Positions 1 through 64,000 of a stretch of DNA of 64,000 nucleotides are shown here, one piece after another (positions within the stretch are counted from its first letter, which is position 1; each line of letters starts with the position of its first letter). Below the pieces are notes generated by a model. The model was not told the origin of the DNA and ran no database searches. It worked only from the letters and a program-made list of their open reading frames with translations. The translations under genes were made by a program, and so were the position numbers. Source of the stretch: Corallococcus coralloides DSM 2259 (GTDB lineage Bacteria > Myxococcota > Myxococcia > Myxococcales > Myxococcaceae); the NCBI RefSeq assembly GCF_000255295.1, contig NC_017030.1, positions 1,302,001 through 1,366,000 on the forward strand, read 5' to 3'.

Positions 1-350
1 CCGTGCTTCGCCGCCTCCTCGATGACCGGCTCCCAACGCGCGCCCGCGCCGATGGTGGCGATGCGCGTCGCGGGGTCGATGCTCACGTGGTTCAGCGCCT
101 TCGTGGAGATGAGCACGCCGGAGGTGATGGACGCGTACGTCCCGTGCCCCGTGGCCAGCACCGACACGGGCAGCTGGTTCTCACGGGCGAAGCGGATGGC
201 CTCCGCCACGTCCTTCGTGGACTTCACCGCCACCACGTACTGCGGCGAGTGCGTCACCAGCACGTTGAAGCCGGCGCTCTCCGGGGCATAGCCCGCGTCG
301 TTGGGGGTATAGACGGTGCCGCTCACGCGGCTGGCGAGGGACTGGGTCAT
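1..350 (-). CDS. FAD-binding oxidoreductase, N-terminal part (runs off the window)
   Basis: The reverse strand is open from an ATG at 350 to the window edge, giving 116 residues without a stop. It starts MTQSLASRVSG and contains VLATGHGTYASI near residue 64, which resembles the flavin-contacting glycine/histidine loop of FAD-linked oxidases (BBE/6-hydroxynicotine-oxidase type; PF01565). It also has the usual preceding pattern of a strand, an ADV-AIRFAREN-like helix and a strand. Family members oxidise a variety of alcohols, amines or sugars with a covalently or tightly bound FAD. Substrate cannot be read from this fragment. The C-terminal substrate and BBE domains lie outside. Forward-strand ORFs over the same bases are shadows. 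Start and family are fairly secure; function is open. Confidence 0.75.
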   Translation of the reverse strand, partial: MTQSLASRVSGTVYTPNDAGYAPESAGFNVLVTHSPQYVVAVKSTKDVAEAIRFARENQLPVSVLATGHGTYASITSGVLISTKALNHVSIDPATRIATIGAGARWEPVIEEAAKH

Positions 351-373
351 GGGGCGTTGCTCCTTCGTGTCAG

Positions 374-391
374 CCAGCCCCTGCGGGCTGG
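374..391 (-). promoter_or_regulatory. Hairpin in the leader of the FAD oxidase gene
   Basis: CCAGCCC and GGGCTGG form a 7-bp perfect stem with a 4-nt CTGC loop, 24 bp upstream of the FAD oxidase start on the same transcript. It could be a leader structure or an operator. No promoter hexamers are evident nearby. The rest of 351-496 holds nothing else that I can support, apart from a small CACGGA/TCCGTG hairpin near 475. Confidence 0.3.
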
Positions 392-496
392 GAGGGGGAC
401 TCGGGTGCGCTGAGGTACCGCGTCCAGGGAGTACGAGCGCGAAGCAGCATAAACCTGGAAGTCCGGTCCGTACACGGAAGCTCCGTGTGAAAACAC

Positions 497-516
497 GGCC
501 CGGGTTCCAGCGGGCC
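497..516 (-). terminator. Terminator of the RDD/HEAT/HK/NtrC operon
   Basis: GGCCCG (497-502) and CGGGCC (511-516) form a 6-bp GC stem with an 8-nt loop. On the reverse strand it is followed by GTGTTTTCAC, a short T run, 15 bp past the stop of the response regulator. This fits a factor-independent terminator. Confidence 0.6.
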
Positions 517-531
517 GGCCTCCCGGTAGCT

Positions 532-1923
532 CTACAGCAGGCCGTGCTCCTCCAGCTTGTTGTAGAGCGTGCGCCGGCTCACCCCGAGCAGCCGCGCCGC
601 CAGCGTGCGGTTGTCACCCGAGCGCTTCAGCGCGTCCACCAGCGCCTCCTTCTCCACGTCCTTGCGCCGTGACTCCAGCGTGACCGGGTCGGACGGTGAA
701 GGAGGCAGCGGCGCGGCGACGGGCGGTGGCGCGAGTCCCGGTTGGCGGGAGAGCTCGCGCGCCACGTCCTCGCCCGTGAGCACGGGCCCGTCGGAGAGCA
801 CCACCAGCCGCTCCAGGAAGTTCTGCAGCTGGCGCACGTTACCGGGCCACGGCTGGGCCTGGAGCGCTCGCAGTCCGTCCTCGCTCAGGGTGAAGGGAGG
901 GCGACCGTTGGTCCTGGCGTGCACGTCCAGGAAGTGGCGGGAGAGGGACGCGATGTCCTCCGGCCGCTCACGCAGTGTGGGCAGCCAGAGGGGCACCACG
1001 TTGAGCCGGTAGAAGAGGTCCTCGCGGAAGGTGCCCCGGCGCACGCCGTCCTCCAGCGACTGGTGCGTGGCCGCGATGAAGCGCACGTCGATCTTCACCG
1101 TCTGGGTTCCGCCCAGCCGTTCGAACTCGCGCTCCTGGAGCACGCGCAGGAGCTTCACCTGCACGGCGGGGGACACGTCGCCAATCTCGTCGAGGAACAG
1201 CGTGCCGCCGTGCGCCAGCTCCACGCGTCCGGGCTTGCGCGTGGCCGCGCCGGTGAAGGCGCCCTTTTCGTAGCCGAACAGCTCGCTCTCCAGGAGCGTG
1301 TCCGGGAGCGCCGCGCAGTGCAGCTTCACGAAGGGCCCTGTGCGCCGGGGACTGTTTTCGTGCAGGGCTCGCGCGGCCAGCTCCTTGCCCGTGCCGGACT
1401 CGCCCCTCAGCAGCACCGTGGCGGTGCCCTGGGCAGCCTTCACCAGCAGGGCCTTCACCTCCGTCATGGCGCGGCTCTGGCCCATGAGCAGGCTGTCCAG
1501 GCCGTCCGGCGCCTTGCCGGTGCCGCGCGTGGGCTCCGGGTCCTGGCTCGCGTGGAGCAGGGCCTTCTTCAGCGAGAAGAGGAGCTCCTCGCGGTCAAAG
1601 GGCTTGAGCACGAAGTCCGCCGCGCCCGCCTTCATCGCCTCCACCGCCAGCGGCACCGTGCCGTGCGCGGTCATCAGCAGCACGGGCACGTCCGGCCAGC
1701 CGCGTCCCACCTCCGCGAGCAGCTCCATGCCGCTCATGCCCGGCATGCGCACGTCGCTCAGCACCACGTCGATGGGACGGCGCGCGAGCAGGGCCAGGGC
1801 GTCCTTCGCGTTCGAGGCCGGATGCGGGGTGAGGCCCGCCTGGGTGAGCAGCGCGCCCAGCACCTTGAGCAGCGCGGGATCATCGTCGACCACCAGGACG
1901 TGGCCCTTCAGTGCTTCGCTCAC
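532..1923 (-). CDS. NtrC-family sigma-54 response regulator
   Basis: 463 aa from a GTG whose bases overlap the kinase stop (GTGA). A longer reading upstream only reuses kinase sequence. Domains in order: receiver (residues 8-125; acidic pocket DDD at 13-15, phospho-acceptor Asp57 in LSDVRMP, Lys107), AAA+ sigma-54 interaction domain (Walker A GESGTGKE, intact GAFTGA loop, Walker [20 protein letters not shown]), and a C-terminal Fis-type helix-turn-helix ending in [15 protein letters not shown]. When phosphorylated, such proteins bind upstream activating sites and open sigma-54 promoters. It is translationally coupled to the adjacent histidine kinase, which is its obvious partner. Target genes are unknown; the sigma-54-like element near 11230 in this window is one candidate among many. 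Confidence 0.93.
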
Positions 1924-3452
1924 GCGGCTTCTCCCTCGGATGTCGGGGCCTGGGAAACGGGGGCCGCCGGCAGGCGCAGGCGGAGGATGGTGCCATGGCC
2001 CTCGCCGCTCGTCAGGGACGCAGTGCCTCCGTGCGCCTCCGCCACGCGCCTCACGAAGGCCAGCCCCAGGCCGCTGCCCGTCGCCTTGGTGGTGAAGAAG
2101 TCGTCGAAGGCCCGCTCGCGCGTGCGCGCGTCCATGCCGCTGCCGGTGTCCTGCACCTCCACCACCACCGCGCCGCCATCCCGCAGCGTGCGCACGGTGA
2201 GGGTGCCGCCCTCGGGCATGGCCTCGAAGGCGTTGCGCACCAGGTTCTCCAGTGCGTTGGCGAGCAGGTCCTCGTCTCCGGCGCACTCGGGTAGGTCGGG
2301 GGCGAGCTCCTTCTTGAGCTCCACCGCGCCCGGGGTCGCGAAGGCCTGGAGCGACAGCACTCCCTCCACCAGCCGGTTCAGGTCCAGCGGCCGGCGCAGG
2401 GGTTCGACTCGCGCGAGGCGCTGGTACGTGCCCGCCACGCGGTCCAGGCGCTCCACCTGCTCCAGTAGCAGGTCGAGGAAGTCCCCGTGCGCGTCCCAGG
2501 AGTGGCCGCGCGCGTGTTCCTCTTTCAGGTACTGCGCGGCGCCCTTGAGCGCGGCGATGGGGTTCTTCAGGTCGTGCGCCATCTGCGCGGAGAAGCGGCC
2601 CAATGTGGCCAGTTGCTCCAGGCGCTCGCGCTGGGTGACGAAGGCGGTGACGCCCCGCCGCGCCGCCGCGAGCAGCGCGAAGGTGATGGCGGTGGTGCCC
2701 ACGACGAGCGCTCCGGATTCAGCGGCGAAGACGCGGAAGAGCGTGAGGTAGGCGAACACTCCCACCAGCGCGAGCACGACGGCGTGCACCGCCGCGTTCG
2801 TCGCGCGCGCGTCCTTGCCGAAGAGCTGGAAGCGCAGGGACGCGGTGGCCATCACCGGCAGGCCCAGCAGCGTGCCCACGTTGCCCAGCTTCGGCACGGG
2901 CAGCGCCATGTCCGCCGCCAGGTCCGTGAGCAGCAGCGCGACGAGCAGCGTGAGCCCCAGCAGCATCAGGCCTGCTCGCGCTCGCTCGTCCGGGGAGACC
3001 GCGTGGCGCAGGTGGCGCGTGAGCAGCACGAAGCCCGTGGTGAGGATGGGGATGACGCCCACGGCGACCGCGAGACCGAAGCGGAAGGTGTAGATGCGCT
3101 CTTCCAGCGCGGGCACGCCCATGGCGATGAGCATGGTCAGCGCGAGCGCGCCCATCACCGCGTAGGTGCCGTACAGGACCCGGGCGGAGCGGCGGCGGCG
3201 GCCCACGAACGCGAGGATGAAGTGCACCGCGCACGGCAGCGTCATCAGCGCCGCGGCGAAGCCCATCAGCCGCCAGCCGGTGTCCCCCGAACGCGCCAGT
3301 CCGAAGGCGGAGAAGTTCCAGGTGGACAGCGCGATGGACAGCAGCGACAGCGGCAGCGCCAGGGGGCTTCGTCCCACGCGGGCGAGCGCGATGCCGGCGA
3401 GCGCGAGCTGCCCCGCGCACGCCAGCAGGCTGACCCACATGGCGCCCGTCAT
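1920..3452 (-). CDS. Membrane sensor histidine kinase
   Basis: 510 aa. The N-terminal ~235 residues form about seven hydrophobic helices, resembling the 7TM sensor region of some kinases. The cytoplasmic transmitter follows: H-box FSAQMAHDLKNP with phospho-accepting His293, N-box ENLVRNAFEAMPEGG, G1 box VEVQDTGSGM, F box FDDFFTTK and G2 box GSGLGLAF. No PAS or HAMP domain is visible between membrane part and H-box, so the stimulus is probably sensed in or at the membrane. The stop overlaps the GTG of the NtrC-type regulator by 4 bp, and the gene lies 16 bp downstream of the HEAT-repeat gene. This makes it part of a four-gene leftward operon. Ligand unknown. Confidence 0.92.
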   Translation of the reverse strand: MTGAMWVSLLACAGQLALAGIALARVGRSPLALPLSLLSIALSTWNFSAFGLARSGDTGWRLMGFAAALMTLPCAVHFILAFVGRRRRSARVLYGTYAVMGALALTMLIAMGVPALEERIYTFRFGLAVAVGVIPILTTGFVLLTRHLRHAVSPDERARAGLMLLGLTLLVALLLTDLAADMALPVPKLGNVGTLLGLPVMATASLRFQLFGKDARATNAAVHAVVLALVGVFAYLTLFRVFAAESGALVVGTTAITFALLAAARRGVTAFVTQRERLEQLATLGRFSAQMAHDLKNPIAALKGAAQYLKEEHARGHSWDAHGDFLDLLLEQVERLDRVAGTYQRLARVEPLRRPLDLNRLVEGVLSLQAFATPGAVELKKELAPDLPECAGDEDLLANALENLVRNAFEAMPEGGTLTVRTLRDGGAVVVEVQDTGSGMDARTRERAFDDFFTTKATGSGLGLAFVRRVAEAHGGTASLTSGEGHGTILRLRLPAAPVSQAPTSEGEAA

Positions 3453-3468
3453 CGCGCGCCTCCGTGGC

Positions 3469-6400
3469 TCAGAGCATGCCCAGCCGGCGGGCGTTGGCGG
3501 GGTCGACCGCCGCGGACTCCCAGCGCCGCACCGCGGCCTCGCGCTCCGCGTCGGGCGCGTCCGCGTAGTAGCCCAGCGTGTCGTGCAGGGCGCGGCTCAG
3601 CTCCTCGATGGCGGCGAGCCGCACGTCTAGCTCGCGGTGGCGCAGCGCCGCCACCAGCCAGTCCGCGCGGCGGCGGCTGCGGTTCTCCGCCCACCACGCC
3701 GACCACTGGCGCGGCTGGAGGCCCAGCGTGGCGCGGGTGACTTCGCGCAGCGCTTCCGCCGCGGCCTGCGCGCACATGGCGTCGTCGCTGCCGGTGAGGT
3801 TGATGAGGCCCTCGATGGCGTCGCGGTCGTGCAGCGTGCCCAGCGCACGGGCCGCCAGCGAGCGGCGCAGCGCGTCCCGGCTGGCCAGCTCCTGGCGCAG
3901 GTCGCGCAGGGACGCGTCCAGGCGCGGCAGGTGCTTGAGCGCGGCGGCGGCGACTCGCGCGGCGCTGGAGATGTCCGGCTCCATGTCGAACAGGCCGCGC
4001 AGCACGCCGTCCACCAGCTCCGCGTAGGGCAGGTTGCCCGCGGTGAGCAGCGCCAGGTAGCGCGTGTCCGCGTCGTTCGAATCCAGCAGCGGCGCCAGCG
4101 CGACGGCCGCGGGACGGCCCAGGCGCGACAGGGCGGCGGGGATGGGGCCCAGCTCGTCCGCTTCCGGCAGCTCCACGACGGGCAGTCGGCTCCAGGCGGT
4201 GGGGCCGGGGAAGTGCTGCGCGAGCACGCGGGCGCTGGCTTCCGGTGAGCGCGCCAGCTCCGCGATGGCGCTGGAGCGCTGGGACGCGTCCGGGCCGGTG
4301 AGCCGGCGCAGGAGCGGCGTGAAGTCCGGGGGCGGGAGCTCCTCCGGCGAGAGCACGCGCGGGGGCAGGGCGGCGGCGCGGCCCAGGTTGGCCACGCCTC
4401 CCCGGCCGAAGACGGGGTTCCAGCCGAGCCCCGCGACCACGGCGGGCGCCGGCGCGGGCTGCACCGGGGCCGGGAAGCCGGGCACGTCCACGTCGATGGT
4501 GATGTCCTCCTCCGGCGCGCGCAGCTCGGACACGCGCTGCTTGCGGAAGAGGATGAGCTCCTGGAAGGCGGCCGGCAGGTCCTGGCAGAACAGGATGTAG
4601 TCGCTGAGCCGGCGCTGGCTCATCGGCTTCTGGCCACAGTCGCCGTAGAGGATGGCCACGAGGCGGCCCTTCACCTCCACCGGGTACAGGAAGACGGTGC
4701 GCGGGGCCTGGCGGCCGAAGAGCTCCAGGTAGTGCCGCGTGAGCGCGTCCGGCGGCAGCGGGCCCGCGTAGCTGCCGCGCGTGACGGCGACGGTGCGGAA
4801 GACGCTGCTCGCGTCCAGGGGGATGGAGACCAGGGAGAGGGCGTTCGCGTCCAGGCCCTCACCGCGCGAGTCCCAGCCACCCGCGGCGCCGCGCACGACG
4901 GCGAAGGCGGCCACGTAGTCGAACGTGCGGCGGCCGAAGCGCAGCGCCACGTCCAGCAGGCGGTCCAGGTCCCGCGTCGACTCCCGCAGCGCGGAGCGGG
5001 CCTGGGGCAGCGTCCACTCCGGCACGGCGGCATCCGGCGCGCTGGAGGCACCCGGGACGGGAGCGGGCTCCGGCGCGCGAGGACGGTTCGCGCCCTGCGT
5101 GGACGCGGGGTTGCTGAAGATGATGAACGACGGCTCGCCCCGGGGCGCCGCCGGGGGAACCGGCGGCTGGGTCGGCGTGGCGGTCTGGGCCGCGCGGGCC
5201 TGCTGCTCGGGCGCGGGAGGCCACACCGCGGGACGGGCTCCCGGGGGCTGGGCGGGGGCGCCGGTGCGGCTCGCGGGCGGAGGCGCGGTGGGGGACGCAC
5301 CCTGCGCGCTCTGGACGGTGGTGCCCGGTCGAGCCTGGCCCTGTGCCGGCTGCGCGGCCGGGGGCGTGCCCTGGGGCCCCTGACCGGGGGGGCCCGGTCG
5401 AGCACCCTGGCCCGTGGTCGCGGGGCCCTGGCCGCCAAAGCCCTGCGTCGCGGGACCCTGAGTGCCCGCGCCCTGCGCGGTGGTGCCAGGTCCGCCAAAG
5501 CCCTGCGTCGCGGAGATACCCTGCGCGGTGCCCGGGCCTCCGAAGCCCTGCGTCGTGGGACCCTGCTGCGCGGGGGGGGCGGGACGGCCCGCGGCCTGCG
5601 GCGGCGTGGCGAACGCACCGGGCGCGGCGGGGCGACCGCCCTGGGCGGAACCCTGCGGCGCGGCGGCGGACGTGCCGGCCGGCCCCACGGGCATCAGCAC
5701 GGGCACGGACTGCGGCGGCGGTAGGGGCCGCTCTCCCGGCGGGTAGAGCGTCGGCGGCGCGGCATTGCCCGACGCGCCCCGGTTCGGGGCCTGCGCGGGA
5801 GGCGCGGCGCGCGCGGGCGTGCCCGGCATGTTCAGCCGCAGGGGCTCGCGCGTGTACGCGGGGGGCGGAATGTCGGTGGGCGCCGGTGGCGGAGTGGGGC
5901 GCTGGACCGCGCGGGCCGTCGTCACCGGGCCCGCGGAGGTGTTCAGGCGCAGCGGCTCGCGCACGTACGCGGGGGGCGGGATGTCCGCGGGCTCGGGCTC
6001 ACGCGAGGCGGCGGGACGGGCTTCCGCGGGCACGGGCTCCTGGGCCACGTTGCGCGCCAGCTGCTCCACCATGTCCACCGTCATCGACTCGTCGTCCGGC
6101 GGCGGTGGCGGAGGCGGCGTGAGCGCTCCGGCCTGCTGGGCCACGGTCTCGGCCAGCTGCACGAAGCGGGGCGGCATCGGCTGGCGGTAGATGATGGAGA
6201 TCCACTCGCGCACCCGCAGCTCGACGGCGACCCACAGCTCCAGCGGCTTGCCCAGGAGGAAGCCGACTTCGTCCAGCTCCTTCTTGGGCACCGGGTAGGC
6301 GCACGCCACGTGCAGCGTGTTCCCGTCCAGGGACAGGGGGACGACGCTCAGGCGCTCAGCGATTTTCGGGGGGATGAAGCTGGCGACCTCGAGGTTGGGC

Positions 6401-6600
6401 TCGAAGTCCACCAGGTTCACGGGCCGGAAGCCGGAGACCTCGCCCATCATCGCGAGGACGTCCGCTTCGGAGAGGCCGCGCTCCAGGAGCGCGGTGTCCA
6501 GGTGGCCACCCTGGGCCTGATGCTGACGCAACAACTCCCCGGCCTGCTCCTGGGTCAGGAGGGCGCGCGAGACGAGGTGCTGGGCAAGACGCGAAGGCAT
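3469..6600 (-). CDS. GspE/PilB N-terminal domain protein with low-complexity linker and C-terminal HEAT-like repeats
   Basis: 1043 aa from ATG at 6600. Residues ~1-145 match the T2SSE_N/MshEN type fold found at the N terminus of secretion and pilus ATPases (pattern LAQHLVSRALLTQEQAGELL..., then LSEADVLAMMGE and PPKIAERLSVVPLSLDGNTLHVA). No ATPase domain follows: no Walker A is visible. Instead there are ~400 residues rich in Pro, Gln, Gly and Ala with repeats such as TQGFGGPG (bases about 5395-5560). After a globular middle domain (~550-720) comes a C terminus of alpha-helical HEAT-like repeats (~770-1043). In the related ATPases this N domain binds partner proteins or cyclic-di-GMP, so a scaffold or regulatory role is a reasonable inference. 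It sits between an RDD protein and a histidine kinase in one operon. Confidence 0.8.
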   Translation of the reverse strand: MPSRLAQHLVSRALLTQEQAGELLRQHQAQGGHLDTALLERGLSEADVLAMMGEVSGFRPVNLVDFEPNLEVASFIPPKIAERLSVVPLSLDGNTLHVACAYPVPKKELDEVGFLLGKPLELWVAVELRVREWISIIYRQPMPPRFVQLAETVAQQAGALTPPPPPPPDDESMTVDMVEQLARNVAQEPVPAEARPAASREPEPADIPPPAYVREPLRLNTSAGPVTTARAVQRPTPPPAPTDIPPPAYTREPLRLNMPGTPARAAPPAQAPNRGASGNAAPPTLYPPGERPLPPPQSVPVLMPVGPAGTSAAAPQGSAQGGRPAAPGAFATPPQAAGRPAPPAQQGPTTQGFGGPGTAQGISATQGFGGPGTTAQGAGTQGPATQGFGGQGPATTGQGARPGPPGQGPQGTPPAAQPAQGQARPGTTVQSAQGASPTAPPPASRTGAPAQPPGARPAVWPPAPEQQARAAQTATPTQPPVPPAAPRGEPSFIIFSNPASTQGANRPRAPEPAPVPGASSAPDAAVPEWTLPQARSALRESTRDLDRLLDVALRFGRRTFDYVAAFAVVRGAAGGWDSRGEGLDANALSLVSIPLDASSVFRTVAVTRGSYAGPLPPDALTRHYLELFGRQAPRTVFLYPVEVKGRLVAILYGDCGQKPMSQRRLSDYILFCQDLPAAFQELILFRKQRVSELRAPEEDITIDVDVPGFPAPVQPAPAPAVVAGLGWNPVFGRGGVANLGRAAALPPRVLSPEELPPPDFTPLLRRLTGPDASQRSSAIAELARSPEASARVLAQHFPGPTAWSRLPVVELPEADELGPIPAALSRLGRPAAVALAPLLDSNDADTRYLALLTAGNLPYAELVDGVLRGLFDMEPDISSAARVAAAALKHLPRLDASLRDLRQELASRDALRRSLAARALGTLHDRDAIEGLINLTGSDDAMCAQAAAEALREVTRATLGLQPRQWSAWWAENRSRRRADWLVAALRHRELDVRLAAIEELSRALHDTLGYYADAPDAEREAAVRRWESAAVDPANARRLGML
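5395..5560 (-). repeat. TQGFGGxG coding repeats in the linker of the GspE_N/HEAT gene
   Basis: Four imperfect in-frame copies of a TQGFGG(P/Q)G unit, with spacers of Thr, Gln, Gly and Ala, form the most regular part of the disordered linker. At DNA level the repeated string is around CAAAGCCCTGCGTCG on the plus strand. Confidence 0.75.
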
Positions 6601-6650
6601 GAAGGCCGCGGCATCTTACGGCCGCGGCCGCAAGGCACAATGAGCCGGTT

Positions 6651-8735
6651 TCAGCTCGGTTGGACGACGAAGGTGGACGTCAGTTTGTCATGGAGCGTCT
6701 GTCCGCGGCGGTCGAACAGCGCCATCCAGAAACCGCCCAGGAAGAGAACGAAGGAAAGCCCGGCGAGCAGCGCCCGGAAGATGGCCCGGCCCGGGGTGGG
6801 CGCCATGCCATGGGTGTCCACCAGCCGCAGGCCCAGGAGCAACCGTCCCAGGGTGCGTCCATTCCACAGGAAGGCCGCGACCGCGCAGTACACGGTGGCG
6901 AGCACCAGCACCAGGACCACGCCCGGCAGCAGCACGGAGTGCATCGCGCGCAGCCAGGCGACGAACGCGTCCAGCCCGGTCAATCCCGGCTGGGGACCCT
7001 TCACGCCCGCGACCGACGAGGCCAGGGTGATGTAGGCCGCCGCCACGGCGCTGATGGCCGCGGTGTCGACGGTGAAGGACAGCAGCCGGCGCCACAGCGA
7101 GGCGGGGCGCGCGTGGACTTCGCCAGCGGCCGGGACCGCCGAAGGCGCCGGGGCCTTCGACTTCGCGGGGGCGGCGGGGGCAGGGACGGGCGAGGCTTCC
7201 ATGCGGGACACTCCCGGAGCAGTCGCCGGGGACGTCGCGAAGGCCGGCGTCTCCAGCGGGGGCAGGATGGCCGGGTCTTCCATGACGGGAAGGCCCGGAG
7301 CGGCGTCCCGGCGAGACGGACCGGAGGCCTGCGCGGGAGCATCCATCAAGGGCAGGCGGGAAGACGCCTGTGATGCATCCCAGTGCTCGGCGGACGACGG
7401 TCCGGCGGCGGGGCGGGGAAGCCCGGGGGCCTGGGACTGTGCGCCATCCATCCGGGGCAGGCCGGAGGCCTGGGCCTGCGAGGCCGAATCCATGTGCGGC
7501 AAGCCGGAAGCCTGGGCGTTGCCACGCGGCGGGCCGGAGGCGGCCTGGGCCTGCGCGTCCATGCGAGGCAGCCCGGGCGACCCCTGGACGGCGTTGCCAC
7601 GCGGCTGGCCCGAGGCGGCCTGGGGGCGCGGAATGTGCGGCTCCGTGCCGTAGGCCGGCGTGGGCGCGGAGCCCGGGCGGGGCTCCGGAGGCTGCGCGGC
7701 GCGAGGCACGGCGACGCCAGGATTCTGGAAGCCCGGCTCCGACAGGGCCGCGGTGGGCGCGGCGCGCGGGGGCACGGCGGCCACCGGCGCAACACCCGGA
7801 GGCGGTGCGGCGGGACGCGGAGGCTGCACGGCGCCAGCAGGCGCGTTCCCCGCGGGAGGCGTGGCGCGAGGAGGCATGGGGGCCGCCGCCCGGGGGGCCT
7901 GCTGCGCGGGAGCCCGGACCGGCTGACCCTCCGCGTGCGGCGCGGGGGCGCGCTCGGCCTGAGCAGGACGCGCAGCCGGAGCCGCCGCATCCGCCTGGGA
8001 CGCATCCGTCTGGGGCTGAGCCGCGCGTGCCGGAGCCGCCGCGCGAACCGCCGCATCCGCCTGGGCGCGGCAGGGCGCGCCGCCGGAGCCGCCGCGCGAA
8101 TCGTCGCATCCGCCTGGGGCGAAGCAGGGCGCGCGGTCGGAGCCGCCGCGCGAATCGTCGCAGTCGGCTTGGGACGCATCCGCCTGGGGCGCGGCCGGAC
8201 GCGCCGCCGGAGCCGCCGCGCGAACCGTCGCATCCGCCTGGGGCGAAGCAGGGCGCGTGGTCGGAGCCGCCTGGGGCGCGGCAGGACGCGCCGCTGGAGC
8301 CGCCTGGGGCGAAGCAGGACGCGCGGTCGGAGCCGCCGCGCGAATCGTCGCATCGGCTTGGGGCGCGGGAGCCGGATGGGACGCGCGCACGGCGGGTGCG
8401 GCGGCGCGAGGCGCGGCGGACGGCACAGGCGCCATCCCCGGACGAACCGAGGGCGTCATGCCCGGCGGGGTGACAGGGCCGCGAGGTGGCTCCATCGCGA
8501 AGGCCGGCGTGCCGCGCAGCGTCTCCGGCTCCAGCGGTTCGCTGTTCAGGGTGATGGGGTCGCCACCCATGTCCTGGGCCATGCGGTCCCCGGCCTTGCG
8601 GCGATCAATATGGATGTCGCGGTCGAGCAGGCTCGGGACGGGGGCCACCGCGGGTGGGCGCGCGGCATTGGCGGCGCAAGCGGGGCAATCTCCGACCGGC
8701 GGCAGCGAGGCGCCGCACTTCAGGCACTTGGACAA
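6651..8735 (-). CDS. Zinc-ribbon / Ala-Pro linker / RDD-domain membrane protein
   Basis: 694 aa. Start is a TTG preceded by GGGAGG at good spacing. The N terminus MSKCLKCGASLPPVGDCPAC holds two CxxC pairs and reads as a zinc ribbon. Residues ~80-520 are an Ala/Pro/Arg/Gln-rich linker with tandem ~18-aa repeats. The C terminus (~545-694) is an RDD domain: RPASLWRRLLSFTVDT, then hydrophobic segments, GRTLGRLLLGLRLVD, and a final RRGQTLHDKLTSTFVV. RDD proteins are small multi-helix membrane proteins, some with ion-exchange roles; activity here is unknown. It is first in an operon with the GspE_N/HEAT, kinase and NtrC genes. Part of the linker (bases 8065-8163) is read out of the repeat frame, see the separate entry. 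Confidence 0.85.
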   Translation of the reverse strand: MSKCLKCGASLPPVGDCPACAANAARPPAVAPVPSLLDRDIHIDRRKAGDRMAQDMGGDPITLNSEPLEPETLRGTPAFAMEPPRGPVTPPGMTPSVRPGMAPVPSAAPRAAAPAVRASHPAPAPQADATIRAAAPTARPASPQAAPAARPAAPQAAPTTRPASPQADATVRAAAPAARPAAPQADASQADCDDSRGGSDRAPCFAPGGCDDSRGGSGGAPCRAQADAAVRAAAPARAAQPQTDASQADAAAPAARPAQAERAPAPHAEGQPVRAPAQQAPRAAAPMPPRATPPAGNAPAGAVQPPRPAAPPPGVAPVAAVPPRAAPTAALSEPGFQNPGVAVPRAAQPPEPRPGSAPTPAYGTEPHIPRPQAASGQPRGNAVQGSPGLPRMDAQAQAASGPPRGNAQASGLPHMDSASQAQASGLPRMDGAQSQAPGLPRPAAGPSSAEHWDASQASSRLPLMDAPAQASGPSRRDAAPGLPVMEDPAILPPLETPAFATSPATAPGVSRMEASPVPAPAAPAKSKAPAPSAVPAAGEVHARPASLWRRLLSFTVDTAAISAVAAAYITLASSVAGVKGPQPGLTGLDAFVAWLRAMHSVLLPGVVLVLVLATVYCAVAAFLWNGRTLGRLLLGLRLVDTHGMAPTPGRAIFRALLAGLSFVLFLGGFWMALFDRRGQTLHDKLTSTFVVQPS
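7970..8370 (-). repeat. ~54-bp tandem repeats in the RDD gene, with a compensated frameshift inside
   Basis: The repeat encodes units close to ADATIRAAAPTARPASPQ. Compared with its neighbours, one unit has an extra G at about 8163 (CGCAGTCGGC against CGCATCGGC) and a later one lacks one G in a G run at about 8063-8065 (CCTGGGCGC against CCTGGGGCGC). Between them about 33 codons are read in the wrong frame, as CDDSRGGSDRAPCF, adding the only cysteines of the linker. The reading frame is restored afterwards, so the protein stays full length. Confidence 0.85.
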
Positions 8736-8902
8736 CGGATCCTCCCGGTGACGCGGACAACCGTCGCCATGAAAGGCCGCATTCAGGCCTGTAGCAAGAA
8801 AAGGACAAGCCCCCTCCGGTCCCTCGCCCGAGGAACCGTCAGGGGCTCGTTCGCGCCATCACAACCCTCCCTCAGGGGACGGTGCGTGTGGGGCGCCTCA
8901 CG

Positions 8903-9169
8903 CTAGGCGTGGACGCGGCGCCGTCCCGCTGCTCCCACCAGGAGAAGCACGATGATGGCTCCCACGACCGACATGATGATGCCCGAGGCATGCAGGTCGA
9001 ACAGCCGACCGTTGCGCTCGAAGAGCGAGCCGATGAGGCCGCCCACCAGAGAACCCACCATGCCCAACAGGGTCGTGGCCACCAGCCCCATGCTCTGCTT
9101 GCCCGGCAGGATGGCCCGGGCGATGAGGCCCGCGATGAGGCCGATGATGATGAATGCGATGATCCCCAT
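8903..9169 (-). CDS. GlsB/YeaQ/YmgE-family small membrane protein
   Basis: 88 aa from ATG at 9169, with GGGAGAG upstream. The longer open frame to 9295 has no membrane-protein homology in its extension. The sequence MGIIAFIIIGLIAGLIARAILPG, then GLVATTLLGMVGSLVGGLIG and a last helix SGIIMSVVGAIIVLLLVG, gives the three glycine-rich helices typical of this family (known as transglycosylase-associated or stress-response membrane proteins). The C terminus is short and basic. Family members are often induced by stress in other bacteria, but the molecular role is unclear. It is a single gene between the RDD operon and rsmE. Confidence 0.9.
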   Translation of the reverse strand: MGIIAFIIIGLIAGLIARAILPGKQSMGLVATTLLGMVGSLVGGLIGSLFERNGRLFDLHASGIIMSVVGAIIVLLLVGAAGRRRVHA

Positions 9170-9278
9170 GAGAGTCTCTCCCGTGTGAGGGACCCGCCAG
9201 GTCCCGAATGGCAGAAACGTAGGAATCACCACACGGATCCGTGACCCGGGATGCAGGGAGGGACTGTCCGCCCGCCTG

Positions 9279-10013
9279 CTAACCGAGCGACCCATCCAGG
9301 TGCTGCATCACCGCGAGCGCCGCCAGCGCCGCCGTCTCCGTGCGCAGGATGCGCGAGCCCAGCGTCACCGGCCGCGCGCCCAACCCACGCAGCCCGTCCA
9401 CCTCCTCTCGAGCGAGCCCGCCCTCGGGGCCAATCACCAGCGCCACCGGCGTCCCCGGCGCCACGCTCCGGAACGCCTCGCCCAGCGGCACCGCGGACTC
9501 CTCTTCATCCAGCACCAGCAGCAGCGTGCCCGGCGTCAGCGCGCGCGCCGCGTCCAGCAGCGGCCGGGGCGGATGCACCACCGGCACATCGTCGCGCCGG
9601 CACTGGCGCGCGGCCTCCTCCACAATCTTCGCCCACCGCTGGGTGCGCTCCTCGGCGCGCTTCGGCTCCAGCTTCACCACGCTGCGCGCCGTGGCCACGG
9701 GATGGAACGCGGTGGCGCCCAGCTCCGTGCCCTTCTGCAGCACCAGCTCCAGCTTGTCGCCCTTGGGCAGTCCCTGCAGCACGCTCATCTCGCGCGCGGG
9801 CGGCGTCACCCGCACGGCCCCCAGCACCAGCCGCACGGACTCCGCGGCAAGCCCGGTGACGCGCGCCTCGAAGGCGCGGCCCTTGCCGTCGAACACCTCC
9901 AGCGCGTCGCCGTCCTCCAACCGCAGCACGTGGACGAGGTAGTGGCGGCGCTCGCCCGTGAGCGTCACGTCGGCGGGGGCGGGGTCGGGCAGGGGAACGA
10001 AGAGGCGGACCAC
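9279..10013 (-). CDS. rsmE: 16S rRNA (uracil1498-N3)-methyltransferase RsmE
   Basis: 244 aa from a GTG at 10013 (VVRLFVPLPDP). The open frame continues upstream to 11051, but only through the antisense of the asparaginase gene. RsmE methylates N3 of U1498 in 16S rRNA using SAM. Visible family features are the N-terminal PUA-like barrel with GERRHYLVHVLRLEDGD, then the SPOUT domain with QKGTELGATAF, CRRDDVP, the knot loop VIGPEGGLAREE and the terminal LGSRILRTETAALAAL. The length is normal for the family. It is divergent from the asparaginase gene with 120 bp between starts. Confidence 0.93.
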   Translation of the reverse strand: MVRLFVPLPDPAPADVTLTGERRHYLVHVLRLEDGDALEVFDGKGRAFEARVTGLAAESVRLVLGAVRVTPPAREMSVLQGLPKGDKLELVLQKGTELGATAFHPVATARSVVKLEPKRAEERTQRWAKIVEEAARQCRRDDVPVVHPPRPLLDAARALTPGTLLLVLDEEESAVPLGEAFRSVAPGTPVALVIGPEGGLAREEVDGLRGLGARPVTLGSRILRTETAALAALAVMQHLDGSLG

Positions 10014-10133
10014 GGCGGCTTCCTTGAAGGGGAGGGCGCCCGGAGGATAGCCCTCCAGGCGTCCAGAGGTTCCCTTTCCGAAATCCGCGAGCGCCCGGCC
10101 CTGTCCCGTTCCTGCTATGCGCGCGAAACGCCC

Positions 10134-11129
10134 ATGGCCACCCTCGTCATCGAGTCCACCCGCTCCGGCTTCGTCGAATCCCTCCACACCGTGTCCGTCG
10201 CGGTGGTGAGCGCGGAGGGCACGCGCGTCGCGTACGCGGGCGACCCGGAGCGCGTCACCTTCTGGCGCTCGGCGGCGAAGCCCTTCCAGTCGCTGCCCAT
10301 GGTCCAGGACGGGGCCGCGGACCGCTACGGCTTCGGCCCGCGCGAGCTGGCGCTCTCGTGCGCGTCCCACTCCAGCGAGCCCGTGCACCGCGCCCTCGCC
10401 ATGCAGATGCTGAGCGCTTCCGGCTGCGAGGAGCGCCACCTCGCGTGCGGCCCGCACCCGCCGCTGTCGCCCGCGGTCGCGGAGGAGGCGCTCAAGGCGG
10501 GCGTGGTGCTCACGCCCCGGTGGAACAACTGCTCCGGCAAGCACGCGGGGATGCTCGCGCTGGCGAGGCACCACGGCTGGGACGTCCACGGCTACGCCAG
10601 CGACGGCCACCCGGTGCAGGAGCGCATCCAGGAGGAAATCGCGAAGTGGACGGGCCTGCCGAGTGACGCGCTGGTGAAGGCCGTGGACGGCTGCCTCGCC
10701 GTCTGCTTCGGCCTGCCGCTCAGCGCCATGGCCACCGCGTGGGCCCGCTTCGGCGTCTCGGAAGCGCCCGCCGCGCGCCGCCTGCGGGAGGCCATGCTCG
10801 CGCACCCGGAGCTGGTCGCGGGCAGGGGCCGCGCGTGCACGGACCTGATGACCGCCTTCGGGGGCGAGGCCGTGGTGAAGATTGGCGCGGAGGGCGTCTA
10901 CTGCGCCGCGCTGCCCCGGGCCCGCCTGGGCGTGGCCGTCAAGGTGGAGGACGGCGACGCCCGCTGCGCCGCGCCCGCGCTCCTCGGCGTCCTGCGCCTC
11001 CTCGCGGAAGCGCAGGGCCTGTCCCTGCCCATGACGGGCCTGGAGCACCACGCGGAGCCGCGCATCCTCAACACCCGGAACGAAGCCGTGGGCTCCCTGC
11101 GCGCGGCCGGGACCCTCGCGTTCGTCTGA
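10134..11129 (+). CDS. Asparaginase II-family (AnsA/thermolabile type) protein
   Basis: 331 aa from ATG at 10134. The sequence matches the Asparaginase_II family (PF06089), cytoplasmic enzymes unrelated to the classic type I/II bacterial asparaginases. Recognisable stretches are FWRSAAKPFQSLP, LALSCASHSSEP, NNCSGKHAGMLAL, VDGCLAVCFGLPLSAMA and GRACTDLMTAFGGEAVVKIGAEGVYCAA. The family is placed with serine beta-lactamase-like hydrolases; the SAAKPFQ Ser-x-x-Lys is the likely catalytic pair. It would hydrolyse L-asparagine to aspartate and ammonia. It is monocistronic: the next plus-strand element is the putative small RNA, after a hairpin that could terminate this gene. Confidence 0.9.
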   Translation: MATLVIESTRSGFVESLHTVSVAVVSAEGTRVAYAGDPERVTFWRSAAKPFQSLPMVQDGAADRYGFGPRELALSCASHSSEPVHRALAMQMLSASGCEERHLACGPHPPLSPAVAEEALKAGVVLTPRWNNCSGKHAGMLALARHHGWDVHGYASDGHPVQERIQEEIAKWTGLPSDALVKAVDGCLAVCFGLPLSAMATAWARFGVSEAPAARRLREAMLAHPELVAGRGRACTDLMTAFGGEAVVKIGAEGVYCAALPRARLGVAVKVEDGDARCAAPALLGVLRLLAEAQGLSLPMTGLEHHAEPRILNTRNEAVGSLRAAGTLAFV

Positions 11130-11134
11130 GGCCC

Positions 11135-11190
11135 GCTGTAGCGCGGAAGGTCACACGCGCCGGGAACCCTGTAACCGGCTCCGCTACAGC
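11135..11190 (+). terminator. Imperfect long hairpin after the asparaginase gene
   Basis: GCTGTAGCG (11135-11143) pairs perfectly with CGCTACAGC (11182-11190), with a smaller CCGG...CCGG pairing inside. It begins 6 bp past the asparaginase stop. No T run follows, so termination is likely but not certain. Confidence 0.45.
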
Positions 11191-11228
11191 CGCGCCCGCG
11201 TCCCTTGGAACTCCGAGGACTCAGCGGC

Positions 11229-11245
11229 AGGCACGCGGACTGCAA
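11229..11245 (+). promoter_or_regulatory. Sigma-54-type -24/-12 promoter element
   Basis: AGGCACGCGGACTGCAA matches the sigma-54 consensus TGGCACG-N4-TTGCA, with the invariant GG at 11230-11231 and GC at 11242-11243 exactly 10 nt apart. Mismatches are A for the first T and C for the first T of TTGC. It points rightward into a hairpin-rich region that has no ORF, so it probably drives a small RNA starting near 11254. Confidence 0.6.
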
Positions 11246-11253
11246 TGTCCGCC

Positions 11254-11364
11254 AGGCACACGGCGGGACTCGCGAGGTCCTGACGCCAAGGGGGAAAGCC
11301 TCGCGAGTCCAGATGGGGTCGGGTGGGCGAGCCTTCGCGTTCGCTGCCCGACCCCCTCTTGTTT
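11254..11364 (+). ncRNA. Candidate sigma-54-dependent small RNA (~110 nt)
   Basis: The start is placed about 12 nt after the -12 GC. The RNA would carry a perfect 12-bp stem, GGACTCGCGAGG (11266-11277) with CCTCGCGAGTCC (11299-11310), and a 21-nt loop TCC-TGACGCCAAGGGGGAAAG. A strong terminator hairpin at 11315-11355 ending in a T-rich tail follows. No coding frame explains the symmetry. Its size, sigma-54 promoter and hairpin layout recall Pxr, the developmental sRNA of Myxococcus xanthus; that identity is a guess from memory and not checked. The downstream gene (prmA) is on the other strand, so this is not simply its leader. Confidence 0.55.
11315..11364 (+). terminator. Terminator of the candidate sRNA
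   Basis: GGGGTCGGG (11315-11323) pairs with CCCGACCCC (11347-11355), extended by GCGA/TCGC inside, and is followed by CTCTTGTTT. It abuts the stop of prmA on the opposite strand and may serve both directions. Confidence 0.7.
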
Positions 11365-12231
11365 CTAGCGCTTCAAGTCGATGCGCACCCACTCGCCCTG
11401 CTGCGCGCCCTCCAGCACGGTGCACCCCAGGTTGCGGTACGCGGCCTCCACGTCCGCGCGCTGGTGCGCGAGCACGCCGGCCAGCACCAGCCGGTCCTTC
11501 GCCTTGGGCACGATGAGGGGCGCCAGCTCAATCAGCGTGTTCGCCAGGATGTTCGCGAGCACCAGGTCGAAGGTGCCGGGCACTTCCGTCAGCTCGCGCC
11601 CGGAGATGTCCAGGTCGGGCGTCTGGTTGTCCGCGCAGTTCTCCTGGGCCAGCTCCACGGAGGTGGGGTCGTTGTCGGTGCCCACCACGTGGCCCGCGCC
11701 CAGCTTCTTCGCCGCGATGGCGAGCACGCCCGTGCCGGTGCCCACGTCCAGGACGCTCGCGCCCGGGTGCGTGGACATGAAGTCATCCACGGCCGCAAGG
11801 CACAGCGACGTGGTGGGGTGGTCCCCCGTGCCGAAGGCCATCTTCGGCTCGATGACGAGCTTCACCTTGTCCGCCGGCGCGTTCGCCACGTCCCAGGGCG
11901 GGCCCACCCACAGGCGGCCCACCTGCACGGACTTGATGAGCGACTTCCACTCGTTGCTCCAGTCCTGCTGGGGCTGCTCGTCCAGGGACAGGCGCGCGGT
12001 GGGGTGGCTCTCCGCCACCGCGTCGCGGGCTTCTTCCGCGCTCTCGCGGTCCTCGAAGTAGGCGACGACGATGGACTCGCCCTTCACGGGGGCGCGCACG
12101 CCCGGCATGGTGGGCGTCTCCGCGTCGCGGACCTCCAGGCCCAGGGCGCCGGCCTCATGGAGCAGGTCCTGGAGGATTTCGGAGGCCTCCTCCGCGATAT
12201 CCACGGTGAGTGACAAGTAGGTCTGGGACAT
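11365..12231 (-). CDS. prmA: Ribosomal protein L11 methyltransferase PrmA
   Basis: 288 aa, the usual family length, from ATG at 12231. PrmA uses SAM to trimethylate lysines and the N terminus of ribosomal protein L11. The N-terminal ~100 residues are the substrate-recognition domain, ending in DWSNEWKSLIKSVQVG. Next comes the signature PKMAFGTGDHPTTSLCL. The Rossmann methyltransferase motif I is VLDVGTGTGVLAIAAKKLGA, motif II contains GTDNDP, and FDLVLANILANTLIELAP is the NPPY-like motif IV. It stands alone between the sRNA region and the M16 peptidase gene, which runs in the same direction 74 bp upstream. Confidence 0.94.
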   Translation of the reverse strand: MSQTYLSLTVDIAEEASEILQDLLHEAGALGLEVRDAETPTMPGVRAPVKGESIVVAYFEDRESAEEARDAVAESHPTARLSLDEQPQQDWSNEWKSLIKSVQVGRLWVGPPWDVANAPADKVKLVIEPKMAFGTGDHPTTSLCLAAVDDFMSTHPGASVLDVGTGTGVLAIAAKKLGAGHVVGTDNDPTSVELAQENCADNQTPDLDISGRELTEVPGTFDLVLANILANTLIELAPLIVPKAKDRLVLAGVLAHQRADVEAAYRNLGCTVLEGAQQGEWVRIDLKR

Positions 12232-12305
12232 GGCGCCCCTTCTACCGCACCCGGTGCGGCGTGGAAGCGCCGTCGTCGTGACGCTTCCACGCTCGCGATG
12301 CGGCC

Positions 12306-14909
12306 TCAGGGCCCGACGATGGCCATGGCCATGCGGTCGAAGTCGATGACCCGGCGGGCCACCTCCTGCACGTCCTCCGCCGTCACCTTCGCCACGTGCT
12401 CGGAGTAGTGCAGGAAGTTGTCCAGCCCGATGCCGTAGCAGGTGTCCAGCGCCAGCAGCGTCGCGCGGGCGCTGTTGCGCTGCAGGTCGATTTCATACGC
12501 CCCGATGATGTGCTGCTTGGCGCGCTCCAGCTCCGCGGCCGGAATCGGCTCGTCGCGGATCCGCTGCAGCTCGCGGCGCATGCCCTCCACCGCCGCGTCT
12601 ACCTTCTCCGGGCTCGTGCCCATGTAGACGGCGAAGTAGCCGGGCTCCAACCCGTCCATGGAGAAGCTGCTCACGCTGTAGGCCATGGAGCGCTTGTCGC
12701 GCAGCTCGATGAAGAGGCGCCCGCCCTGGCCCGACAGCACCGTGGACAGCACGTCCAGCACCACCCGCCACGAGTCACTCATCCGCGCCGCCTGGAAGCC
12801 CAGCACCAGGTGCGTCTGCGCGCGCGCGAGCACCTGCTTCTCCGTGCGCGGCGCGGACGGAGGCGCTTCCGGCCGCACCTGCTTCGGGGCCACCGCGCCG
12901 CCGCGCGACTTTCCGAAGTACTCGTTCGCCAGCGCCCGCACCTGATCCACGTCCACGTCGCCCACCACGCTGAGCGTCATCTGCGATGGGTCCATGTGCG
13001 CGCGGTGGTACGCGCGCAACTGCTCGGGCCCCAGCGCCTCCACGGACGCCTTCTCGCCCAGGAGCGACATCCGGTACGGGTGCTCCTGGTAGAGCGTGCG
13101 CGAGAACAGCTCGAACGCCACGCTGGACGGCTTGTCCTCGCGGGTGAGGATGTCCTGGAGCAGCAGCGCGCGCTCCCGGGCCACCTCCTCCTCGCGGAAG
13201 GCGGGGTTGAGCAGCACGTCCGCGAACAGCCGGAAGCCGGGCTCGAAGTAGCGCGACAGGAAGTCCGCCTTCAGGCTGATGGAGTTGCGGCCGCCCTGGC
13301 CGCTGATGTTGCTCACGTACAGGTCCCCCAGCTGGGTGACGTCATCCGCGCTGAGCGTGGTGGTGCCCTTGGTGAGGGTGCGGCTGAGCAGCGTGGTGAT
13401 GCCGTTGTCCTCGGGGGTCTCGTAGCGCGCGCCGCCAATGAAGGCCGCGCGCATGGAGAACAGCGGCACGTGCGGCTCCACGCGGATGATGAGCGTGGCG
13501 CCGGAGGGCAGCTTCTCCTGCACCACCTCCGAACGCGCGGACGCGATGGCGCTGCGGCCCGGACGCGGCGGGGCGTCCGGGGGAGGCTGCTTCGCGGCGC
13601 GCTCCGGGGGCGTGAGGCCGGGGCTCTTCGCCGCCTCATCCAGCGCGGCGTGCACGTGGGCCTCCGTCAGCTCCGCGGCGGGCGGCACCAGCGCGGTGAC
13701 GACGGCGTGCTCCAGCCGCAGGTACTTCTGGGCCACGCGGCGCAGGTCCTCCGGCTTCAGGTTGCGGATGTCCTCCAGGTAGCGGGCCTCCGACTCCAGG
13801 CCACCGGGGGACGTCTGGTACGAGCCCAGGTTGCGCGCGGTGCCCTGCACCGTCTCCTTGCGGTAGACGGACTCCGCCTCCACCACCGCCTGCACCGTGC
13901 GCAGCTCGTCCAGGGGCACGGTCGTGGTGCGCATCGCCTCCAGCACGCGCGCCGTCTGCGTGAGCGCCTTCTGCACCTGCGTGGGCGGCAGCGTCAGCGA
14001 CACGGAGAAGATGCCCGGGTCCTTGGGCGTGTACGCGGACGCGTGCACGTCGTTGACCAGGTGCTGGCGGCGCTTCACCTCGCGCACCAGCCACGACGAA
14101 TTGCCCTGGCCGGCGATCATCGCCAGCACGTCCAGCGCGGGCACGTCCGGGTGCTCCAATTCCGGGATGGCGAAGGCCAGGTGCAGGTAGACCTCCTTCA
14201 CGTCCTCCGTCTGGACGAGCACGCGGCGGCCCGTGGGCGGCGGGTCGCGCGGACGCTCCACCGGACCCGCGTAGGGGCGGCCCCAGTCACCACCGAAGAT
14301 CTCCTCCACCCACTGGCGCAGCTCCGCCTCGTTCAGGTCGCCCGCGACGGACAGCACCAGGTTCTTGGGCGTGTAGTGCCGGTGGTAGAACTCCAGCACC
14401 TTCTCGCGGGTGAAGCTGCGCACGCTCTCCTCGGTGCCGATGACGGGCAGCCGGTAGGGGTGCGTCTGGAACGCGGTGGTGAACAGCCCGCGCGACGCGC
14501 GGCGCGACGGCGAGTCGTAGCTGCGCTTGATCTCCTCGCACACCACCTCGATTTCGCGCGCCAGCTCGTCCTTGTCGAACGCGGAGCGGCGCACCGCGTC
14601 CCCCAGGATGTCCAGGCCCGTGCGGGCGTACTGGCTGGCGATGACGATGTGGTAGACGGTCTGGTCGAAGGACGTCCAGGCGTTGATTTCGCCGCCGTGC
14701 GCCTCGATGTCCCGGGCGATTTCACCGGGCCCCCGGCGCTCCGTGCCCTTGAAGAGCATGTGCTCGTGCAGGTGGGCGAGTCCGGCTTGGTCCGGCCTTT
14801 CGTCCGCGCTGCCGGCCTTGACCCAGACCTGGAAGGCCGCGACCTTGGCGGCGTGCTGCTCCTCGAAGACGACGGTGAGCCCGTTGGGCAGGGTGTAGCG
14901 GATGGCCAT
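12306..14909 (-). CDS. M16-family zinc metallopeptidase, two fused M16 units
   Basis: 867 aa from ATG at 14909. The N-terminal half has the inverted zinc site HLHEH (HxxEH, residues 46-50, His46, Glu49, His50) and a downstream acidic ligand region IEVVCEEIKRSYDSP. The second half (from about residue 445) repeats the M16 fold, with VPLFSMRAAFIGGARYETPEDNGITTLLSRTL in place of the metal site, so it lacks HxxEH and is the usual inactive partner. Such fusions form the closed peptide-digesting chamber of pitrilysin/processing-peptidase relatives and cut small or unfolded peptides. No signal peptide is visible, so a cytoplasmic location is likely. A Pro/Ala-rich hinge around residues 425-445 links the halves. 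Confidence 0.9.
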   Translation of the reverse strand: MAIRYTLPNGLTVVFEEQHAAKVAAFQVWVKAGSADERPDQAGLAHLHEHMLFKGTERRGPGEIARDIEAHGGEINAWTSFDQTVYHIVIASQYARTGLDILGDAVRRSAFDKDELAREIEVVCEEIKRSYDSPSRRASRGLFTTAFQTHPYRLPVIGTEESVRSFTREKVLEFYHRHYTPKNLVLSVAGDLNEAELRQWVEEIFGGDWGRPYAGPVERPRDPPPTGRRVLVQTEDVKEVYLHLAFAIPELEHPDVPALDVLAMIAGQGNSSWLVREVKRRQHLVNDVHASAYTPKDPGIFSVSLTLPPTQVQKALTQTARVLEAMRTTTVPLDELRTVQAVVEAESVYRKETVQGTARNLGSYQTSPGGLESEARYLEDIRNLKPEDLRRVAQKYLRLEHAVVTALVPPAAELTEAHVHAALDEAAKSPGLTPPERAAKQPPPDAPPRPGRSAIASARSEVVQEKLPSGATLIIRVEPHVPLFSMRAAFIGGARYETPEDNGITTLLSRTLTKGTTTLSADDVTQLGDLYVSNISGQGGRNSISLKADFLSRYFEPGFRLFADVLLNPAFREEEVARERALLLQDILTREDKPSSVAFELFSRTLYQEHPYRMSLLGEKASVEALGPEQLRAYHRAHMDPSQMTLSVVGDVDVDQVRALANEYFGKSRGGAVAPKQVRPEAPPSAPRTEKQVLARAQTHLVLGFQAARMSDSWRVVLDVLSTVLSGQGGRLFIELRDKRSMAYSVSSFSMDGLEPGYFAVYMGTSPEKVDAAVEGMRRELQRIRDEPIPAAELERAKQHIIGAYEIDLQRNSARATLLALDTCYGIGLDNFLHYSEHVAKVTAEDVQEVARRVIDFDRMAMAIVGP

Positions 14910-15048
14910 AGGAGTGGTCCGAAGCTGTCATCCCCTCCCGAGGAGAGGCAAGGCGAGGTGTGATGTTTGCTCCATTGGCTAACGTCCCGCCCCCTCCACG
15001 TCGAGCGGACCGTGCCGTCCGCCTCCCACCAGGTAGGCGAAGCGGCGC

Positions 15049-15076
15049 GGTTTCCATCGCGTAACTGGTGGAAACC
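15049..15076. promoter_or_regulatory. Inverted repeat in the 196-bp gap between the M16 and coiled-coil genes
   Basis: GGTTTCCA (15049-15056) and TGGAAACC (15069-15076) are a perfect 8-bp inverted repeat with a 12-nt spacer. It lies 30 bp before the coiled-coil gene start. It may be an operator or a leader hairpin. A second small one, CGGAC/GTCCG, lies at 15006-15021. No clear -35/-10 pair was found. Confidence 0.35.
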
Positions 15077-15105
15077 CCCCGTGGTCGGTAACCTGGGACA
15101 CGCAC

Positions 15106-17427
15106 ATGCCGTCTCCCCCGGACGAGGCGGATCCGCTCGCGGACCTGAAGGAACTGCTGGATGAAGGCGACGCCCCCGTGGCGGCGCCCGCTCCGGCCCC
15201 CACCAGGCCGCTCGCGGTTCCCAAGCCTCCCCCCTCCGCGCCTCCTCCCCTGCCGCCCCGGCGGCCCGCCGCAGGCCTGCCCGCATCCCCGGCCGCCGCG
15301 CCGGCCGCCCGGGTGCCCACGACCCCCGCGCCCATCGGCGGTGGAGGGTTGCCCACGACCACGCCTCCGTCCCCGGCGGCCGCGGCGCGCAGCCCCGGCA
15401 AGGGGGACCCCTTCGCGGAGCCCGCGGAGCCCCGGCTGCCCATGGGCGGCTCGGCGGAGGACAAGCTGGAGTTCTTCCGGGGCATCCTGAAGCAGAAGAC
15501 GGAGACCCTGGCCCGGGCGCGCGCGCTGTACGCCGAGCGCGAGGGTGAAGTCACCCAGCTCAAGGCCGCGCTGGAGAGGGCGCGCAAGGAAGGCGGCGGC
15601 GGTACCGCGGCGCCGTCCGCGCAGGACGAGCAGCGGCTGAAGCTGGCCCAGGCGAAGATCGCCTCGCTGGAGGCGGAGCTCGCCGCGTCGGAGGCGGACC
15701 GCAAGGACCTCACGCGCGCGCTGGCGGAGGTGGAGTCGGAGGTCCCCCGGCTGACGGAGGAGCTCCACGCCGAGCGCGAGTCGCGCGGGGCGATGGCGGA
15801 GGAGCTGGTCGGCGCGAAGGAGGCGCTGGGGCTCGCGCAGGACCGCGTGGCGGAGCTGGCCTCCGGCAAGTCCGAGGCGCAGGGCGCGCTGGAGGCGGTC
15901 CAGGAGCAGTACCAGTCGGTGCTCGCGGACGTGGAGCGGCTGACCACCGAGCGCGACGCGCAGGCGCTCAACATCAGCCAGCTGGAGACGGCGCTCGCGG
16001 AGGCGAAGGGTGCCATGGGCGCCCTGGAGAGCGAGAGCGACTGGTCGCGCAGCTCGCTGGAGGAGGCGCACGCCCACGCGAAGGGGATGGAGGGCGAGCG
16101 GGACGCCGCGCGCCGGCAGCTCGCGGTGGTGGAGGACGGGCTCAAGACGCTCCAGACGCAGGTGACGGAGCTGGAGCGCGCGCTCGCGTTGAAGGACGCG
16201 GACGCGGTGGGGCTGCGCGCCGCGCTCACCGCGCGCACGGCGGAGGCCGCGGAGCTGCCCGCGCTCCGGAGTGCTTTGGAGGGCCGCGCCGCGGAGGCCG
16301 TCCGGGTCCAGGCGCGCGTGCGCGAGCTGGAGGCAGAGGTCGCCCAGGCGCGTGAAGCCGCGCGCGCCGAGGTGGAGGCCGCGGAGGTCCGCGCGCGCAT
16401 GGCCGAGTCGGAGCTGGCCTCGCTGCGCGAAGTGCTGGAGGCCGCGGAGGTCGAACAGGTCTCGCTGCGCGACCGGATGGAGTCGGACGCGGCGGCGCTC
16501 GGCGAGGCGGTGCACGAAGCCGAGGCCCGGGTGCACGAGGCGCAAGCCAGGGCCACCGCGCTGGAGGCCCAGCTGGCGGAGCTCACCGCCCAGTCCGCGT
16601 CCGTGCAGTCCGAGCGAGAAGCCCACCAGCAGCAGCTCGCCGCCGTGGAGCGCAAGCTCGCCACCACGCAGGCGGAGCGCGTGGGCTACTCCGCGCGCGT
16701 GTCCATGCTGGAGACGGCCGCGGGTCAGCGCGAGGCGGAGGTGCAGCGCCAGCAGGCCCTGGTCGCCAAGGCCCAGGAAGAGCTGGCGCTGGAGCGCGCC
16801 CGCCGCGAGGCGGTGGAAGCGGAGATCGCGGACGCCCGGGTGCAGGCCGCCGAGGCCGAGGGGCGCGCCGAGGCGCTGAGCGCGGGGCATGACGGCCAGC
16901 GCGAGGAGCTGGTCTCCCTCAACGAACAGCTGGAGGCGGCCCGCGCGGAAGCGGACAAGGTGGACCGGCTCCAGCAGCGCGTGAAGATGGTGGAGGGCGC
17001 GCTGGAGGCCTCCGAGTCCAAGCGGCGCGTCGCCGAAGCGCAGGCGGCCCGCGTGAAGGACTTCGAAGCGAAGCTCGCGTCGGAGCAGGGCGCCAAGGCG
17101 CTGCTGGAGGCGAAGGTCGCGCAGGCCGACGTCACGCTCCTGGAGGAGCAGGGCGTGAAGGCGGCGCTGGAGGCGCAACTCGAGGAGGCTCGCGCCGCGC
17201 TCGAAGCGGAGCAGGCGGCACGTCAGGCGCTCGAAGCGAAGCTCGCCGAGGCGCCCGCTGCTGGCGCGGGCGTGCCCTCGGACTGGGCGGCGGAGCGCGA
17301 CCAGCTCAAGGCGGACCTCGCCTCCATGAAGCGCAAGCTGATGGCGGCCGAGGCAGCGCTCGAATCGGCTGCCAGCACCAAGGCGAAGGTGGCGCGGCTG
17401 GAAGCGCAATTGAAGGCCCTGAAGTAG
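15106..17427 (+). CDS. Large Ala/Glu-rich coiled-coil protein
   Basis: 773 aa from ATG at 15106. Residues 1-110 are acidic then Pro/Ala-rich and disordered (DPLADLKELLDEGD near the start). A short conserved-looking helix follows: SAEDKLEFFRGILKQKTETLARARALYAEREGEV at about 122-155. From there to the end the sequence is almost uninterrupted heptad-like Ala/Glu/Leu/Arg, predicting a very long coiled coil. There is no signal peptide, receiver or other catalytic domain, so it is not an AglZ/FrzS-type protein by what can be seen. It is the first of four tightly spaced genes (13 bp to hemW). A cytoskeletal or scaffold role is possible but unsupported. Confidence 0.82.
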   Translation: MPSPPDEADPLADLKELLDEGDAPVAAPAPAPTRPLAVPKPPPSAPPPLPPRRPAAGLPASPAAAPAARVPTTPAPIGGGGLPTTTPPSPAAAARSPGKGDPFAEPAEPRLPMGGSAEDKLEFFRGILKQKTETLARARALYAEREGEVTQLKAALERARKEGGGGTAAPSAQDEQRLKLAQAKIASLEAELAASEADRKDLTRALAEVESEVPRLTEELHAERESRGAMAEELVGAKEALGLAQDRVAELASGKSEAQGALEAVQEQYQSVLADVERLTTERDAQALNISQLETALAEAKGAMGALESESDWSRSSLEEAHAHAKGMEGERDAARRQLAVVEDGLKTLQTQVTELERALALKDADAVGLRAALTARTAEAAELPALRSALEGRAAEAVRVQARVRELEAEVAQAREAARAEVEAAEVRARMAESELASLREVLEAAEVEQVSLRDRMESDAAALGEAVHEAEARVHEAQARATALEAQLAELTAQSASVQSEREAHQQQLAAVERKLATTQAERVGYSARVSMLETAAGQREAEVQRQQALVAKAQEELALERARREAVEAEIADARVQAAEAEGRAEALSAGHDGQREELVSLNEQLEAARAEADKVDRLQQRVKMVEGALEASESKRRVAEAQAARVKDFEAKLASEQGAKALLEAKVAQADVTLLEEQGVKAALEAQLEEARAALEAEQAARQALEAKLAEAPAAGAGVPSDWAAERDQLKADLASMKRKLMAAEAALESAASTKAKVARLEAQLKALK

Positions 17428-17440
17428 AGGTTGGACCTCC

Positions 17441-18646
17441 ATGTCCTTCCCCGCGCCCACGGACCCATTGACGGGCATGCAGGCGGCCCGCTTCGGGCTG
17501 TACCTGCACTTCCCGTACTGCCTGGCCAAGTGCCCCTACTGCGACTTCGCGGTGGCGGTGGCGCGCCAGGTGCCGGAGGAGCGCTACGCGAACGCGGTGC
17601 TGGCGGAGCTGGACGCGCGCCTCGCCGCGGATCCGTCAATGCGCACGAAGCCGCTGGAGTCCCTCTTCCTGGGCGGTGGCACGCCGTCCCTGTGGCACCC
17701 CCGCTACGTGGCGCGCGTGCTGGAGGGCATCGCCGCGCGCATGTCGCTCGCCCCCGGCCTGGAGGTCTCCCTGGAGGGCAACCCGGAGCGCGCGGACGCG
17801 GAGCGCTTCGCCGGCTACCGCGCCGCGGGCATCAACCGGCTGTCGCTGGGCGTGCAGTCCTTTCAGCCGGAAACGCTGAAGGCGCTGGGCCGCGCGCACG
17901 ACGCCGCCATGGTGGAGGGCGCGGTGGCGGCGGCGCGCCAGGCGGGCTTCCCCGTGGTGGCGCTGGACTTCATCTACGGCGTGCACGGCCAGACGGTCGC
18001 GCAGGTGGAGGCGGACGCACGCCGCGCGGTGACGCTTTCGCCGGAGCACCTGTCCACCTACGCGCTGACGGTGGAGCGCGAGGTGCTGGCGGAGTCCACG
18101 CCGCTGTCCAAGCAGCTGGACCGCGGCGAGCTCTCCCTGCCGGAGGACGACGACGTGGTGGCCATGGCCCAGGTGGTGCGCGACGTGTACGGCGCCCACG
18201 GCCTCACCCGCTACGAAGTGTCCAACCACGCGCGCCCCGGCTTCAGCTCCCGGCACAACGCGCTGTACTGGACCGGCGGCGAGTACCTGGCGCTGGGCGT
18301 GGGCGCCACCGGCATGCTGCTGTCCCCCACGGCCCACCGCTACGTGAACCTCCGCAGCCCGGAGGCCTGGCTGCGCACGGTGGAGGAGGGGAGGCTCCCG
18401 GAAGCGAGCCGCGAGGACCTGGGCCCCGAGGAGCTCTTCGCCGAGCGGCTGAGCATGGGCCTGCGCCTGGTGTCGGGGGTGGACTGGGAGGCCGTCTGTG
18501 AGCGATACGGCCAGCCCGTGGAGCCCCGGCGCGCGGAGGTGGAGCGGCTGGTGGCCCACGGCTTCGCCACGCGTCATGGCCGCAGGCTGGCCCTGACGGA
18601 GCGGGGGGCGGACGTGCACAGCGCCATCTGCGCGCGGCTGTTGTAG
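17441..18646 (+). CDS. hemW: Radical SAM heme chaperone HemW
   Basis: 401 aa from ATG at 17441, which follows GAGGTTGGACCTCC. The radical SAM cluster motif is CLAKCPYC (Cys27, Cys31, Cys34), preceded by the family pattern GLYLHFPYC. SLFLGGGTPSLW is the SAM-binding glycine motif. INRLSLGVQSFQPETLKALGRAHD, DFIYGVHGQT and the C-terminal HemN_C winged helix (about 310-400) complete the HemW architecture. HemW binds heme and hands it to proteins; it lacks coproporphyrinogen dehydrogenase activity despite the older name. True HemN has an extra N-terminal extension with one further Cys, absent here. It is co-transcribed with coiled-coil and TPR genes. Confidence 0.92.
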   Translation: MSFPAPTDPLTGMQAARFGLYLHFPYCLAKCPYCDFAVAVARQVPEERYANAVLAELDARLAADPSMRTKPLESLFLGGGTPSLWHPRYVARVLEGIAARMSLAPGLEVSLEGNPERADAERFAGYRAAGINRLSLGVQSFQPETLKALGRAHDAAMVEGAVAAARQAGFPVVALDFIYGVHGQTVAQVEADARRAVTLSPEHLSTYALTVEREVLAESTPLSKQLDRGELSLPEDDDVVAMAQVVRDVYGAHGLTRYEVSNHARPGFSSRHNALYWTGGEYLALGVGATGMLLSPTAHRYVNLRSPEAWLRTVEEGRLPEASREDLGPEELFAERLSMGLRLVSGVDWEAVCERYGQPVEPRRAEVERLVAHGFATRHGRRLALTERGADVHSAICARLL

Positions 18647-18672
18647 GCGCTTCCAGGAAGGACGATTCGACC

Positions 18673-19494
18673 GTGCTGACCAAGTGGTTGATGTGGATGG
18701 GCCTCACCATGCTGACGGGCAGCCCGCTCTTGTCCCTGGGGCTGCTGGTCGTGCTGCTGTTCGCGGCGGACCGGTTCACGTTGCAGGTGCTGCCCAGCCC
18801 CATGCGCGCCTTCAAGCGGTGGCAGCGGGCGGGGGACCTCGCGGGCACCATCCTCACCAACACCCACGACCGCCGCGCCCGCGCGGAGCTGGCCGACATC
18901 CGCGTGGGCCAGAAGCGCTACCAGGAGGCGGTGGACCTCCTGCGCCCCAACCTGGACGCGGGCGACGACGACGTGGACACCCTCTACCTGCTGGGCGTGG
19001 CCTACCTGGGCGCGGGCGATTCTCCCCGGGGCGAGCTGCTGCTCACCGAGGCCGAGCGCCTGGACGCCGACTACCGGCAGGGCGCCATCGACCTGGAGCG
19101 TGGCCGCTTCCGCCTCCAGCGCGGCGACTTCAAGGGCGCGCGCGAGGCCCTGGAGCGCTTCCTCCAGGTGCGTCAGGGCTCCGTGGAGGGGCGCGTGCTC
19201 CTGGCGCGCGCGCTGGACAAGGAGGGCCTGGACGTGGAGGCGCAGGAGGCCCGCGACGCCGCCTGGCGTGAGTACGCCGTCGCCCCGCGCTTCCAGAAGC
19301 GCCGCGACCGCTGGTGGGCATACCGGGCCCGTCCGTCCCGCCCGCTGACGTACGCCGCCGTGGCCCTGGTGTTCATGGGCGTGGGGGCGTACCTGACCCG
19401 CTACCTGCCCTCGCAAGACACCTACGCCCCCTACGGCGTCTATGAGGATGATCCCTACGCCGCGGACGACATGGGCGGCGACGACGCGGAGTAG
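18673..19494 (+). CDS. Membrane-anchored TPR protein
   Basis: 273 aa from a GTG with AGGAAGGA 10 bp upstream. The start is hydrophobic (LTMLTGSPLLSLGLLVVLLFAADRF, one membrane helix), followed by about five tetratricopeptide-like helix pairs (residues ~60-215: ADIRVGQKRYQEAVDLLRPNLDAG, TLYLLGVAYLGAGDSPRGELLLTEAERL and so on). A second membrane helix follows (RPLTYAAVALVFMGVGAYLTRYL, ~225-245), and an acidic Tyr/Asp tail. TPRs mediate protein-protein contact. The gene lies 26 bp after hemW and 14 bp before the DUF4388-type gene. No specific function is recognised. Confidence 0.85.
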   Translation: MLTKWLMWMGLTMLTGSPLLSLGLLVVLLFAADRFTLQVLPSPMRAFKRWQRAGDLAGTILTNTHDRRARAELADIRVGQKRYQEAVDLLRPNLDAGDDDVDTLYLLGVAYLGAGDSPRGELLLTEAERLDADYRQGAIDLERGRFRLQRGDFKGAREALERFLQVRQGSVEGRVLLARALDKEGLDVEAQEARDAAWREYAVAPRFQKRRDRWWAYRARPSRPLTYAAVALVFMGVGAYLTRYLPSQDTYAPYGVYEDDPYAADDMGGDDAE

Positions 19495-19508
19495 TAGGCT
19501 TTCCGCGC

Positions 19509-21059
19509 ATGTTCCCCCTGCCGTCCCAGGTGTTGCGCCAGCGCGAGGGCCTGCTGGCGGACACGCCCTTCCCGCTGCTGTTGCACGCGCTGATGGTGGA
19601 GGAGCGCACCTGCACGCTGGAGCTCAAGGTGCGCCAGCGCGAGAAGCGCATCACCTTCGAGGACGGCGCGCCGGTGGCGTGCAACTCCAACCTCCTGCAC
19701 GAGACGCTGGGCAAGTACCTGGTGGAGAAGGGCCGCCTGACGGAAGGCGACTATCAGAAGTCCCTGGCGGAGAGCGTGTCCTCGGGCATGCAGCTGGGCG
19801 GGCTGCTCGTGCAGAAGGGGCTCATCAGCCCCTTCGACCTCTACAAGCAGCTCCAGGCGAACCTGGCGCACAAGCTGCTGGATTGCTTCCGCTGGACGGA
19901 GGCGAAGTACCGCCTCATCGCGGACGTGGAGCACCCGGACGCCACCGTGCGCGCCAACACCGCGCAGCTCATCCTCACCGGCGTCTCCACCCAGCTGCCC
20001 TTCGACACCGTCGCCACGCACTTCACCTTCACGGACGACCGCCGCTTCGGACAGATGCCCGGCGTGGAGTCCGCCCCCAAGCTGTCCTCCAAGGACGCGC
20101 GCCTGTTCCAGGCCCTGCGCCAGCGGCCCACCTTCAACGAGCTGCTGGAGCGCACCGGCTTCGACATGGACTCCGTGCTGCGCCGGCTCTACGCGCTGTG
20201 TCTGCTGGGCGTGGCGGGCTTCGCGGAGGACGTGGACGCGAGAGCCGAGGAGCTGGCCAGGAAGGCCCCCGCCGCCCCCGTCCCCGTGCCGGAGCCCGTC
20301 CCCACGCCGGCACCGGTGCCGTCCCATGCACCGTCGGGCACGCCCTTCGCGGACGAGGACGAGGCCGCGCGCAACGCGCTCGTGGGCGCGTTCCTCAACC
20401 ACCGCAGCCTGGATCCGTTCGCGCTGTTGGACGTGCCGGAGGACGTGCAGCCGGTGGCGCTGCGCAAGGCGTTCCTCGCCGCCGCGGACCGCTTCTCCCC
20501 GCTGCGCTTCCAGACCTCGGAGCTGAAGGAGAAGGCGGAAGGGATGCTCGCCGCGTACGCGCGGGCCTACGGCGCGCTGTCGGAGCCGGAGCAGAACGCG
20601 CTGTGGAAGAAGCGCCGGCAGGCACACCGGGAGAAGGCGCGCAGCAACACCGGCCGGCCCTCCACCGCGGAGCAGTTCCGCATCCGCACGGACCTGCTGG
20701 ACGCCACCACCCAGTTCGACGAAGCCAAGCGGCGCCTGGAGGCGCGCAACTTCGCGGGCGCCTTCGAGTACTTCGAATACGCCTGCGACATCGACCCCCG
20801 GCCGCTGTACCAGGCCCACCGCGCCTGGGCGCGCTACCTCATGAAGCCGGAGGCGCACGGCCGGCTGGTGCTCCAGGAGCTCCAGGAGCTGACGCGCCAG
20901 GAGCCCGGCCTGGAAGAGGGCTGGGCCTTCCTGGGCGACGTGGCCCGGGGCGAGGGCCAGTGGGCGCTCGCGGAGGACGCCCTGCGCAAGGCCTTCAAGC
21001 TGAACCCCCAGCAGCGCCGCTACGTGGCGCTCATCCAGGAGATCGCCCGGCGGCGGTGA
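19509..21059 (+). CDS. DUF4388-like / J-domain-like / TPR protein
   Basis: 516 aa from ATG at 19509. The N-terminal ~120 residues (GLLADTPFPLLLHALMVEERTCTLELKVRQREKRITFEDGAPVACNSNL, then LGKYLVEKGRLTEGDYQKSLAES) fit the DUF4388/PATAN type found in many myxobacterial and cyanobacterial regulators, with an added GspE_N-like helical segment. After a Pro/Val-rich linker (~255-280), residues ~300-375 look like a degenerate J domain: DPFALLDVPEDVQPVALRKAFLAAADRFSP in place of the HPD-bearing helix pair, so chaperone stimulation is doubtful. The C terminus has two to three TPR-like repeats. It is last in the hemW operon. Likely an adaptor; partners unknown. Confidence 0.8.
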   Translation: MFPLPSQVLRQREGLLADTPFPLLLHALMVEERTCTLELKVRQREKRITFEDGAPVACNSNLLHETLGKYLVEKGRLTEGDYQKSLAESVSSGMQLGGLLVQKGLISPFDLYKQLQANLAHKLLDCFRWTEAKYRLIADVEHPDATVRANTAQLILTGVSTQLPFDTVATHFTFTDDRRFGQMPGVESAPKLSSKDARLFQALRQRPTFNELLERTGFDMDSVLRRLYALCLLGVAGFAEDVDARAEELARKAPAAPVPVPEPVPTPAPVPSHAPSGTPFADEDEAARNALVGAFLNHRSLDPFALLDVPEDVQPVALRKAFLAAADRFSPLRFQTSELKEKAEGMLAAYARAYGALSEPEQNALWKKRRQAHREKARSNTGRPSTAEQFRIRTDLLDATTQFDEAKRRLEARNFAGAFEYFEYACDIDPRPLYQAHRAWARYLMKPEAHGRLVLQELQELTRQEPGLEEGWAFLGDVARGEGQWALAEDALRKAFKLNPQQRRYVALIQEIARRR

Positions 21060-21089
21060 AAAGGCCCGCCGCCGGACACGGGGCGGTGC

Positions 21090-21767
21090 CTACAGCGCCT
21101 GCAGGGCGGCGCGGTCGGACGAGGACAGCCCCTCGCCGTTGGCCAGGTGGTCGACGGCCACCTGGATGACGCCGGTGTCCTCGAACCCCAGCTTCTTGCT
21201 CGCGAGCAGGGAGTACAGCTCCTGGAACTCCTTGTACTGGACCGTGGGGCCCAGGACGTACTTGTCGTCCGGACCCGTGGTGGAGCGGTCCTGGTTGGCG
21301 CAGTACAGGAACAGCGGCACGAAGAAGCGCTCCCCCGGCGGCACCTCGATGGTGACCGTCTGCACGAGCAGGCCGTTCTGCACGTCGTCGTTCGTCGACA
21401 CGAAGAGGAGCCCCGGCGGCAGCGTCAGCGTGATGGGCGCGCCCGTGGTGTTGCGGAAGATGAGGCACAGCGTCACCTCGTCACCGCTGCCCTTGGCATC
21501 CTCCGGGAAGATGTTGTCGCACTCGATGGGGTCGTGCGCCGTGTAGCTGGTGATGGGGTTGTCCATCGTCAGCCCCGCGGGAAGCGCGAACGTCGTCCCC
21601 TCCGGCGCCGCCTTCGAATTGCCCAGGCCGGGCCCCGCGGACTTGGTGGTGCTGGTGCCACCGTCGGTCTTGGTGCCGCCGTCCGGCTTGTCGCCGTCGT
21701 CACCGCAGGCGGCCAGCAACGCCACCGCCAGCACCACGCCCATTCGCTTCGCCACGTGCCAGTTCAT
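21090..21767 (-). CDS. Putative lipoprotein, Asp/Gly/Lys-rich N terminus
   Basis: 225 aa from ATG at 21767, chosen because GGGAGA lies 8 bp upstream and a signal peptide starts directly (MNWHVAKRMGVVLAVALLAAC). The lipobox LLAAC puts the lipidated Cys at residue 21. It is followed by a low-complexity DDGDKPDGGTKTDGG tether. The body (about 50-225) is beta-rich, with a pattern (VTLCLIFRNTTGAPITLTLPPGLLF... VTIEVPPGERFFVPLFLYCANQ) resembling an immunoglobulin-like or thioester-like domain with two cysteines that may pair. I do not recognise a named family. It is divergent from the Tad-like cluster. Confidence 0.8.
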   Translation of the reverse strand: MNWHVAKRMGVVLAVALLAACGDDGDKPDGGTKTDGGTSTTKSAGPGLGNSKAAPEGTTFALPAGLTMDNPITSYTAHDPIECDNIFPEDAKGSGDEVTLCLIFRNTTGAPITLTLPPGLLFVSTNDDVQNGLLVQTVTIEVPPGERFFVPLFLYCANQDRSTTGPDDKYVLGPTVQYKEFQELYSLLASKKLGFEDTGVIQVAVDHLANGEGLSSSDRAALQAL

Positions 21768-21995
21768 GGATTCGTCTCCCTGCGTCTCAACGCGAATGCC
21801 CGTGCCAACCATGGCATACGCACAGCGTCAAGCACCCAGGGCCCCGGCCGGCCCGATAATGTCCGCAAGCCCGGAGGCCGGGCCTGCATTCCCGGCCACT
21901 TGGCCGATTCCCGCCGAACCTACGGGCGGTATGGTAACGGCACAATGGGTCGGGAAGACTCCCACCTTGGGGTATTTTCAGTACAGGGGCGAAGC

Positions 21996-22766
21996 ATGAG
22001 GCGCGGCAACGAATCAGGCCAGGCGGCGGTGGAGACGGCCATCGTCTTGCCCCTGTTCGTGTTCATGCTGCTGGGCATCCTCCAGCTGGGATTGATGCAC
22101 CAGGCCCGGCTCCTCACGAAGTACGCGGCCTACAAGGCCGTGCGCGCCGGCTCCATCCACAACGCGGACATCCCCACCATGGAGAAGGCCGCCCTCGCGG
22201 TGCTGCTGCCCATGGTGAGCACGGCCGCCAGCGGGGGCGCGGAGATCATCAAGCCCATCACCAGCGCGGGCGACTTCAAGTCCAAGTTCGAGTCCGGCGA
22301 CATCGGCAGGAACCAGATGGGGGACGCCTCCGGCCTGAAGTTCGCGGAGGTCACCATCTGCAACCCCCTCAAGGGGGACCTGAACTCCGGCTCCCACGGC
22401 AACAAGGAGATGGACTTCGATGATCCGAAGGTCGCCTCCGGTGACCAGGGCTGGGCGGACAGCCTGCGCACCAAGCTGAGCGTGCAGGTGACGTTCAACT
22501 ACCGCCTGCCCATCCCGTTCGCGGACGTCGTCATCTACAACATCGCGCGCGGCCGGGACCTGCCGTACGTGCTTCGCCTGGGCAAGGACTCGGAGCGGGA
22601 CGAGTTCATCGTCAAGAAGATGTCCAGGTACGACGCCGCGGCGAACAACAAGCTCTACATCCTGCCCATCCGCGCCACGTACATCATGCGGATGCACTCC
22701 AACCTCTACCTCACCCAGAAGGAACTTCCGGAGGAGAACGAATGCATCTTCACGTTCGAACCGTGA
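21996..22766 (+). CDS. TadE-like pseudopilin
   Basis: 256 aa from ATG at 21996. The N terminus ESGQAAVETAIVLPLFVFMLLGILQLGLMHQARLLTKYAAYKAVRAG is a TadE-like segment: short basic lead, a Glu five residues into the hydrophobic helix and a 20-residue hydrophobic stretch. The rest (~60-256) is an exported domain with no named family. TadE/F/G are minor, pilin-like components of Flp/Tad pili, inserted in the inner membrane. First of six genes in one direction, with the next overlapping by 25 bp. No prepilin peptidase, ATPase (TadA) or secretin genes are nearby. Confidence 0.85.
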   Translation: MRRGNESGQAAVETAIVLPLFVFMLLGILQLGLMHQARLLTKYAAYKAVRAGSIHNADIPTMEKAALAVLLPMVSTAASGGAEIIKPITSAGDFKSKFESGDIGRNQMGDASGLKFAEVTICNPLKGDLNSGSHGNKEMDFDDPKVASGDQGWADSLRTKLSVQVTFNYRLPIPFADVVIYNIARGRDLPYVLRLGKDSERDEFIVKKMSRYDAAANNKLYILPIRATYIMRMHSNLYLTQKELPEENECIFTFEP

Positions 22767-24301
22767 GGTCCGCCTCGCGGCCCAAGCGCGGCCACCGCGG
22801 CCAGGCCCTGGTGCTCGCGTGCCTGTCCTTCCTGTTGCTCGCGTTGATGACGACGCTGAGCTTCAACCTGAGCCACGCCCTGCGGGAGAAGATGAGCCTG
22901 CAGCAGCACAGCGACGCGCTGGCCTATTCCATGGGCGTCGTGGAGGCGCGCGCGCTCAACTACTACGCGGCCAGCAACCGGGCCATCGCGGCCACCTACG
23001 TGGGCATGACGTCCGCGCACGGCTACATGGCCGCCGCCAGCGCCACCGGCGACATGATGCGCGCCGGGCAGATGAGCTTCTTCATCATCGCCGCGCTGGA
23101 GGTCGCGCAGTGCCCGCCCTACAACTTCCAGCACTGCTTCGACGCGATTGAAGCGCTGATGATCGCCATGGACTACAGCTCCAAGGCCAGTGACTACGAC
23201 TCCAAGGTCAAGGACGTGGAGGACAAGTTCAACAAGGTCATCCACGACCTGAACGGCATGGCCAACAGCATCCACGACACGCAGAAGGCGGCGCACCGCG
23301 CCGCGCGCAACGCCCTGCGTGACGGCCAGTCCGCCAGCCTGTCGGACATGACCGACTACAGCGTCCCCGGCGCGTCCTCGCTCAACTCGTCCGTGGGCGG
23401 GCTGAACGCGGAGGAGTTCGACTGCGCGGTGGACGGGATGAACTGCCAGCGCCAGGGCTCCAGCAACAAGGCCCGCGCGCAGGTGATGACGGAGATCTCC
23501 AACGCCTCGCGCCCCGGCTGGGCCGCCAACCGCAGCCTCCCGGTCATCATGAACGGGCTGCCCACCTACTACAAAAGCGACTTCATCAAGGACCTGCTCA
23601 AGGACATCCCGGGTGAGGGCACGCACGTCATCATGGGGCACCAGGGCACGGCCAAGGTCGCCCAGACCAAGAGCAACATCCACGGCCCCGGCCAGGTCAC
23701 CGGCAACGAGGGCAAGGTCGTGGTCGCGGACGAGCACGGCACCCTCATGTCTCAGTGGCGCCACGGCTTCGGCGTGGGCACCTACAAGGCCGTGGTGGAG
23801 AGCAGCGAGAACGGCGGCAGCCACGAGCCTGGCGGCGCGCACAACGGCCAGCACGACGAGTTCAAGGGCATCAACACCAAGGACCTGATGAGCTGCTCGG
23901 GCAGCGGCAACTGCTTCATGAAGTTCCGCGCCAGCGACGACCCCAGCACGGACTGGGGCCAGCCGCACGTCTACAGCTACGTCACCAAGCAGTTCTTCGT
24001 GGGCGACAAGAACAAGGCGCCCTGGGAGCTCAACGACAGCGGCGCCTTCACGCTCACGCACGGCGCCCAGGGGGACGGCCAGCTGCGGCTGGCGCCCGGT
24101 GAGGGCGCGGCGCTCTCCAAGGCGCTCGTCTACTACCACCGCCTGGGCCCCAACGGCTGGAAGGAGGCCCCGGGCCTCTTCAACCCGTACTGGCGCGTGA
24201 AGCTGCACCCGTTCACCGCCCAGGAGGCCGCGCGCGTGCTCAACCGCGCCGGCAACGGCGACGCGGCGGACCTCGCCAGCGCCAAGGACCTGGCCCTATG
24301 A
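22742..24301 (+). CDS. TadG-like pilus/envelope protein
   Basis: 519 aa from ATG at 22742 with an ideal GGAGGAGAA upstream, located inside the end of the preceding gene. The N terminus HRGQALVLACLSFLLLALMTTLSFNLSHALREKMSLQQHSDALAYSMG is the TadG-like start: GQ-lead, hydrophobic helix, then a helical segment with QQHSDALAYS, similar to the KxxLQxAADAAALA stretch of TadG. The large remaining part is rich in Ser, Asn, Gly and His, without a recognised von Willebrand A domain. It would stand on the inner membrane with its bulk outside. The stop overlaps the next start (ATGA). Confidence 0.82.
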   Translation: MHLHVRTVRSASRPKRGHRGQALVLACLSFLLLALMTTLSFNLSHALREKMSLQQHSDALAYSMGVVEARALNYYAASNRAIAATYVGMTSAHGYMAAASATGDMMRAGQMSFFIIAALEVAQCPPYNFQHCFDAIEALMIAMDYSSKASDYDSKVKDVEDKFNKVIHDLNGMANSIHDTQKAAHRAARNALRDGQSASLSDMTDYSVPGASSLNSSVGGLNAEEFDCAVDGMNCQRQGSSNKARAQVMTEISNASRPGWAANRSLPVIMNGLPTYYKSDFIKDLLKDIPGEGTHVIMGHQGTAKVAQTKSNIHGPGQVTGNEGKVVVADEHGTLMSQWRHGFGVGTYKAVVESSENGGSHEPGGAHNGQHDEFKGINTKDLMSCSGSGNCFMKFRASDDPSTDWGQPHVYSYVTKQFFVGDKNKAPWELNDSGAFTLTHGAQGDGQLRLAPGEGAALSKALVYYHRLGPNGWKEAPGLFNPYWRVKLHPFTAQEAARVLNRAGNGDAADLASAKDLAL

Positions 24302-25386
24302 GCACCGTGCACCCGAAGAGCCGCCGCGTCCGGGGCGCCGCCTCCGTGGAGATGGCGCTCTCGATGATCGTCCTCATCCCCATCTTCATGTACGCGCTCT
24401 TCCTGGATGACCTCCTGCGCTACTCGCTGGACGCGCAGGAGGCCGCGGTGACGACCATCTGGGACTTCACCACGCAGGACTACACCAAGGCGCTCAAGCA
24501 GAGCGGCGGTGGCGGCAGCGGTCCCCAGGGCGGCAGCTCCAACGTGCAGCACAACGCCCGCCTCACCTACTGCGACCACGAGTCCGGCATCGACCGGCCG
24601 GACGTCATGGCCGGCAGCAACTACGCGGACTGCGAGGACACGGACCACCACCTGGCCGTCGTCGCCCACGTGTGCTGGATGAACAGCAACGCCAAGCAGG
24701 TGACGTGCGAGGCGCCGGACAACGGCGCCGGGTCGCTGGGCGGAGGACTCCCGGGCCAGTACCGCAGCCGGTTCTCCAACGGCGGCCTCATCCAGTGCTC
24801 CGCCCGCGCGGTGGTGGAGAACTACCTGCTGCCCGAGGAGTTCCTGCCGGAGTTCAGCAAGAACGAGAAGCTGACCAAGAAGAACTGGAAGCAGGAGGGG
24901 GTGGCCCAGGTCCACGAGAACGCCCAGCAGGGCACGGGCGGCGAGGACGGCAATGCGTACTTCCTCAAGGAGCAGCGCATGGCCATCATCACGGACACGT
25001 GGGCGCTGACGGAGGACGCGGACATCTCCCCGTCGGACTCCAGCGGTGAGATGTATGACCGCACGGAGCTTGTCTACACGCGGCTCCAGCCCGGCTATCA
25101 GACCATGAGCAACCACATGCGGGACTTCCGGTCCGCGCTCACCGAGGACCTGCTGGACAGCATGATGCTGTACGCCTTCGAGGACTCCCCGTCTGACCCG
25201 TACCTGTCCATCCACCCGCACCTGGCCAACATGCAGACCCCGGCCAACACCGTGGACCAGGAGGGCAGCACCCGCTACTTCAACCAGGAGTGGCGCGACT
25301 GGGACAACGACAAGAACCAGGACACCTACAAGCACTCGGACCGCGGTGAGTGGTACATGGGGTGCAAGGATCCGGAGTCGTGCTGA
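24298..25386 (+). CDS. TadE-like pseudopilin, second
   Basis: 362 aa. The N terminus SRRVRGAASVEMALSMIVLIPIFMYALFLDDLLRYSLDAQEAAVTTIWDF again has the TadE layout (small residues, a Glu at helix position 5, hydrophobic helix). The remaining ~300 residues are exported, polar and contain eight or so cysteines, which may form disulfides in the periplasm. No family name recognised for that part. Start overlaps the previous stop by 4 bp; the following gene starts inside it. Confidence 0.8.
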   Translation: MSTVHPKSRRVRGAASVEMALSMIVLIPIFMYALFLDDLLRYSLDAQEAAVTTIWDFTTQDYTKALKQSGGGGSGPQGGSSNVQHNARLTYCDHESGIDRPDVMAGSNYADCEDTDHHLAVVAHVCWMNSNAKQVTCEAPDNGAGSLGGGLPGQYRSRFSNGGLIQCSARAVVENYLLPEEFLPEFSKNEKLTKKNWKQEGVAQVHENAQQGTGGEDGNAYFLKEQRMAIITDTWALTEDADISPSDSSGEMYDRTELVYTRLQPGYQTMSNHMRDFRSALTEDLLDSMMLYAFEDSPSDPYLSIHPHLANMQTPANTVDQEGSTRYFNQEWRDWDNDKNQDTYKHSDRGEWYMGCKDPESC

Positions 25387-26240
25387 AGGAGTGGGTCTCG
25401 CATCCCGCCTTCCGCACCGCGTCGGTGCTGGTGTCGGTGGCGGTGGCGGGCATCCTCATTGGCATGGGCTGGGAGGAAGCGCGCTACGGCGGCGTCCGCA
25501 CGGAGCTGGAGCGGGCGGAGGCCGCGGCGGACGAGCTGGACCAGGCGGCGCAGCGCACCCCGGGCCGCTCCAAGCGGGATGAGGCCATCCTCGCGCGCAC
25601 GCTGTCGTACTTCCCGCCCTATCCCAACGGCGGCCGTCCGGAGGCGCTGGCCGCGGACTATCTGGGCCCGGACACGCCCATCGCGGTGGCGTGGTTCTCC
25701 ACGCAGGACTCGTCGGACCAGGTGCTGCAGCACTACCGCAAGTTCCTCCTGGATGAGGGCCTGCCCGTCGTGGGCGTGCGCTTCAACGACAACGCCGGCT
25801 ACGTGGGCTACTGGGTCCCCAAGGATGACGAGGTGCGGCTGATGTCCACGCTGCACCAGGGCGGAGAGACGATGGTCTTCGTCTCCTCCGCGCGCATGCG
25901 CAACTACCTGGAGCGCGCGGGCCGGGTGCCCGCGGGCGTCCCGGTGCCCCGGAACCTGCAGGACATCGCGTCGCTGTCCCTGCGGATGGAGGGCGCCACC
26001 AACATCACCGTGTCCGGCCGGGTGCCGGAGGCGGAGCTCCCCGCCGTGGAGCAGGCCTACCGCGCCCAGCTGCGGGACCAGGGCTGGAGCGTGTCGGAGG
26101 CCCGCCAGGCGGGCTTCCAGGAAACCGAGTTGACCCTGACGCGCCCGGGGCTGCGCGGACAGGCCTCCTTGCGGCAACCTTCCGCGCAGCGCGTGGTGGA
26201 CTTCCACCTGTCGCTGATGCGGTCCCAGGCCGCGCCATGA
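25380..26240 (+). CDS. Membrane-anchored hypothetical protein of the Tad-like cluster
   Basis: 286 aa from the GTG at 25380, which overlaps the preceding stop by 7 bp; an earlier in-frame GTG at 25350 is possible. Residues ~10-30 form a membrane helix (FRTASVLVSVAVAGILIGMGW), followed by a coiled segment (ELERAEAAADELDQ) and a periplasmic part with two alpha/beta stretches (residues ~70-170 and ~195-285). The second has SGRVPEAELPAVEQAYRAQLRDQGW, resembling small beta-alpha folds that mediate assembly. No named family. Context suggests a role with the pseudopilins. Confidence 0.75.
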   Translation: MLKEWVSHPAFRTASVLVSVAVAGILIGMGWEEARYGGVRTELERAEAAADELDQAAQRTPGRSKRDEAILARTLSYFPPYPNGGRPEALAADYLGPDTPIAVAWFSTQDSSDQVLQHYRKFLLDEGLPVVGVRFNDNAGYVGYWVPKDDEVRLMSTLHQGGETMVFVSSARMRNYLERAGRVPAGVPVPRNLQDIASLSLRMEGATNITVSGRVPEAELPAVEQAYRAQLRDQGWSVSEARQAGFQETELTLTRPGLRGQASLRQPSAQRVVDFHLSLMRSQAAP

Positions 26241-26265
26241 GCCCGGCACGGAGAGAGAGGGAACG

Positions 26266-26547
26266 ATGACCCGTTTCAAGAAGCAGGTCCTGATGCTGTC
26301 GCTGGGCGCGGGCGCGCTCTTGTGGGGCCCGCAGGCCTTCGCCGGCGCCAGCTGCGAGCGCCGCTGCGCGGACGACAAGGCGAAGTTCGAGAAGGTCTGC
26401 AAGGAGAAGGCGAAGAACGCCATCCCCTACTGCGTGAAGGTCGCCGGCCAGGCGCGCGACAAGTGCATGAACCAGTGCCGCACCGGCAAGAAGGGCGGTG
26501 GTGGCGACACGAAGATGGAGGCGCCCGGTGAAGAACACGCGCACTAG
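26266..26547 (+). CDS. Small Cys-rich secreted protein
   Basis: 93 aa from ATG at 26266 with GAGAGAGGGAACG upstream. A clear signal peptide (LMLSLGAGALLWGPQAFA, cleavage AFA-GA) precedes a short domain with five or six cysteines in CERRC, VCKEK, YCVK, CMNQC pairs, then a Gly/Lys-rich tail with Glu and His. The paired CxxxC motifs suggest disulfide-bonded helices. The Flp-like gene starts within its last 20 bp, so translation is coupled. Family unknown. Confidence 0.78.
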   Translation: MTRFKKQVLMLSLGAGALLWGPQAFAGASCERRCADDKAKFEKVCKEKAKNAIPYCVKVAGQARDKCMNQCRTGKKGGGGDTKMEAPGEEHAH

Positions 26548-26716
26548 CCTGAAGCAGGCCCTCCAGCGCGGCCAGGCCATGTCGGAGTACGGCGTCATCA
26601 CGGCGGCGTTCTTCGGCTTCACCGTGCTGAGCTGGCCGTTCCTCATCCAGCTGATGCGGGCCCTCAACACCTACTTCCAGTCCATCTACTACATCATCCA
26701 GTCGCCCATCCCCTGA
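26528..26716 (+). CDS. Flp-like (class III signal peptide) pilin subunit
   Basis: 62 aa from GTG at 26528, inside the end of the previous gene; ATG at 26579 would be an alternative but removes the basic lead. RGQAMSEYGVITAAFFGFTVLSWPFLIQLM fits an Flp prepilin: positively charged lead, Gly then a Glu-Tyr pair at positions typical of Flp (G/xxxxEY), and a hydrophobic helix. A short Tyr/Ser-rich tail, NTYFQSIYYIIQSPIP, follows. This is the single small pilin of the cluster. Cleavage would need a prepilin peptidase encoded elsewhere. Confidence 0.78.
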   Translation: MKNTRTSLKQALQRGQAMSEYGVITAAFFGFTVLSWPFLIQLMRALNTYFQSIYYIIQSPIP

Positions 26717-26731
26717 CGTCGGGGACGGGCG
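26703..26731 (+). terminator. Hairpin at the end of the Tad-like cluster
   Basis: CGCCC and TCCCC (26703-26713) pair with GGGGA and GGGCG (26721-26731), with one A-C mismatch and a 7-nt loop that holds the TGA of the Flp-like gene. No clear T run follows. It separates this cluster from the convergent binding-protein gene. Confidence 0.5.
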
Positions 26732-26743
26732 GCCGGAGCGGCT

Positions 26744-27943
26744 TCAGGGCTTCACGGTGGTGACGAACACCGCCTTGCCGCCCTCCACCTTCATCACCAC
26801 GGCCTGCTTCACCGCGTCGCGGTTGGCGTCCAGGTTGATGGTGCCCGCCACGCCCGGGAAGTCCTTCGTGGCCGCGATGGCGTCGCGCAGCGCGGGGCCG
26901 GAGGTGTCCGGCGCGCGCTTCATCGCATCCACCAGCAGGCGCCCGGCGTCGTACGCCAGCACCGCCACGCTGTCCGGCACGCTGCCGTAGGCGGCCTTGT
27001 ACTTCTTCAGGAAGTTCTGCACGACGGGGTCCGGGTTGTCCGGCGAGTAGTGGTTGGAGAAGTAGCTGCCCTCCAGCGCGGAGCCGCCCAGTTCGTACAG
27101 CTTGTCGGAGTCCCAGCCGTCACCGCCCAAGAGCGGCACGCGCAGGCCCACCTCGCGCGCCTGCCTCGCGATGATGCCCACGTCCGTGTAGTAGCCCGGG
27201 ACGAACACCGCCTCCGGCTTCATGTTCTTGATGGAGGTGAGCTGCGCGCGGAAGTCCGTGTCGCCCTTGGAGTAGCTCTCATTGCCGACGATGGTGCCGC
27301 CGAACTCCTTGAACTTCTGGTTGAAGACGTCCGCCAGTCCCACGGAGAAGGCGCTCTTGTTGTCGGTGAGCACCGCGACCTTGTCGAGCTTGAGGTTCTC
27401 CCGCGCGAACTTCGCCATCACCAGGCCCTGGAACGGGTCGATGAAGCAGACGCGGAAGATGTAGTCGCCCTTCTTCGTTACCTCCGGGCTGGTGGAGGTG
27501 GGCGTAATCATGGGCACCTTCGCCGCCTGCGCCTTGTCCGCCATGGCCATGGACACGGACGACGCGGCCTCGCCCAAGAGCGCCACCACCTTGTCCTGCG
27601 CGATGAGCCGCGTGGCGGCCTGGGCGCCTTCCTCCGGCCGGCCCTGGCTGTCGTAGACGCGCACCACCAGCTTCTGGCCGCGCACGCCGCCCGCGGCGTT
27701 GGCCTCCTGCAGCGCCAGGTCAATGCCGTTGCGCGCGGAGATGCCGAAGGTGGCCTCGGAGCCGGTGAGGCTGCCCACCTCGCCAATGAGGATGCTGCCC
27801 TCGGGCGGAGGCCCCGGAGGGGCGGCGGTGGCGCCACCTGCTTGCGTGGCGGGCGCGGGCGCGGGGGCCGGGGCGGACTTCTTCTCACAGCCCACCAGGG
27901 CCAGGGCCAGCGCGGTGAGCAGGAGGGGGAGGGAACGGCGCAT
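26744..27943 (-). CDS. Branched-chain amino acid-type ABC transporter substrate-binding lipoprotein
   Basis: 399 aa from ATG at 27943; the upstream extension to 28027 lacks a signal peptide at its start. MRRSLPLLLTALALALVGC is a lipoprotein signal with lipobox LVGC (Cys19). A Pro/Ala-rich tether follows. The remainder is a periplasmic type I binding fold like LivJ/LivK: ILIGEVGSLTGSEATFGISARNGIDLALQEANAAGGVRGQKL, then APTSTSPE-type ligand loop (here MITPTSTSPEVTKKGDYIFR) and PDSVAVLAYDAGRLLVDAM. Such proteins carry branched-chain amino acids, amides or similar ligands to an ABC permease. No permease or ATPase genes are adjacent, so the transporter partner is elsewhere or it acts as a sensor. 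Confidence 0.9.
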   Translation of the reverse strand: MRRSLPLLLTALALALVGCEKKSAPAPAPAPATQAGGATAAPPGPPPEGSILIGEVGSLTGSEATFGISARNGIDLALQEANAAGGVRGQKLVVRVYDSQGRPEEGAQAATRLIAQDKVVALLGEAASSVSMAMADKAQAAKVPMITPTSTSPEVTKKGDYIFRVCFIDPFQGLVMAKFARENLKLDKVAVLTDNKSAFSVGLADVFNQKFKEFGGTIVGNESYSKGDTDFRAQLTSIKNMKPEAVFVPGYYTDVGIIARQAREVGLRVPLLGGDGWDSDKLYELGGSALEGSYFSNHYSPDNPDPVVQNFLKKYKAAYGSVPDSVAVLAYDAGRLLVDAMKRAPDTSGPALRDAIAATKDFPGVAGTINLDANRDAVKQAVVMKVEGGKAVFVTTVKP

Positions 27944-28058
27944 CGGTGGGGCTCCTCGGGGGGAGACGGACTCAAAAAGCGGACGGCTCCACCCTAGCTT
28001 GCCCGGTGGAGTGCGGCGAACCCGCACCCGACGTGACGGGCAGGGAAGCGCTCTGGAT

Positions 28059-28091
28059 TTGAATGTGGACTGAACAGGTCCACATTACATA
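28059..28091 (+). promoter_or_regulatory. suf promoter region with Rrf2/SufR-type operator
   Basis: AATGTGGAC (28062-28070) and GTCCACATT (28078-28086) are perfect 9-bp arms separated by 7 nt, in an otherwise GC-rich gap. A TTGAAT at 28059 could serve as -35; the -10 is uncertain (ACATTA at 28082 or TACATA at 28086). The repeat would sit over the promoter core, 54 bp before the regulator start at 28145. This fits auto-repression by the adjacent Rrf2 protein. Confidence 0.7.
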
Positions 28092-28144
28092 AGAGGCCGT
28101 CGCGGGCATCGGGCCCGCGGACAGCCTCGAGGAGACACCCACTC

Positions 28145-28645
28145 ATGCTCCGGATGAGCAAGATGACCGACTACGGCATCGTGCTGATGACCGAGCTGGC
28201 GCGCGCGGACGGGGAAACCCGCACCACGCGAGAGCTGGCGGCGCGCACGCATGTCGCCCTTCCGTCCGCGAGCAAGGTCCTGAAGGGCCTGTTGCAGGCG
28301 GGGCTGGTGGTGTCGCACCGGGGCGCGAGCGGCGGCTACGGCCTGGCGCGTCCGGCGGAGGCCATCTCGCTGGCGGAGCTGGTGTCCGCGCTGGAGGGGC
28401 CGGTGTCCCTCACGGAGTGTGGCCAGCACCAGGGCAAGCCCGCAGGCCCCTGTGAGCTGGAGTCCGTCTGTCAGGTGCGCGGCCACTGGCGCCTGATCAA
28501 CCAAGCCATCCAGGAGGCGCTGGGGAAGCTGACGCTCGCGGACCTGCGCGCGCCCGCGCCCCGCATGCCGGAGCGGCTGGTGGGCCTGGGCCTGCCAACG
28601 TCCGTCAGCGCTCCTCCTCCTTCCGCTACGGGAGTCCGTTCATGA
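28145..28645 (+). CDS. sufR: Rrf2-family [Fe-S] regulator of the SUF operon
   Basis: 166 aa from ATG at 28145. The N-terminal winged helix starts [23 protein letters not shown], with [29 protein letters not shown] as helix-turn-helix and [31 protein letters not shown] as wing, the standard Rrf2/IscR fold. Three cysteines (Cys92, Cys103, Cys109), spaced as in iron-sulfur Rrf2 proteins, would bind a cluster. Proteins of this type (SUF system regulator, IscR-like) repress the suf genes when the cluster is present. It is translationally coupled to sufB (ATGA overlap), and a palindromic operator lies at 28062-28086. The symbol follows the operon role; some call this subgroup SufR-type Rrf2. Confidence 0.9.
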
Positions 28646-30080
28646 GCAGCACCGAAACCATCCAGGAGCTCACCCGCAAGGGCTACCAGGCAGGCTTCGT
28701 CACCCAGGTGGAGGCGGACACGCTGCCGCCCGGCCTGGACGAGGACGTCATCCGCGTCCTGTCCGCGAAGAAGAACGAGCCGGCCTTCATGCTGGAGTGG
28801 CGCCTGAAGGCGTACCGCCACTGGCTCACGCTGAAGGAGCCCTCGTGGCAGGCGGTGAAGTACCACCCCATCGACTACCAGGCCATCCGCTACTACTCGG
28901 CGCCGAAGCAGAAGCCGAAGAAGGACAGCCTGTCGGAGGTGGACCCCGAAATCCTCCGCACCTACGAGAAGCTGGGCATCCCGCTGGAGGAGCAGAAGCG
29001 CCTGCAGAACGTCGCGGTGGATGCCGTCTTCGACTCCGTGTCGGTGGCCACCACGTTCCGGGAGAAGCTCTACAAGGCGGGCGTCATCTTCTGCTCGTTC
29101 TCCGAAGCGGTGCGTGAGCACCCGGAGCTGGTGGAGCGCTACCTGGGCACGGTGGTGCCCTTCTCCGACAACTTCTTCGCGGCGCTCAACTCCGCGGTCT
29201 TCAGCGACGGCTCGTTCTGCTACGTGCCCAAGGGCGTGAAGTGCCCCATGGAGCTGTCCACGTACTTCCGCATCAACGCGGCGGACACGGGCCAGTTCGA
29301 GCGCACGCTGCTCATCGCGGACGAAGGCGCCTCCGTGAGCTACCTGGAGGGCTGCACCGCGCCCATGCGCGACACCAACCAGCTGCACGCGGCGGTGGTG
29401 GAGCTGGTGGCGCTGGACGGCGCGTCCATCAAGTACAGCACGGTGCAGAACTGGTACCCGGGCGACGCGGAAGGCAAGGGCGGCATCTACAACTTCGTCA
29501 CCAAGCGCGGCATCGCGCACCAGCGCGCCAAGATTTCGTGGACGCAGGTGGAGACGGGCTCGGCCATCACCTGGAAGTACCCCAGCGTCATCCTCAAGGG
29601 GGATGACTCGGTGGGCGAGTTCTACTCGGTGGCGCTCACCAACCACCGGCAGCAGGCGGACACGGGCACGAAGATGGTCCACATCGGGAAGAACACCCGG
29701 TCCACCATCGTGTCCAAGGGCATCTCCGCGGGCCGCGGGCAGAACACGTACCGGGGCCAGGTGAAGATGCTCAAGAGCGCGGCGAACGCACGCAACTACA
29801 CGCAATGCGATTCGCTCTTGTTGGGCGACGAGTGCGGCGCCCACACGCTGCCATACATCGAGGTGAAGAACGCGACCGCGCAGGTGGAGCACGAGGCTTC
29901 CACGTCGAAGATTGGCGAGGACCAGCTCTTCTACTGCCGGCAGCGCGGCATCTCGCAGGAGGACGCGGTGTCGATGATCGTGAACGGCTTCTGCCGGCAG
30001 GTCTTCAAGGAGCTGCCCATGGAGTTCGCCGTGGAGGCGCAGAAGCTGCTGGGCGTGAGCCTGGAAGGGAGCGTGGGGTG

Positions 30081-30081
<1 letters not shown>
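28642..30081 (+). CDS. sufB: Fe-S cluster scaffold protein SufB
   Basis: 479 aa. SufB is the scaffold component of the SufBC2D complex, where iron-sulfur clusters are built. Family features include [83 protein letters not shown] and the C-terminal [36 protein letters not shown]. Several conserved Cys and Glu residues in the beta-helix core are present. Start overlaps the regulator stop by 4 bp; the stop overlaps sufC by one base (TGATG), so the operon is tightly coupled. Confidence 0.96.
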
Positions 30082-30859
<778 letters not shown>

Positions 30860-30863
<4 letters not shown>

Positions 30864-32166
30864 GCGCGTCCCACTACGTGGACGTGGCCCGGGCCTTCCA
30901 GTCGCGCGCGGATGCCCCTTCGTGGCTCCAGGCGCTGCGTGAGGAGGGCTTGAGCCAGTTCCAGGCGCGCGGCCTGCCTACGTCCAAGGACGAGGAGTGG
31001 AAGTACACGCCTGTCGCCACGCTGTCGTCGCATCCGTTCCAGCCCGTGCGGGACGTGTCCGCGGGCGAGGACGTGGCCCAGGCGGTGGCGCGGCTGGCGC
31101 TGCCCGGTCCCCGGCTCGTGTTCGTGGATGGGCGCTTCGTGCCGGCGCTGTCGGTGCTCGCCGGCCTGCCTCGCGGCGTGGTGCTCAAGCCGCTGTCGCA
31201 GGCCCTGCGCGAGGACGGGGCGCTGTTGCAGGAGACGCTGGGCCAGCGTGCCCGGCCGTCGGCGCATGCCTTCACGTCGCTCAACGCGGCGCTGCTGGAA
31301 GAAGGCGCGCTGCTCACGCTCGCGCCCCGGGCCTTGAGCGAGGTGCCGGTGCAGCTGCTGTTCCTCGCGCGTGGCGGTGATGGGCCGGTGCTGGCCAGCC
31401 CGCGCATCGTCGTGGTGGCGGGCGAGGGCAGCGAGGCCACGCTGGTGGAGACGTACGCGGGCCTGGGCTCGGGCGCGACGTTCACCAACGCGGTGACGGA
31501 GGTGTCGCTGGGGGACAACGCCAGCCTGCGCCATTTCAAGCTCCAGGCGGAGGGGGACACCGCGCTGCACCTGGGCGGGCTGTATTCGCGGCAGGGGCGC
31601 GACAGCCGCTTCCAGTCGCATGCGTTCTCCTTTGGCGGGCAGCTTTCGCGCAATGAAGTGCACGCGGCCTTCGCGGGTGAGGGCGGCGAGTGCGTGCTCA
31701 ACGGCCTGTTCGTGGGCCGGGGCACGCAGCACCTGGACAACCGCACGGACCTGGACCACGCGGTGCCACACTGCTCCAGCCGCGAGCTCTACAAGGGCGT
31801 GCTGGACGACCGCGCGCGCGGCACCTTCCACGGGAAGATCCGCGTGCGCGAGGACGCGCAGAAGACGGACGCCAGCCAGCAGAGCCGCAACCTGCTGCTC
31901 TCCGAGGGCGCGCAGGTGGACGCCCGGCCGCAGCTGGAGATCTTCGCGGACGACGTGAAGTGCGCCCACGGCACGGCGGTGGGCCGGCTGGATGACAACG
32001 CGCTGTTCTACCTGCGCTCGCGCGGCATCCCGAAGGTGGATGCGGAGCGGATGCTGACGCAGGCCTTCGCCAGTGAGCTGGTGCGCGCGGTGCCGGAGGG
32101 GCCGGTGCGCGCGCGGGTGGAGGCGTTGCTCGCGGAGAAGCTGCCGGGGACGGCGGAGGTGATGGG

Positions 32167-32170
<4 letters not shown>
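30860..32170 (+). CDS. sufD: Fe-S cluster assembly protein SufD
   Basis: 436 aa. SufD pairs with SufB and two SufC. Its N-terminal helical region contains LPTSKDEEWKYTPV, close to the (R/K)xEEWRYT signature; the beta-helix core has LVETYAGLGSGATFTNAVTEV, and the C-terminal part reads ARGTFHGKIRVREDAQKTDASQQSRNLLLSEGAQVDARPQLEIFADDVKCAHGTAVG with the conserved Cys and His. Weaker overall conservation than SufB is normal for the family. ATGA overlaps on both sides keep it coupled to sufC and sufS. Confidence 0.95.
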
Positions 32171-33392
<1,222 letters not shown>

Positions 33393-33396
<4 letters not shown>

Positions 33397-33845
33397 GCTC
33401 GGACCTCAAGGACCTGTACCAGGAGGTGGTGCTGGAGCACTCCAAGCGCCCGCGCAACTTCCGGGTGGTGGAGGGCGCCACCTGCGCGGCGGAGGGCTAC
33501 AACCCGCTGTGCGGCGACCAGCTCTCCGTGACGCTCAAGCTGGAGGACGGCGTCATCCGCGACATCGGCTTCCAGGGCCAGGGGTGCGCCATCTCCAAGG
33601 CGTCCGCGTCGCTGATGACGGGCGCGGTGAAGGACAAGACCCGCGAAGAAGCGCAGGCCCTCTTCGAGCGCGTGCACACGCTGGTGACCGAAGGGCCGGA
33701 CAAGGTGGACGTGGAGTCGCTGGGCAAGCTCGCGGTGCTGTCGGGCGTGAGCGAGTTCCCGGCCCGGGTGAAGTGCGCGAGCCTGGCGTGGCACACGCTG
33801 AACGCGGCGCTGGACGGCCGCTCCACGTCGGTGTCGACGGAGTAG
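33393..33845 (+). CDS. sufU: SufU-type sulfurtransferase/scaffold
   Basis: 150 aa. SufU accepts sulfur from SufS. Zinc-type ligands are all visible: Cys40 and Asp42 in NPLCGDQ, Cys65 in GQGCAISKAS, and Cys128 in RVKCASLAWHT. The 18-residue insertion typical of SufU against IscU (residues ~68-100, MTGAVKDKTREEAQALFERVHTLV) is present, supporting SufU. It starts 4 bp before the sufS stop. The next gene, sufT, is 9 bp downstream. Confidence 0.94.
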
Positions 33846-33854
33846 GGAGGGGTC

Positions 33855-34406
33855 ATGCGAGGCGCGATGACGGTCATCGAGCGCGACGTGGACGCGATGC
33901 TCATCCCCAGCGGGGACAGGGTGTTGCTGCCGGCGGGCTCGGAGTTGACGGTGGTGCAGACGCTGGGCGGCAACGTCACGGTGCAGGACCCGTACGGCCA
34001 GCTGTTCCGCATCGACGAGAAGAACGCGGACGTGCTGGGCGAGGAGTACGCCGCCAAGGCGAAGACGCCCGATGAGAGCGTCACGCCCGGCGAGTTTCAC
34101 GAGGAGCAGGTCTGGGAGCAGCTCCGCACGGTCTACGACCCGGAGATCCCGGTGAACATCGTGGAGCTGGGGCTGGTGTACACGTGCAAGGCCACGCCGC
34201 TGGACGAAGGCGGTCAGCGCGTGGACATCGAGATGACGCTGACGGCGCCCGGCTGCGGCATGGGGCAGGTGCTGGTGGAGGACGTGCGCTCCAAGGTGTC
34301 CGCGCTGCCCGGCGTGAAGGAGGCGAACGTGGAGCTCGTCTGGGAGCCGCAGTGGGACCAGAGCCGCATGTCGGACGTGGCGCGGCTCCAGCTGGGCTGG
34401 ATGTGA
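33855..34406 (+). CDS. sufT: Putative Fe-S cluster assembly protein SufT
   Basis: 183 aa from ATG at 33855. The C-terminal half (FHEEQVWEQLRTVYDPEIPVNIVELGLVYTC..., residues ~77-183) is a MIP18/DUF59 domain; the DPEIPVNIVELGLV core and TAPGCGMGQ with its Cys are the conserved parts. The N-terminal ~75 residues form the short extra domain seen in SufT (LIPSGDRVLLPAGSELTVVQTLGGNVTVQ). SufT is linked to maturation of Fe-S proteins under high demand in other bacteria. It is the last gene of the operon; a hairpin follows at 34414. Confidence 0.92.
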   Translation: MRGAMTVIERDVDAMLIPSGDRVLLPAGSELTVVQTLGGNVTVQDPYGQLFRIDEKNADVLGEEYAAKAKTPDESVTPGEFHEEQVWEQLRTVYDPEIPVNIVELGLVYTCKATPLDEGGQRVDIEMTLTAPGCGMGQVLVEDVRSKVSALPGVKEANVELVWEPQWDQSRMSDVARLQLGWM

Positions 34407-34413
34407 AATCCCC

Positions 34414-34439
34414 GGGCGGGTGCTCTAGGGTGCCCGCCC
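34414..34439 (+). terminator. Terminator hairpin of the suf operon
   Basis: GGGCGGG (34414-34420) pairs perfectly with CCCGCCC (34433-34439), 12-nt loop, starting 7 bp after the sufT stop. There is no T run. The right arm ends directly before the ATG of the next gene, so it could also limit that gene's translation when transcribed from suf. Confidence 0.5.
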
Positions 34440-35360
34440 ATGATGACCGTCCTGGGGGGACTCCTGTGGGTGCTCGCGGCCACGCCTGTCGCGAAGCCGC
34501 AGGGGGAGATGGACGCGGCCTTGAAGGCCGTGAAGACGGGCGACGCGAAGACGCGCAAGGACGCCTACGCCACGCTGTGGAAGCGGGGCATGCGCGTGTC
34601 GATTCCGCGGGTCGCCTCGGAGCCCTTCGCTTTGCAGGGGCCCGGAGTTCTCTCCTGTCCAAGCCCGCTCTGGGCCCGGCTTACCCGGCGCGTCGATGAT
34701 GGCAACGGTGGGAGCACCGAACGGGCGGTCGTGGCGTTCGCGCGGGACAGGGACTTGTTGCCTCCAGCGGAGGAGGTGCTGGACCTGTCTCCCGATGCTC
34801 CCGCCATCCTCCTGCGCGAGTCAGGCTGGGAGAGCACCCGGGGCTGTGACGTGGGGGGCTTCGCGGATCCGAGCGACAAGGGCTTCGAGCGGCACCCCGC
34901 CGTGCGCAAGGCACTCCAGGCGTGTTGCGCCGGGAAGCAGGATTGCCTCGGAAAGGGCTGGACGCAGGACAGGGACTGCTCCAACCAGACCCTCGATGCG
35001 ATGAACCAGGCCCGCGAGCAACACCGCGCCTCGGCAGCGAACACCCTCACCACGCGGCTGCGGCAGTGCCTTCCCGCGAAGGACAAGGTCGGCCCCGGAC
35101 AGGACCCGTGCGCGCTGTCGGACAGCCCCCGGTGCGGCCGTTACCAGGAGTGCCTGCGGAAGGTGTCCGATGATTCCCTCGCCCGGGGCACCGGCACGCT
35201 CGACGCGGAGCTGGCGCTGTGGCTGGAGGCGGACATTGGCGCCTGCGTGGCGAGGAGCCGCCAGGGCAGCGCCTGCACCCTCATCGTGGTGGATCCATGC
35301 CAGGGGCGCGTGGGCTATCGCTGCTCGGACGAAGTCATCCGGGAGCTCCAGGTTCCCTAG
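34440..35360 (+). CDS. Hypothetical exported protein
   Basis: 306 aa from ATG at 34440. The N terminus MMTVLGGLLWVLAATPVAKPQG looks like a weak signal peptide. The body has about twelve cysteines in the second half, including RGCDVGG, CCAGKQDCLG and CRKVS-like spacings, which suggests disulfide bonds in the periplasm. No family recognised. The last codons overlap the stop of the convergent DJ-1/PfpI gene by 4 bp. Whether it is read from the suf promoter is doubtful because a hairpin separates them. Confidence 0.75.
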   Translation: MMTVLGGLLWVLAATPVAKPQGEMDAALKAVKTGDAKTRKDAYATLWKRGMRVSIPRVASEPFALQGPGVLSCPSPLWARLTRRVDDGNGGSTERAVVAFARDRDLLPPAEEVLDLSPDAPAILLRESGWESTRGCDVGGFADPSDKGFERHPAVRKALQACCAGKQDCLGKGWTQDRDCSNQTLDAMNQAREQHRASAANTLTTRLRQCLPAKDKVGPGQDPCALSDSPRCGRYQECLRKVSDDSLARGTGTLDAELALWLEADIGACVARSRQGSACTLIVVDPCQGRVGYRCSDEVIRELQVP

Positions 35361-36022
35361 ACCAGGGCTTTACGGCCGCGGGCGACCAGGCCCAGCGTGG
35401 CCGCGGCGGCGAGCCCGCCCGCGAGCCACCGGGGCCAACGCGGCGCGGCTTCCGCGGTGGAGCGGCGGGCAATGGCGGGCGACATGCGCTCCGCGAAGAG
35501 CTCCACCATGGCGTGCTCGAAGGCGAGCAGGTCGTGCGGCCCCCGGCTGGACACCCAGTTGCCGTCACGCACCACGGGCTCGTCCGTCCAGTGCGCGCCC
35601 GCGTTCTCCATGTCGTTGCGGATGCCCGGCCAGGACGTCAGGTGGCGGCCCTCCAGCAGCCCCGCCGACGCGAGCAGCCACGGCCCGTGACAGATGACCG
35701 CGATGGGCTGGTCCAAGAGGTCCGCGTCCTTCACGAAGTCCAAGGCCAGGGCGCTCTGCCGGAGGAAGTCCGGGTTCATGAAGCCGCCGGGCAGGAGCAG
35801 CGCGTCGAAGTCCGCGGCCTTCACGTCGCGCAGCGTCGCGTCCACGCGCACCTTGCGGCCGGGCACCAGCAGGTTCATGCCCCGGATGCGGCCCTTGTGA
35901 AGGGAGACAATGGTGACGTGCGCGCCCTCTCGCTCCAGGCGCTTCACCGGCCGCGTCAGCTCCACCTGCTCGAAGCCATCCGCTGCCAGCACGGCCACCT
36001 TCATCCCTTTCAGCTTCTTCAT
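35357..36022 (-). CDS. DJ-1/PfpI-family protein with a C-terminal membrane anchor
   Basis: 221 aa from ATG at 36022. The core (1-175) has the DJ-1/PfpI fold: VAVLAADGFEQVELTRP with Glu18, LLLPGGF, and AVICHGPWLLASAGLL with the nucleophile Cys111 in the elbow, followed by His112. This sequence is closest to the general stress protein 18 / PfpI group. After residue ~185 there is a run WPRWLAGGLAAAATLGLVARGRKALV that reads as a tail-anchor helix with a basic end, uncommon in the family. Members act as chaperones, glyoxalases/deglycases or proteases; activity here is not predictable. Confidence 0.88.
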   Translation of the reverse strand: MKKLKGMKVAVLAADGFEQVELTRPVKRLEREGAHVTIVSLHKGRIRGMNLLVPGRKVRVDATLRDVKAADFDALLLPGGFMNPDFLRQSALALDFVKDADLLDQPIAVICHGPWLLASAGLLEGRHLTSWPGIRNDMENAGAHWTDEPVVRDGNWVSSRGPHDLLAFEHAMVELFAERMSPAIARRSTAEAAPRWPRWLAGGLAAAATLGLVARGRKALV

Positions 36023-36239
36023 TGCCCCGTCCTCCCGATGTCCCGATGTCTGGGCATGCCCTACAACCCGAACCTGCACGGTGCACATGCCCTTCCGGGA
36101 GGGGAAGCGGAGGGCAGGCGGACAGGCAGGCGCTCGGGGTGATGCCTTCCTGGTGACTGGTGCGGCGCGGCATGCGGCGGCGCTGGACGCCTTGGGGGAA
36201 CGGCTCTACGACATGTGTTCCCTTCTGGAGGCGCACGGC

Positions 36240-37508
36240 ATGTCCCCCTCGTTCCCTTCCCGGATGCATCGCGGCCTGCTCGCGGGCACCGCGCTGCTGC
36301 TGGCCCCGCTGGGCTGCGTCACGACGTCACAGGCGGGCGCCGCGCGTGACGAGGCGGCCCTGCGCACGGACGAACCGCCGCGCGTGAAGCCGAAGTGGGG
36401 GCTGGTCATCCACGGCGGCGCGGGCGTCATCTCGCGCGAGAACCTGACCCCGGAGCGCGAGGCCGCGATGCGCGCCGCGCTCACCGAGGCGCTCCAGGCG
36501 GGGCACGCGGTGCTGGCGAAGGGCGGCCGCAGCATGGACGCGGTGACGGCGGCCATCCGCGTGATGGAGGACTCGCCGTACTTCAACGCCGGCAAGGGCG
36601 CGGTGTTCAACCACGACGGCGTGAACGAACTGGATGCGGCGGTGATGGACGGCAAGACGCGCATGGCCGGCGCGGTGGCCGGCGTCCATCACATCCAGAA
36701 CCCCATCGACCTGGCGCGGCTGGTGATGGAGAAGTCACCGCACGTGATGATGGTGGGCGACGGGGCGGAGGCCTTCGCGCAATCGCAGGGCATGCCCCTG
36801 GTGGACGCGAAGTACTTCTACACGGAGGAGCGCTGGCAGGGCCTCCAGCGCGCGCTGGAGCAGGAGAAGGCGAAGGGGGCACCGCCCGCGGAACAGGGGC
36901 AGCCGTCGACGCAAGGCCAGTCGCCCGCACAGCCCTCCGCGCCGGGCCAACCGCCCGCGCAAGGCGCGACGCCCGGACAGCCGGTGACGCCCGCGCAGCC
37001 GCCCGCGTCGACGCCGCAGCCGGGCCAGTCCGCGCAGCCGCGGCCCGGCTCATCACTGACGCCGGGCGTGGACCCCATCACGGGGGACCACAAGTTCGGC
37101 ACGGTGGGCGCGGTGGCGTTGGACATGGACGGCAACCTCGCGGCGGGCACGTCCACGGGCGGCATGACCAACAAGCGCTTCGGCCGGGTGGGGGACGCGC
37201 CCATCATCGGCGCGGGCACCTACGCGGATGAGCGCTGCGCCGTCTCCGCCACGGGCCACGGCGAGTTCTTCATCCGCTACACGGTGGCGCGCGACATCTG
37301 CGCCCGCGTCGAGTACCAGGACCTGCCGCTTCCGGAGGCCGCCAACCACGTCGTCCACGACGTGCTGGTGAAGGCCGGCGGCGAGGGCGGCGTCATCGCC
37401 ATGGACCGCCAGGGCCACGTGGCCATGCCCTTCAACTCCAGCGGCATGTACCGCGGCTACATCGGCGAGGACGGCACGCCCACCGTCGCCATCTTCCAGC
37501 AACCCTAG
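36240..37508 (+). CDS. Lipoprotein isoaspartyl peptidase/L-asparaginase (Ntn-hydrolase)
   Basis: 422 aa from ATG at 36240, chosen for GGAGG upstream and because a signal peptide follows. The lipobox is LLAPLGC. VIHGGAGVISRENLTPE begins the mature enzyme; FNAGKGAVFNHDG and ELDAAVMDGKTRMAGAVAGV are conserved. The self-cleavage Thr lies in HKFGTVGAVALDMDGNLAAGTSTGGMTNKRFGRVGDAPIIGAGTYAD; the beta-subunit motif TSTGGM is clear. The alpha subunit ends in a ~60-residue Gln/Pro/Ala linker (bases ~36880-37060) right before the cleavage site, much longer than usual. It should cut isoaspartyl dipeptides or asparagine outside the cytoplasm. Confidence 0.9.
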   Translation: MSPSFPSRMHRGLLAGTALLLAPLGCVTTSQAGAARDEAALRTDEPPRVKPKWGLVIHGGAGVISRENLTPEREAAMRAALTEALQAGHAVLAKGGRSMDAVTAAIRVMEDSPYFNAGKGAVFNHDGVNELDAAVMDGKTRMAGAVAGVHHIQNPIDLARLVMEKSPHVMMVGDGAEAFAQSQGMPLVDAKYFYTEERWQGLQRALEQEKAKGAPPAEQGQPSTQGQSPAQPSAPGQPPAQGATPGQPVTPAQPPASTPQPGQSAQPRPGSSLTPGVDPITGDHKFGTVGAVALDMDGNLAAGTSTGGMTNKRFGRVGDAPIIGAGTYADERCAVSATGHGEFFIRYTVARDICARVEYQDLPLPEAANHVVHDVLVKAGGEGGVIAMDRQGHVAMPFNSSGMYRGYIGEDGTPTVAIFQQP

Positions 37509-37528
37509 GCAGGCGGCCGGACCCCGCT

Positions 37529-37553
37529 CCGCGCACCACTGACGGGTGCGCGG
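37529..37553. terminator. Terminator between convergent genes
   Basis: CCGCGCACC (37529-37537) and GGTGCGCGG (37545-37553) form a 9-bp perfect stem with a 7-nt loop. It lies 21 bp after one stop and 22 bp after the other, so it can serve both convergent genes. Confidence 0.65.
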
Positions 37554-37575
37554 AAGCACCGAGCCCGGCGAAGGA

Positions 37576-40500
37576 CTACTGCTTCACGAGGAACAGCTCG
37601 CGCACCTGGAGCAGGTCCACGTCACCGGCGAAGCCGGAGAACTTCTCGTACTCCGCCGGCATGATGCGGGCGCGGGGCAGGTTGAACGACTCGGAGATGC
37701 TGAGCGTGCGTCCGTCCTGCTTCTCCGACCGGGTGAAGTGGCCGAACTGGCTGTCCACCTTCAGGCCCGTCTGCGGGTCGCTGAGCTTCCAGCCCTGGGG
37801 CAGGGTGACCGTGACGTTCGTGCGGCTGGCCTCCGTGTCGTCGATGTAGAGCGGCGTGGTGCGCGTGGACAGCTGCACGTAGCGCCGGCCCAGCAGGGCG
37901 GGGAAGGTGAGGGGACCCAGCGCCATGCGGCTGTCGCCCTCCATGCGCCCGAAGCGCGGCACGGTGAACGCGTAGCGCAGCACGAAGGGCGCGCCCACCA
38001 CCTCCTGGTGCTCCAGCTTCACGGACGACAGCTCCGCGCCGCCGAAGTAGCGCGCCACCGCGCCCTGCAGCGCCTGGTTGCGGCTCTCCGCGGAGAGCTG
38101 CTCGAAGGCCTCGGCGATCTGGGCGGCCTCGAAGCCGGAGTAGGTCTCCTCGCCCTGGCCCTTGAGGCTGCCGTCGGCGCCCAGCTCCAGCGTGAGCTTC
38201 ACGTCCTTGCCCGCGCGCGGCTTGAGCGGCGGCGTCTTCACCTTCTGCAGGGGCTTGCCGGGCTCCGGCAGGAGGTACGCCTCGCGCTCGCCCATGGCGG
38301 TCTCCGGCAGCTCGCCGAAGGGGCCGTAGCGCACGGACGTGTCCAGCCACACCGGCTGCTCTCCCGGCACCTCCACGCGCAGCGCCGCGTAGGGCAGCAG
38401 CGCGTCCGCCGGGAAGAGGTACGGCGCGGGGTCGGTGTTGAAGGTGCGGATGGCGGCGACGCGCGACGGGATGCCCAGCGTCTCCAGGCCCGCCTTCATC
38501 ACGGTGAGCCGGCTGCCGCGGTCCTGCGCCACGGTGGAGGCCGCGGACTGCGCCAGGCTCGCGTCGCGGCCGGAGAAGCGCTTCATCACCGCGGCGTGCA
38601 GCGCCTTCACCGCCTCCAGGCCCTTCTTGCCCTCCGTGGCCTGGCGCGCGAACGCCTCCACCTCCGAGGTGCGGATCCACCGGTCCTGGAACGCGTCGCC
38701 GTACACGCGCGCCAGCCCGTCGTTGCCCGTCTCGCCCGCGCCCACCATCACGAAGGGCAGGTACTCGTTGCCGGAGGGCGGCGAATCCGGCTCGGGGATG
38801 AACGGCGGCACGCGGCGCGCGTCGTAGTGGAACACCTCCACGTCGCCCTTCGTCTCCGGCGGCGGCGCCTTCATGCCGTGCGCGTCCACCTTCATGCCCG
38901 TGCCCTTGGGCGCGACCACGGTGTACGTGCTCCACGCGTTCGGCTGGTTGGCGATCTGGAAGTAGAACGCGGACGCGGTGAAGCCCGGCTGCGCGGGGCC
39001 GCGGTCGCTTTCAGGCAGCAGGTACTCCACCTCCACGGAGTCGCCGACCTGCACGCCGGGCAGGCTCATGCTGTCCTTGCCCTCGATGTTCTCCGGCTCC
39101 AGCACGCGGCCGTCCGCCTTGAGCGTGCGCAGCGCCAGCACCTGGGCGCCGCGGGGGATGTTCACCTCCGCGATCTCCTGCACGCCGGACTGCTCCAGCG
39201 CCTTCTGGATGGTGTGGATGCGGTTGACGAGCGAGCCGTCCGGGTAGACCTGCACCGCCGCCGCGTCCAGCACGTACGCCGCCGCGCTGCCGCCCGTCAC
39301 GGGCGCCGCCTCGTAGGCCTTCAGCGCCTCCTTGCCGTCGATGGCGTACGCCGCGAGCAGCTCCTTGCCCGTCTTCGCGCGCTCCACCGCGCGGCGCAGC
39401 GCCAGGTCCGTGCCGTCGAGCCGCAGCGCCTGCTCGCGCAGCTTCAGTGCCTCGGCGCCCTGGCCCGCGTACTCGCGCACGTCCGCCAGCCGCTTGAGGA
39501 TTTCCGCGTTGCGCGGCCACACGGTGGCCAGCGTCTGGAGCACCTTCGCCGCGTCGTCGTAGCGGCGCTGGCTCACGTAGACGCCGGAGAGCGCCGCGGC
39601 GTTGGTGAGATTGTCCGGGTCCTGCGCGAGCAGCTGCGTGTAGCCCTTCGCCGCGCCGTCCAGGTCACCGCGCGTGCGCAGGTGGTCCACCCGCCGCGCG
39701 TCCGCGCCGGGGCAGCCCTCCTGGGCCTTCACCAACTCGTCGGTGCGGGCCACCGCGTCACGCCGGCGTGCCAGCGAGTACTGCAGCCCCAGCGCCTCGC
39801 ACAGGCCCGGCTGGGCCTCCAGCGCCGAGGCCAGGGCCACCTCCGCCTGCGCGTCCACGTCCAGCGCCAGCGCGGCGCGGGCCAGGAGGATGTGCACCGG
39901 GAAGCCCGCGGGCTTCACCGCGTCGCGCGCCGTCTTCAGCGTGTCCAGCGCCGTGGCCGGCTGGCCGTCATCCAGGAAGAGGTCCGCGCGCAAGAGCAGC
40001 GCGGCCACGTTGCCCGGGTCCTTCGCCAGCGCCGCCTCCAGGTCGCGCGTGGCCCGGCCTCGCGCCACCTTGGACGGGATGCCGCGGTCCTGCGCGGCCT
40101 GCTCCGCGCGCAGGGTGAGCAGCGCGGGCGTCGTCGCCTCCAGCTTCGCCATCAGCCGGTGCGTGCCGTCCAGGTCGCGCGCCAGGGCGTCGCGCACCGC
40201 GAGGAAGATGCTCAGCGTCTCGCCGGCCTCGCCCTGGAGCGCCTGGGCCAGGTCCTCCGCGTCCGGGTACAGGTCCGGGGCCTCCACCTCGCCCGGGGCG
40301 CTCGCGTTCCAGCGCGGCGCGGGCCCGGTGGCGGCGGTGAGGCGCACGCCGGAGGGGCTCCCGTCCGCCCTGGCCAGCGCGAAGGAGAGGCCGCCCTGCG
40401 TGTTGTCGCGGGACATCTTCACCACGAAGCGGTGCTTGCCGGCGGGAAGCTCCAGCGCGCGCACGCTCACCGTGGACGCGGTGCGCGCCCAGTCGCGGCG

Positions 40501-41352
40501 CTCCAGCACGGGGGCGCCGTCCATCAGCACGCGGTGCGACGTCTGGCTCACCGTGCGCAGCACGTACACGCCGGCCTGCGCCACCTCCGCGTCGATGCCC
40601 AGCGCGTACATGTCCCCGTGGCCGGGCTCGCCGCCCAGGTCCAGCCGGCCGTCCGGCGAGCGCAGCGTGCGCGCCGTCAGCGGGCCGTAGGCGCCCGTGA
40701 AGGGACCCGCGAAGGAGCCGTCCTTCTCCGGCGCGATGGGCTCGTCGATGGCCAGCACGTGGAAGGGGGAGAAGGGGCCCACCAGCGTGGCCTCGCTCGC
40801 GCCGCCCAGGTCCTTGAGCGTCTGGGCCTGGGTGGCCGTGTCCGCGCGCAGGCTCGCGACGGACAGGCGCGCGGCGCGCAGCAGGTAGGCCGTCTCGCCC
40901 CGGGCGCCCGCGGCGAGTCCGGCGTCCACGCCCTTCAGGATGTTGTCGTCCTCCGCGCGGGAGGTGCCCACGCGGTCCAGCATGTAGCGCGCGGCGATGA
41001 CGGCCACCGGGTGGCGGGGCGCGCGCTTCACCAATTCCAGCGACGCGGCGAGCGCGCGGTCGGACTGGCCATTGCGCCGGGCCAGCAGCGCCTGTCCCTG
41101 CAGGGCGTACGGGTCGCCCGGGTCCTTCTGCACGGCGGCGTCGAAGCGCTGCTGCGCGAGCTTCGCGTCACCCGCGACGAGGTACGCGTGGAAGCCCGCG
41201 AACGCGAGCGTGCGCGCCTCCGCGTCACCCTGGCCGGCCCGCTCTGCGGCGGTTTCGAGCACGTGGGGCGCGACGACGGAGGAGGGCCGGGGGCAGCCGG
41301 TGAGGCCGGCGACGAGGGCGAGCGCGGTCAGGCCGCTGCGGAAGGTGCGCAT
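37576..41352 (-). CDS. TPR / DUF3857 / transglutaminase-like lipoprotein with degenerate active site
   Basis: 1258 aa from ATG at 41352. MRTFRSGLTALALVAGLTGC is a lipoprotein signal (Cys20). Residues ~40-640 are TPR-like repeats and a beta-rich insert. From ~640 the DUF3857 part begins (AAAYVLDAAAVQVYPDGSLVNRIHTIQKALEQSGVQEIAEVNIP...). The transglutaminase-like core follows near 860-960; where family members have GDCKDKA the sequence is QDRGSRLTVMKAGLETLGIPSRV, and the later His is replaced in ALLPYAALRVEVPGEQPVWLD, so Cys and His of the triad are missing by my alignment. The C-terminal DUF3858-like beta region ends at 1258. It probably works as a binding platform on the outer envelope. Confidence 0.85.
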   Translation of the reverse strand: MRTFRSGLTALALVAGLTGCPRPSSVVAPHVLETAAERAGQGDAEARTLAFAGFHAYLVAGDAKLAQQRFDAAVQKDPGDPYALQGQALLARRNGQSDRALAASLELVKRAPRHPVAVIAARYMLDRVGTSRAEDDNILKGVDAGLAAGARGETAYLLRAARLSVASLRADTATQAQTLKDLGGASEATLVGPFSPFHVLAIDEPIAPEKDGSFAGPFTGAYGPLTARTLRSPDGRLDLGGEPGHGDMYALGIDAEVAQAGVYVLRTVSQTSHRVLMDGAPVLERRDWARTASTVSVRALELPAGKHRFVVKMSRDNTQGGLSFALARADGSPSGVRLTAATGPAPRWNASAPGEVEAPDLYPDAEDLAQALQGEAGETLSIFLAVRDALARDLDGTHRLMAKLEATTPALLTLRAEQAAQDRGIPSKVARGRATRDLEAALAKDPGNVAALLLRADLFLDDGQPATALDTLKTARDAVKPAGFPVHILLARAALALDVDAQAEVALASALEAQPGLCEALGLQYSLARRRDAVARTDELVKAQEGCPGADARRVDHLRTRGDLDGAAKGYTQLLAQDPDNLTNAAALSGVYVSQRRYDDAAKVLQTLATVWPRNAEILKRLADVREYAGQGAEALKLREQALRLDGTDLALRRAVERAKTGKELLAAYAIDGKEALKAYEAAPVTGGSAAAYVLDAAAVQVYPDGSLVNRIHTIQKALEQSGVQEIAEVNIPRGAQVLALRTLKADGRVLEPENIEGKDSMSLPGVQVGDSVEVEYLLPESDRGPAQPGFTASAFYFQIANQPNAWSTYTVVAPKGTGMKVDAHGMKAPPPETKGDVEVFHYDARRVPPFIPEPDSPPSGNEYLPFVMVGAGETGNDGLARVYGDAFQDRWIRTSEVEAFARQATEGKKGLEAVKALHAAVMKRFSGRDASLAQSAASTVAQDRGSRLTVMKAGLETLGIPSRVAAIRTFNTDPAPYLFPADALLPYAALRVEVPGEQPVWLDTSVRYGPFGELPETAMGEREAYLLPEPGKPLQKVKTPPLKPRAGKDVKLTLELGADGSLKGQGEETYSGFEAAQIAEAFEQLSAESRNQALQGAVARYFGGAELSSVKLEHQEVVGAPFVLRYAFTVPRFGRMEGDSRMALGPLTFPALLGRRYVQLSTRTTPLYIDDTEASRTNVTVTLPQGWKLSDPQTGLKVDSQFGHFTRSEKQDGRTLSISESFNLPRARIMPAEYEKFSGFAGDVDLLQVRELFLVKQ

Positions 41353-41413
41353 AGGGGAGCCGAGGGATAATGCAATCCCCCCGGAGAGGCCATATTCCCC
41401 TTGAGGTGGCTGT

Positions 41414-41429
41414 CCGGGGCCGACCCCGG
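41414..41429 (-). terminator. Hairpin after the Ser/Thr kinase gene
   Basis: CCGGGG and CCCCGG form a 6-bp stem with a CCGA loop, 9 bp past the kinase stop. No T run. The remaining 60 bp up to the next gene contain its promoter, for which I see no good hexamers. Confidence 0.4.
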
Positions 41430-41437
41430 CCGCTCCC

Positions 41438-43315
41438 CTAGCGGCGCTTCGGCGCGGGCTTGGCGGGGGCCGCCTTGACCGGCGGGCGCTTGACCGGGGG
41501 CGGCGGCGGGGCGGGCTTCTTGGCCACCACCGCCTTCGCCGGCACCGTGTTGGCGGCCACCGTGCGGGGCGGCTGCTGCGGGACGACGACCACCGGGGTG
41601 GCCGGGGTCTCCGTCATGGGGGCGGGCTTGTCCACCGTGTAGGTGAGCCCCTCGACGGTGCACGTGCCCTCGATACAGCCGATGGTCGGCACGGGGGCCT
41701 CGCCGAAGTGGGCCTGCCAGTCCGGGCCCAGGTTCAGCGGCTCCGCGATGGGGCGCTGGTCCTTGCCCTGGCCGACGAAAGCCTGCATCACGCCGTCCTC
41801 GGTGACGAACAGCTCCAGCCGCACCTCGCCCTCCGGGGACGCGAGGCCCAGCATGGCGCCGCCGCGCTCACCCAGGGACCACTCCAGGGTCAGCGGCGCG
41901 CCCGCGCCGTGGTGCACGAGCGTGACGTAGCGGCCGTCCCGGCCCATCAGCCCCAGCGAGGCCACCGGCTCCGGCGGCGGGCCGTCCCAGAGCTCCTTCA
42001 GGCGGCGCTTCCACGTGGCCGGCGGAGCTTCAGCGCGCACGCGCGCGGTCAGCCGGGCCACACCGCCCACCATTCCCAGGACATCCACGCGCGCGCGGCC
42101 CACGCGCGACGCCTCGTCGTCATCCACGGGAGGGAAGACGAGGGTCTTGTTCTCGAAGTTCAGCGTCCGGCCGGCCACCAGCATCTGCGGCAGGTCCGGG
42201 CCATCGCCCATGGTCACGCGGCGCTTGTCCGGGGTGACGTCCTCCACCCGGCCCGGGCCGTTGCGCGGCGTGTCCCGCAGCGCCTGGTCCATGATGGCCT
42301 TGCCGGGCAGCGGCGGCTGGACGCGTACCTGGCCGCTGCGGTTGTACGCCACGCCCAGCACGCCCACGGCGGCCAGCACCGTCACCCCCGCCGCCGTCTG
42401 CGCCGTCACGCGCGCCGCGCGGCGCATGGCCGCCTTCGCCCGCTGCCAGCGCGTCAGCCGCAGGGGCGGCATGGACAGCAGGCTGCCGGGGACCAGCGGC
42501 TCCAGGTCCGCGATGAGCGCGGTGACGGACGGATAGCGCTCATCCGGATCCGGCTTGAGGCACCGCATCACGATGGCGTCCACGCGCGCGTCCAGGCCCG
42601 GGCGCTTGCGCGACGGCGGATCGAAGGTGCCCAGCGGCACCTCGCCGGTGAAGGTCTCGTAGAGGATGACGCCCAGGGAGAAGATGTCCGCCCGCGCGTC
42701 CGCGCTCTTCGCGTCCACGCGCTGCTCGGGCGCCATGTACGAGATGGTGCCCATGGACACGTGCGTGGACGTGAGCGCGAAGCGCGACGCCGCGGACGCG
42801 TCGTCCAGGAAGGACGCCAGCCCGAAGTCGGACACCTTCGCGATGCCGCCGGCCTGCTGATCCAGCAGGATGTTCTCCGGCTTCAGGTCGCGGTGGATGA
42901 CGCCCCGGCCGTGCGCGTACTCGATGGCCCGGCAGATTTCGAGCATCCGGCGCAAGAGCACCGGCGTCTCCATGGACGGGCTGCGCATGAGCTCGCGCAG
43001 GGACGGCCCGTCCACGAACTCCATCACCAGGTAGTAGGTGTTGTCCGTCTTCCCCTTGTCGACGATGGCGACGACATGGGGATGGCTCAGCGTCGCCAGC
43101 GCCGCGGCTTCCTTCTGGAAGCGCGCGATGAACGACGGATCCTTGGCCAGATCCGGATTCAGCAGCTTCACCGCGACCGTACGGCCGAGCGACAGCTGGG
43201 TGGCCTTGTGGACCTCTCCCATGCCGCCAGCACCGACGAGCTTCTCCAGGCGGTAGCCGCTGACGAGATCAGGTGGCCGGGAACGACTGATGGCGGTGGG
43301 CTCGAACGAGGACAT
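41438..43315 (-). CDS. Membrane Ser/Thr protein kinase (Pkn type)
   Basis: 625 aa from ATG at 43315. The N-terminal kinase domain (21-275) shows GAGGMGEVHKA glycine loop, Lys50 in VAVKLLN, catalytic IHRDLKPEN with Asp143, SDFGLAS with Asp163 and APEQR of the activation segment. A membrane helix follows (TVLAAVGVLGVAY, ~310-330) with a basic lead. Residues ~330-560 are a folded extracytoplasmic domain of unknown family, and the C terminus is Pro/Ala/Lys/Arg-rich (PPPVKRPPVKAAPAKPAPKRR). The domain order is typical of the many eukaryotic-like kinases of myxobacteria. Substrate unknown; the gene is alone. Confidence 0.92.
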   Translation of the reverse strand: MSSFEPTAISRSRPPDLVSGYRLEKLVGAGGMGEVHKATQLSLGRTVAVKLLNPDLAKDPSFIARFQKEAAALATLSHPHVVAIVDKGKTDNTYYLVMEFVDGPSLRELMRSPSMETPVLLRRMLEICRAIEYAHGRGVIHRDLKPENILLDQQAGGIAKVSDFGLASFLDDASAASRFALTSTHVSMGTISYMAPEQRVDAKSADARADIFSLGVILYETFTGEVPLGTFDPPSRKRPGLDARVDAIVMRCLKPDPDERYPSVTALIADLEPLVPGSLLSMPPLRLTRWQRAKAAMRRAARVTAQTAAGVTVLAAVGVLGVAYNRSGQVRVQPPLPGKAIMDQALRDTPRNGPGRVEDVTPDKRRVTMGDGPDLPQMLVAGRTLNFENKTLVFPPVDDDEASRVGRARVDVLGMVGGVARLTARVRAEAPPATWKRRLKELWDGPPPEPVASLGLMGRDGRYVTLVHHGAGAPLTLEWSLGERGGAMLGLASPEGEVRLELFVTEDGVMQAFVGQGKDQRPIAEPLNLGPDWQAHFGEAPVPTIGCIEGTCTVEGLTYTVDKPAPMTETPATPVVVVPQQPPRTVAANTVPAKAVVAKKPAPPPPPVKRPPVKAAPAKPAPKRR

Positions 43316-43444
43316 GGGCGGGGAACAGGGCGGCGAGGGTAGCAGAAACGGGACGCCGCGTTACCGGTCCCCAGCTGCCCTTCCGGCCCCCTCCCGCTCG
43401 CCGGCTGGGCGGGCGGCCATGACCCAGGTGCTTCCACTGCCAGT

Positions 43445-43464
43445 GGGAGCCCCAAGGGGCTCCC
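43445..43464 (-). terminator. Terminator of the GAF-domain gene
   Basis: GGGAGCCC and GGGCTCCC form an 8-bp stem with a CAAG loop, 9 bp after the stop of the GAF gene. A neighbouring CCACTG/CAGTGG pair lies at 43434-43446. No T run is present. Confidence 0.55.
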
Positions 43465-43473
43465 AAGGTGGGC

Positions 43474-44118
43474 TCAGGTGTCCCCGGCGACGGGGCGCAG
43501 CACGCTGGTGAGGTTGGTGCGCACCTGGGACAGCGAGGAGCGCATGTTCGCGTGCCGCACCGACGCGCCAACGGCCCGCGCCAGCGACTTGAGCAGCGAA
43601 ATCTCCTCCGGGCGCCACAGGCGGGCCTGGCGGCAGTCCTCGAACGCCACGAAGCCCCACCACTGCTTGGCCGGGACGATGGGGCACAGCAGCACGGACT
43701 GCACGCCCTGGCGCTCCAGCAGCTCGCGCATCATCGGCGGCGCTTCCTTGGTGGTGCAGGAGACCACCATCTGCGCCTCCAGCATGTCCGCCCACGCCAT
43801 CGCGTAGTCGCGCATCGGCAGCGAGCGCAGCACCGGGTGCGCCAGCGGGGACACCACACCCGGCTCCGCCCAGGCGTAGCGCAGGTCCGTGAGGAACCGG
43901 CCCGCCAGGTTCGTGGTCCGGTTCTCGAAGAGGCACGCGCGGTCCACCTTCAGCGGGCGGGCCACCATGCCCAGCGCATCCGAACCGGTGGCCGGGCACA
44001 GGCCCTTGTCCAGGAGCAACCGCGACGCTTCGGACACCTTCGTGAACGCTTCCACCATGACCGTCTCGCTTGAAGGGGGGGAGGGGGGCACCCCTTCCTG
44101 TCGTGGATGAGCTGTCAT
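43474..44118 (-). CDS. GAF-domain protein
   Basis: 214 aa from ATG at 44118. The open frame continues to a TTG at 44160, but that TTG lies in the -35 box of the promoter. A second ATG at 44058 (MVEAFTKVSEA) is possible and would leave a 60-nt leader containing the palindrome. From ~residue 40 the sequence has a GAF layout: KVDRACLFENRTTNLAGRFLTDLRYAWAEPGV, VLLCPIVPAKQWWGFVAFEDCRQARLWRPEEISLLKSLARAVG. A single GAF with no output domain usually acts as a small-molecule sensor or partner of another protein. Ligand unknown. Confidence 0.8.
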   Translation of the reverse strand: MTAHPRQEGVPPSPPSSETVMVEAFTKVSEASRLLLDKGLCPATGSDALGMVARPLKVDRACLFENRTTNLAGRFLTDLRYAWAEPGVVSPLAHPVLRSLPMRDYAMAWADMLEAQMVVSCTTKEAPPMMRELLERQGVQSVLLCPIVPAKQWWGFVAFEDCRQARLWRPEEISLLKSLARAVGASVRHANMRSSLSQVRTNLTSVLRPVAGDT

Positions 44119-44122
44119 CCAC
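44103..44122 (-). promoter_or_regulatory. Perfect palindrome at the start of the GAF gene
   Basis: GTGGATGA and TCATCCAC are perfect 8-bp arms around a 4-nt GCTG. It covers the probable start codon and lies just after the predicted transcription start, so it could be a repressor site or an RNA hairpin that closes the start. Confidence 0.45.
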
Positions 44123-44133
44123 ACATGTCCCGT

Positions 44134-44160
44134 TATGCAGGATTCCTCTGTTCCTGTCAA
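44134..44160 (-). promoter_or_regulatory. Sigma-70-type promoter of the GAF gene
   Basis: On the reverse strand TTGACA (44155-44160) is followed after 15-16 bp by TGCATA/GCATAA (44133-44139). The perfect -35 makes a promoter likely although the spacing is short. It excludes the TTG at 44160 as a start. Confidence 0.55.
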
Positions 44161-44227
44161 ATGGTGGTTTTACTGAAAACCCAAGAAGAGGAGAGGTGAT
44201 GCGTTGCGGAGGGCCCGGAAACGCGAA

Positions 44228-44258
44228 CAGGGGCGCCCTCGTGAAGAGAGCGCCCCTG
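44228..44258 (-). terminator. Terminator of small exported protein gene 1
   Basis: CAGGGGCGC pairs with GCGCCCCTG, with CTC/GAG pairing inside. The 31-nt hairpin is identical except for one loop base to the one at 44757-44787. Confidence 0.65.
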
Positions 44259-44305
44259 CCCGGGCACGGCGTGCGGTGCTTTCCTTGGAGGAGGGCGGCG
44301 GACGA

Positions 44306-44575
44306 CTACTGCGCGGACTTCTCGGAGGCGGGGGCCTTCAGGGGCTTCTTGGTGCCGGTGCCCTGCATCATCGTCTCCGTGCGGCCGGAGGGCGCGGCCT
44401 CGGTCGTCGCTTCGGTCTTGGTCTCGGTCTTCGCCGGCGCGTGGGGATCGGCCTGCACGTCGGTGGACGCGGGGGCCTTCGTCTCCGCGGCGGGGGCCTT
44501 GGCGGGAGCGGGCTTCGTCGGGGCGGCGATGGCGGCGGTGGCGGACAGCAGGGCGGCGACGAGGAAGGTCTTCAT
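44306..44575 (-). CDS. Small exported Ala/Thr/Pro/Glu-rich protein, copy 1
   Basis: 89 aa from ATG at 44575. MKTFLVAALLSATAAIAAPTKP is a short signal peptide; the rest is low-complexity Ala, Pro, Thr, Glu and Lys (TETKTEATTEAAP). The start, composition and downstream hairpin match the next gene (44847-45104), so the two are tandem paralogues. No structured domain. The 271-bp gap between the copies contains only the second terminator and the leader. Confidence 0.72.
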   Translation of the reverse strand: MKTFLVAALLSATAAIAAPTKPAPAKAPAAETKAPASTDVQADPHAPAKTETKTEATTEAAPSGRTETMMQGTGTKKPLKAPASEKSAQ

Positions 44576-44756
44576 GAGGATGAACTCGGATTCGTGACTG
44601 ACTGCCCACGCTGGAGTGCGCCGGGCGTCGTCATCGCGGCTCTAGATGGGTGCGGGGATTTCTTTATTCACTCCCCGTCACGCGGCGCCGCTCGCGAGCA
44701 CGCCGGTGGAAGGCCGCTGGAGTGGCAACGATTCCGCTCCCACGCGCAAACGACAA

Positions 44757-44787
44757 CAGGGGCGCCCTCGTGAGGAGAGCGCCCCTG
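44757..44787 (-). terminator. Terminator of small exported protein gene 2
   Basis: Same 31-nt hairpin as at 44228-44258 (one loop base differs), extended by one A-T pair to 44756-44788. It lies 59 bp past the stop of copy 2. Confidence 0.65.
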
Positions 44788-44846
44788 TCGGGACCGCATC
44801 CTGTTCCGTCCCTTGGAGGCGGACAGGGCGCGAGTGAAGCGAGGGA

Positions 44847-45104
44847 TCAGCCCTCGGTCTTCGTCTCGGTGGTGGTCTTCTTCTCGGTCTTGGTCTTCGT
44901 GCCCTTCTTGCCGGCCTTGCCCTCGTGCTTGGTCTCGGTCTTGGACTCGGTCTTCACCTCACCCTGCGCCTCAACGGGGGCGGCGGCCTCGGTCTTCGCC
45001 TCGGCGGCGGGAGCCGGCTGCGCGGCGGGGGCGGCGGCGGGAGCCGGGGTGTTGGCGAACGCGGTGGTGGCGGCGAAGAGGGCGGCGACGATGACGGTCT
45101 TCAT
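44847..45104 (-). CDS. Small exported Ala/Thr/Glu/Lys-rich protein, copy 2
   Basis: 85 aa from ATG at 45104; the longer open frame upstream has no support. MKTVIVAALFAATTAFANTPAPAAAP is a signal peptide closely like that of copy 1, followed by Ala/Pro then a Lys/Thr/Glu tail (ETKHEGKAGKKGTKTKTEKKTTTETKTEG). It may coat a charged surface polymer or serve as a spacer; the function is not known. Confidence 0.72.
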   Translation of the reverse strand: MKTVIVAALFAATTAFANTPAPAAAPAAQPAPAAEAKTEAAAPVEAQGEVKTESKTETKHEGKAGKKGTKTKTEKKTTTETKTEG

Positions 45105-45186
45105 GGATGGCTCCGGGGACGACACGCCGACGCGGGATTGCATCGGTTGATGCCATGACCCTTGAGCACTCGCCGTGCCAGCACCG

Positions 45187-45264
45187 GTTTCAAGCAACTT
45201 CGCGGGGTTCTCCGGGTGGGAGCGGATCCGCCATGGGGAGAAACTCCTCAGTTGCGATTGAAAC
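45187..45264. ncRNA. Nested inverted repeats: candidate structured RNA
   Basis: Located in the 336-bp gap between divergent genes (45105-45440). Three nested stems: GTTTCAA (45187-45193) with TTGAAAC (45258-45264); CAACT (45195-45199) with AGTTG (45250-45254); TTCTCC (45208-45213) with GGAGAA (45237-45242); inside them a GCGGATCCGC palindrome (45222-45231). It is not in a coding frame that I trust. A second hairpin, CGTTGC/GCAACG at 45294-45312, follows on the plus side. Strand is undecided. The rest of the gap holds nothing recognisable. Confidence 0.35.
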
Positions 45265-45440
45265 AATGGGTGCAAGCTCCCCAGGCAGGCGCACGTTGCT
45301 TTGACGGCAACGACGCTCTTCTGCAAGCTGCACCGCAACCTTCCGTTCCGAGCGCCACGCGCCGGGGCATGAAGCGGAGCATGAAGCCCGGACGTCCTCG
45401 TCGTGCATGTCGCGCGGCCAGGTGTCGGGAGAGATGGCGT

Positions 45441-45902
45441 ATGCGGCACCTGCTGGTGGCATGGAGTGTGGCGTGGCTGGGAGTGGGATGCGCCGCGACC
45501 ATTCCCCCCGAGCGCCTCCAGGCCCAGGTGACGGAGACGGAGCGCTGGCAGCGCGAGTACCAGGCCGAGCGCGAGCGCACCGAGGCGTTGGCGGCGAAGC
45601 TGGCGGCGCTGGAGTCCGCGCTGGAGGAGCTGGCGCAGGAGCGCGCGGAGGCGGAGCAGGCGCGCGCGGAGGCGGAGCAGGCGCGCACGGCCGCCACGGA
45701 AGAGCTGGCGCGGCTGGAGACGGAGCGCCACACGCTGGAGGAGCACAACGCGCAGCTGTTGGCGCGGCAGCGCGAATTGGCGGCGCTGCACGAGGAGCTG
45801 TCGGACGTCTGGTATGAGTCCGCGCTGGAGCGCGCGCGGCGGCGCACCCAGCCGCCCCTGCCGGGCGCCACCTCCACCGAGGCGGCCGGGCCGGTGCCGT
45901 GA
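45441..45902 (+). CDS. Coiled-coil lipoprotein
   Basis: 153 aa from ATG at 45441 (GGGAGA 9 bp upstream). MRHLLVAWSVAWLGVGC ends in a lipobox (VGC). The remainder is a coiled coil with repeated ELAQERAEAEQARAEAEQAR units and a basic, Pro-rich tail ARRRTQPPLPGATS. Resembles short envelope lipoproteins that reach towards peptidoglycan, but no family is recognised. The histidine kinase gene follows 67 bp downstream. Confidence 0.75.
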   Translation: MRHLLVAWSVAWLGVGCAATIPPERLQAQVTETERWQREYQAERERTEALAAKLAALESALEELAQERAEAEQARAEAEQARTAATEELARLETERHTLEEHNAQLLARQRELAALHEELSDVWYESALERARRRTQPPLPGATSTEAAGPVP

Positions 45903-45969
45903 GTTTCGCGTGGGCGTCCGCACCCGGGCGCCTGCTGGTTCTTCCTCTGTCGATTCAAGGAGCGTCCCC

Positions 45970-47391
45970 GTGGCGATGAACTCGCGGACCCCCATCCGTG
46001 GCTACCGCGCGGGTTTCTTCTTCGTGGTGATGCTGCTGTCGGGCGTCACCGGCTTCATGCTCTGGACGGAGGTGCGCACCGGGCATCAGGTGGACGCGCT
46101 GGTGCTGGAGGCCCTGGAGCGCGCGAGCCTCATCGGCCGCATCCGCGTGGACGTGATGGCGCTGGAGTCCGCCATCGAGGCGCACGTGCGCTCCAGCGGC
46201 GACGCCGAGCGCAAGGAAGCCGACGCGGTGATGGAGGACATCCTGGGCAGCATCCGGCAGTCCTCGGAGGCGTACATGCGCCACCTGCCGCCCGGCGAGA
46301 AGGCGATCTGGCTGCGCTTCAACGGCGCGTGCCAGGGGCTGGCGGATCAGGTGCGCGCGGCGGCGGTGTTCTCACGGCAGCGCGACGCGGAGCGCGCCCG
46401 GCGCCACCTGGTGGAGAGCATCCGTCCCCTGGCGGCGGAGGTGGACCAGCTGGCGGGACAGCTGGCCACGGAGAACGCGTCCGACGCGCGCGTGCTGGTG
46501 GGGCGGCTGGGCACGCTCCGGGTGCGCAACACGGCACTGGGCGCGGCCACCACGCTCCTGGCCATCCTGCTGTCCATGCTGGTGGGCTGGCACATCATCT
46601 CCCTGCTCAAGCGCCAGGACGCCACCATCCAGGGACAGCTGGAGGAGCTGGGGCGGCACAACCAGGAGCTGGATGCGTTCACCCGGCGCGTGGCGCACGA
46701 CCTGATGGGGCCGCTGTCCCCGCTCAAGGGCTACCTGACGCTCATCCGGCGCTCTGGCGCGGTGAAGGATCCGGGCGCGCTGGAGATGATTTCGCAGTGC
46801 GAGTCCAGCGCGGTGCGCATGGGCGAGCTCATTGAAGCGCTGCTGCGCTTCTGCCGCGCGGGCACTCGGGGCGACGGGACGATGGGGGAATTGGACACGG
46901 CGGTGAGCACGCTGCTGTTGGAGGTGAGCCAGACAGCGACGGCGCTGGGCGTGTCGCTGGAGCGCGAGCTGGAGCCGGGTGTGCTGGTGGATTGCCCCGC
47001 GCAGCTGCTCCAGGTGGTGGCGCGCAACCTCCTGTCCAACGCGGTGAAGTACACGGCGGGGCGGCCGGATCCGCGCGTGAAGGTGCGCGTGGCGACGGAG
47101 GGGACGGACGCGGTGGTGGAGGTGACGGACAACGGGCTGGGGATGAGCCCGGCGACACAGGCGTCGCTGTTCCAGCCGTTCTTCCGGGCCGCGGAGGTGC
47201 GGGGCATTCCGGGGCACGGCCTGGGTCTGGCCACCACCCGGCGCGTGGTGGAGGCGCACGGCGGCACGCTCACGGTGCATTCAGAAGAGGGCAAGGGCAC
47301 GCGGATCCGCGTGCGGTTCGCACGTGTGGCGCGCACTCCGGCGCCGCTTGTGGTGGAGTCCGACGCCCACTCCATCCGCAAGGCCTCATGA
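45970..47391 (+). CDS. Sensor histidine kinase with periplasmic four-helix bundle
   Basis: 473 aa from GTG at 45970, chosen for AAGGAG 7 bp upstream; ATG at 45976 is a weaker option. TM1 is FFFVVMLLSGVTGFMLW (~10-27), then ~155 residues of helical periplasmic sensor (four-helix-bundle type), and TM2 LGAATTLLAILLSMLVGWHII (~190-210). A short coiled linker leads into HisKA with TRRVAHDLMGPLSPLKGY (phospho-His243) and the HATPase domain: LLSNAVKYTAGR, VEVTDNGLGMS, GIPGHGLGLATTRRVVEAHGG. Coupled to the NtrC-type regulator by ATGA. Confidence 0.92.
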   Translation: MAMNSRTPIRGYRAGFFFVVMLLSGVTGFMLWTEVRTGHQVDALVLEALERASLIGRIRVDVMALESAIEAHVRSSGDAERKEADAVMEDILGSIRQSSEAYMRHLPPGEKAIWLRFNGACQGLADQVRAAAVFSRQRDAERARRHLVESIRPLAAEVDQLAGQLATENASDARVLVGRLGTLRVRNTALGAATTLLAILLSMLVGWHIISLLKRQDATIQGQLEELGRHNQELDAFTRRVAHDLMGPLSPLKGYLTLIRRSGAVKDPGALEMISQCESSAVRMGELIEALLRFCRAGTRGDGTMGELDTAVSTLLLEVSQTATALGVSLERELEPGVLVDCPAQLLQVVARNLLSNAVKYTAGRPDPRVKVRVATEGTDAVVEVTDNGLGMSPATQASLFQPFFRAAEVRGIPGHGLGLATTRRVVEAHGGTLTVHSEEGKGTRIRVRFARVARTPAPLVVESDAHSIRKAS

Positions 47392-48749
47392 GCACAGCCC
47401 GAATCCTCGTCGTCGATGATGATCCGCATGCGCGGGACCTGCTCCAGCGCCTGCTGGGCGTGCTGGGGCCGGTGACGCAGGCGCCGGACCCCAAGGGCGC
47501 GGCGGAGCGGATGGGCGAGCAGTCCTTCGACCTGGTGCTCACGGACATGGCCATGCCCGACCCGGGCGACGGCCTGAAGGTGCTCCAGACGGTGAAGTCG
47601 AACCTGCCGGACACGCCGGTGATTGTGGTGACGGCGTTCGGCAACATCGAGGGCGCGCTGGACAGCATCCAGCTGGGCGCCTTCGACTACCTGTCCAAGC
47701 CGTTCGACGTGGACGCCATCATGCGGGTGGCGAAGCGCGCGCTGGAGCAGAAGCGGCTGGTGGAGGAGAACCGCACGCTGCGCAAGCAGGTGGAGCGCAC
47801 GTCGCTGGTGGGCCGCAGCCAGGCGCTGCTGGAGGTCTACAAGCAGGTGGCGCGCGCGGCGACCAGCAACGTGCCGGTGCTGATTACGGGTGAGACGGGC
47901 ACGGGCAAGGAGATGGTGGCGCGAGCGCTGCACAAGCGCTCGGCGCGCACGTCCGGGCCGTTCATCCCGGTGGACTGCGGCGCCATCACCGAGTCGCTGA
48001 TGGAGAGCGAGCTGTTCGGCCACGCGAAGGGCAGCTTCACGGGGGCGTCGGGGGCGCGGCGCGGCCTGTTCGAGGAGGCCAACGGCGGCACGCTGTTCCT
48101 GGATGAGATTGGCGACGTGGGGATGAAGGTCCAGTCGCAGCTCCTGCGCGTGCTCCAGGAAGGCGAGATCCGCCGCGTGGGCGAGAGCGTCCCGGTGAAG
48201 GTGGACGTGCGGGTGTTGGCGGCGACGAACAAGGACTTGAAGGCGCGGGTGGCGGAGGGGCTGTTCCGCGAGGACCTGTTGTACCGGCTGGACGTGGTGC
48301 ACCTGCACCTGCCGCCCTTGCGCGAGCGGCGCGAGGACATCCCGGCGCTGGTGGAGCACTTCGCGTCGCTGCACGCGAGGGGCGGGGTGCGGCCGGTGGT
48401 GACGGCGGACGCGATGGCGCGGCTCACGGTGTACGACTGGCCGGGCAACGTGCGGCAGTTGGAGAACGTGATGGCGCGGGCGCTCGCGCTGAACGTGACG
48501 GGCGTGCTGGGGCCGCCGGACTTCCCGGAGCCCATCGGTGACGCGCCCAAGCGGCTGACGGGGCTCGCGGGGGACCTGCCGAGCCTCGCGGAGCTGTCCA
48601 GGCGCTACGCGGCGCACGTGCTCCAGCATGTGGGGGGCAACAAGAGCGAAGCGGCGCGCCTGCTGGGCGTGGACCGCAAGACGCTCTACAAGCTCCTGGA
48701 GGCGCCGGAGACGCCCGAAGGGATTCCGCCCGCGGAGGGGCGGAGCTGA
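47388..48749 (+). CDS. NtrC-family response regulator with variant GSFTGA loop
   Basis: 453 aa. Receiver: DDD at 10-12, Asp53 in VLTDMAMPDPGDG, then FDYLSKPF. The AAA+ domain has Walker A GETGTGKE, Walker [11 protein letters not shown] and [11 protein letters not shown]. The sigma-54-contact loop reads GSFTGA instead of GAFTGA (Ala to Ser), a change found in some enhancer-binding proteins; activity is likely but less certain. C-terminal Fis helix-turn-helix: GGNKSEAARLLGVDRKTLYKLLE. Works with the preceding histidine kinase. No sigma-54 site was found near its own start. Confidence 0.93.
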   Translation: MSTARILVVDDDPHARDLLQRLLGVLGPVTQAPDPKGAAERMGEQSFDLVLTDMAMPDPGDGLKVLQTVKSNLPDTPVIVVTAFGNIEGALDSIQLGAFDYLSKPFDVDAIMRVAKRALEQKRLVEENRTLRKQVERTSLVGRSQALLEVYKQVARAATSNVPVLITGETGTGKEMVARALHKRSARTSGPFIPVDCGAITESLMESELFGHAKGSFTGASGARRGLFEEANGGTLFLDEIGDVGMKVQSQLLRVLQEGEIRRVGESVPVKVDVRVLAATNKDLKARVAEGLFREDLLYRLDVVHLHLPPLRERREDIPALVEHFASLHARGGVRPVVTADAMARLTVYDWPGNVRQLENVMARALALNVTGVLGPPDFPEPIGDAPKRLTGLAGDLPSLAELSRRYAAHVLQHVGGNKSEAARLLGVDRKTLYKLLEAPETPEGIPPAEGRS

Positions 48750-48890
48750 TCCGCGGAGGCGGTTTCCGCCGTTCGTGGCAATCGCCGTTCAGGGCGCAAG
48801 CCCTGCCCACCCACGCGCTTCCGCGCGCAGGAGATCGCACCTGAGCCGACGTTGAGGATGTCAGCGGGGACCCGTACCGTTGCGGCCTGT

Positions 48891-50765
48891 ATGCGCCGCC
48901 GCTGGTTCCCCCTCGGACTCCCCCTGTTGTTCTTCGCGTGCGCTCCGGTGGAGCCTCCCGTTCCCGCTGCATCGGTGGACGCGGGCACCGTGACGGCAGC
49001 ACATGCCTCCGCGCACGATGTAGAGGCCGCGCAGGAGGCGTCCGCGCAGGCGCTCCACTCCGCATGGCAGGCCACCGCGCCCGAGCCAGCCGATGACGGT
49101 GGCGTCGCGCATGCCGCCGCTCCGGCTCTGTTGGGAGCCGTGGACACCTTGGAGGACGCGGGCAGTACGCTCTCGCTGGAGCCCTCGCTGGCGCAATCCA
49201 TCTCCGTCGGCGCGAACACCGAAGCCCTGCCCGGCGAAGAGGAGCCCCAGGTCATCACCGAGTCCGAGGTTCCCGTGTTGGAACTGGGACCGGACGGTGA
49301 GCCGTTGATCGACACGGAGGACGAAGCCACCGCGACGGGTCCGGATGTCCTCGCGCGGAACCTCGACGGCGGGAGCGCCCCGGATTCGCCTGTCATCGCC
49401 GTGGGCTCCGACCCGAACGCGCCTGTCGCCAACGCGGGGACCGACACCCCGGAGCCCACAGCCATCACGGGCGCTGACGGTGACGAGGAGGCCGTCGCCG
49501 AAGCACCGCTCACGGAAGTCGACGCGGGCATGGAGCCCTACGCCATCCCGTACGCACCGGACGCGGGCTCGCTGCGTGTGCGCCGCTCCATCGCTGTTCG
49601 CTCCGAGCCCCGGCAGGACTCGCCATCGCTGGGCACCGTGGCCCAGGACATGCGCGTGAAGTGGCAGGGCGCGATGCGTGGCCCGGACTGCGACTGGGTG
49701 CAACTGCAACCGCGTGGCTGGGTCTGCGAGCGCTACCTGGAACAGAACTTCCGCGAGCCCCGTGTCCGCCCGCTGCCTCGCGTGGAGGAGGGCGCGCTCA
49801 CGCCCGGCGTCTATGCGCGCGTGGTGGGCCACCGCGTGCGTGCCTATCCGAGCCTCGCGCTCGCCCGGAAGAAGAGGCAGGGAGTGCTGCTCAAGGGCTC
49901 CGTAACCGTGAAGCTCCTGGGCCAGGTGAAGGTCGGCCGGCGCACCTTCTGGCGCACCTCCGATGGCCAGTACTTCGAAGCGCGCGTGCTGCGCGAACAC
50001 CGCCCCTCCGACTTCAGCGGCCTGGACGCGGAAGCGCTCGCGTCCCTGCCCATGCCCTTCGGCTGGGCCCAGTCCCGTGCCGCCCCCCGCACCGACGTGG
50101 TGGTGCGCAAGGCCCCGGACGCGCGAGCGGCCCGCGAGACGACCCTCCCGCCGCGCACGCTCGTCTCCGTGCGAGAGCTGTCCCCCGACGGCCAGTGGGT
50201 CCGCATCGCCGAGGACCACTGGGTGGCGCGCGACGACCTGCACGTCGCGTGGTCGCTGGCGTCCCCGTCCATCGTGGAGCCCGGCGCGCGCTGGCTGGAC
50301 GTGGACCTGGAGGCTCAGACGCTCATCGCCTACGAGGGCGACCGCCCCGTCTACGCCACGCTCATCTCCTCCGGCAAACCCGGCACCGACACGCCGGAAG
50401 GGCTCTTCCGCATCTGGGTGAAGTTCGCGGAAGCGGACATGACGGGCACCATGGGCAAGGCCAGCTACCGCGTGGCCACCGTGCCGTGGACCATGTTCTT
50501 CGAGGGTGACTTCGCCCTGCACACCGCCTACTGGCATGACCGCTTCGGCGAACCCGTGAGCCACGGTTGCATCAACCTGGCCCCCAAGGACGCGCGAGCC
50601 CTCTATGGCTGGACCACGCCGGAAGTGCCCACCGGCTGGTCCATGGTCCACGCGATGCCGGAGGACCCCGGCACCTGGGTGCGCATCCGGGGCCAGGCCC
50701 ACGAAGCGCCGAAGAAGCGCCGCAAGGGCACTGCCCCCGTCGTCGCCACCGTCCGGGACCTCTAG
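48891..50765 (+). CDS. L,D-transpeptidase (YkuD) lipoprotein with SH3-like domains
   Basis: 624 aa from ATG at 48891. MRRRWFPLGLPLLFFAC is followed by APVEPPV; FFAC is an atypical lipobox. Residues ~20-215 are acidic and Ala-rich, without structure. Two SH3-like regions follow (LRVRRSIAVRSEPRQDSPSLGTVAQDMRVKW... near 225 and TDVVVRKAPDARAARETTLPPRTLVSVREL near 400). The C-terminal YkuD domain (~465-600) has HGCIN with catalytic Cys560 in SHGCINLAPKDARALYGW and an upstream conserved His (ALHTAYWHDRFG). It would make 3-3 peptidoglycan links or attach lipoprotein to peptidoglycan. Confidence 0.9.
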   Translation: MRRRWFPLGLPLLFFACAPVEPPVPAASVDAGTVTAAHASAHDVEAAQEASAQALHSAWQATAPEPADDGGVAHAAAPALLGAVDTLEDAGSTLSLEPSLAQSISVGANTEALPGEEEPQVITESEVPVLELGPDGEPLIDTEDEATATGPDVLARNLDGGSAPDSPVIAVGSDPNAPVANAGTDTPEPTAITGADGDEEAVAEAPLTEVDAGMEPYAIPYAPDAGSLRVRRSIAVRSEPRQDSPSLGTVAQDMRVKWQGAMRGPDCDWVQLQPRGWVCERYLEQNFREPRVRPLPRVEEGALTPGVYARVVGHRVRAYPSLALARKKRQGVLLKGSVTVKLLGQVKVGRRTFWRTSDGQYFEARVLREHRPSDFSGLDAEALASLPMPFGWAQSRAAPRTDVVVRKAPDARAARETTLPPRTLVSVRELSPDGQWVRIAEDHWVARDDLHVAWSLASPSIVEPGARWLDVDLEAQTLIAYEGDRPVYATLISSGKPGTDTPEGLFRIWVKFAEADMTGTMGKASYRVATVPWTMFFEGDFALHTAYWHDRFGEPVSHGCINLAPKDARALYGWTTPEVPTGWSMVHAMPEDPGTWVRIRGQAHEAPKKRRKGTAPVVATVRDL

Positions 50766-50780
50766 CCGGCTGTTGAAGGG

Positions 50781-51527
50781 CTACATGTACAATGCGCGAC
50801 TGAGGCGGACTCCGTACTCCGCATCGGGATTCGTGGTGCCGTCCCCGACCCGTTCCATGATGGCCGCCACCGCCAGGTCGCGCCGCTTGGGCAATCGCGC
50901 CGCCTCGGCTGCCGCCAGCGCCGCCGGCAACTGCTCGCGGGTGAGGTCCGTGCAGTAGCACGGCGCGCCAGGCTGCTGCCGCCACGACTCCGCGAGCGTG
51001 CCCGCGTCGAATGCGTCGAACCCGGTGTCCTCGACGAGCGCCATGCCCACCTTGCGATCCGCGTCCCGGTCCGCCGCCACGGAGAGCGCGATGCGTCCCG
51101 GGCTCCCCGGAGCCATGCCCTTGGTCGCGAAAGACGCGGAGCCAATTGAGTTCCACGCCTTGACGATCGGCCGGCCCAGCACCCCGGCCACCCACATGCT
51201 TTCGACCTGTCCGGCCTCGATGGCGGCGACCTTGCTGTCACGGGCGGGGTAGTAGTTCGACGTGTCGATGACCACCGTCCTGGCGGGAACGCTGGCGATG
51301 AGCGGCGCGATCCCGGGGAGACGGTTCAGGGGAACCGAGAGGATGACGACGTCCACGTCGGTTACCGCTTCCGCGGCCGTGACCGCGCGTGCGCCGGTGG
51401 CCAGCACCTCGGCCTCGATCGTCTCCGGGCCACGCGAGTTGGCCACCTTCACTTCATGCCCGGCCGCACCCAGCTTGCGCGCCAGGGTCTTCCCGATGTG
51501 TCCAACGCCAACGATGCCAATCTTCAT
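50781..51527 (-). CDS. NADP oxidoreductase, F420-dependent-like family
   Basis: 248 aa from ATG at 51527. MKIGIVGVGHIGKTLARKLGAAGHEVKVANSRGPETI is the Rossmann NAD(P) fold of the F420-dependent NADP reductase-like family (PF03807); SVPLNRLPGIAPLI and VIDTSNYYPARDSK follow. Myxobacteria do not generally use F420 as a main cofactor, so this is likely a family relative that uses NADP. The gene lies 30 bp after the MarR-type regulator and is probably controlled by it. Confidence 0.88.
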   Translation of the reverse strand: MKIGIVGVGHIGKTLARKLGAAGHEVKVANSRGPETIEAEVLATGARAVTAAEAVTDVDVVILSVPLNRLPGIAPLIASVPARTVVIDTSNYYPARDSKVAAIEAGQVESMWVAGVLGRPIVKAWNSIGSASFATKGMAPGSPGRIALSVAADRDADRKVGMALVEDTGFDAFDAGTLAESWRQQPGAPCYCTDLTREQLPAALAAAEAARLPKRRDLAVAAIMERVGDGTTNPDAEYGVRLSRALYM

Positions 51528-51557
51528 GATGGGGTCTCCTGCTGCTGGGTGAAGGCT

Positions 51558-51989
51558 TCACTCGTCTGCCGGGTGCGCGAGCGCTTCGAGCGTGCGACGA
51601 AGATCGTCCAGCCCCCGGTCGGTCAGCTGGCAGGCCGTCTTGATCTTCCCGGAGATGCCCCGGACCTTGGCTTCGAGGGCGCGGCCGCGAGACGTCAGGT
51701 CCACCAGCACCCGGCGTTCGTCGGCAGGGTCACGCTTCCGCGTGACGAACCCCGCCACCTCGAGCCGCTTGACCAGCGGGGTGATGGTGCCCGTGTCCAT
51801 GTCCAGGCGGGCGCCGAGCTCGCCAACGGAGAGAGGCGCACCCTCCAGCAACGCGAGGATCACGAGGTACTGGGGGAACGTCAGGCCCAGCGGCTCAAGG
51901 AACGGCTTGTGCAGCCGCACCATCCGATTGGCCGCGCCATAGAGGGCAAAAGACAGCTGTGTGCTGACGCTTTTCGATTCCAAGGCCAC
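51558..51989 (-). CDS. MarR-family transcriptional regulator (OhrR-like)
   Basis: 143 aa from GTG at 51989. Winged helix: LGLTFPQYLVILALLEGAPLSVGELGARLDMDTGTITPLVKRLEVAGFVTRKRDPADERRVLVDLTSRG, the OhrR/MarR pattern. The N terminus is SVSTQLSFALYGAANRMVRLHKPFLEPLGL; the OhrR peroxide-sensing Cys is not at its usual place, and only Cys120 region (IKTACQLTDRG) has a Cys. A MarR-style palindrome at 52005-52026 overlaps its promoter, so self-repression together with the reductase is expected. Confidence 0.88.
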   Translation of the reverse strand: MALESKSVSTQLSFALYGAANRMVRLHKPFLEPLGLTFPQYLVILALLEGAPLSVGELGARLDMDTGTITPLVKRLEVAGFVTRKRDPADERRVLVDLTSRGRALEAKVRGISGKIKTACQLTDRGLDDLRRTLEALAHPADE

Positions 51990-52004
51990 GTTCTCTCGTG
52001 CGCT

Positions 52005-52026
52005 ATTGTCTAGCGCGCTAGATAAT
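52005..52026. promoter_or_regulatory. MarR-type operator palindrome
   Basis: A 22-bp near-perfect inverted repeat with core CTAGCGCGCTAG; the outer bases are ATTGT on one side and ATAAT on the other (one mismatch). It covers the -10 of the marR promoter. The AT ends and position are typical of a MarR site. Confidence 0.7.
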
Positions 52027-52047
52027 TGGGGGCGCGTCGTGGATCAA
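52019..52047 (-). promoter_or_regulatory. Sigma-70 promoter of the marR-reductase operon
   Basis: On the reverse strand TTGATC (52042-52047) is followed after exactly 17 bp by TATCTA (52019-52024), inside the palindrome. The start would be near 52012, 23 bp before the GTG. Confidence 0.65.
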
Positions 52048-52085
52048 CTGCTTCTAGCCGGTCAGGGGGAGGGGGGCGCCGTGCT

Positions 52086-52502
52086 CTAGCCGCCCAGCAC
52101 GGACACCGTGACGCGGCGGCGGTGCGGCGACGTGCGGTGCTCCCAGACGTAGACGCCCTGCCACGTGCCCAGGTCCGCCTCGCCGTCCTTCACCGGGATG
52201 CTCAGGGACACCTGCGTCAGCACCGTGCGCACGTGCGCCGGCATGTCGTCCGGGCCCTCCGCGTCGTGCTGGAACAGCGGATCCCCGTCCTTCACCAGCC
52301 GGGAGAAGAACGCCTCCAGGTCGCGCTGGACGACGGGGTCCGCGTTCTCACCGATGATCAGCGACGCGCTGGTGTGGTGCAGGAAGAGCGTGCACAGGCC
52401 CTCGCGGATGCCCGTGCCCTTCACCGCCTTCCGCACCTCACCGGTGATGTCCACCAGGCCTCGGCCCCGCGTGGACACCGTCAGCTCCTTCGCCTGATAC
52501 AC
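52086..52502 (-). CDS. YjbQ-family (UPF0047) protein
   Basis: 138 aa from GTG at 52502. LCTLFLHHTSASLIIGENADPVVQRDLEAFF holds the conserved HHTSA, and FQHDAEGPDDMPAHVR, LGTWQGVYVWEHRTSPHRR complete the signature. The trimeric enzyme family is weakly linked to thiamine phosphate synthesis in vitro. The upstream esterase gene runs in the same direction with 22 bp between. Confidence 0.92.
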   Translation of the reverse strand: MYQAKELTVSTRGRGLVDITGEVRKAVKGTGIREGLCTLFLHHTSASLIIGENADPVVQRDLEAFFSRLVKDGDPLFQHDAEGPDDMPAHVRTVLTQVSLSIPVKDGEADLGTWQGVYVWEHRTSPHRRRVTVSVLGG

Positions 52503-52524
52503 CCCACGCCTCCGTCCCGCGGCT

Positions 52525-53255
52525 TCAGCGCCCGTCCAGCCGCTTCACGAGGAATGCCGCCAGCTGCTCCAGCTCCTCCGTGATGATGGTGTGCCCACCG
52601 TCGAAAGGCAGGAACTCCACCGGCAGCCCCGCGCCCGTCAGCAGGTCGCGCAGGCGCTCGCCTTCCTGGAAGGGCAACACCGGATCCTGCCGGCCGTGTC
52701 CCTGGAACACCGGCAGGGACGGACGGCCGCGGACCTTGGGCTCCCACTCCTTGCCGGCGACCATGGCCCCGGACAGCAGGCACAGGCCGGCGGGGCACTC
52801 CTCCAGCCGCAGCGCCACGTCCGTGGACATCATCGCGCCCTGGCTGAAGCCTCCCAGCACCACGCGGTTCAGGGGCACCTGGAGCGCCGCCACCACGCTC
52901 ATCAGCGCCCGGCGCGCGGCGGGCATCCCCGGCGGCACGGCCTGGGAGTACTGCGGCCAGTCCCGTCCCTGGCCCATCAGGATGGCCATGGGGATTTCGA
53001 ACCACGCGCGGCCTCCGGGCATGCCCAGCGCGTCCAGCGACAGCAGGGCCTCCGGGAAGACGAACCGCACGCCCTGCGCCAGGCGGGGCGCGGCCATCAT
53101 CAGCTCGGGCGCCAGCGCCACCAGGTCCGTGCCCGGCGCGCCGAAGCCGTGGCTCAACAGCACCACCAGCTCCGGCGTGGCGCCCTCGGGGAGCGCGTCC
53201 ACCACGTGGCAGTCCAGCTCTCCCAGCTTCGTGCGCACGTGGCGCGGGCGGAGGC

Positions 53256-53259
<4 letters not shown>
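52525..53259 (-). CDS. Phospholipase/carboxylesterase-family alpha/beta-hydrolase
   Basis: 244 aa from GTG at 53259. VVLLSHGFGAPGTDL is the oxyanion region; nucleophile Ser in GGFSQGAMMS; Asp in FQGHGRQDPVLPF; His in FDGGHTI. PEALLSLDALGMPGGRAWFEI is typical of Abhydrolase_2 (acyl-protein thioesterase-like). No signal peptide, so intracellular. The start overlaps the stop of the cyclophilin gene by 4 bp, so the two are coupled. Confidence 0.9.
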
Positions 53260-53972
<713 letters not shown>

Positions 53973-54047
53973 GGGGCGCGCATCCTAGCGGCTTTCGACC
54001 CGGCTCCAGCGTGTTAAAGAGGGTCTCTACTCCCGGAGGTTTCCCCT

Positions 54048-54398
54048 GTGACAACCGGACAGGAATGGCTGGTTGACGCGAGCGGCTGCGTGCCGGAGCG
54101 GCTCAAGGACGCGGCCGCGCTGGCGGCACTCTTCGAGGAGCTGGTCGTCCTGATGGACCTGAAGGTCGTGGGCCAGCCGCAGTGGCACGTCTTCCCGGAG
54201 CCCGGCGGCGTCACCGGCCTGGCGCTCCTGGCCGAAAGCCACCTGGCCATCCACACCTTCCCGGAGCATGGCTTCGCCGCGCTCAACGTCTACTGCTGCC
54301 GCACCCGCGCGCGTCCGGACTTCGACGCGCTGGCGGCGAAGCATCTGGGCGCCACGTCGTGCCGCGTGCGCGAGCTGTCGAGAGGGGTGGAGGCGTGA
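54048..54398 (+). CDS. speD: S-adenosylmethionine decarboxylase-like (SpeD/SpeH)
   Basis: 116 aa from GTG at 54048 (GGAGG 8 bp upstream). Class 1b bacterial AdoMet decarboxylase. Processing Ser64, His69 and Cys83 match the catalytic set (ESHLAIHT then VYCC). Length is the usual ~120. It should cleave itself to a pyruvoyl enzyme and supply decarboxylated SAM for aminopropyl transfer. The DUF4178 gene overlaps its stop (GTGA), so it belongs to the polyamine-linked cluster, not a lone metabolic gene. Confidence 0.92.
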   Translation: MTTGQEWLVDASGCVPERLKDAAALAALFEELVVLMDLKVVGQPQWHVFPEPGGVTGLALLAESHLAIHTFPEHGFAALNVYCCRTRARPDFDALAAKHLGATSCRVRELSRGVEA

Positions 54399-56311
54399 CG
54401 CAGGGGGCGTGTCCGTCGTGTGGCGCGAGCGTGGAGTTCTCCGCCGGGTCGGCGCAGGTCGTGGTGTGCGGCCACTGCCAGACGATGGTGGCCCGCGTGG
54501 GCGCGGAGCTGGAGGACCACGGCAAGGTGGCCCGCATCGTGGAGACGGACTCCCCGCTGCGCCTGGGGCTGGAGGGCCGCGTCAACGGCACCTCGTATCA
54601 AATCGTCGGGCACCTCCAGAAGGACCACGGCGCCGGCCCCTGGGACGAGTGGTACGTGGAGATGTCCGACGGCCGCACCGGCTGGCTCAGCGAGTCCGAG
54701 GGCGCCTTCCACCTGCTCTCCGACGCGGGCGTGGAGGAGGGCCTCGAGCTGGAGAACCTCCACCCCGGCGACCGCCTGCGCCTGCGCAACCGCCCGCTGG
54801 TGGTGGAGGAGCGCGGTCACGGGCGCGTCGTCGCCGCGGAGGGCCAGCTCCCCAGCGACGTGGATCCCCAGGCGGACAGCTACTACGTGGACGCCACCGG
54901 CCCGCGCGGCCTGTTCGTCACGCTGGACTTCGGCACGCGCGACCGCGACCCGGAGGTGTTCCTGGGGCAGCGGCTGGAGCTCAAGCAGCTGGGCATCCCC
55001 GCGGGAGAGATGCGCCCTCGCGTGCGCAAGGTCCAGCTCCAGCAGGCGCGCTGCACCAACTGCAACGGCCCGCTGGAGCTGCGCGCGCCGGACCAGACGC
55101 TGCGCGTGGCGTGCCCGTACTGCGGCGCGCTGATGAGCGTGGCGCAGGGCAAGCTGGCCTTCCTCAAGCTGCTCCAGAAGCCGGAGCTGCCGGCGGCCCT
55201 CCAGCTGGGACAGAAGGGCACGCTCGACGGCACGGAGTGGATCTGCATCGGCTACCAGGAGCGCTCGTGCGTGGTGGAGGGCACGCGCTACCCGTGGATG
55301 GAGTACCTGCTCTACCACCCGGCGCGCGGCTTCACCTGGCTGATGGAGTCCAACGGCCACTGGGTGTTCCTGACGCCCCTGGCCGCCGGTGACGCGAACG
55401 TCGTGCCGCAGGTGTCCGCGCACCACGGGGGCCGCCGCTACAAGGCCTTCCAGTCCGTCACCGCCGTCACCGACGCGGTGGTGGGCGAGTTCTACTGGAA
55501 GGTCTTCCAGGGCGAGAAGGCGCGCGCCACGGAGTACGTCGCGCCGCCGTACTCGGTGAACGAGGACGCGACCGACAACGAAGTCACGTACACCCACGGC
55601 GAGTACCTCTCCCCGGAGACGGTGCGCGACGCGTTCAAGCTGAAGGAGCCGCTGCCCAGGCCCCGCGGCATCGCGCCCAGCCAGCCCAACCTGCGCCGCG
55701 AGTCGATGATGCGCACGCTGCGCTGGTCCGCGGTGTGGCTCCTGGGGCTGTTCGTCCTGGCAGGGGTGCTCCACGCGCGCGCGCTCAACGCGCGGGTGCT
55801 GGACCTGCAGGTGACGCTGCCCCGGACCGCGACCCCCGGCACCCCCGAGGCCATGCACTTCAGCGAGCCCTTCGAGCTTCAGCGGGCCGGCAACATGCGG
55901 GCGCAGATCCACATGTCGCAGGCGCTGAACAACGCCTGGGTGGGCGTGCAGGGCGACCTGGTGAACCAGGACACGCAGGACGTGGTGAGCTTCTACGAAG
56001 AGGTGAGCTACTACCACGGGCGCGACAGCGACGGCTCCTGGAGCGAGGGCGGCCAGAGCGGCAGCGTGTTCCTGTCGTCGCTGCCCAAGGGGACGTACGT
56101 GCTGCGGACGACCACGTCGTTCGACCCGGCCCTGAAGCTCGCGGGGCCCCAGCTGGGGCCGGTCGTCAGCTACCAGGTGGTGCTCACGCACGACACGCCC
56201 AACGAGAGCTGGTTCATCCTCTCGCTGGTGCTGCTGCTGGTGATTCCGGCGCTGTCGTTCTTCTTCTCCCACGGCTTCGAGACCGAGCGGTGGAAGGAAA
56301 GCAACCTGTAG
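54395..56311 (+). CDS. DUF4178 double zinc-ribbon membrane protein
   Basis: 638 aa from GTG at 54395, inside the speD stop. First zinc ribbon CPSCG...CGHC (6-29); DUF4178 domain ~55-195 (LGLEGRVNGTSYQIVGHLQKDHGAGPWDEWYVEMSDGRTGWLSESEGAFHLL...). Second zinc ribbon CTNCN...CPYCG (~220-244) followed by another DUF4178 copy (~275-400; GQKGTLDGTEWICIGYQERSCVVEGTRYPWMEYLLYHPARGFTWLMESNGHWVF). TM1 at ~445-462 (AVWLLGLFVLAGVLHA), a beta-rich domain, and TM2 near the C terminus (WFILSLVLLLVIPALSFFF). Function unknown; membrane-tied adaptor is an inference. Confidence 0.85.
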   Translation: MTQGACPSCGASVEFSAGSAQVVVCGHCQTMVARVGAELEDHGKVARIVETDSPLRLGLEGRVNGTSYQIVGHLQKDHGAGPWDEWYVEMSDGRTGWLSESEGAFHLLSDAGVEEGLELENLHPGDRLRLRNRPLVVEERGHGRVVAAEGQLPSDVDPQADSYYVDATGPRGLFVTLDFGTRDRDPEVFLGQRLELKQLGIPAGEMRPRVRKVQLQQARCTNCNGPLELRAPDQTLRVACPYCGALMSVAQGKLAFLKLLQKPELPAALQLGQKGTLDGTEWICIGYQERSCVVEGTRYPWMEYLLYHPARGFTWLMESNGHWVFLTPLAAGDANVVPQVSAHHGGRRYKAFQSVTAVTDAVVGEFYWKVFQGEKARATEYVAPPYSVNEDATDNEVTYTHGEYLSPETVRDAFKLKEPLPRPRGIAPSQPNLRRESMMRTLRWSAVWLLGLFVLAGVLHARALNARVLDLQVTLPRTATPGTPEAMHFSEPFELQRAGNMRAQIHMSQALNNAWVGVQGDLVNQDTQDVVSFYEEVSYYHGRDSDGSWSEGGQSGSVFLSSLPKGTYVLRTTTSFDPALKLAGPQLGPVVSYQVVLTHDTPNESWFILSLVLLLVIPALSFFFSHGFETERWKESNL

Positions 56312-56329
56312 CGGGCAAGGAGGTGGACG

Positions 56330-56491
56330 ATGAAGTACCTGGGCGGACTGGTGCTCGTGGCGTACGCGTGGGCCACCTATACGGGCTGGGCCCCATTCAG
56401 TGACGAAGAGCGCGGGCGGGTGACCGGCGACGTGAAGCGCGGTCCCGGCGGCGTGCTGCTGTGGACCGGTGGATTCATGGGAGGCAAGTGA
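56330..56491 (+). CDS. 53-aa membrane protein in the DUF4178-DUF350 gap
   Basis: ATG at 56330 with AAGGAGGT 5 bp upstream, a strong ribosome site. MKYLGGLVLVAYAWATYTGW makes one hydrophobic helix; the remainder is polar with a Gly-rich end (GPGGVLLWTGGFMGGK). The stop overlaps the ATG of the DUF350 gene (TGATG), so it fills the gap exactly and is probably real. I know of no family. Confidence 0.75.
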   Translation: MKYLGGLVLVAYAWATYTGWAPFSDEERGRVTGDVKRGPGGVLLWTGGFMGGK

Positions 56492-56718
56492 TGCTGTTGC
56501 TCGGAGTGGTGGTCACCCTGCAGGGAGTGCTGGCGAGCGTCATCTATTCGCTCATCGGCCTGGTGGTGTTCGTGGCCGGCTTCTACGTCATCCGCCTCAT
56601 CCTGCCGTACGACGTGCACAAGGAAATCGAGGTCGACCAGAACACCGCGCTGGGCATCGTCATCGGCTCGTTCATCCTGGGCCTGGCCATCATCATCGCG
56701 GCGGCCATCAGCGGCTGA
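56491..56718 (+). CDS. DUF350-family small membrane protein
   Basis: 75 aa from ATG at 56491. Two hydrophobic helices: VLASVIYSLIGLVVFVAGFYVIRLI and ALGIVIGSFILGLAIIIAAAIS, with the conserved DVHKEIEVDQNTALG between. This is one YjfL/DUF350 repeat. It lies between the small 53-aa protein and the aminopropyltransferase, and its start overlaps the former by 1 bp. Confidence 0.9.
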   Translation: MLLLGVVVTLQGVLASVIYSLIGLVVFVAGFYVIRLILPYDVHKEIEVDQNTALGIVIGSFILGLAIIIAAAISG

Positions 56719-56731
56719 AACACGTGACGCT

Positions 56732-58228
56732 TTGAACAAGACGCTGCTCTTCCTCACCGTCCTCGTCATCGCGACGTGCGGGCTCATCTACGAGCTCATC
56801 GTCGGGACGCTCGCCAGCTACCTGCTGGGGGACAGCATCACCCAGTTCTCCACTGTCATCGGCGGCTACCTCTTCGCCATGGGCATTGGCAGCTACCTGT
56901 CGCGCTTCGTGGAGCGCGGGGTGGCCCAGCGCTTCGTGGAGATAGAGCTGGCCGTGGCCCTGTTCGGCGGGCTGTGCGCGCCGATGCTGTTCCTCACCTT
57001 CACGCTCACCAGCGTGTTCCCCGTGGTGCTGTACGGCACCGTGCTGCTCATCGGCACGCTGGTGGGGCTGGAGATTCCCCTCCTGCTGCGCATCCTGCAG
57101 GACCAGCTCAAGTTCAAGGACCTGGTCAGCCAGGTGCTGACGTTCGACTACCTGGGCGCGCTCGCGGCCAGCGTGGCCTTCCCGCTCTTGCTGGTGCCGA
57201 AGCTGGGACTGGTGCGCACGTCGCTGCTCTTCGGCCTGCTCAACGCGGGCGTGGGGCTGTGGAGCACGTGGCTCCTGGCGCCCGTGCTGGCCAACCCCGT
57301 GCGCCTGCGCGTCAAGGCGGTGGCGCTGTGCGCGGGGCTGCTGGTGTGCTTCGCGATGGGGGACCGGCTCACCACGTTCTACGAGGACCAGCTCTACGCG
57401 GATGACGTCGTCCACGCCACGAGCTCCCCCTACCAGCGCATCATCGTCACGCGCGGCAAGCGGGGCTTCTCGCTGTTCCTCAACGGCAACCTCCAGTTCG
57501 CCAGCATCGACGAGTACCGCTACCACGAGTCCCTGGTGCACCCGGCCATGGTGCGCGCGCGGAAGGTGGAGCACGTGCTCATCCTGGGCGGTGGGGACGG
57601 GCTCGCGGCGCGCGAGGTGCTGAAGTACCCGGACGTGAAGTCCGTCACGCTGGTGGACCTGGACCCCGCCATCACCGGGCTCGCTACGAACTACCCGGAG
57701 CTGGCGGCGCTCAACCACCACGCCATGACGCACCCGAAGATGCGCGTCATCAACACGGACGCCATGCAGTTCCTGACCGAAGGCGCCAACGCCTGGGACG
57801 TCGTCATCGTGGACTTCCCGGACCCCAACAACTTCGCGTTGGGGAAGCTGTACACGACGGGCTTCTACAAGATCCTGAAGAGGCGCCTGGCACCGGGCGG
57901 CGTGGCGGTCATCCAGAGCACGAGTCCGCTGTTCGCGCGGCGCTCGTTCTGGTGCGTGGAGACCACGTTGAAGGCGGCGGGCTTCTGGACGCAGCCGTAC
58001 CACGCGCTGGTGCCGTCCTTCGGTGAATGGGGCTACGTGCTGGTGGCTCAGGAGCCGGCCGGCCGCCACCGCCCGCTGCCGGAGGGGCTGGCGTTCCTGG
58101 ACGAGGACACGCTGGAGGGGCTCACGCGCTTCTCCCCGGACATGGCAAAGCTGCCGGCGGAGGTGAACCGGCTGAACAACCAGGTGCTGGTGCACTACTA
58201 CGAAGAAGAGTGGCGCCGGTGGAACTGA
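56732..58228 (+). CDS. Membrane aminopropyltransferase (spermidine synthase-like)
   Basis: 498 aa from TTG at 56732, the only start that keeps the first helix. About seven membrane helices occupy residues 1-210 (TLLFLTVLVIATCGLIYELIVGTLASYLLGDS...). The C-terminal domain (~220-480) is SpeE-like: SSPYQRIIVT, LFLNGNLQFASIDEYRYHESLVHPAM, VLILGGGDGLAAREVLK and the active-site VVIVDFPDPNN with its catalytic Asp. It should transfer aminopropyl from decarboxylated SAM, supplied by the speD product, to an amine. Such membrane versions are common beside DUF350. Substrate not known. Confidence 0.9.
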   Translation: MNKTLLFLTVLVIATCGLIYELIVGTLASYLLGDSITQFSTVIGGYLFAMGIGSYLSRFVERGVAQRFVEIELAVALFGGLCAPMLFLTFTLTSVFPVVLYGTVLLIGTLVGLEIPLLLRILQDQLKFKDLVSQVLTFDYLGALAASVAFPLLLVPKLGLVRTSLLFGLLNAGVGLWSTWLLAPVLANPVRLRVKAVALCAGLLVCFAMGDRLTTFYEDQLYADDVVHATSSPYQRIIVTRGKRGFSLFLNGNLQFASIDEYRYHESLVHPAMVRARKVEHVLILGGGDGLAAREVLKYPDVKSVTLVDLDPAITGLATNYPELAALNHHAMTHPKMRVINTDAMQFLTEGANAWDVVIVDFPDPNNFALGKLYTTGFYKILKRRLAPGGVAVIQSTSPLFARRSFWCVETTLKAAGFWTQPYHALVPSFGEWGYVLVAQEPAGRHRPLPEGLAFLDEDTLEGLTRFSPDMAKLPAEVNRLNNQVLVHYYEEEWRRWN

Positions 58229-59850
58229 CGCGGCGCGAGCTGGTGGCCGCGTTCCTGGGCGCCTCCGTCGCGAGCGCCTGTACGCGGCAGGCCGCTCGCG
58301 CGCCGGTGCCGGGCGCCATCGTGGACCGGGCGGTGGATACCGGCCACAAGTTGCGCACAGGGCCGCTGCCGCGCGCGCAGACCTTTGAACCGGTGGACGT
58401 GTTGATTGTCGGCGCGGGCGCGGCAGGGCTGTCCGCCGCGTGGCGCCTGTCCGCCGCGGGCGTGAAGGACCTGCGCGTGGTGGAACTGGAGGCGGAGGCC
58501 GGGGGCACGTCCCGCTCCGGCCGCAACGCCGTGTCCGCGTTCCCGTGGGGCGCGCACTACCTGCCGTCCCCCCTGGAGGACACAGGGCCGGTGATGCGCC
58601 TGCTGCGGGAGATGGACGCCGTCACCGGCGTGGACGCGGAAGGCCACCCGTCGTTCGCGGAGGAGCTGCTCATCCAGGAGCCCGACGAGCGCGTCTTCTT
58701 CAAGGGCCACTGGTACGAAGGGCTGTACCTGCGCGCGGGCGCGAGCCCTGAGGACCTGGCGGAGCTGGAGCGCTTCGACGCGCGGATGAACGCCTTCGCC
58801 GCCGCGCGCGACGCGAAGGGGCGCAAGGCGTTCGCGGTGCCGGTGGCGCTCTCCAGCGACGACGCGGAGTGGACCGCGCTGGACGCGCTGAGCATGGCGC
58901 GGTGGATGGAGGCGGAGGGCTTCCGCTCGCCCCGGCTGAAGTGGTTCGTGGACTACGCGTGCCGCGACGACTACGGCGCCACCTCCGAGCACGTCTCCGC
59001 CTGGGCGGGCGTCTGGTACTTCGCCGCGCGGCAGAACGGGAAGGGCGAGCGCAGCGACGGCTTCCTCTCCTGGCCCGAGGGCAACGGCCGGCTGGTGAAG
59101 CAGCTGGCGTCGTCGCTGGGCCCTCGCCAGCTGGAGACGCAGGTGCTGGTGCACACGGTGGAGCCGGGAGAGGACGGCTGCCGCGTGCACGCGCTGGATG
59201 CGCGCACCGGGGCGCCTCGGGCCTTCCATGCCCGGCAGGTGGTGCTGGCGTGCCCGCGCTTCGTCGCCGCGCACGTGGTGGCACCGTGGCGCGAGGCCCG
59301 CCCCGCGTGGATGGACGCCTTCGTCTACAGCCCGTGGGTGGTGGCCAACCTGACGGTGTCCGCGCCGCCGGCGTCGCGAGGCTTCCCGCTGGCCTGGGAC
59401 AACGTCTTCTACGAGAGCCGGAGCCTGGGCTACGTGGTGGCCACGCACCAGTCGCTGCGCCAGGACGCGCGCGGGCCCACGGTGCTCACCTGGTATCTGC
59501 CCATGGCCGGCGCGGACGTGAAGGCGGAGCGCAATCAGGCCCTCTCCGCGACGTACGGGGACTGGGAGGCGCTGGTGATGGCGGATCTGTTGCCGGCGCA
59601 CCCCGGGGTGGGCGCGCTCGCGCAGCGGCTGGAGGTGCAGCGCTGGGGCCACGCCATGGTACGGCCCCAGCCGGGCTTCCTCTGGGGCGAGGCTCGCCGC
59701 GCCGCGCAACAGAGCCTGGGGCGGCACCTGCACTTTGCGCACACGGACCTGGGCGGCATGGCCCTCTTCGAGGAGGCCAACTGGTTCGGCGTGCAGGCCG
59801 CGGAGCGGGCCCTGGCGGGAATGGGGCTCAAGAGCGCCAGTTGGTTGTAG
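58219..59850 (+). CDS. Exported FAD amine-oxidase-like protein
   Basis: 543 aa from GTG at 58219, overlapping the previous stop by 10 bp. ELTRRELVAAFLGASVASAC has a twin-arginine (TRREL) and then a lipobox-like VASAC, so Tat export and possible lipidation. PVDVLIVGAGAAGLSAAWRLSAAGVKDLRVVELEAEAGGTSRSG is the FAD fold. The substrate-domain sequence has no well-known motif, and the C terminus (GGMALFEEANWFGVQAAERAL) resembles the FAD-contact end of flavin amine oxidases (GGxxxx-A-AA). Polyamine oxidation is an inference from neighbours. Confidence 0.85.
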   Translation: MELTRRELVAAFLGASVASACTRQAARAPVPGAIVDRAVDTGHKLRTGPLPRAQTFEPVDVLIVGAGAAGLSAAWRLSAAGVKDLRVVELEAEAGGTSRSGRNAVSAFPWGAHYLPSPLEDTGPVMRLLREMDAVTGVDAEGHPSFAEELLIQEPDERVFFKGHWYEGLYLRAGASPEDLAELERFDARMNAFAAARDAKGRKAFAVPVALSSDDAEWTALDALSMARWMEAEGFRSPRLKWFVDYACRDDYGATSEHVSAWAGVWYFAARQNGKGERSDGFLSWPEGNGRLVKQLASSLGPRQLETQVLVHTVEPGEDGCRVHALDARTGAPRAFHARQVVLACPRFVAAHVVAPWREARPAWMDAFVYSPWVVANLTVSAPPASRGFPLAWDNVFYESRSLGYVVATHQSLRQDARGPTVLTWYLPMAGADVKAERNQALSATYGDWEALVMADLLPAHPGVGALAQRLEVQRWGHAMVRPQPGFLWGEARRAAQQSLGRHLHFAHTDLGGMALFEEANWFGVQAAERALAGMGLKSASWL

Positions 59851-59876
59851 CCATCCGAAGCGGGAGGGAAGGGCAC

Positions 59877-61157
59877 ATGAAGGACAGTCGCTTCAGCCGG
59901 GCGGAGTTCCTCGGACTCACCAGCCTGCTCGCGGGCTCCACGCTGTTGCCGGGACGGAGTCATGCGGCTCCGGACGGAGGCACGCCGTCCCTGCGCACCA
60001 CCAAATCGCCGGGGCTCGTGGGCGTTCCCGCGGCGAACGCGAACGCCGCGGCCCCCAAGCCGGGTCCGCCTTCGCCGGAGGAGATGGCCCAGCTGCACCG
60101 GGCCTGCATCGCCTCCCTGCCCGTCACCTCCACGTCCGACGACGGCGCGGAGTACGTGCGCATCGGCGAGTGGATGCAGCGCCAGAAGCTGTCCAGCGAC
60201 ACGTACGGCAACGGCGACTTCGTGCAGGCCTTCGAGAAGAAGATCGCGGACCTGCTGGGCTTCGAGGACGCGTGCTTCATGCCCACGGGCACCATGGCGC
60301 AGCTCATCGCGCTGCGCATCTACGCGGACGCAAGCAACGTGCGCACGGTGGGCGTGCACCCGTCGTCGCACCACGTGCTGCATGAGGACGACGCCTACTC
60401 CGTGCTGCACCAGCTGCGCACGGTGAACCTGGGCCCGTGGACGCGGCCGCTCCTGGCGGAGGACGTGGCGAGGTCCCCCGACACGCTGGGCAGCGTCAGC
60501 GTGGAGCTGCCGGTGCGCTGGCTGGGCGGGCAGCTCCAGACGTGGGAGCAGCTCCAGGAGCTCAAGCGCACCTGCCGCGACAAGAAGGTGAAGCTGCACA
60601 TGGACGGCGCGCGGCTGTGGGAGAGCCAGCCCTTCTATGGCCGCTCCTACGCGGACATCTGCAAGGGCTTCGACTCCGTCTACGTGTCCTTCTACAAGAT
60701 GATTGGCGGCATCGGCGGCGCGATGCTGGTGGGCAGCCGCGACTTCATCAAGGAGTCGCGCGTGTGGCGCCACCGGCACGGCGGCAACCTGTTCCACCTG
60801 GCCCCGCTGGTGGCCTCTGCCGCCATGCGCTTCGACGCGGCGCTGGCCGCCATCCCCGGCTACGTGAAGCGGGCGAAGTCACTCACCGCGCTCATCGCGG
60901 CGGACTCGCGCGTCACGGTGCTGCCGCAGCCCGTGCAGACGAACATGTTCCACGTGTTCCTGCGCGGCTCACCGCAGGCCTACGCGAAGCAGCGCGACCG
61001 CATCGCGCGCGAGGACCGCGTCTGGGTGGCGTGGGGCTTCGGACAGACGCGCGTGCCCGGCGTCGTGTCCACGGAGCTGCAGGTGAGCGAGGGGCTCCAG
61101 AACATCAGCGACGCGGACGCGGCCAAGGCCTTCCTGCGCCTGCTGGAGGCGGCCTGA
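59877..61157 (+). CDS. Exported threonine-aldolase-like PLP enzyme
   Basis: 426 aa from ATG at 59877 (GGGAGGGAAGGG upstream). MKDSRFSRAEFLGLTSLLAGSTLLPGRSHAAP looks like a Tat-type leader with a single Arg, ending in an AxA cleavage. The mature part (~80-426) is fold-type I PLP of the beta-eliminating lyase family: SSDTYGNGDFVQAFEKKIADLLGFEDACFMPTGTMAQLIALR, KLHMDGARLWES, and the PLP Lys in YVSFYKMIGGIGGAML. Threonine aldolases are cytoplasmic, so an exported copy is odd. It follows the FAD gene by 26 bp in the same direction. Confidence 0.87.
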   Translation: MKDSRFSRAEFLGLTSLLAGSTLLPGRSHAAPDGGTPSLRTTKSPGLVGVPAANANAAAPKPGPPSPEEMAQLHRACIASLPVTSTSDDGAEYVRIGEWMQRQKLSSDTYGNGDFVQAFEKKIADLLGFEDACFMPTGTMAQLIALRIYADASNVRTVGVHPSSHHVLHEDDAYSVLHQLRTVNLGPWTRPLLAEDVARSPDTLGSVSVELPVRWLGGQLQTWEQLQELKRTCRDKKVKLHMDGARLWESQPFYGRSYADICKGFDSVYVSFYKMIGGIGGAMLVGSRDFIKESRVWRHRHGGNLFHLAPLVASAAMRFDAALAAIPGYVKRAKSLTALIAADSRVTVLPQPVQTNMFHVFLRGSPQAYAKQRDRIAREDRVWVAWGFGQTRVPGVVSTELQVSEGLQNISDADAAKAFLRLLEAA

Positions 61158-61178
61158 GTCCTGGCCGCCAACCCTGAC

Positions 61179-61205
61179 GTCGGGTGTCAATGTCAGACAC
61201 CCGAC
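61179..61205. terminator. Terminator between the PLP gene and the cupin gene
   Basis: GTCGGGTGTC (61179-61188) and GACACCCGAC (61196-61205) form a perfect 10-bp stem with a 7-nt loop, between convergent genes 21 bp after one stop and 28 bp after the other. It is likely bidirectional. Confidence 0.7.
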
Positions 61206-61233
61206 ATATGAAACACAGCACCGCGGCCGTGCG

Positions 61234-61665
61234 TCAGGCCGCCTTCTTGATGCTGTACTGCGGCTCCTGCGCCTGCGCCTTCAGGAAGAACTCCGAGTCC
61301 AGCAGCATCGCGATGCGGCCCTTGTCGTCGTGGAACGCGATGGGGCCGTGCGCGGTGAAGTGGATGAGCGACTCCTCCAGCGCGGTGGTGGACGGGTGCT
61401 CGGCGCCCAGCGGCTCGAACTCGTAGTCGCCCGCGCGGGTGACGCCCAGGCGGTCCTGCGTCGAGCCGGAGAGGATGAAGATCTCCGCCGGGCCCAGGTG
61501 CTTGTGCGGCGCGAAGACAGCGCCCTTCTCCATCTTCAGGATGGCGCTCCACACGCCCGTCTCCGCGCTCACGCGCAGCAGGCGGTAGGAGGTTCCAGGA
61601 CCGAGCGGCTTCCACTCGAGGTCCGCGGTGTGAACCATTCCATCCATCATCGCCATTCCGGACAT
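61234..61665 (-). CDS. ChrR-like cupin-domain protein
   Basis: 143 aa from ATG at 61665, chosen because GGAGG lies 5 bp before it; the GTG at 61677 is the alternative. One cupin fold: APHKHLGPAEIFILSGSTQDRLGVTRAGDYEFEPLGAEHPSTTALEESLIHFTAHGPIAF. The metal-type His and Glu of HKHLGPAEIF and the later His are present, as in cupin_7/ChrR C-terminal domains. No zinc-binding anti-sigma part. Function unknown. Confidence 0.85.
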   Translation of the reverse strand: MSGMAMMDGMVHTADLEWKPLGPGTSYRLLRVSAETGVWSAILKMEKGAVFAPHKHLGPAEIFILSGSTQDRLGVTRAGDYEFEPLGAEHPSTTALEESLIHFTAHGPIAFHDDKGRIAMLLDSEFFLKAQAQEPQYSIKKAA

Positions 61666-61707
61666 GAAAGCCTCCACGGTCGGCCCTGCGTCTGTGTGTC
61701 GCCATCC

Positions 61708-61738
61708 ATGATAACGCCCGGAAAGGAAATCCTTGCAA
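61708..61738 (-). promoter_or_regulatory. Possible promoter of the cupin gene
   Basis: On the reverse strand TTGCAA (61733-61738) precedes TATCAT (61708-61713) by 19 bp. This stretch of the 261-bp gap upstream of the cupin start is less GC-rich than its surroundings. A small palindrome, ACACGTGT, lies at about 61744-61751. Confidence 0.35.
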
Positions 61739-61817
61739 GTTAGTCACACGTGTCAGGTTGTTGTCTTTGAATCACCCCTTTGTCTCAGGAAGATTTCACG
61801 GCGGCTGTCCGGCGGCG

Positions 61818-61868
61818 CCGCTGCCAGTCGCATTTTCTGATCAGGCAGAAAGCATCCGGTGGCAGCGG
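61818..61868 (-). terminator. Two-step hairpin after the TPR gene
   Basis: CCGCTGCCA (61818-61826) pairs with TGGCAGCGG (61860-61868); inside, TTTCTG (61834-61839) pairs with CAGAAA (61846-61851). It lies 58 bp past the stop of the TPR gene. It could be a terminator or a processed 3' end. No T run. Confidence 0.4.
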
Positions 61869-61926
61869 ACCCAGGTGGAAAACCGCATGGCGGGCGGGCT
61901 CCACGGAGGTTGCGTGAGGCGTCCGC

Positions 61927-64000
61927 TCACTCCGTCCGGGTCGCGGTCGTGAGGGACGTGCCACCCCGGCCGCGATTGAGACGGGCCTGCGCCAGCCGGT
62001 GGAACGAGCGCGCGTCGGACGTGTCATCGCGGGGAACCGCGCGGTAGAGCGCTCGGGCCGCTTCCGTCAGCCCGAAGGACTCCGCGAGCCGGGCCTTCAC
62101 GTAGATGAGGCCCGCGTCCGTGGGCGTGTCCGCGCCGCCCAGGTCCATGGCGTCGTCCACCAGCTTTCGCGCCTCCACCAGCTTGCCGGACTCCACCAGC
62201 AGCGCGGCGAGCAGGGCGGTGGGCGTCGTGTCTCCCTCCGCGCCCAGGCGCACGGCCTTCTGGGCCCACGCGATGTCCTCGGGCTTCACCCGGCCGCGGT
62301 GCAGCGCGGCCCAGGCCAGGGTCCGGTACGCGTCCGCCCCCGCGCCGCCCAGCTCCATCAGCTCACGCGTGGCTTCGTCCAGCCTCGACCAGTCGCCCAG
62401 GTTCAGGGAGGCCAGCATCAGCGACTCGAAGCCCAGGCTGTCCGTGTGCAGCAGTCCGAGGCGGCTGTCGGACACCTGGCGCAGCTCCGCCCACCGGCCG
62501 CGCTCCGAGAGCATCTCGCGCTTGAGCCAGAAGGCATCCGCGGACTGCGGGACGTCCGAGCGCACCTCGTCCAGGATGACCTCGGCGTTCGGGCTCTGGC
62601 CGCTCGCCCGCATGGCCACCGCCAGCGCCATCATCAGCCGGTGCCGCTCCTCTCCTGACGCGTATTGCGCCTGGGCCCGCAGCGCGGCGAGCACGCGCGC
62701 GTCCCCCGTGCTCGCGCCCAGGTAGGCGCAGGCGGCGCGCAGGTGCGTCACGCCCTCCGCTCCGGAGAAGCCTCGCAGCGTGTTCGCGAAGGAGGCCAGC
62801 GGGGCCAGGCCCGACGGTTCCACCGCGCGGGTGTCCGCCACGGCCCACTCAATCCACACCAGGGCCTGCTTGAGCTTGCCGGCATCCAGCCACCGCAGCG
62901 CCTCCGCTCCCAGCGGGCGCGGATCCGTCACCGAGCCCAGCAGGCGCAGCTGGTTGCTCTCGTTCACGATGTACCAGGCGTCCTCGTACACCTGTGCGCC
63001 CAGCAGGAACTTCAGCCGCACCCGGTAGCCGATCTTCTCCTGGCCCTCCACCTTGAGGTCGAGCGCGGCCACCGCGAGGTCCGCCATGGAGGACTCGCCC
63101 ACGGTGTCCAGGGAGGTCCGCGCGAAGCGCGAGGCCTGGGCCTGGAGCAGCTCCAGCTTGCGGTCCAGCGTGCTGTCCTCGCGGTCGCGGTTGGACAGCA
63201 GGGGGCGGATGGTGGCCTTGAACTCCTTCGCGTCGCGCGCCGTCCAGGCCGCCTTGACGATGCGGCGCACCAGCGCCTCCGGCCCCTTCTCCTCCTTCGT
63301 GTTCTTGCCGTCGCGGGCGTTCTTCGCCAGCTCCAGCTGGAACTGGCGGTCCGGATCGTAGGCGCCCTTGAGCGCGGCCTCGAAGAGCTTCACCGCGTCG
63401 CCCGCGCGGCCTCGCGTCAGCAGGTGGTTGCCCGCGAGCGCCAGCGCCTCGCGGCGGTCATCCGGGCCCTCGAGCTCCAGGTCCGCCGCCGCGATGGCCT
63501 CCGGGATGCCCTGGCGTTCCGCCGTGGTCATCACCAGCACCTTCGTGCGCAGCTCCGAGGGCGCGGCCTTGCGCGCGGCCTCCAGCGCCTCGGCGGTGGC
63601 GCCCGAGCGGAACAGGGCCGCGATGAGCCGGTCGTCCACGTCCTGGGCGTGCAGGTCATCGCGCAGGTGGCGCCAGGTGGCCACCGCCTCGGCGAGGGGC
63701 GCGCCCCGGCCGAAGTGCTCGCCCTCGCGGTTGTGCTCCAGCAGGTCCGCCAGGAGCGCGTTCGCGGCGACGTTGTCTGGCTCCAGCGCGATGGCCTTGC
63801 GGCATGCCGCCACCGCGCCCTCCAGGTCCGCGCCCGGCCGCAGCCGCTGGCCCTGCGAGTCATGCTGCAGGACCCACGCGAGCACGTGGTGGACCAGCGG
63901 CGAGGACGGCCGCTGCTCCACGGCGCGGCGTGCCTCGATGCGGGCCTGCTCGCCAAAGCCCAACCGCAAGAGCGTGCCGGCGTAGCGCGCGCGCACCTGC
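61927..64000 (-). CDS. Large TPR-repeat protein, C-terminal part (5' end outside the window)
   Basis: At least 691 residues, open to the window edge. The whole visible part is alpha-helical TPR-like: RARYAGTLLRLGFGEQARIEARRAVEQRPSSPLVHHVLAWVLQHD, AVAACRKAIALEPDNVAANALLADLLEHN, and others. A beta-like interval lies at about 280-360 (VAALDLKVEGQEKIGYRVRLKFLLGAQVYEDAWYIVNESNQLRLLGSV), perhaps an inserted domain. No catalytic motif. Start, signal and function cannot be told. Confidence 0.78.
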   Translation of the reverse strand, partial: QVRARYAGTLLRLGFGEQARIEARRAVEQRPSSPLVHHVLAWVLQHDSQGQRLRPGADLEGAVAACRKAIALEPDNVAANALLADLLEHNREGEHFGRGAPLAEAVATWRHLRDDLHAQDVDDRLIAALFRSGATAEALEAARKAAPSELRTKVLVMTTAERQGIPEAIAAADLELEGPDDRREALALAGNHLLTRGRAGDAVKLFEAALKGAYDPDRQFQLELAKNARDGKNTKEEKGPEALVRRIVKAAWTARDAKEFKATIRPLLSNRDREDSTLDRKLELLQAQASRFARTSLDTVGESSMADLAVAALDLKVEGQEKIGYRVRLKFLLGAQVYEDAWYIVNESNQLRLLGSVTDPRPLGAEALRWLDAGKLKQALVWIEWAVADTRAVEPSGLAPLASFANTLRGFSGAEGVTHLRAACAYLGASTGDARVLAALRAQAQYASGEERHRLMMALAVAMRASGQSPNAEVILDEVRSDVPQSADAFWLKREMLSERGRWAELRQVSDSRLGLLHTDSLGFESLMLASLNLGDWSRLDEATRELMELGGAGADAYRTLAWAALHRGRVKPEDIAWAQKAVRLGAEGDTTPTALLAALLVESGKLVEARKLVDDAMDLGGADTPTDAGLIYVKARLAESFGLTEAARALYRAVPRDDTSDARSFHRLAQARLNRGRGGTSLTTATRTE

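Follow-up and report, generated by a model that had tools for sequence, protein, structure and literature searches.

A predicted Corallococcus-specific small RNA under a conserved sigma-54 promoter beside prmA

Positions 11255–11364 on the plus strand of the Corallococcus coralloides DSM 2259 DNA analysed here probably encode a trans-acting small RNA of ~110 nt, specific to Corallococcus, that would be governed by sigma-54 and an enhancer-binding protein and would tune the mRNAs of co-regulated envelope proteins. The window is a 64,000-nucleotide stretch (bases 1302001–1366000) of the single-contig, 10,080,619-bp genome. Genome comparison shows conservation of the predicted promoter, its upstream dyads and the predicted RNA, their restriction to one genus, and a promoter architecture in common with other putative sigma-54 promoters. 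The locus is the 235-bp intergenic gap at 11130–11364, between an asparaginase II gene ending at 11129 on the plus strand (PF06089, 3.6e-112) and prmA at 11365–12231 on the minus strand (PF06325, 6.8e-65). Downstream of the RNA, both prmA and the next gene (12306–14909) are on the minus strand, with no plus-strand gene just 3′. A sequence-only reading had listed a −24/−12 site, a 12-bp stem and a terminator-like hairpin in this gap, and all were found where it had placed them, though taken in one sequence alone such features are only moderately surprising.

The sigma-54 promoter, CAGGCACGCGGACTGCA, is on the plus strand at 11228–11244, with GG at 11230–31 and GC at 11242–43, and departs from consensus mainly at two Ts, the one preceding GG and one of those in TTGC. 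The pattern GGCACGNNNNYTGCW occurs once in the window, compared with 0.59 times in shuffles of the same composition, such that the site taken alone is within chance expectation. Its significance comes from conservation, because the promoter is recognisable by alignment in 16 of 16 Corallococcus genomes with a nearly invariant −24/−12 element, and identity in the −24 block is 98% in the per-site profile compared with 45–55% immediately upstream. The earlier proposal of a correctly spaced sigma-54 promoter is borne out by this conservation. In the 16-genome alignment the spacer after the −12 element is unconserved and conservation is abruptly restored at 11256 with GCACACGG, which begins 12–13 nt past the −12 GC in most genomes. 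This restart fits the position of a sigma-54 transcript start, and we infer that the 5′ end of the RNA is at 11254–11256. Along the whole gap, the dyads, promoter and RNA form conserved islands of mostly 82–99% identity, while the DNA in between is at 45–69%.

With blastn, each of the 15 other Corallococcus genomes matched the gap at 75–94% identity, and other genera gave just short, chance-like matches; among the named records matching the RNA, eight were from Corallococcus and the ninth was a Myxococcaceae metagenome bin. From 14 distinct sequences we built a covariance model, which at a cut-off of E 0.01 recovered a single copy per genome in Corallococcus (16 of 16) and no copy among 80 genomes from 25 other genera of Myxococcaceae, and the predicted RNA is Corallococcus-specific at the sensitivity of this model. 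Beside prmA in 14 genomes of seven other genera the RNA was absent, as was the asparaginase gene within 1.5 kb (tblastn). Two Myxococcus-like genomes (L172 and L173) carry an unrelated CG-rich hairpin, for example GGCTCGCGCG...CGCGCGAGCC, between prmA and its convergent gene. No Rfam family reached its gathering score in the window and the gap gave chance-level matches only, and no similar phage DNA was found, leaving a phage origin of the locus unsupported.

The predicted RNA, for which conservation, the covariance model and the fold are the evidence, would end near the prmA stop codon. Its 110-nt sequence has a folding energy of −63.9 kcal/mol, with z = −4.8 relative to dinucleotide shuffles, and contains two plus-strand stem-loops. 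Stem-loop 1 (11266–11310) consists of a perfect 12-bp stem (11266–11277/11299–11310) around a 21-nt loop (11278–11298), and the terminator-like stem-loop 2 (11315–11366) of a hairpin at 11315–11355 followed by CTCTTGTTTCT, ending at the prmA stop codon. An anticipated terminator with a T-rich end was thus present as a hairpin with a U-rich tail, but the tail is weak rather than a canonical run, and a simple terminator scanner did not flag it. The paired fraction of both helices (98–99%) far exceeded slid controls. In stem 1, 98.2% of counted stem cells were paired across the 14 distinct sequences, yet one pair that is C-G here is a G-G mismatch in 9 of the 14, and a structural constraint on this stem is not proven given that mismatch in most relatives and the absence of compensatory changes. 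Stem 2 (99.1% paired, loop length variable) has a both-sided change at one pair and several one-sided changes.

The strongest constraint on the RNA is on sequence, at AGGGGGAAMGCCTCGCGAGTCCA, which takes in the loop's 3′ half together with the 3′ arm. Within a 99% identity block, the plus-strand segment AGGGGGAAAGCCTCGCGAGTCC (11289–11310) is nearly invariant among the 14 distinct sequences, with just two changes, an A/C and a G/A. The loop had been put forward as the active part of the RNA; its first half (TGACGCCA) differs between species, whereas AGGGGGAAMGCC and the 3′ arm of the stem do not vary. Constraint on the sequence of this strand points to a binding function, and segment 11289–11310 would be the best candidate for pairing or protein binding, over a purely structural role.

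Upstream of the promoter are two putative activator dyads of the form TGTARCS-N5-SGYYACA, 33 bp apart, which were absent from the sequence-only reading. Dyad 1 (TGTAGCG-CGGAA-GGTCACA, 11137–11155, plus strand) and dyad 2 (TGTAACC-GGCTC-CGCTACA, 11170–11188, plus strand, 14 bp after dyad 1) resolve a 21-nt inverted repeat with arms at 11135–11155 and 11170–11190. The promoter lies 42 bp past dyad 2, and the pair occupies 42–93 bp upstream of the promoter GG. Dyad 1 is conserved in the 15 genomes covering the region (the window included), its spacing to dyad 2 is always 33–34 bp, and it is a 0-mismatch member of a genome-wide pair motif. As predicted sites, the conserved pair provides the enhancer sites expected of a sigma-54-dependent small RNA.

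A genome search for dyad pairs with a period of 33 bp returned 5 places at ≤2 mismatches and 7 at ≤3, against three for the reversed control, and the pair was present in 9 of 10 other genomes, 1–6 times each (control none or one). A sigma-54-like site lay within 110 bp of 17 of 22 dyad pairs from 10 genomes compared with 6.8% of random places, and a strong site near 11 of 22 compared with 0.9%, although binomial values for the 22 are overstated because five are the RNA promoter and its orthologues and others are mutually orthologous; leaving out the RNA's own promoter and orthologues, 12 of 17 pairs had such a site. The remaining four dyad pairs in the C. coralloides genome all have a sigma-54-like site. 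By inspection, the open reading frames downstream of dyad pairs, here and in relatives, encode mostly lipoproteins or other signal-peptide or secreted proteins, and only the 11228–11244 promoter was seen to lead into a non-coding RNA.

Two genera share a gene cluster comprising an FHA-domain enhancer-binding protein, a Ser/Thr kinase, a lipoprotein, a dyad pair and a large kinase (L217:5111–13682 and L206:4211–12714). Since a dyad pair lies within this conserved neighbourhood, the FHA protein (L217:5198–6610) is a candidate activator, by association only, and the cluster is possibly the regulon's own control unit. Two known types of site were rejected as the identity of the dyads: those of Nla28, whose half-sites CT(C/G)CG(C/G)AG do not match (PMC7910581), and those of NmpR, whose sequences do not match (PMC11841059). 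The window holds two more sigma-54 activator domains, at 988–1488 (minus strand, ~10 kb from the RNA) and 47805–48305 (plus strand).

Transcription of the locus, the identity of its activator, the targets of the RNA and the way it would pair with them are all inferred. The two dyads would be bound by dimers of an NtrC-class enhancer-binding protein, which would contact sigma-54 polymerase at 11228–11244; transcription would begin near 11255, and the second hairpin would terminate it at the prmA stop codon. The same activator, judged by its sites, would drive the lipoprotein and secreted-protein genes, and the RNA would be expressed along with the lipoprotein set because the activator sites are shared. 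It would then most likely pair through its loop and 3′ arm (AGGGGGAAAGCCUCGCGAGUCC; invariant AGGGGGAAAGCC) with envelope-protein mRNAs, tuning their translation, and most likely belongs, as the non-coding member, to a regulon of envelope proteins under an enhancer-binding protein. M. xanthus has no hfq homologue (PMC5684412).

Counts of seed complements, for two candidate seeds in three genomes, were about equal to controls; the loop seed complement was somewhat above control in the C. coralloides genome only, and the search found no target there. A 218-aa secreted-protein gene under a dyad pair in two other species (L213:7373–8026 and L214:8213–8866) contains a 15-base complement to the invariant segment: the loop seed complement is in codons 7–11 and the full 15-bp match covers codons 7–12 in both genomes, at −25.8 kcal/mol, which ~0.1% of random windows reach. 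A search of ~360 kb surrounding the syntenic position in the C. coralloides genome did not find this gene, and pairing with the start regions of other co-regulated genes was mostly ordinary, the few low p-values falling on the stem arm. The 15-bp match is a lead towards a feed-forward loop, not a result. A more elaborate reading would cast the RNA as the repressor in an incoherent feed-forward loop within an envelope-lipoprotein sigma-54 regulon whose FHA-domain activator is under Ser/Thr kinases. The activator is hinted at by the neighbourhood kept in two genera, and we regard the reading as a whole as doubtful; if true, a eukaryote-like kinase cascade would end in a bacterial small RNA.

Among explanations that link the locus to Pxr, identity with that developmental RNA, suggested earlier from the layout, did not survive comparison. 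Membership was set at a covariance match of >80 bits with RF01812, and 11120–11400 gave no match at E up to 10. The real Pxr of the same genome (L087:2309–2415), which served as a positive control, scored 109.9 bits and is 84 kb away. It was found, as a hairpin RNA, by scanning the DNA around enhancer-binding-protein genes for sigma-54 sites, and at 1.2296 Mb it has a gene for a response regulator of 484 aa on one side and one for an NADH dehydrogenase subunit on the other, in agreement with the published setting of pxr between the NtrC-like pxrR/nla19 and an NADH dehydrogenase gene (PMC5568312). The prmA-side RNA shares with Pxr an upstream sigma-54 promoter (11228–11244, in 16 genomes) and is flanked instead by asparaginase II and prmA. 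That it is Pxr or a paralogue relocated beside prmA is very improbable: the two share a sigma-54 promoter, hairpins and a length of ~110 nt, and tandem Pxr paralogues are known in relatives (blastn; PMC5568312), but RF01812 misses the locus while detecting the real Pxr, the repeats upstream of Pxr (TTTCAGGGATG type) are unlike the dyads, and blastn with Pxr lists the prmA-side locus in no genome. The Rfam model, blastn, synteny and an intact Pxr at its own locus rule out Pxr identity, and the likeness is confined to layout. What stands of the original proposal is a sigma-54-dependent regulatory RNA with an enhancer-binding protein as activator, for which the comparative support is strong: phylogenetic footprinting, conservation throughout the genus and dyads in common with other sigma-54-like promoters. 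Multiple neighbouring Pxr copies were seen in relatives by blastn (four in G022, L127; five in G026, L129), G018 (L128) gave four matches spread over three contigs, and three tandem paralogues are published for Cystobacter (PMC5568312). We also considered whether the RNA acts as a sponge, its GGGGGAA loop kissing the ultraconserved UUCCCCC loop of Pxr stem-loop 1. Seven contiguous complementary bases, near invariance of both loops and the presence of both RNAs in 16 of 16 Corallococcus genomes speak for this, yet the interaction energy with accessibility, −6.1 kcal/mol, is reached in 7% of random windows when paired with this RNA and in 4% when paired with Pxr, and we think the sponge improbable.

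Other readings dispense with a trans-acting RNA. The tandem hairpins could be a cis element only, ending asparaginase transcription and insulating convergent prmA without a separate RNA gene, given that the second hairpin sits exactly where two genes converge and that the two Myxococcus-like genomes have an unrelated hairpin beside prmA; this would leave the conserved sigma-54 promoter, paired dyads, invariant loop and 5′ end unexplained, and is unlikely, if less so than the sponge. Somewhat less probable than the cis element is an RNA acting in cis, antisense to the 3′ region of prmA: the genes are convergent and any prmA read-through would be complementary to the RNA along its full length, but constraint is greatest in the loop and stem 1 rather than in a prmA-overlapping stretch, and other genera lack the unit next to prmA. 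As improbable as a relocated Pxr is a transcript encoding a short protein, for which one plus-strand frame is open through stem 1 by inspection; that frame has no ATG, GTG or TTG inside the transcript, and the existing short ORFs shift frame or lose their start between species. A small ORF was rejected, with no reading frame and start conserved in the RNA.

The preferred reading, a trans-acting small RNA co-regulated with envelope proteins, would describe a new RNA family that is ordinary in kind, namely a conserved Corallococcus-specific sigma-54 small-RNA gene, whose putative tie to an envelope-protein regulon is unexpected and testable. A single-genus RNA on an enhancer motif shared with lipoprotein genes would be a testable case of a new small RNA recruited into an existing regulon, and a candidate regulon of an enhancer-binding protein is marked out by the paired-dyad motif itself. 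In enterobacteria, sigma-E RNAs such as MicA and RybB are envelope-tuning small RNAs under the same regulator as envelope genes. Like them, the prmA-side RNA is a short hairpin RNA, with expression alongside envelope proteins expected; they use sigma-E, whereas it would use sigma-54 with an enhancer-binding protein and its function is predicted from sequence. Promoters of the M. xanthus NmpR regulon resemble its promoter in having two dyads with a 5-bp centre, 14–15 bp apart, and a sigma-54 promoter downstream (PMC11841059), but NmpR binds GCGCA-N5-TGCGC and the dyads here read TGTRRCS-N5-SGYYACA. In the literature we searched, no sigma-54-dependent small RNA of myxobacteria other than Pxr is well studied, and the prmA-side RNA would be a second of this kind. 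Both are myxobacterial, ~110 nt long and preceded by a sigma-54 promoter, with a strong first stem-loop and a terminator-like last stem; the Pxr loop is C-rich and that of the prmA-side RNA G-rich, locus, sequence and upstream repeats also differ, and Pxr occurs in 18 genera of the family (blastn) whereas the prmA-side RNA occurs only in Corallococcus (covariance model).
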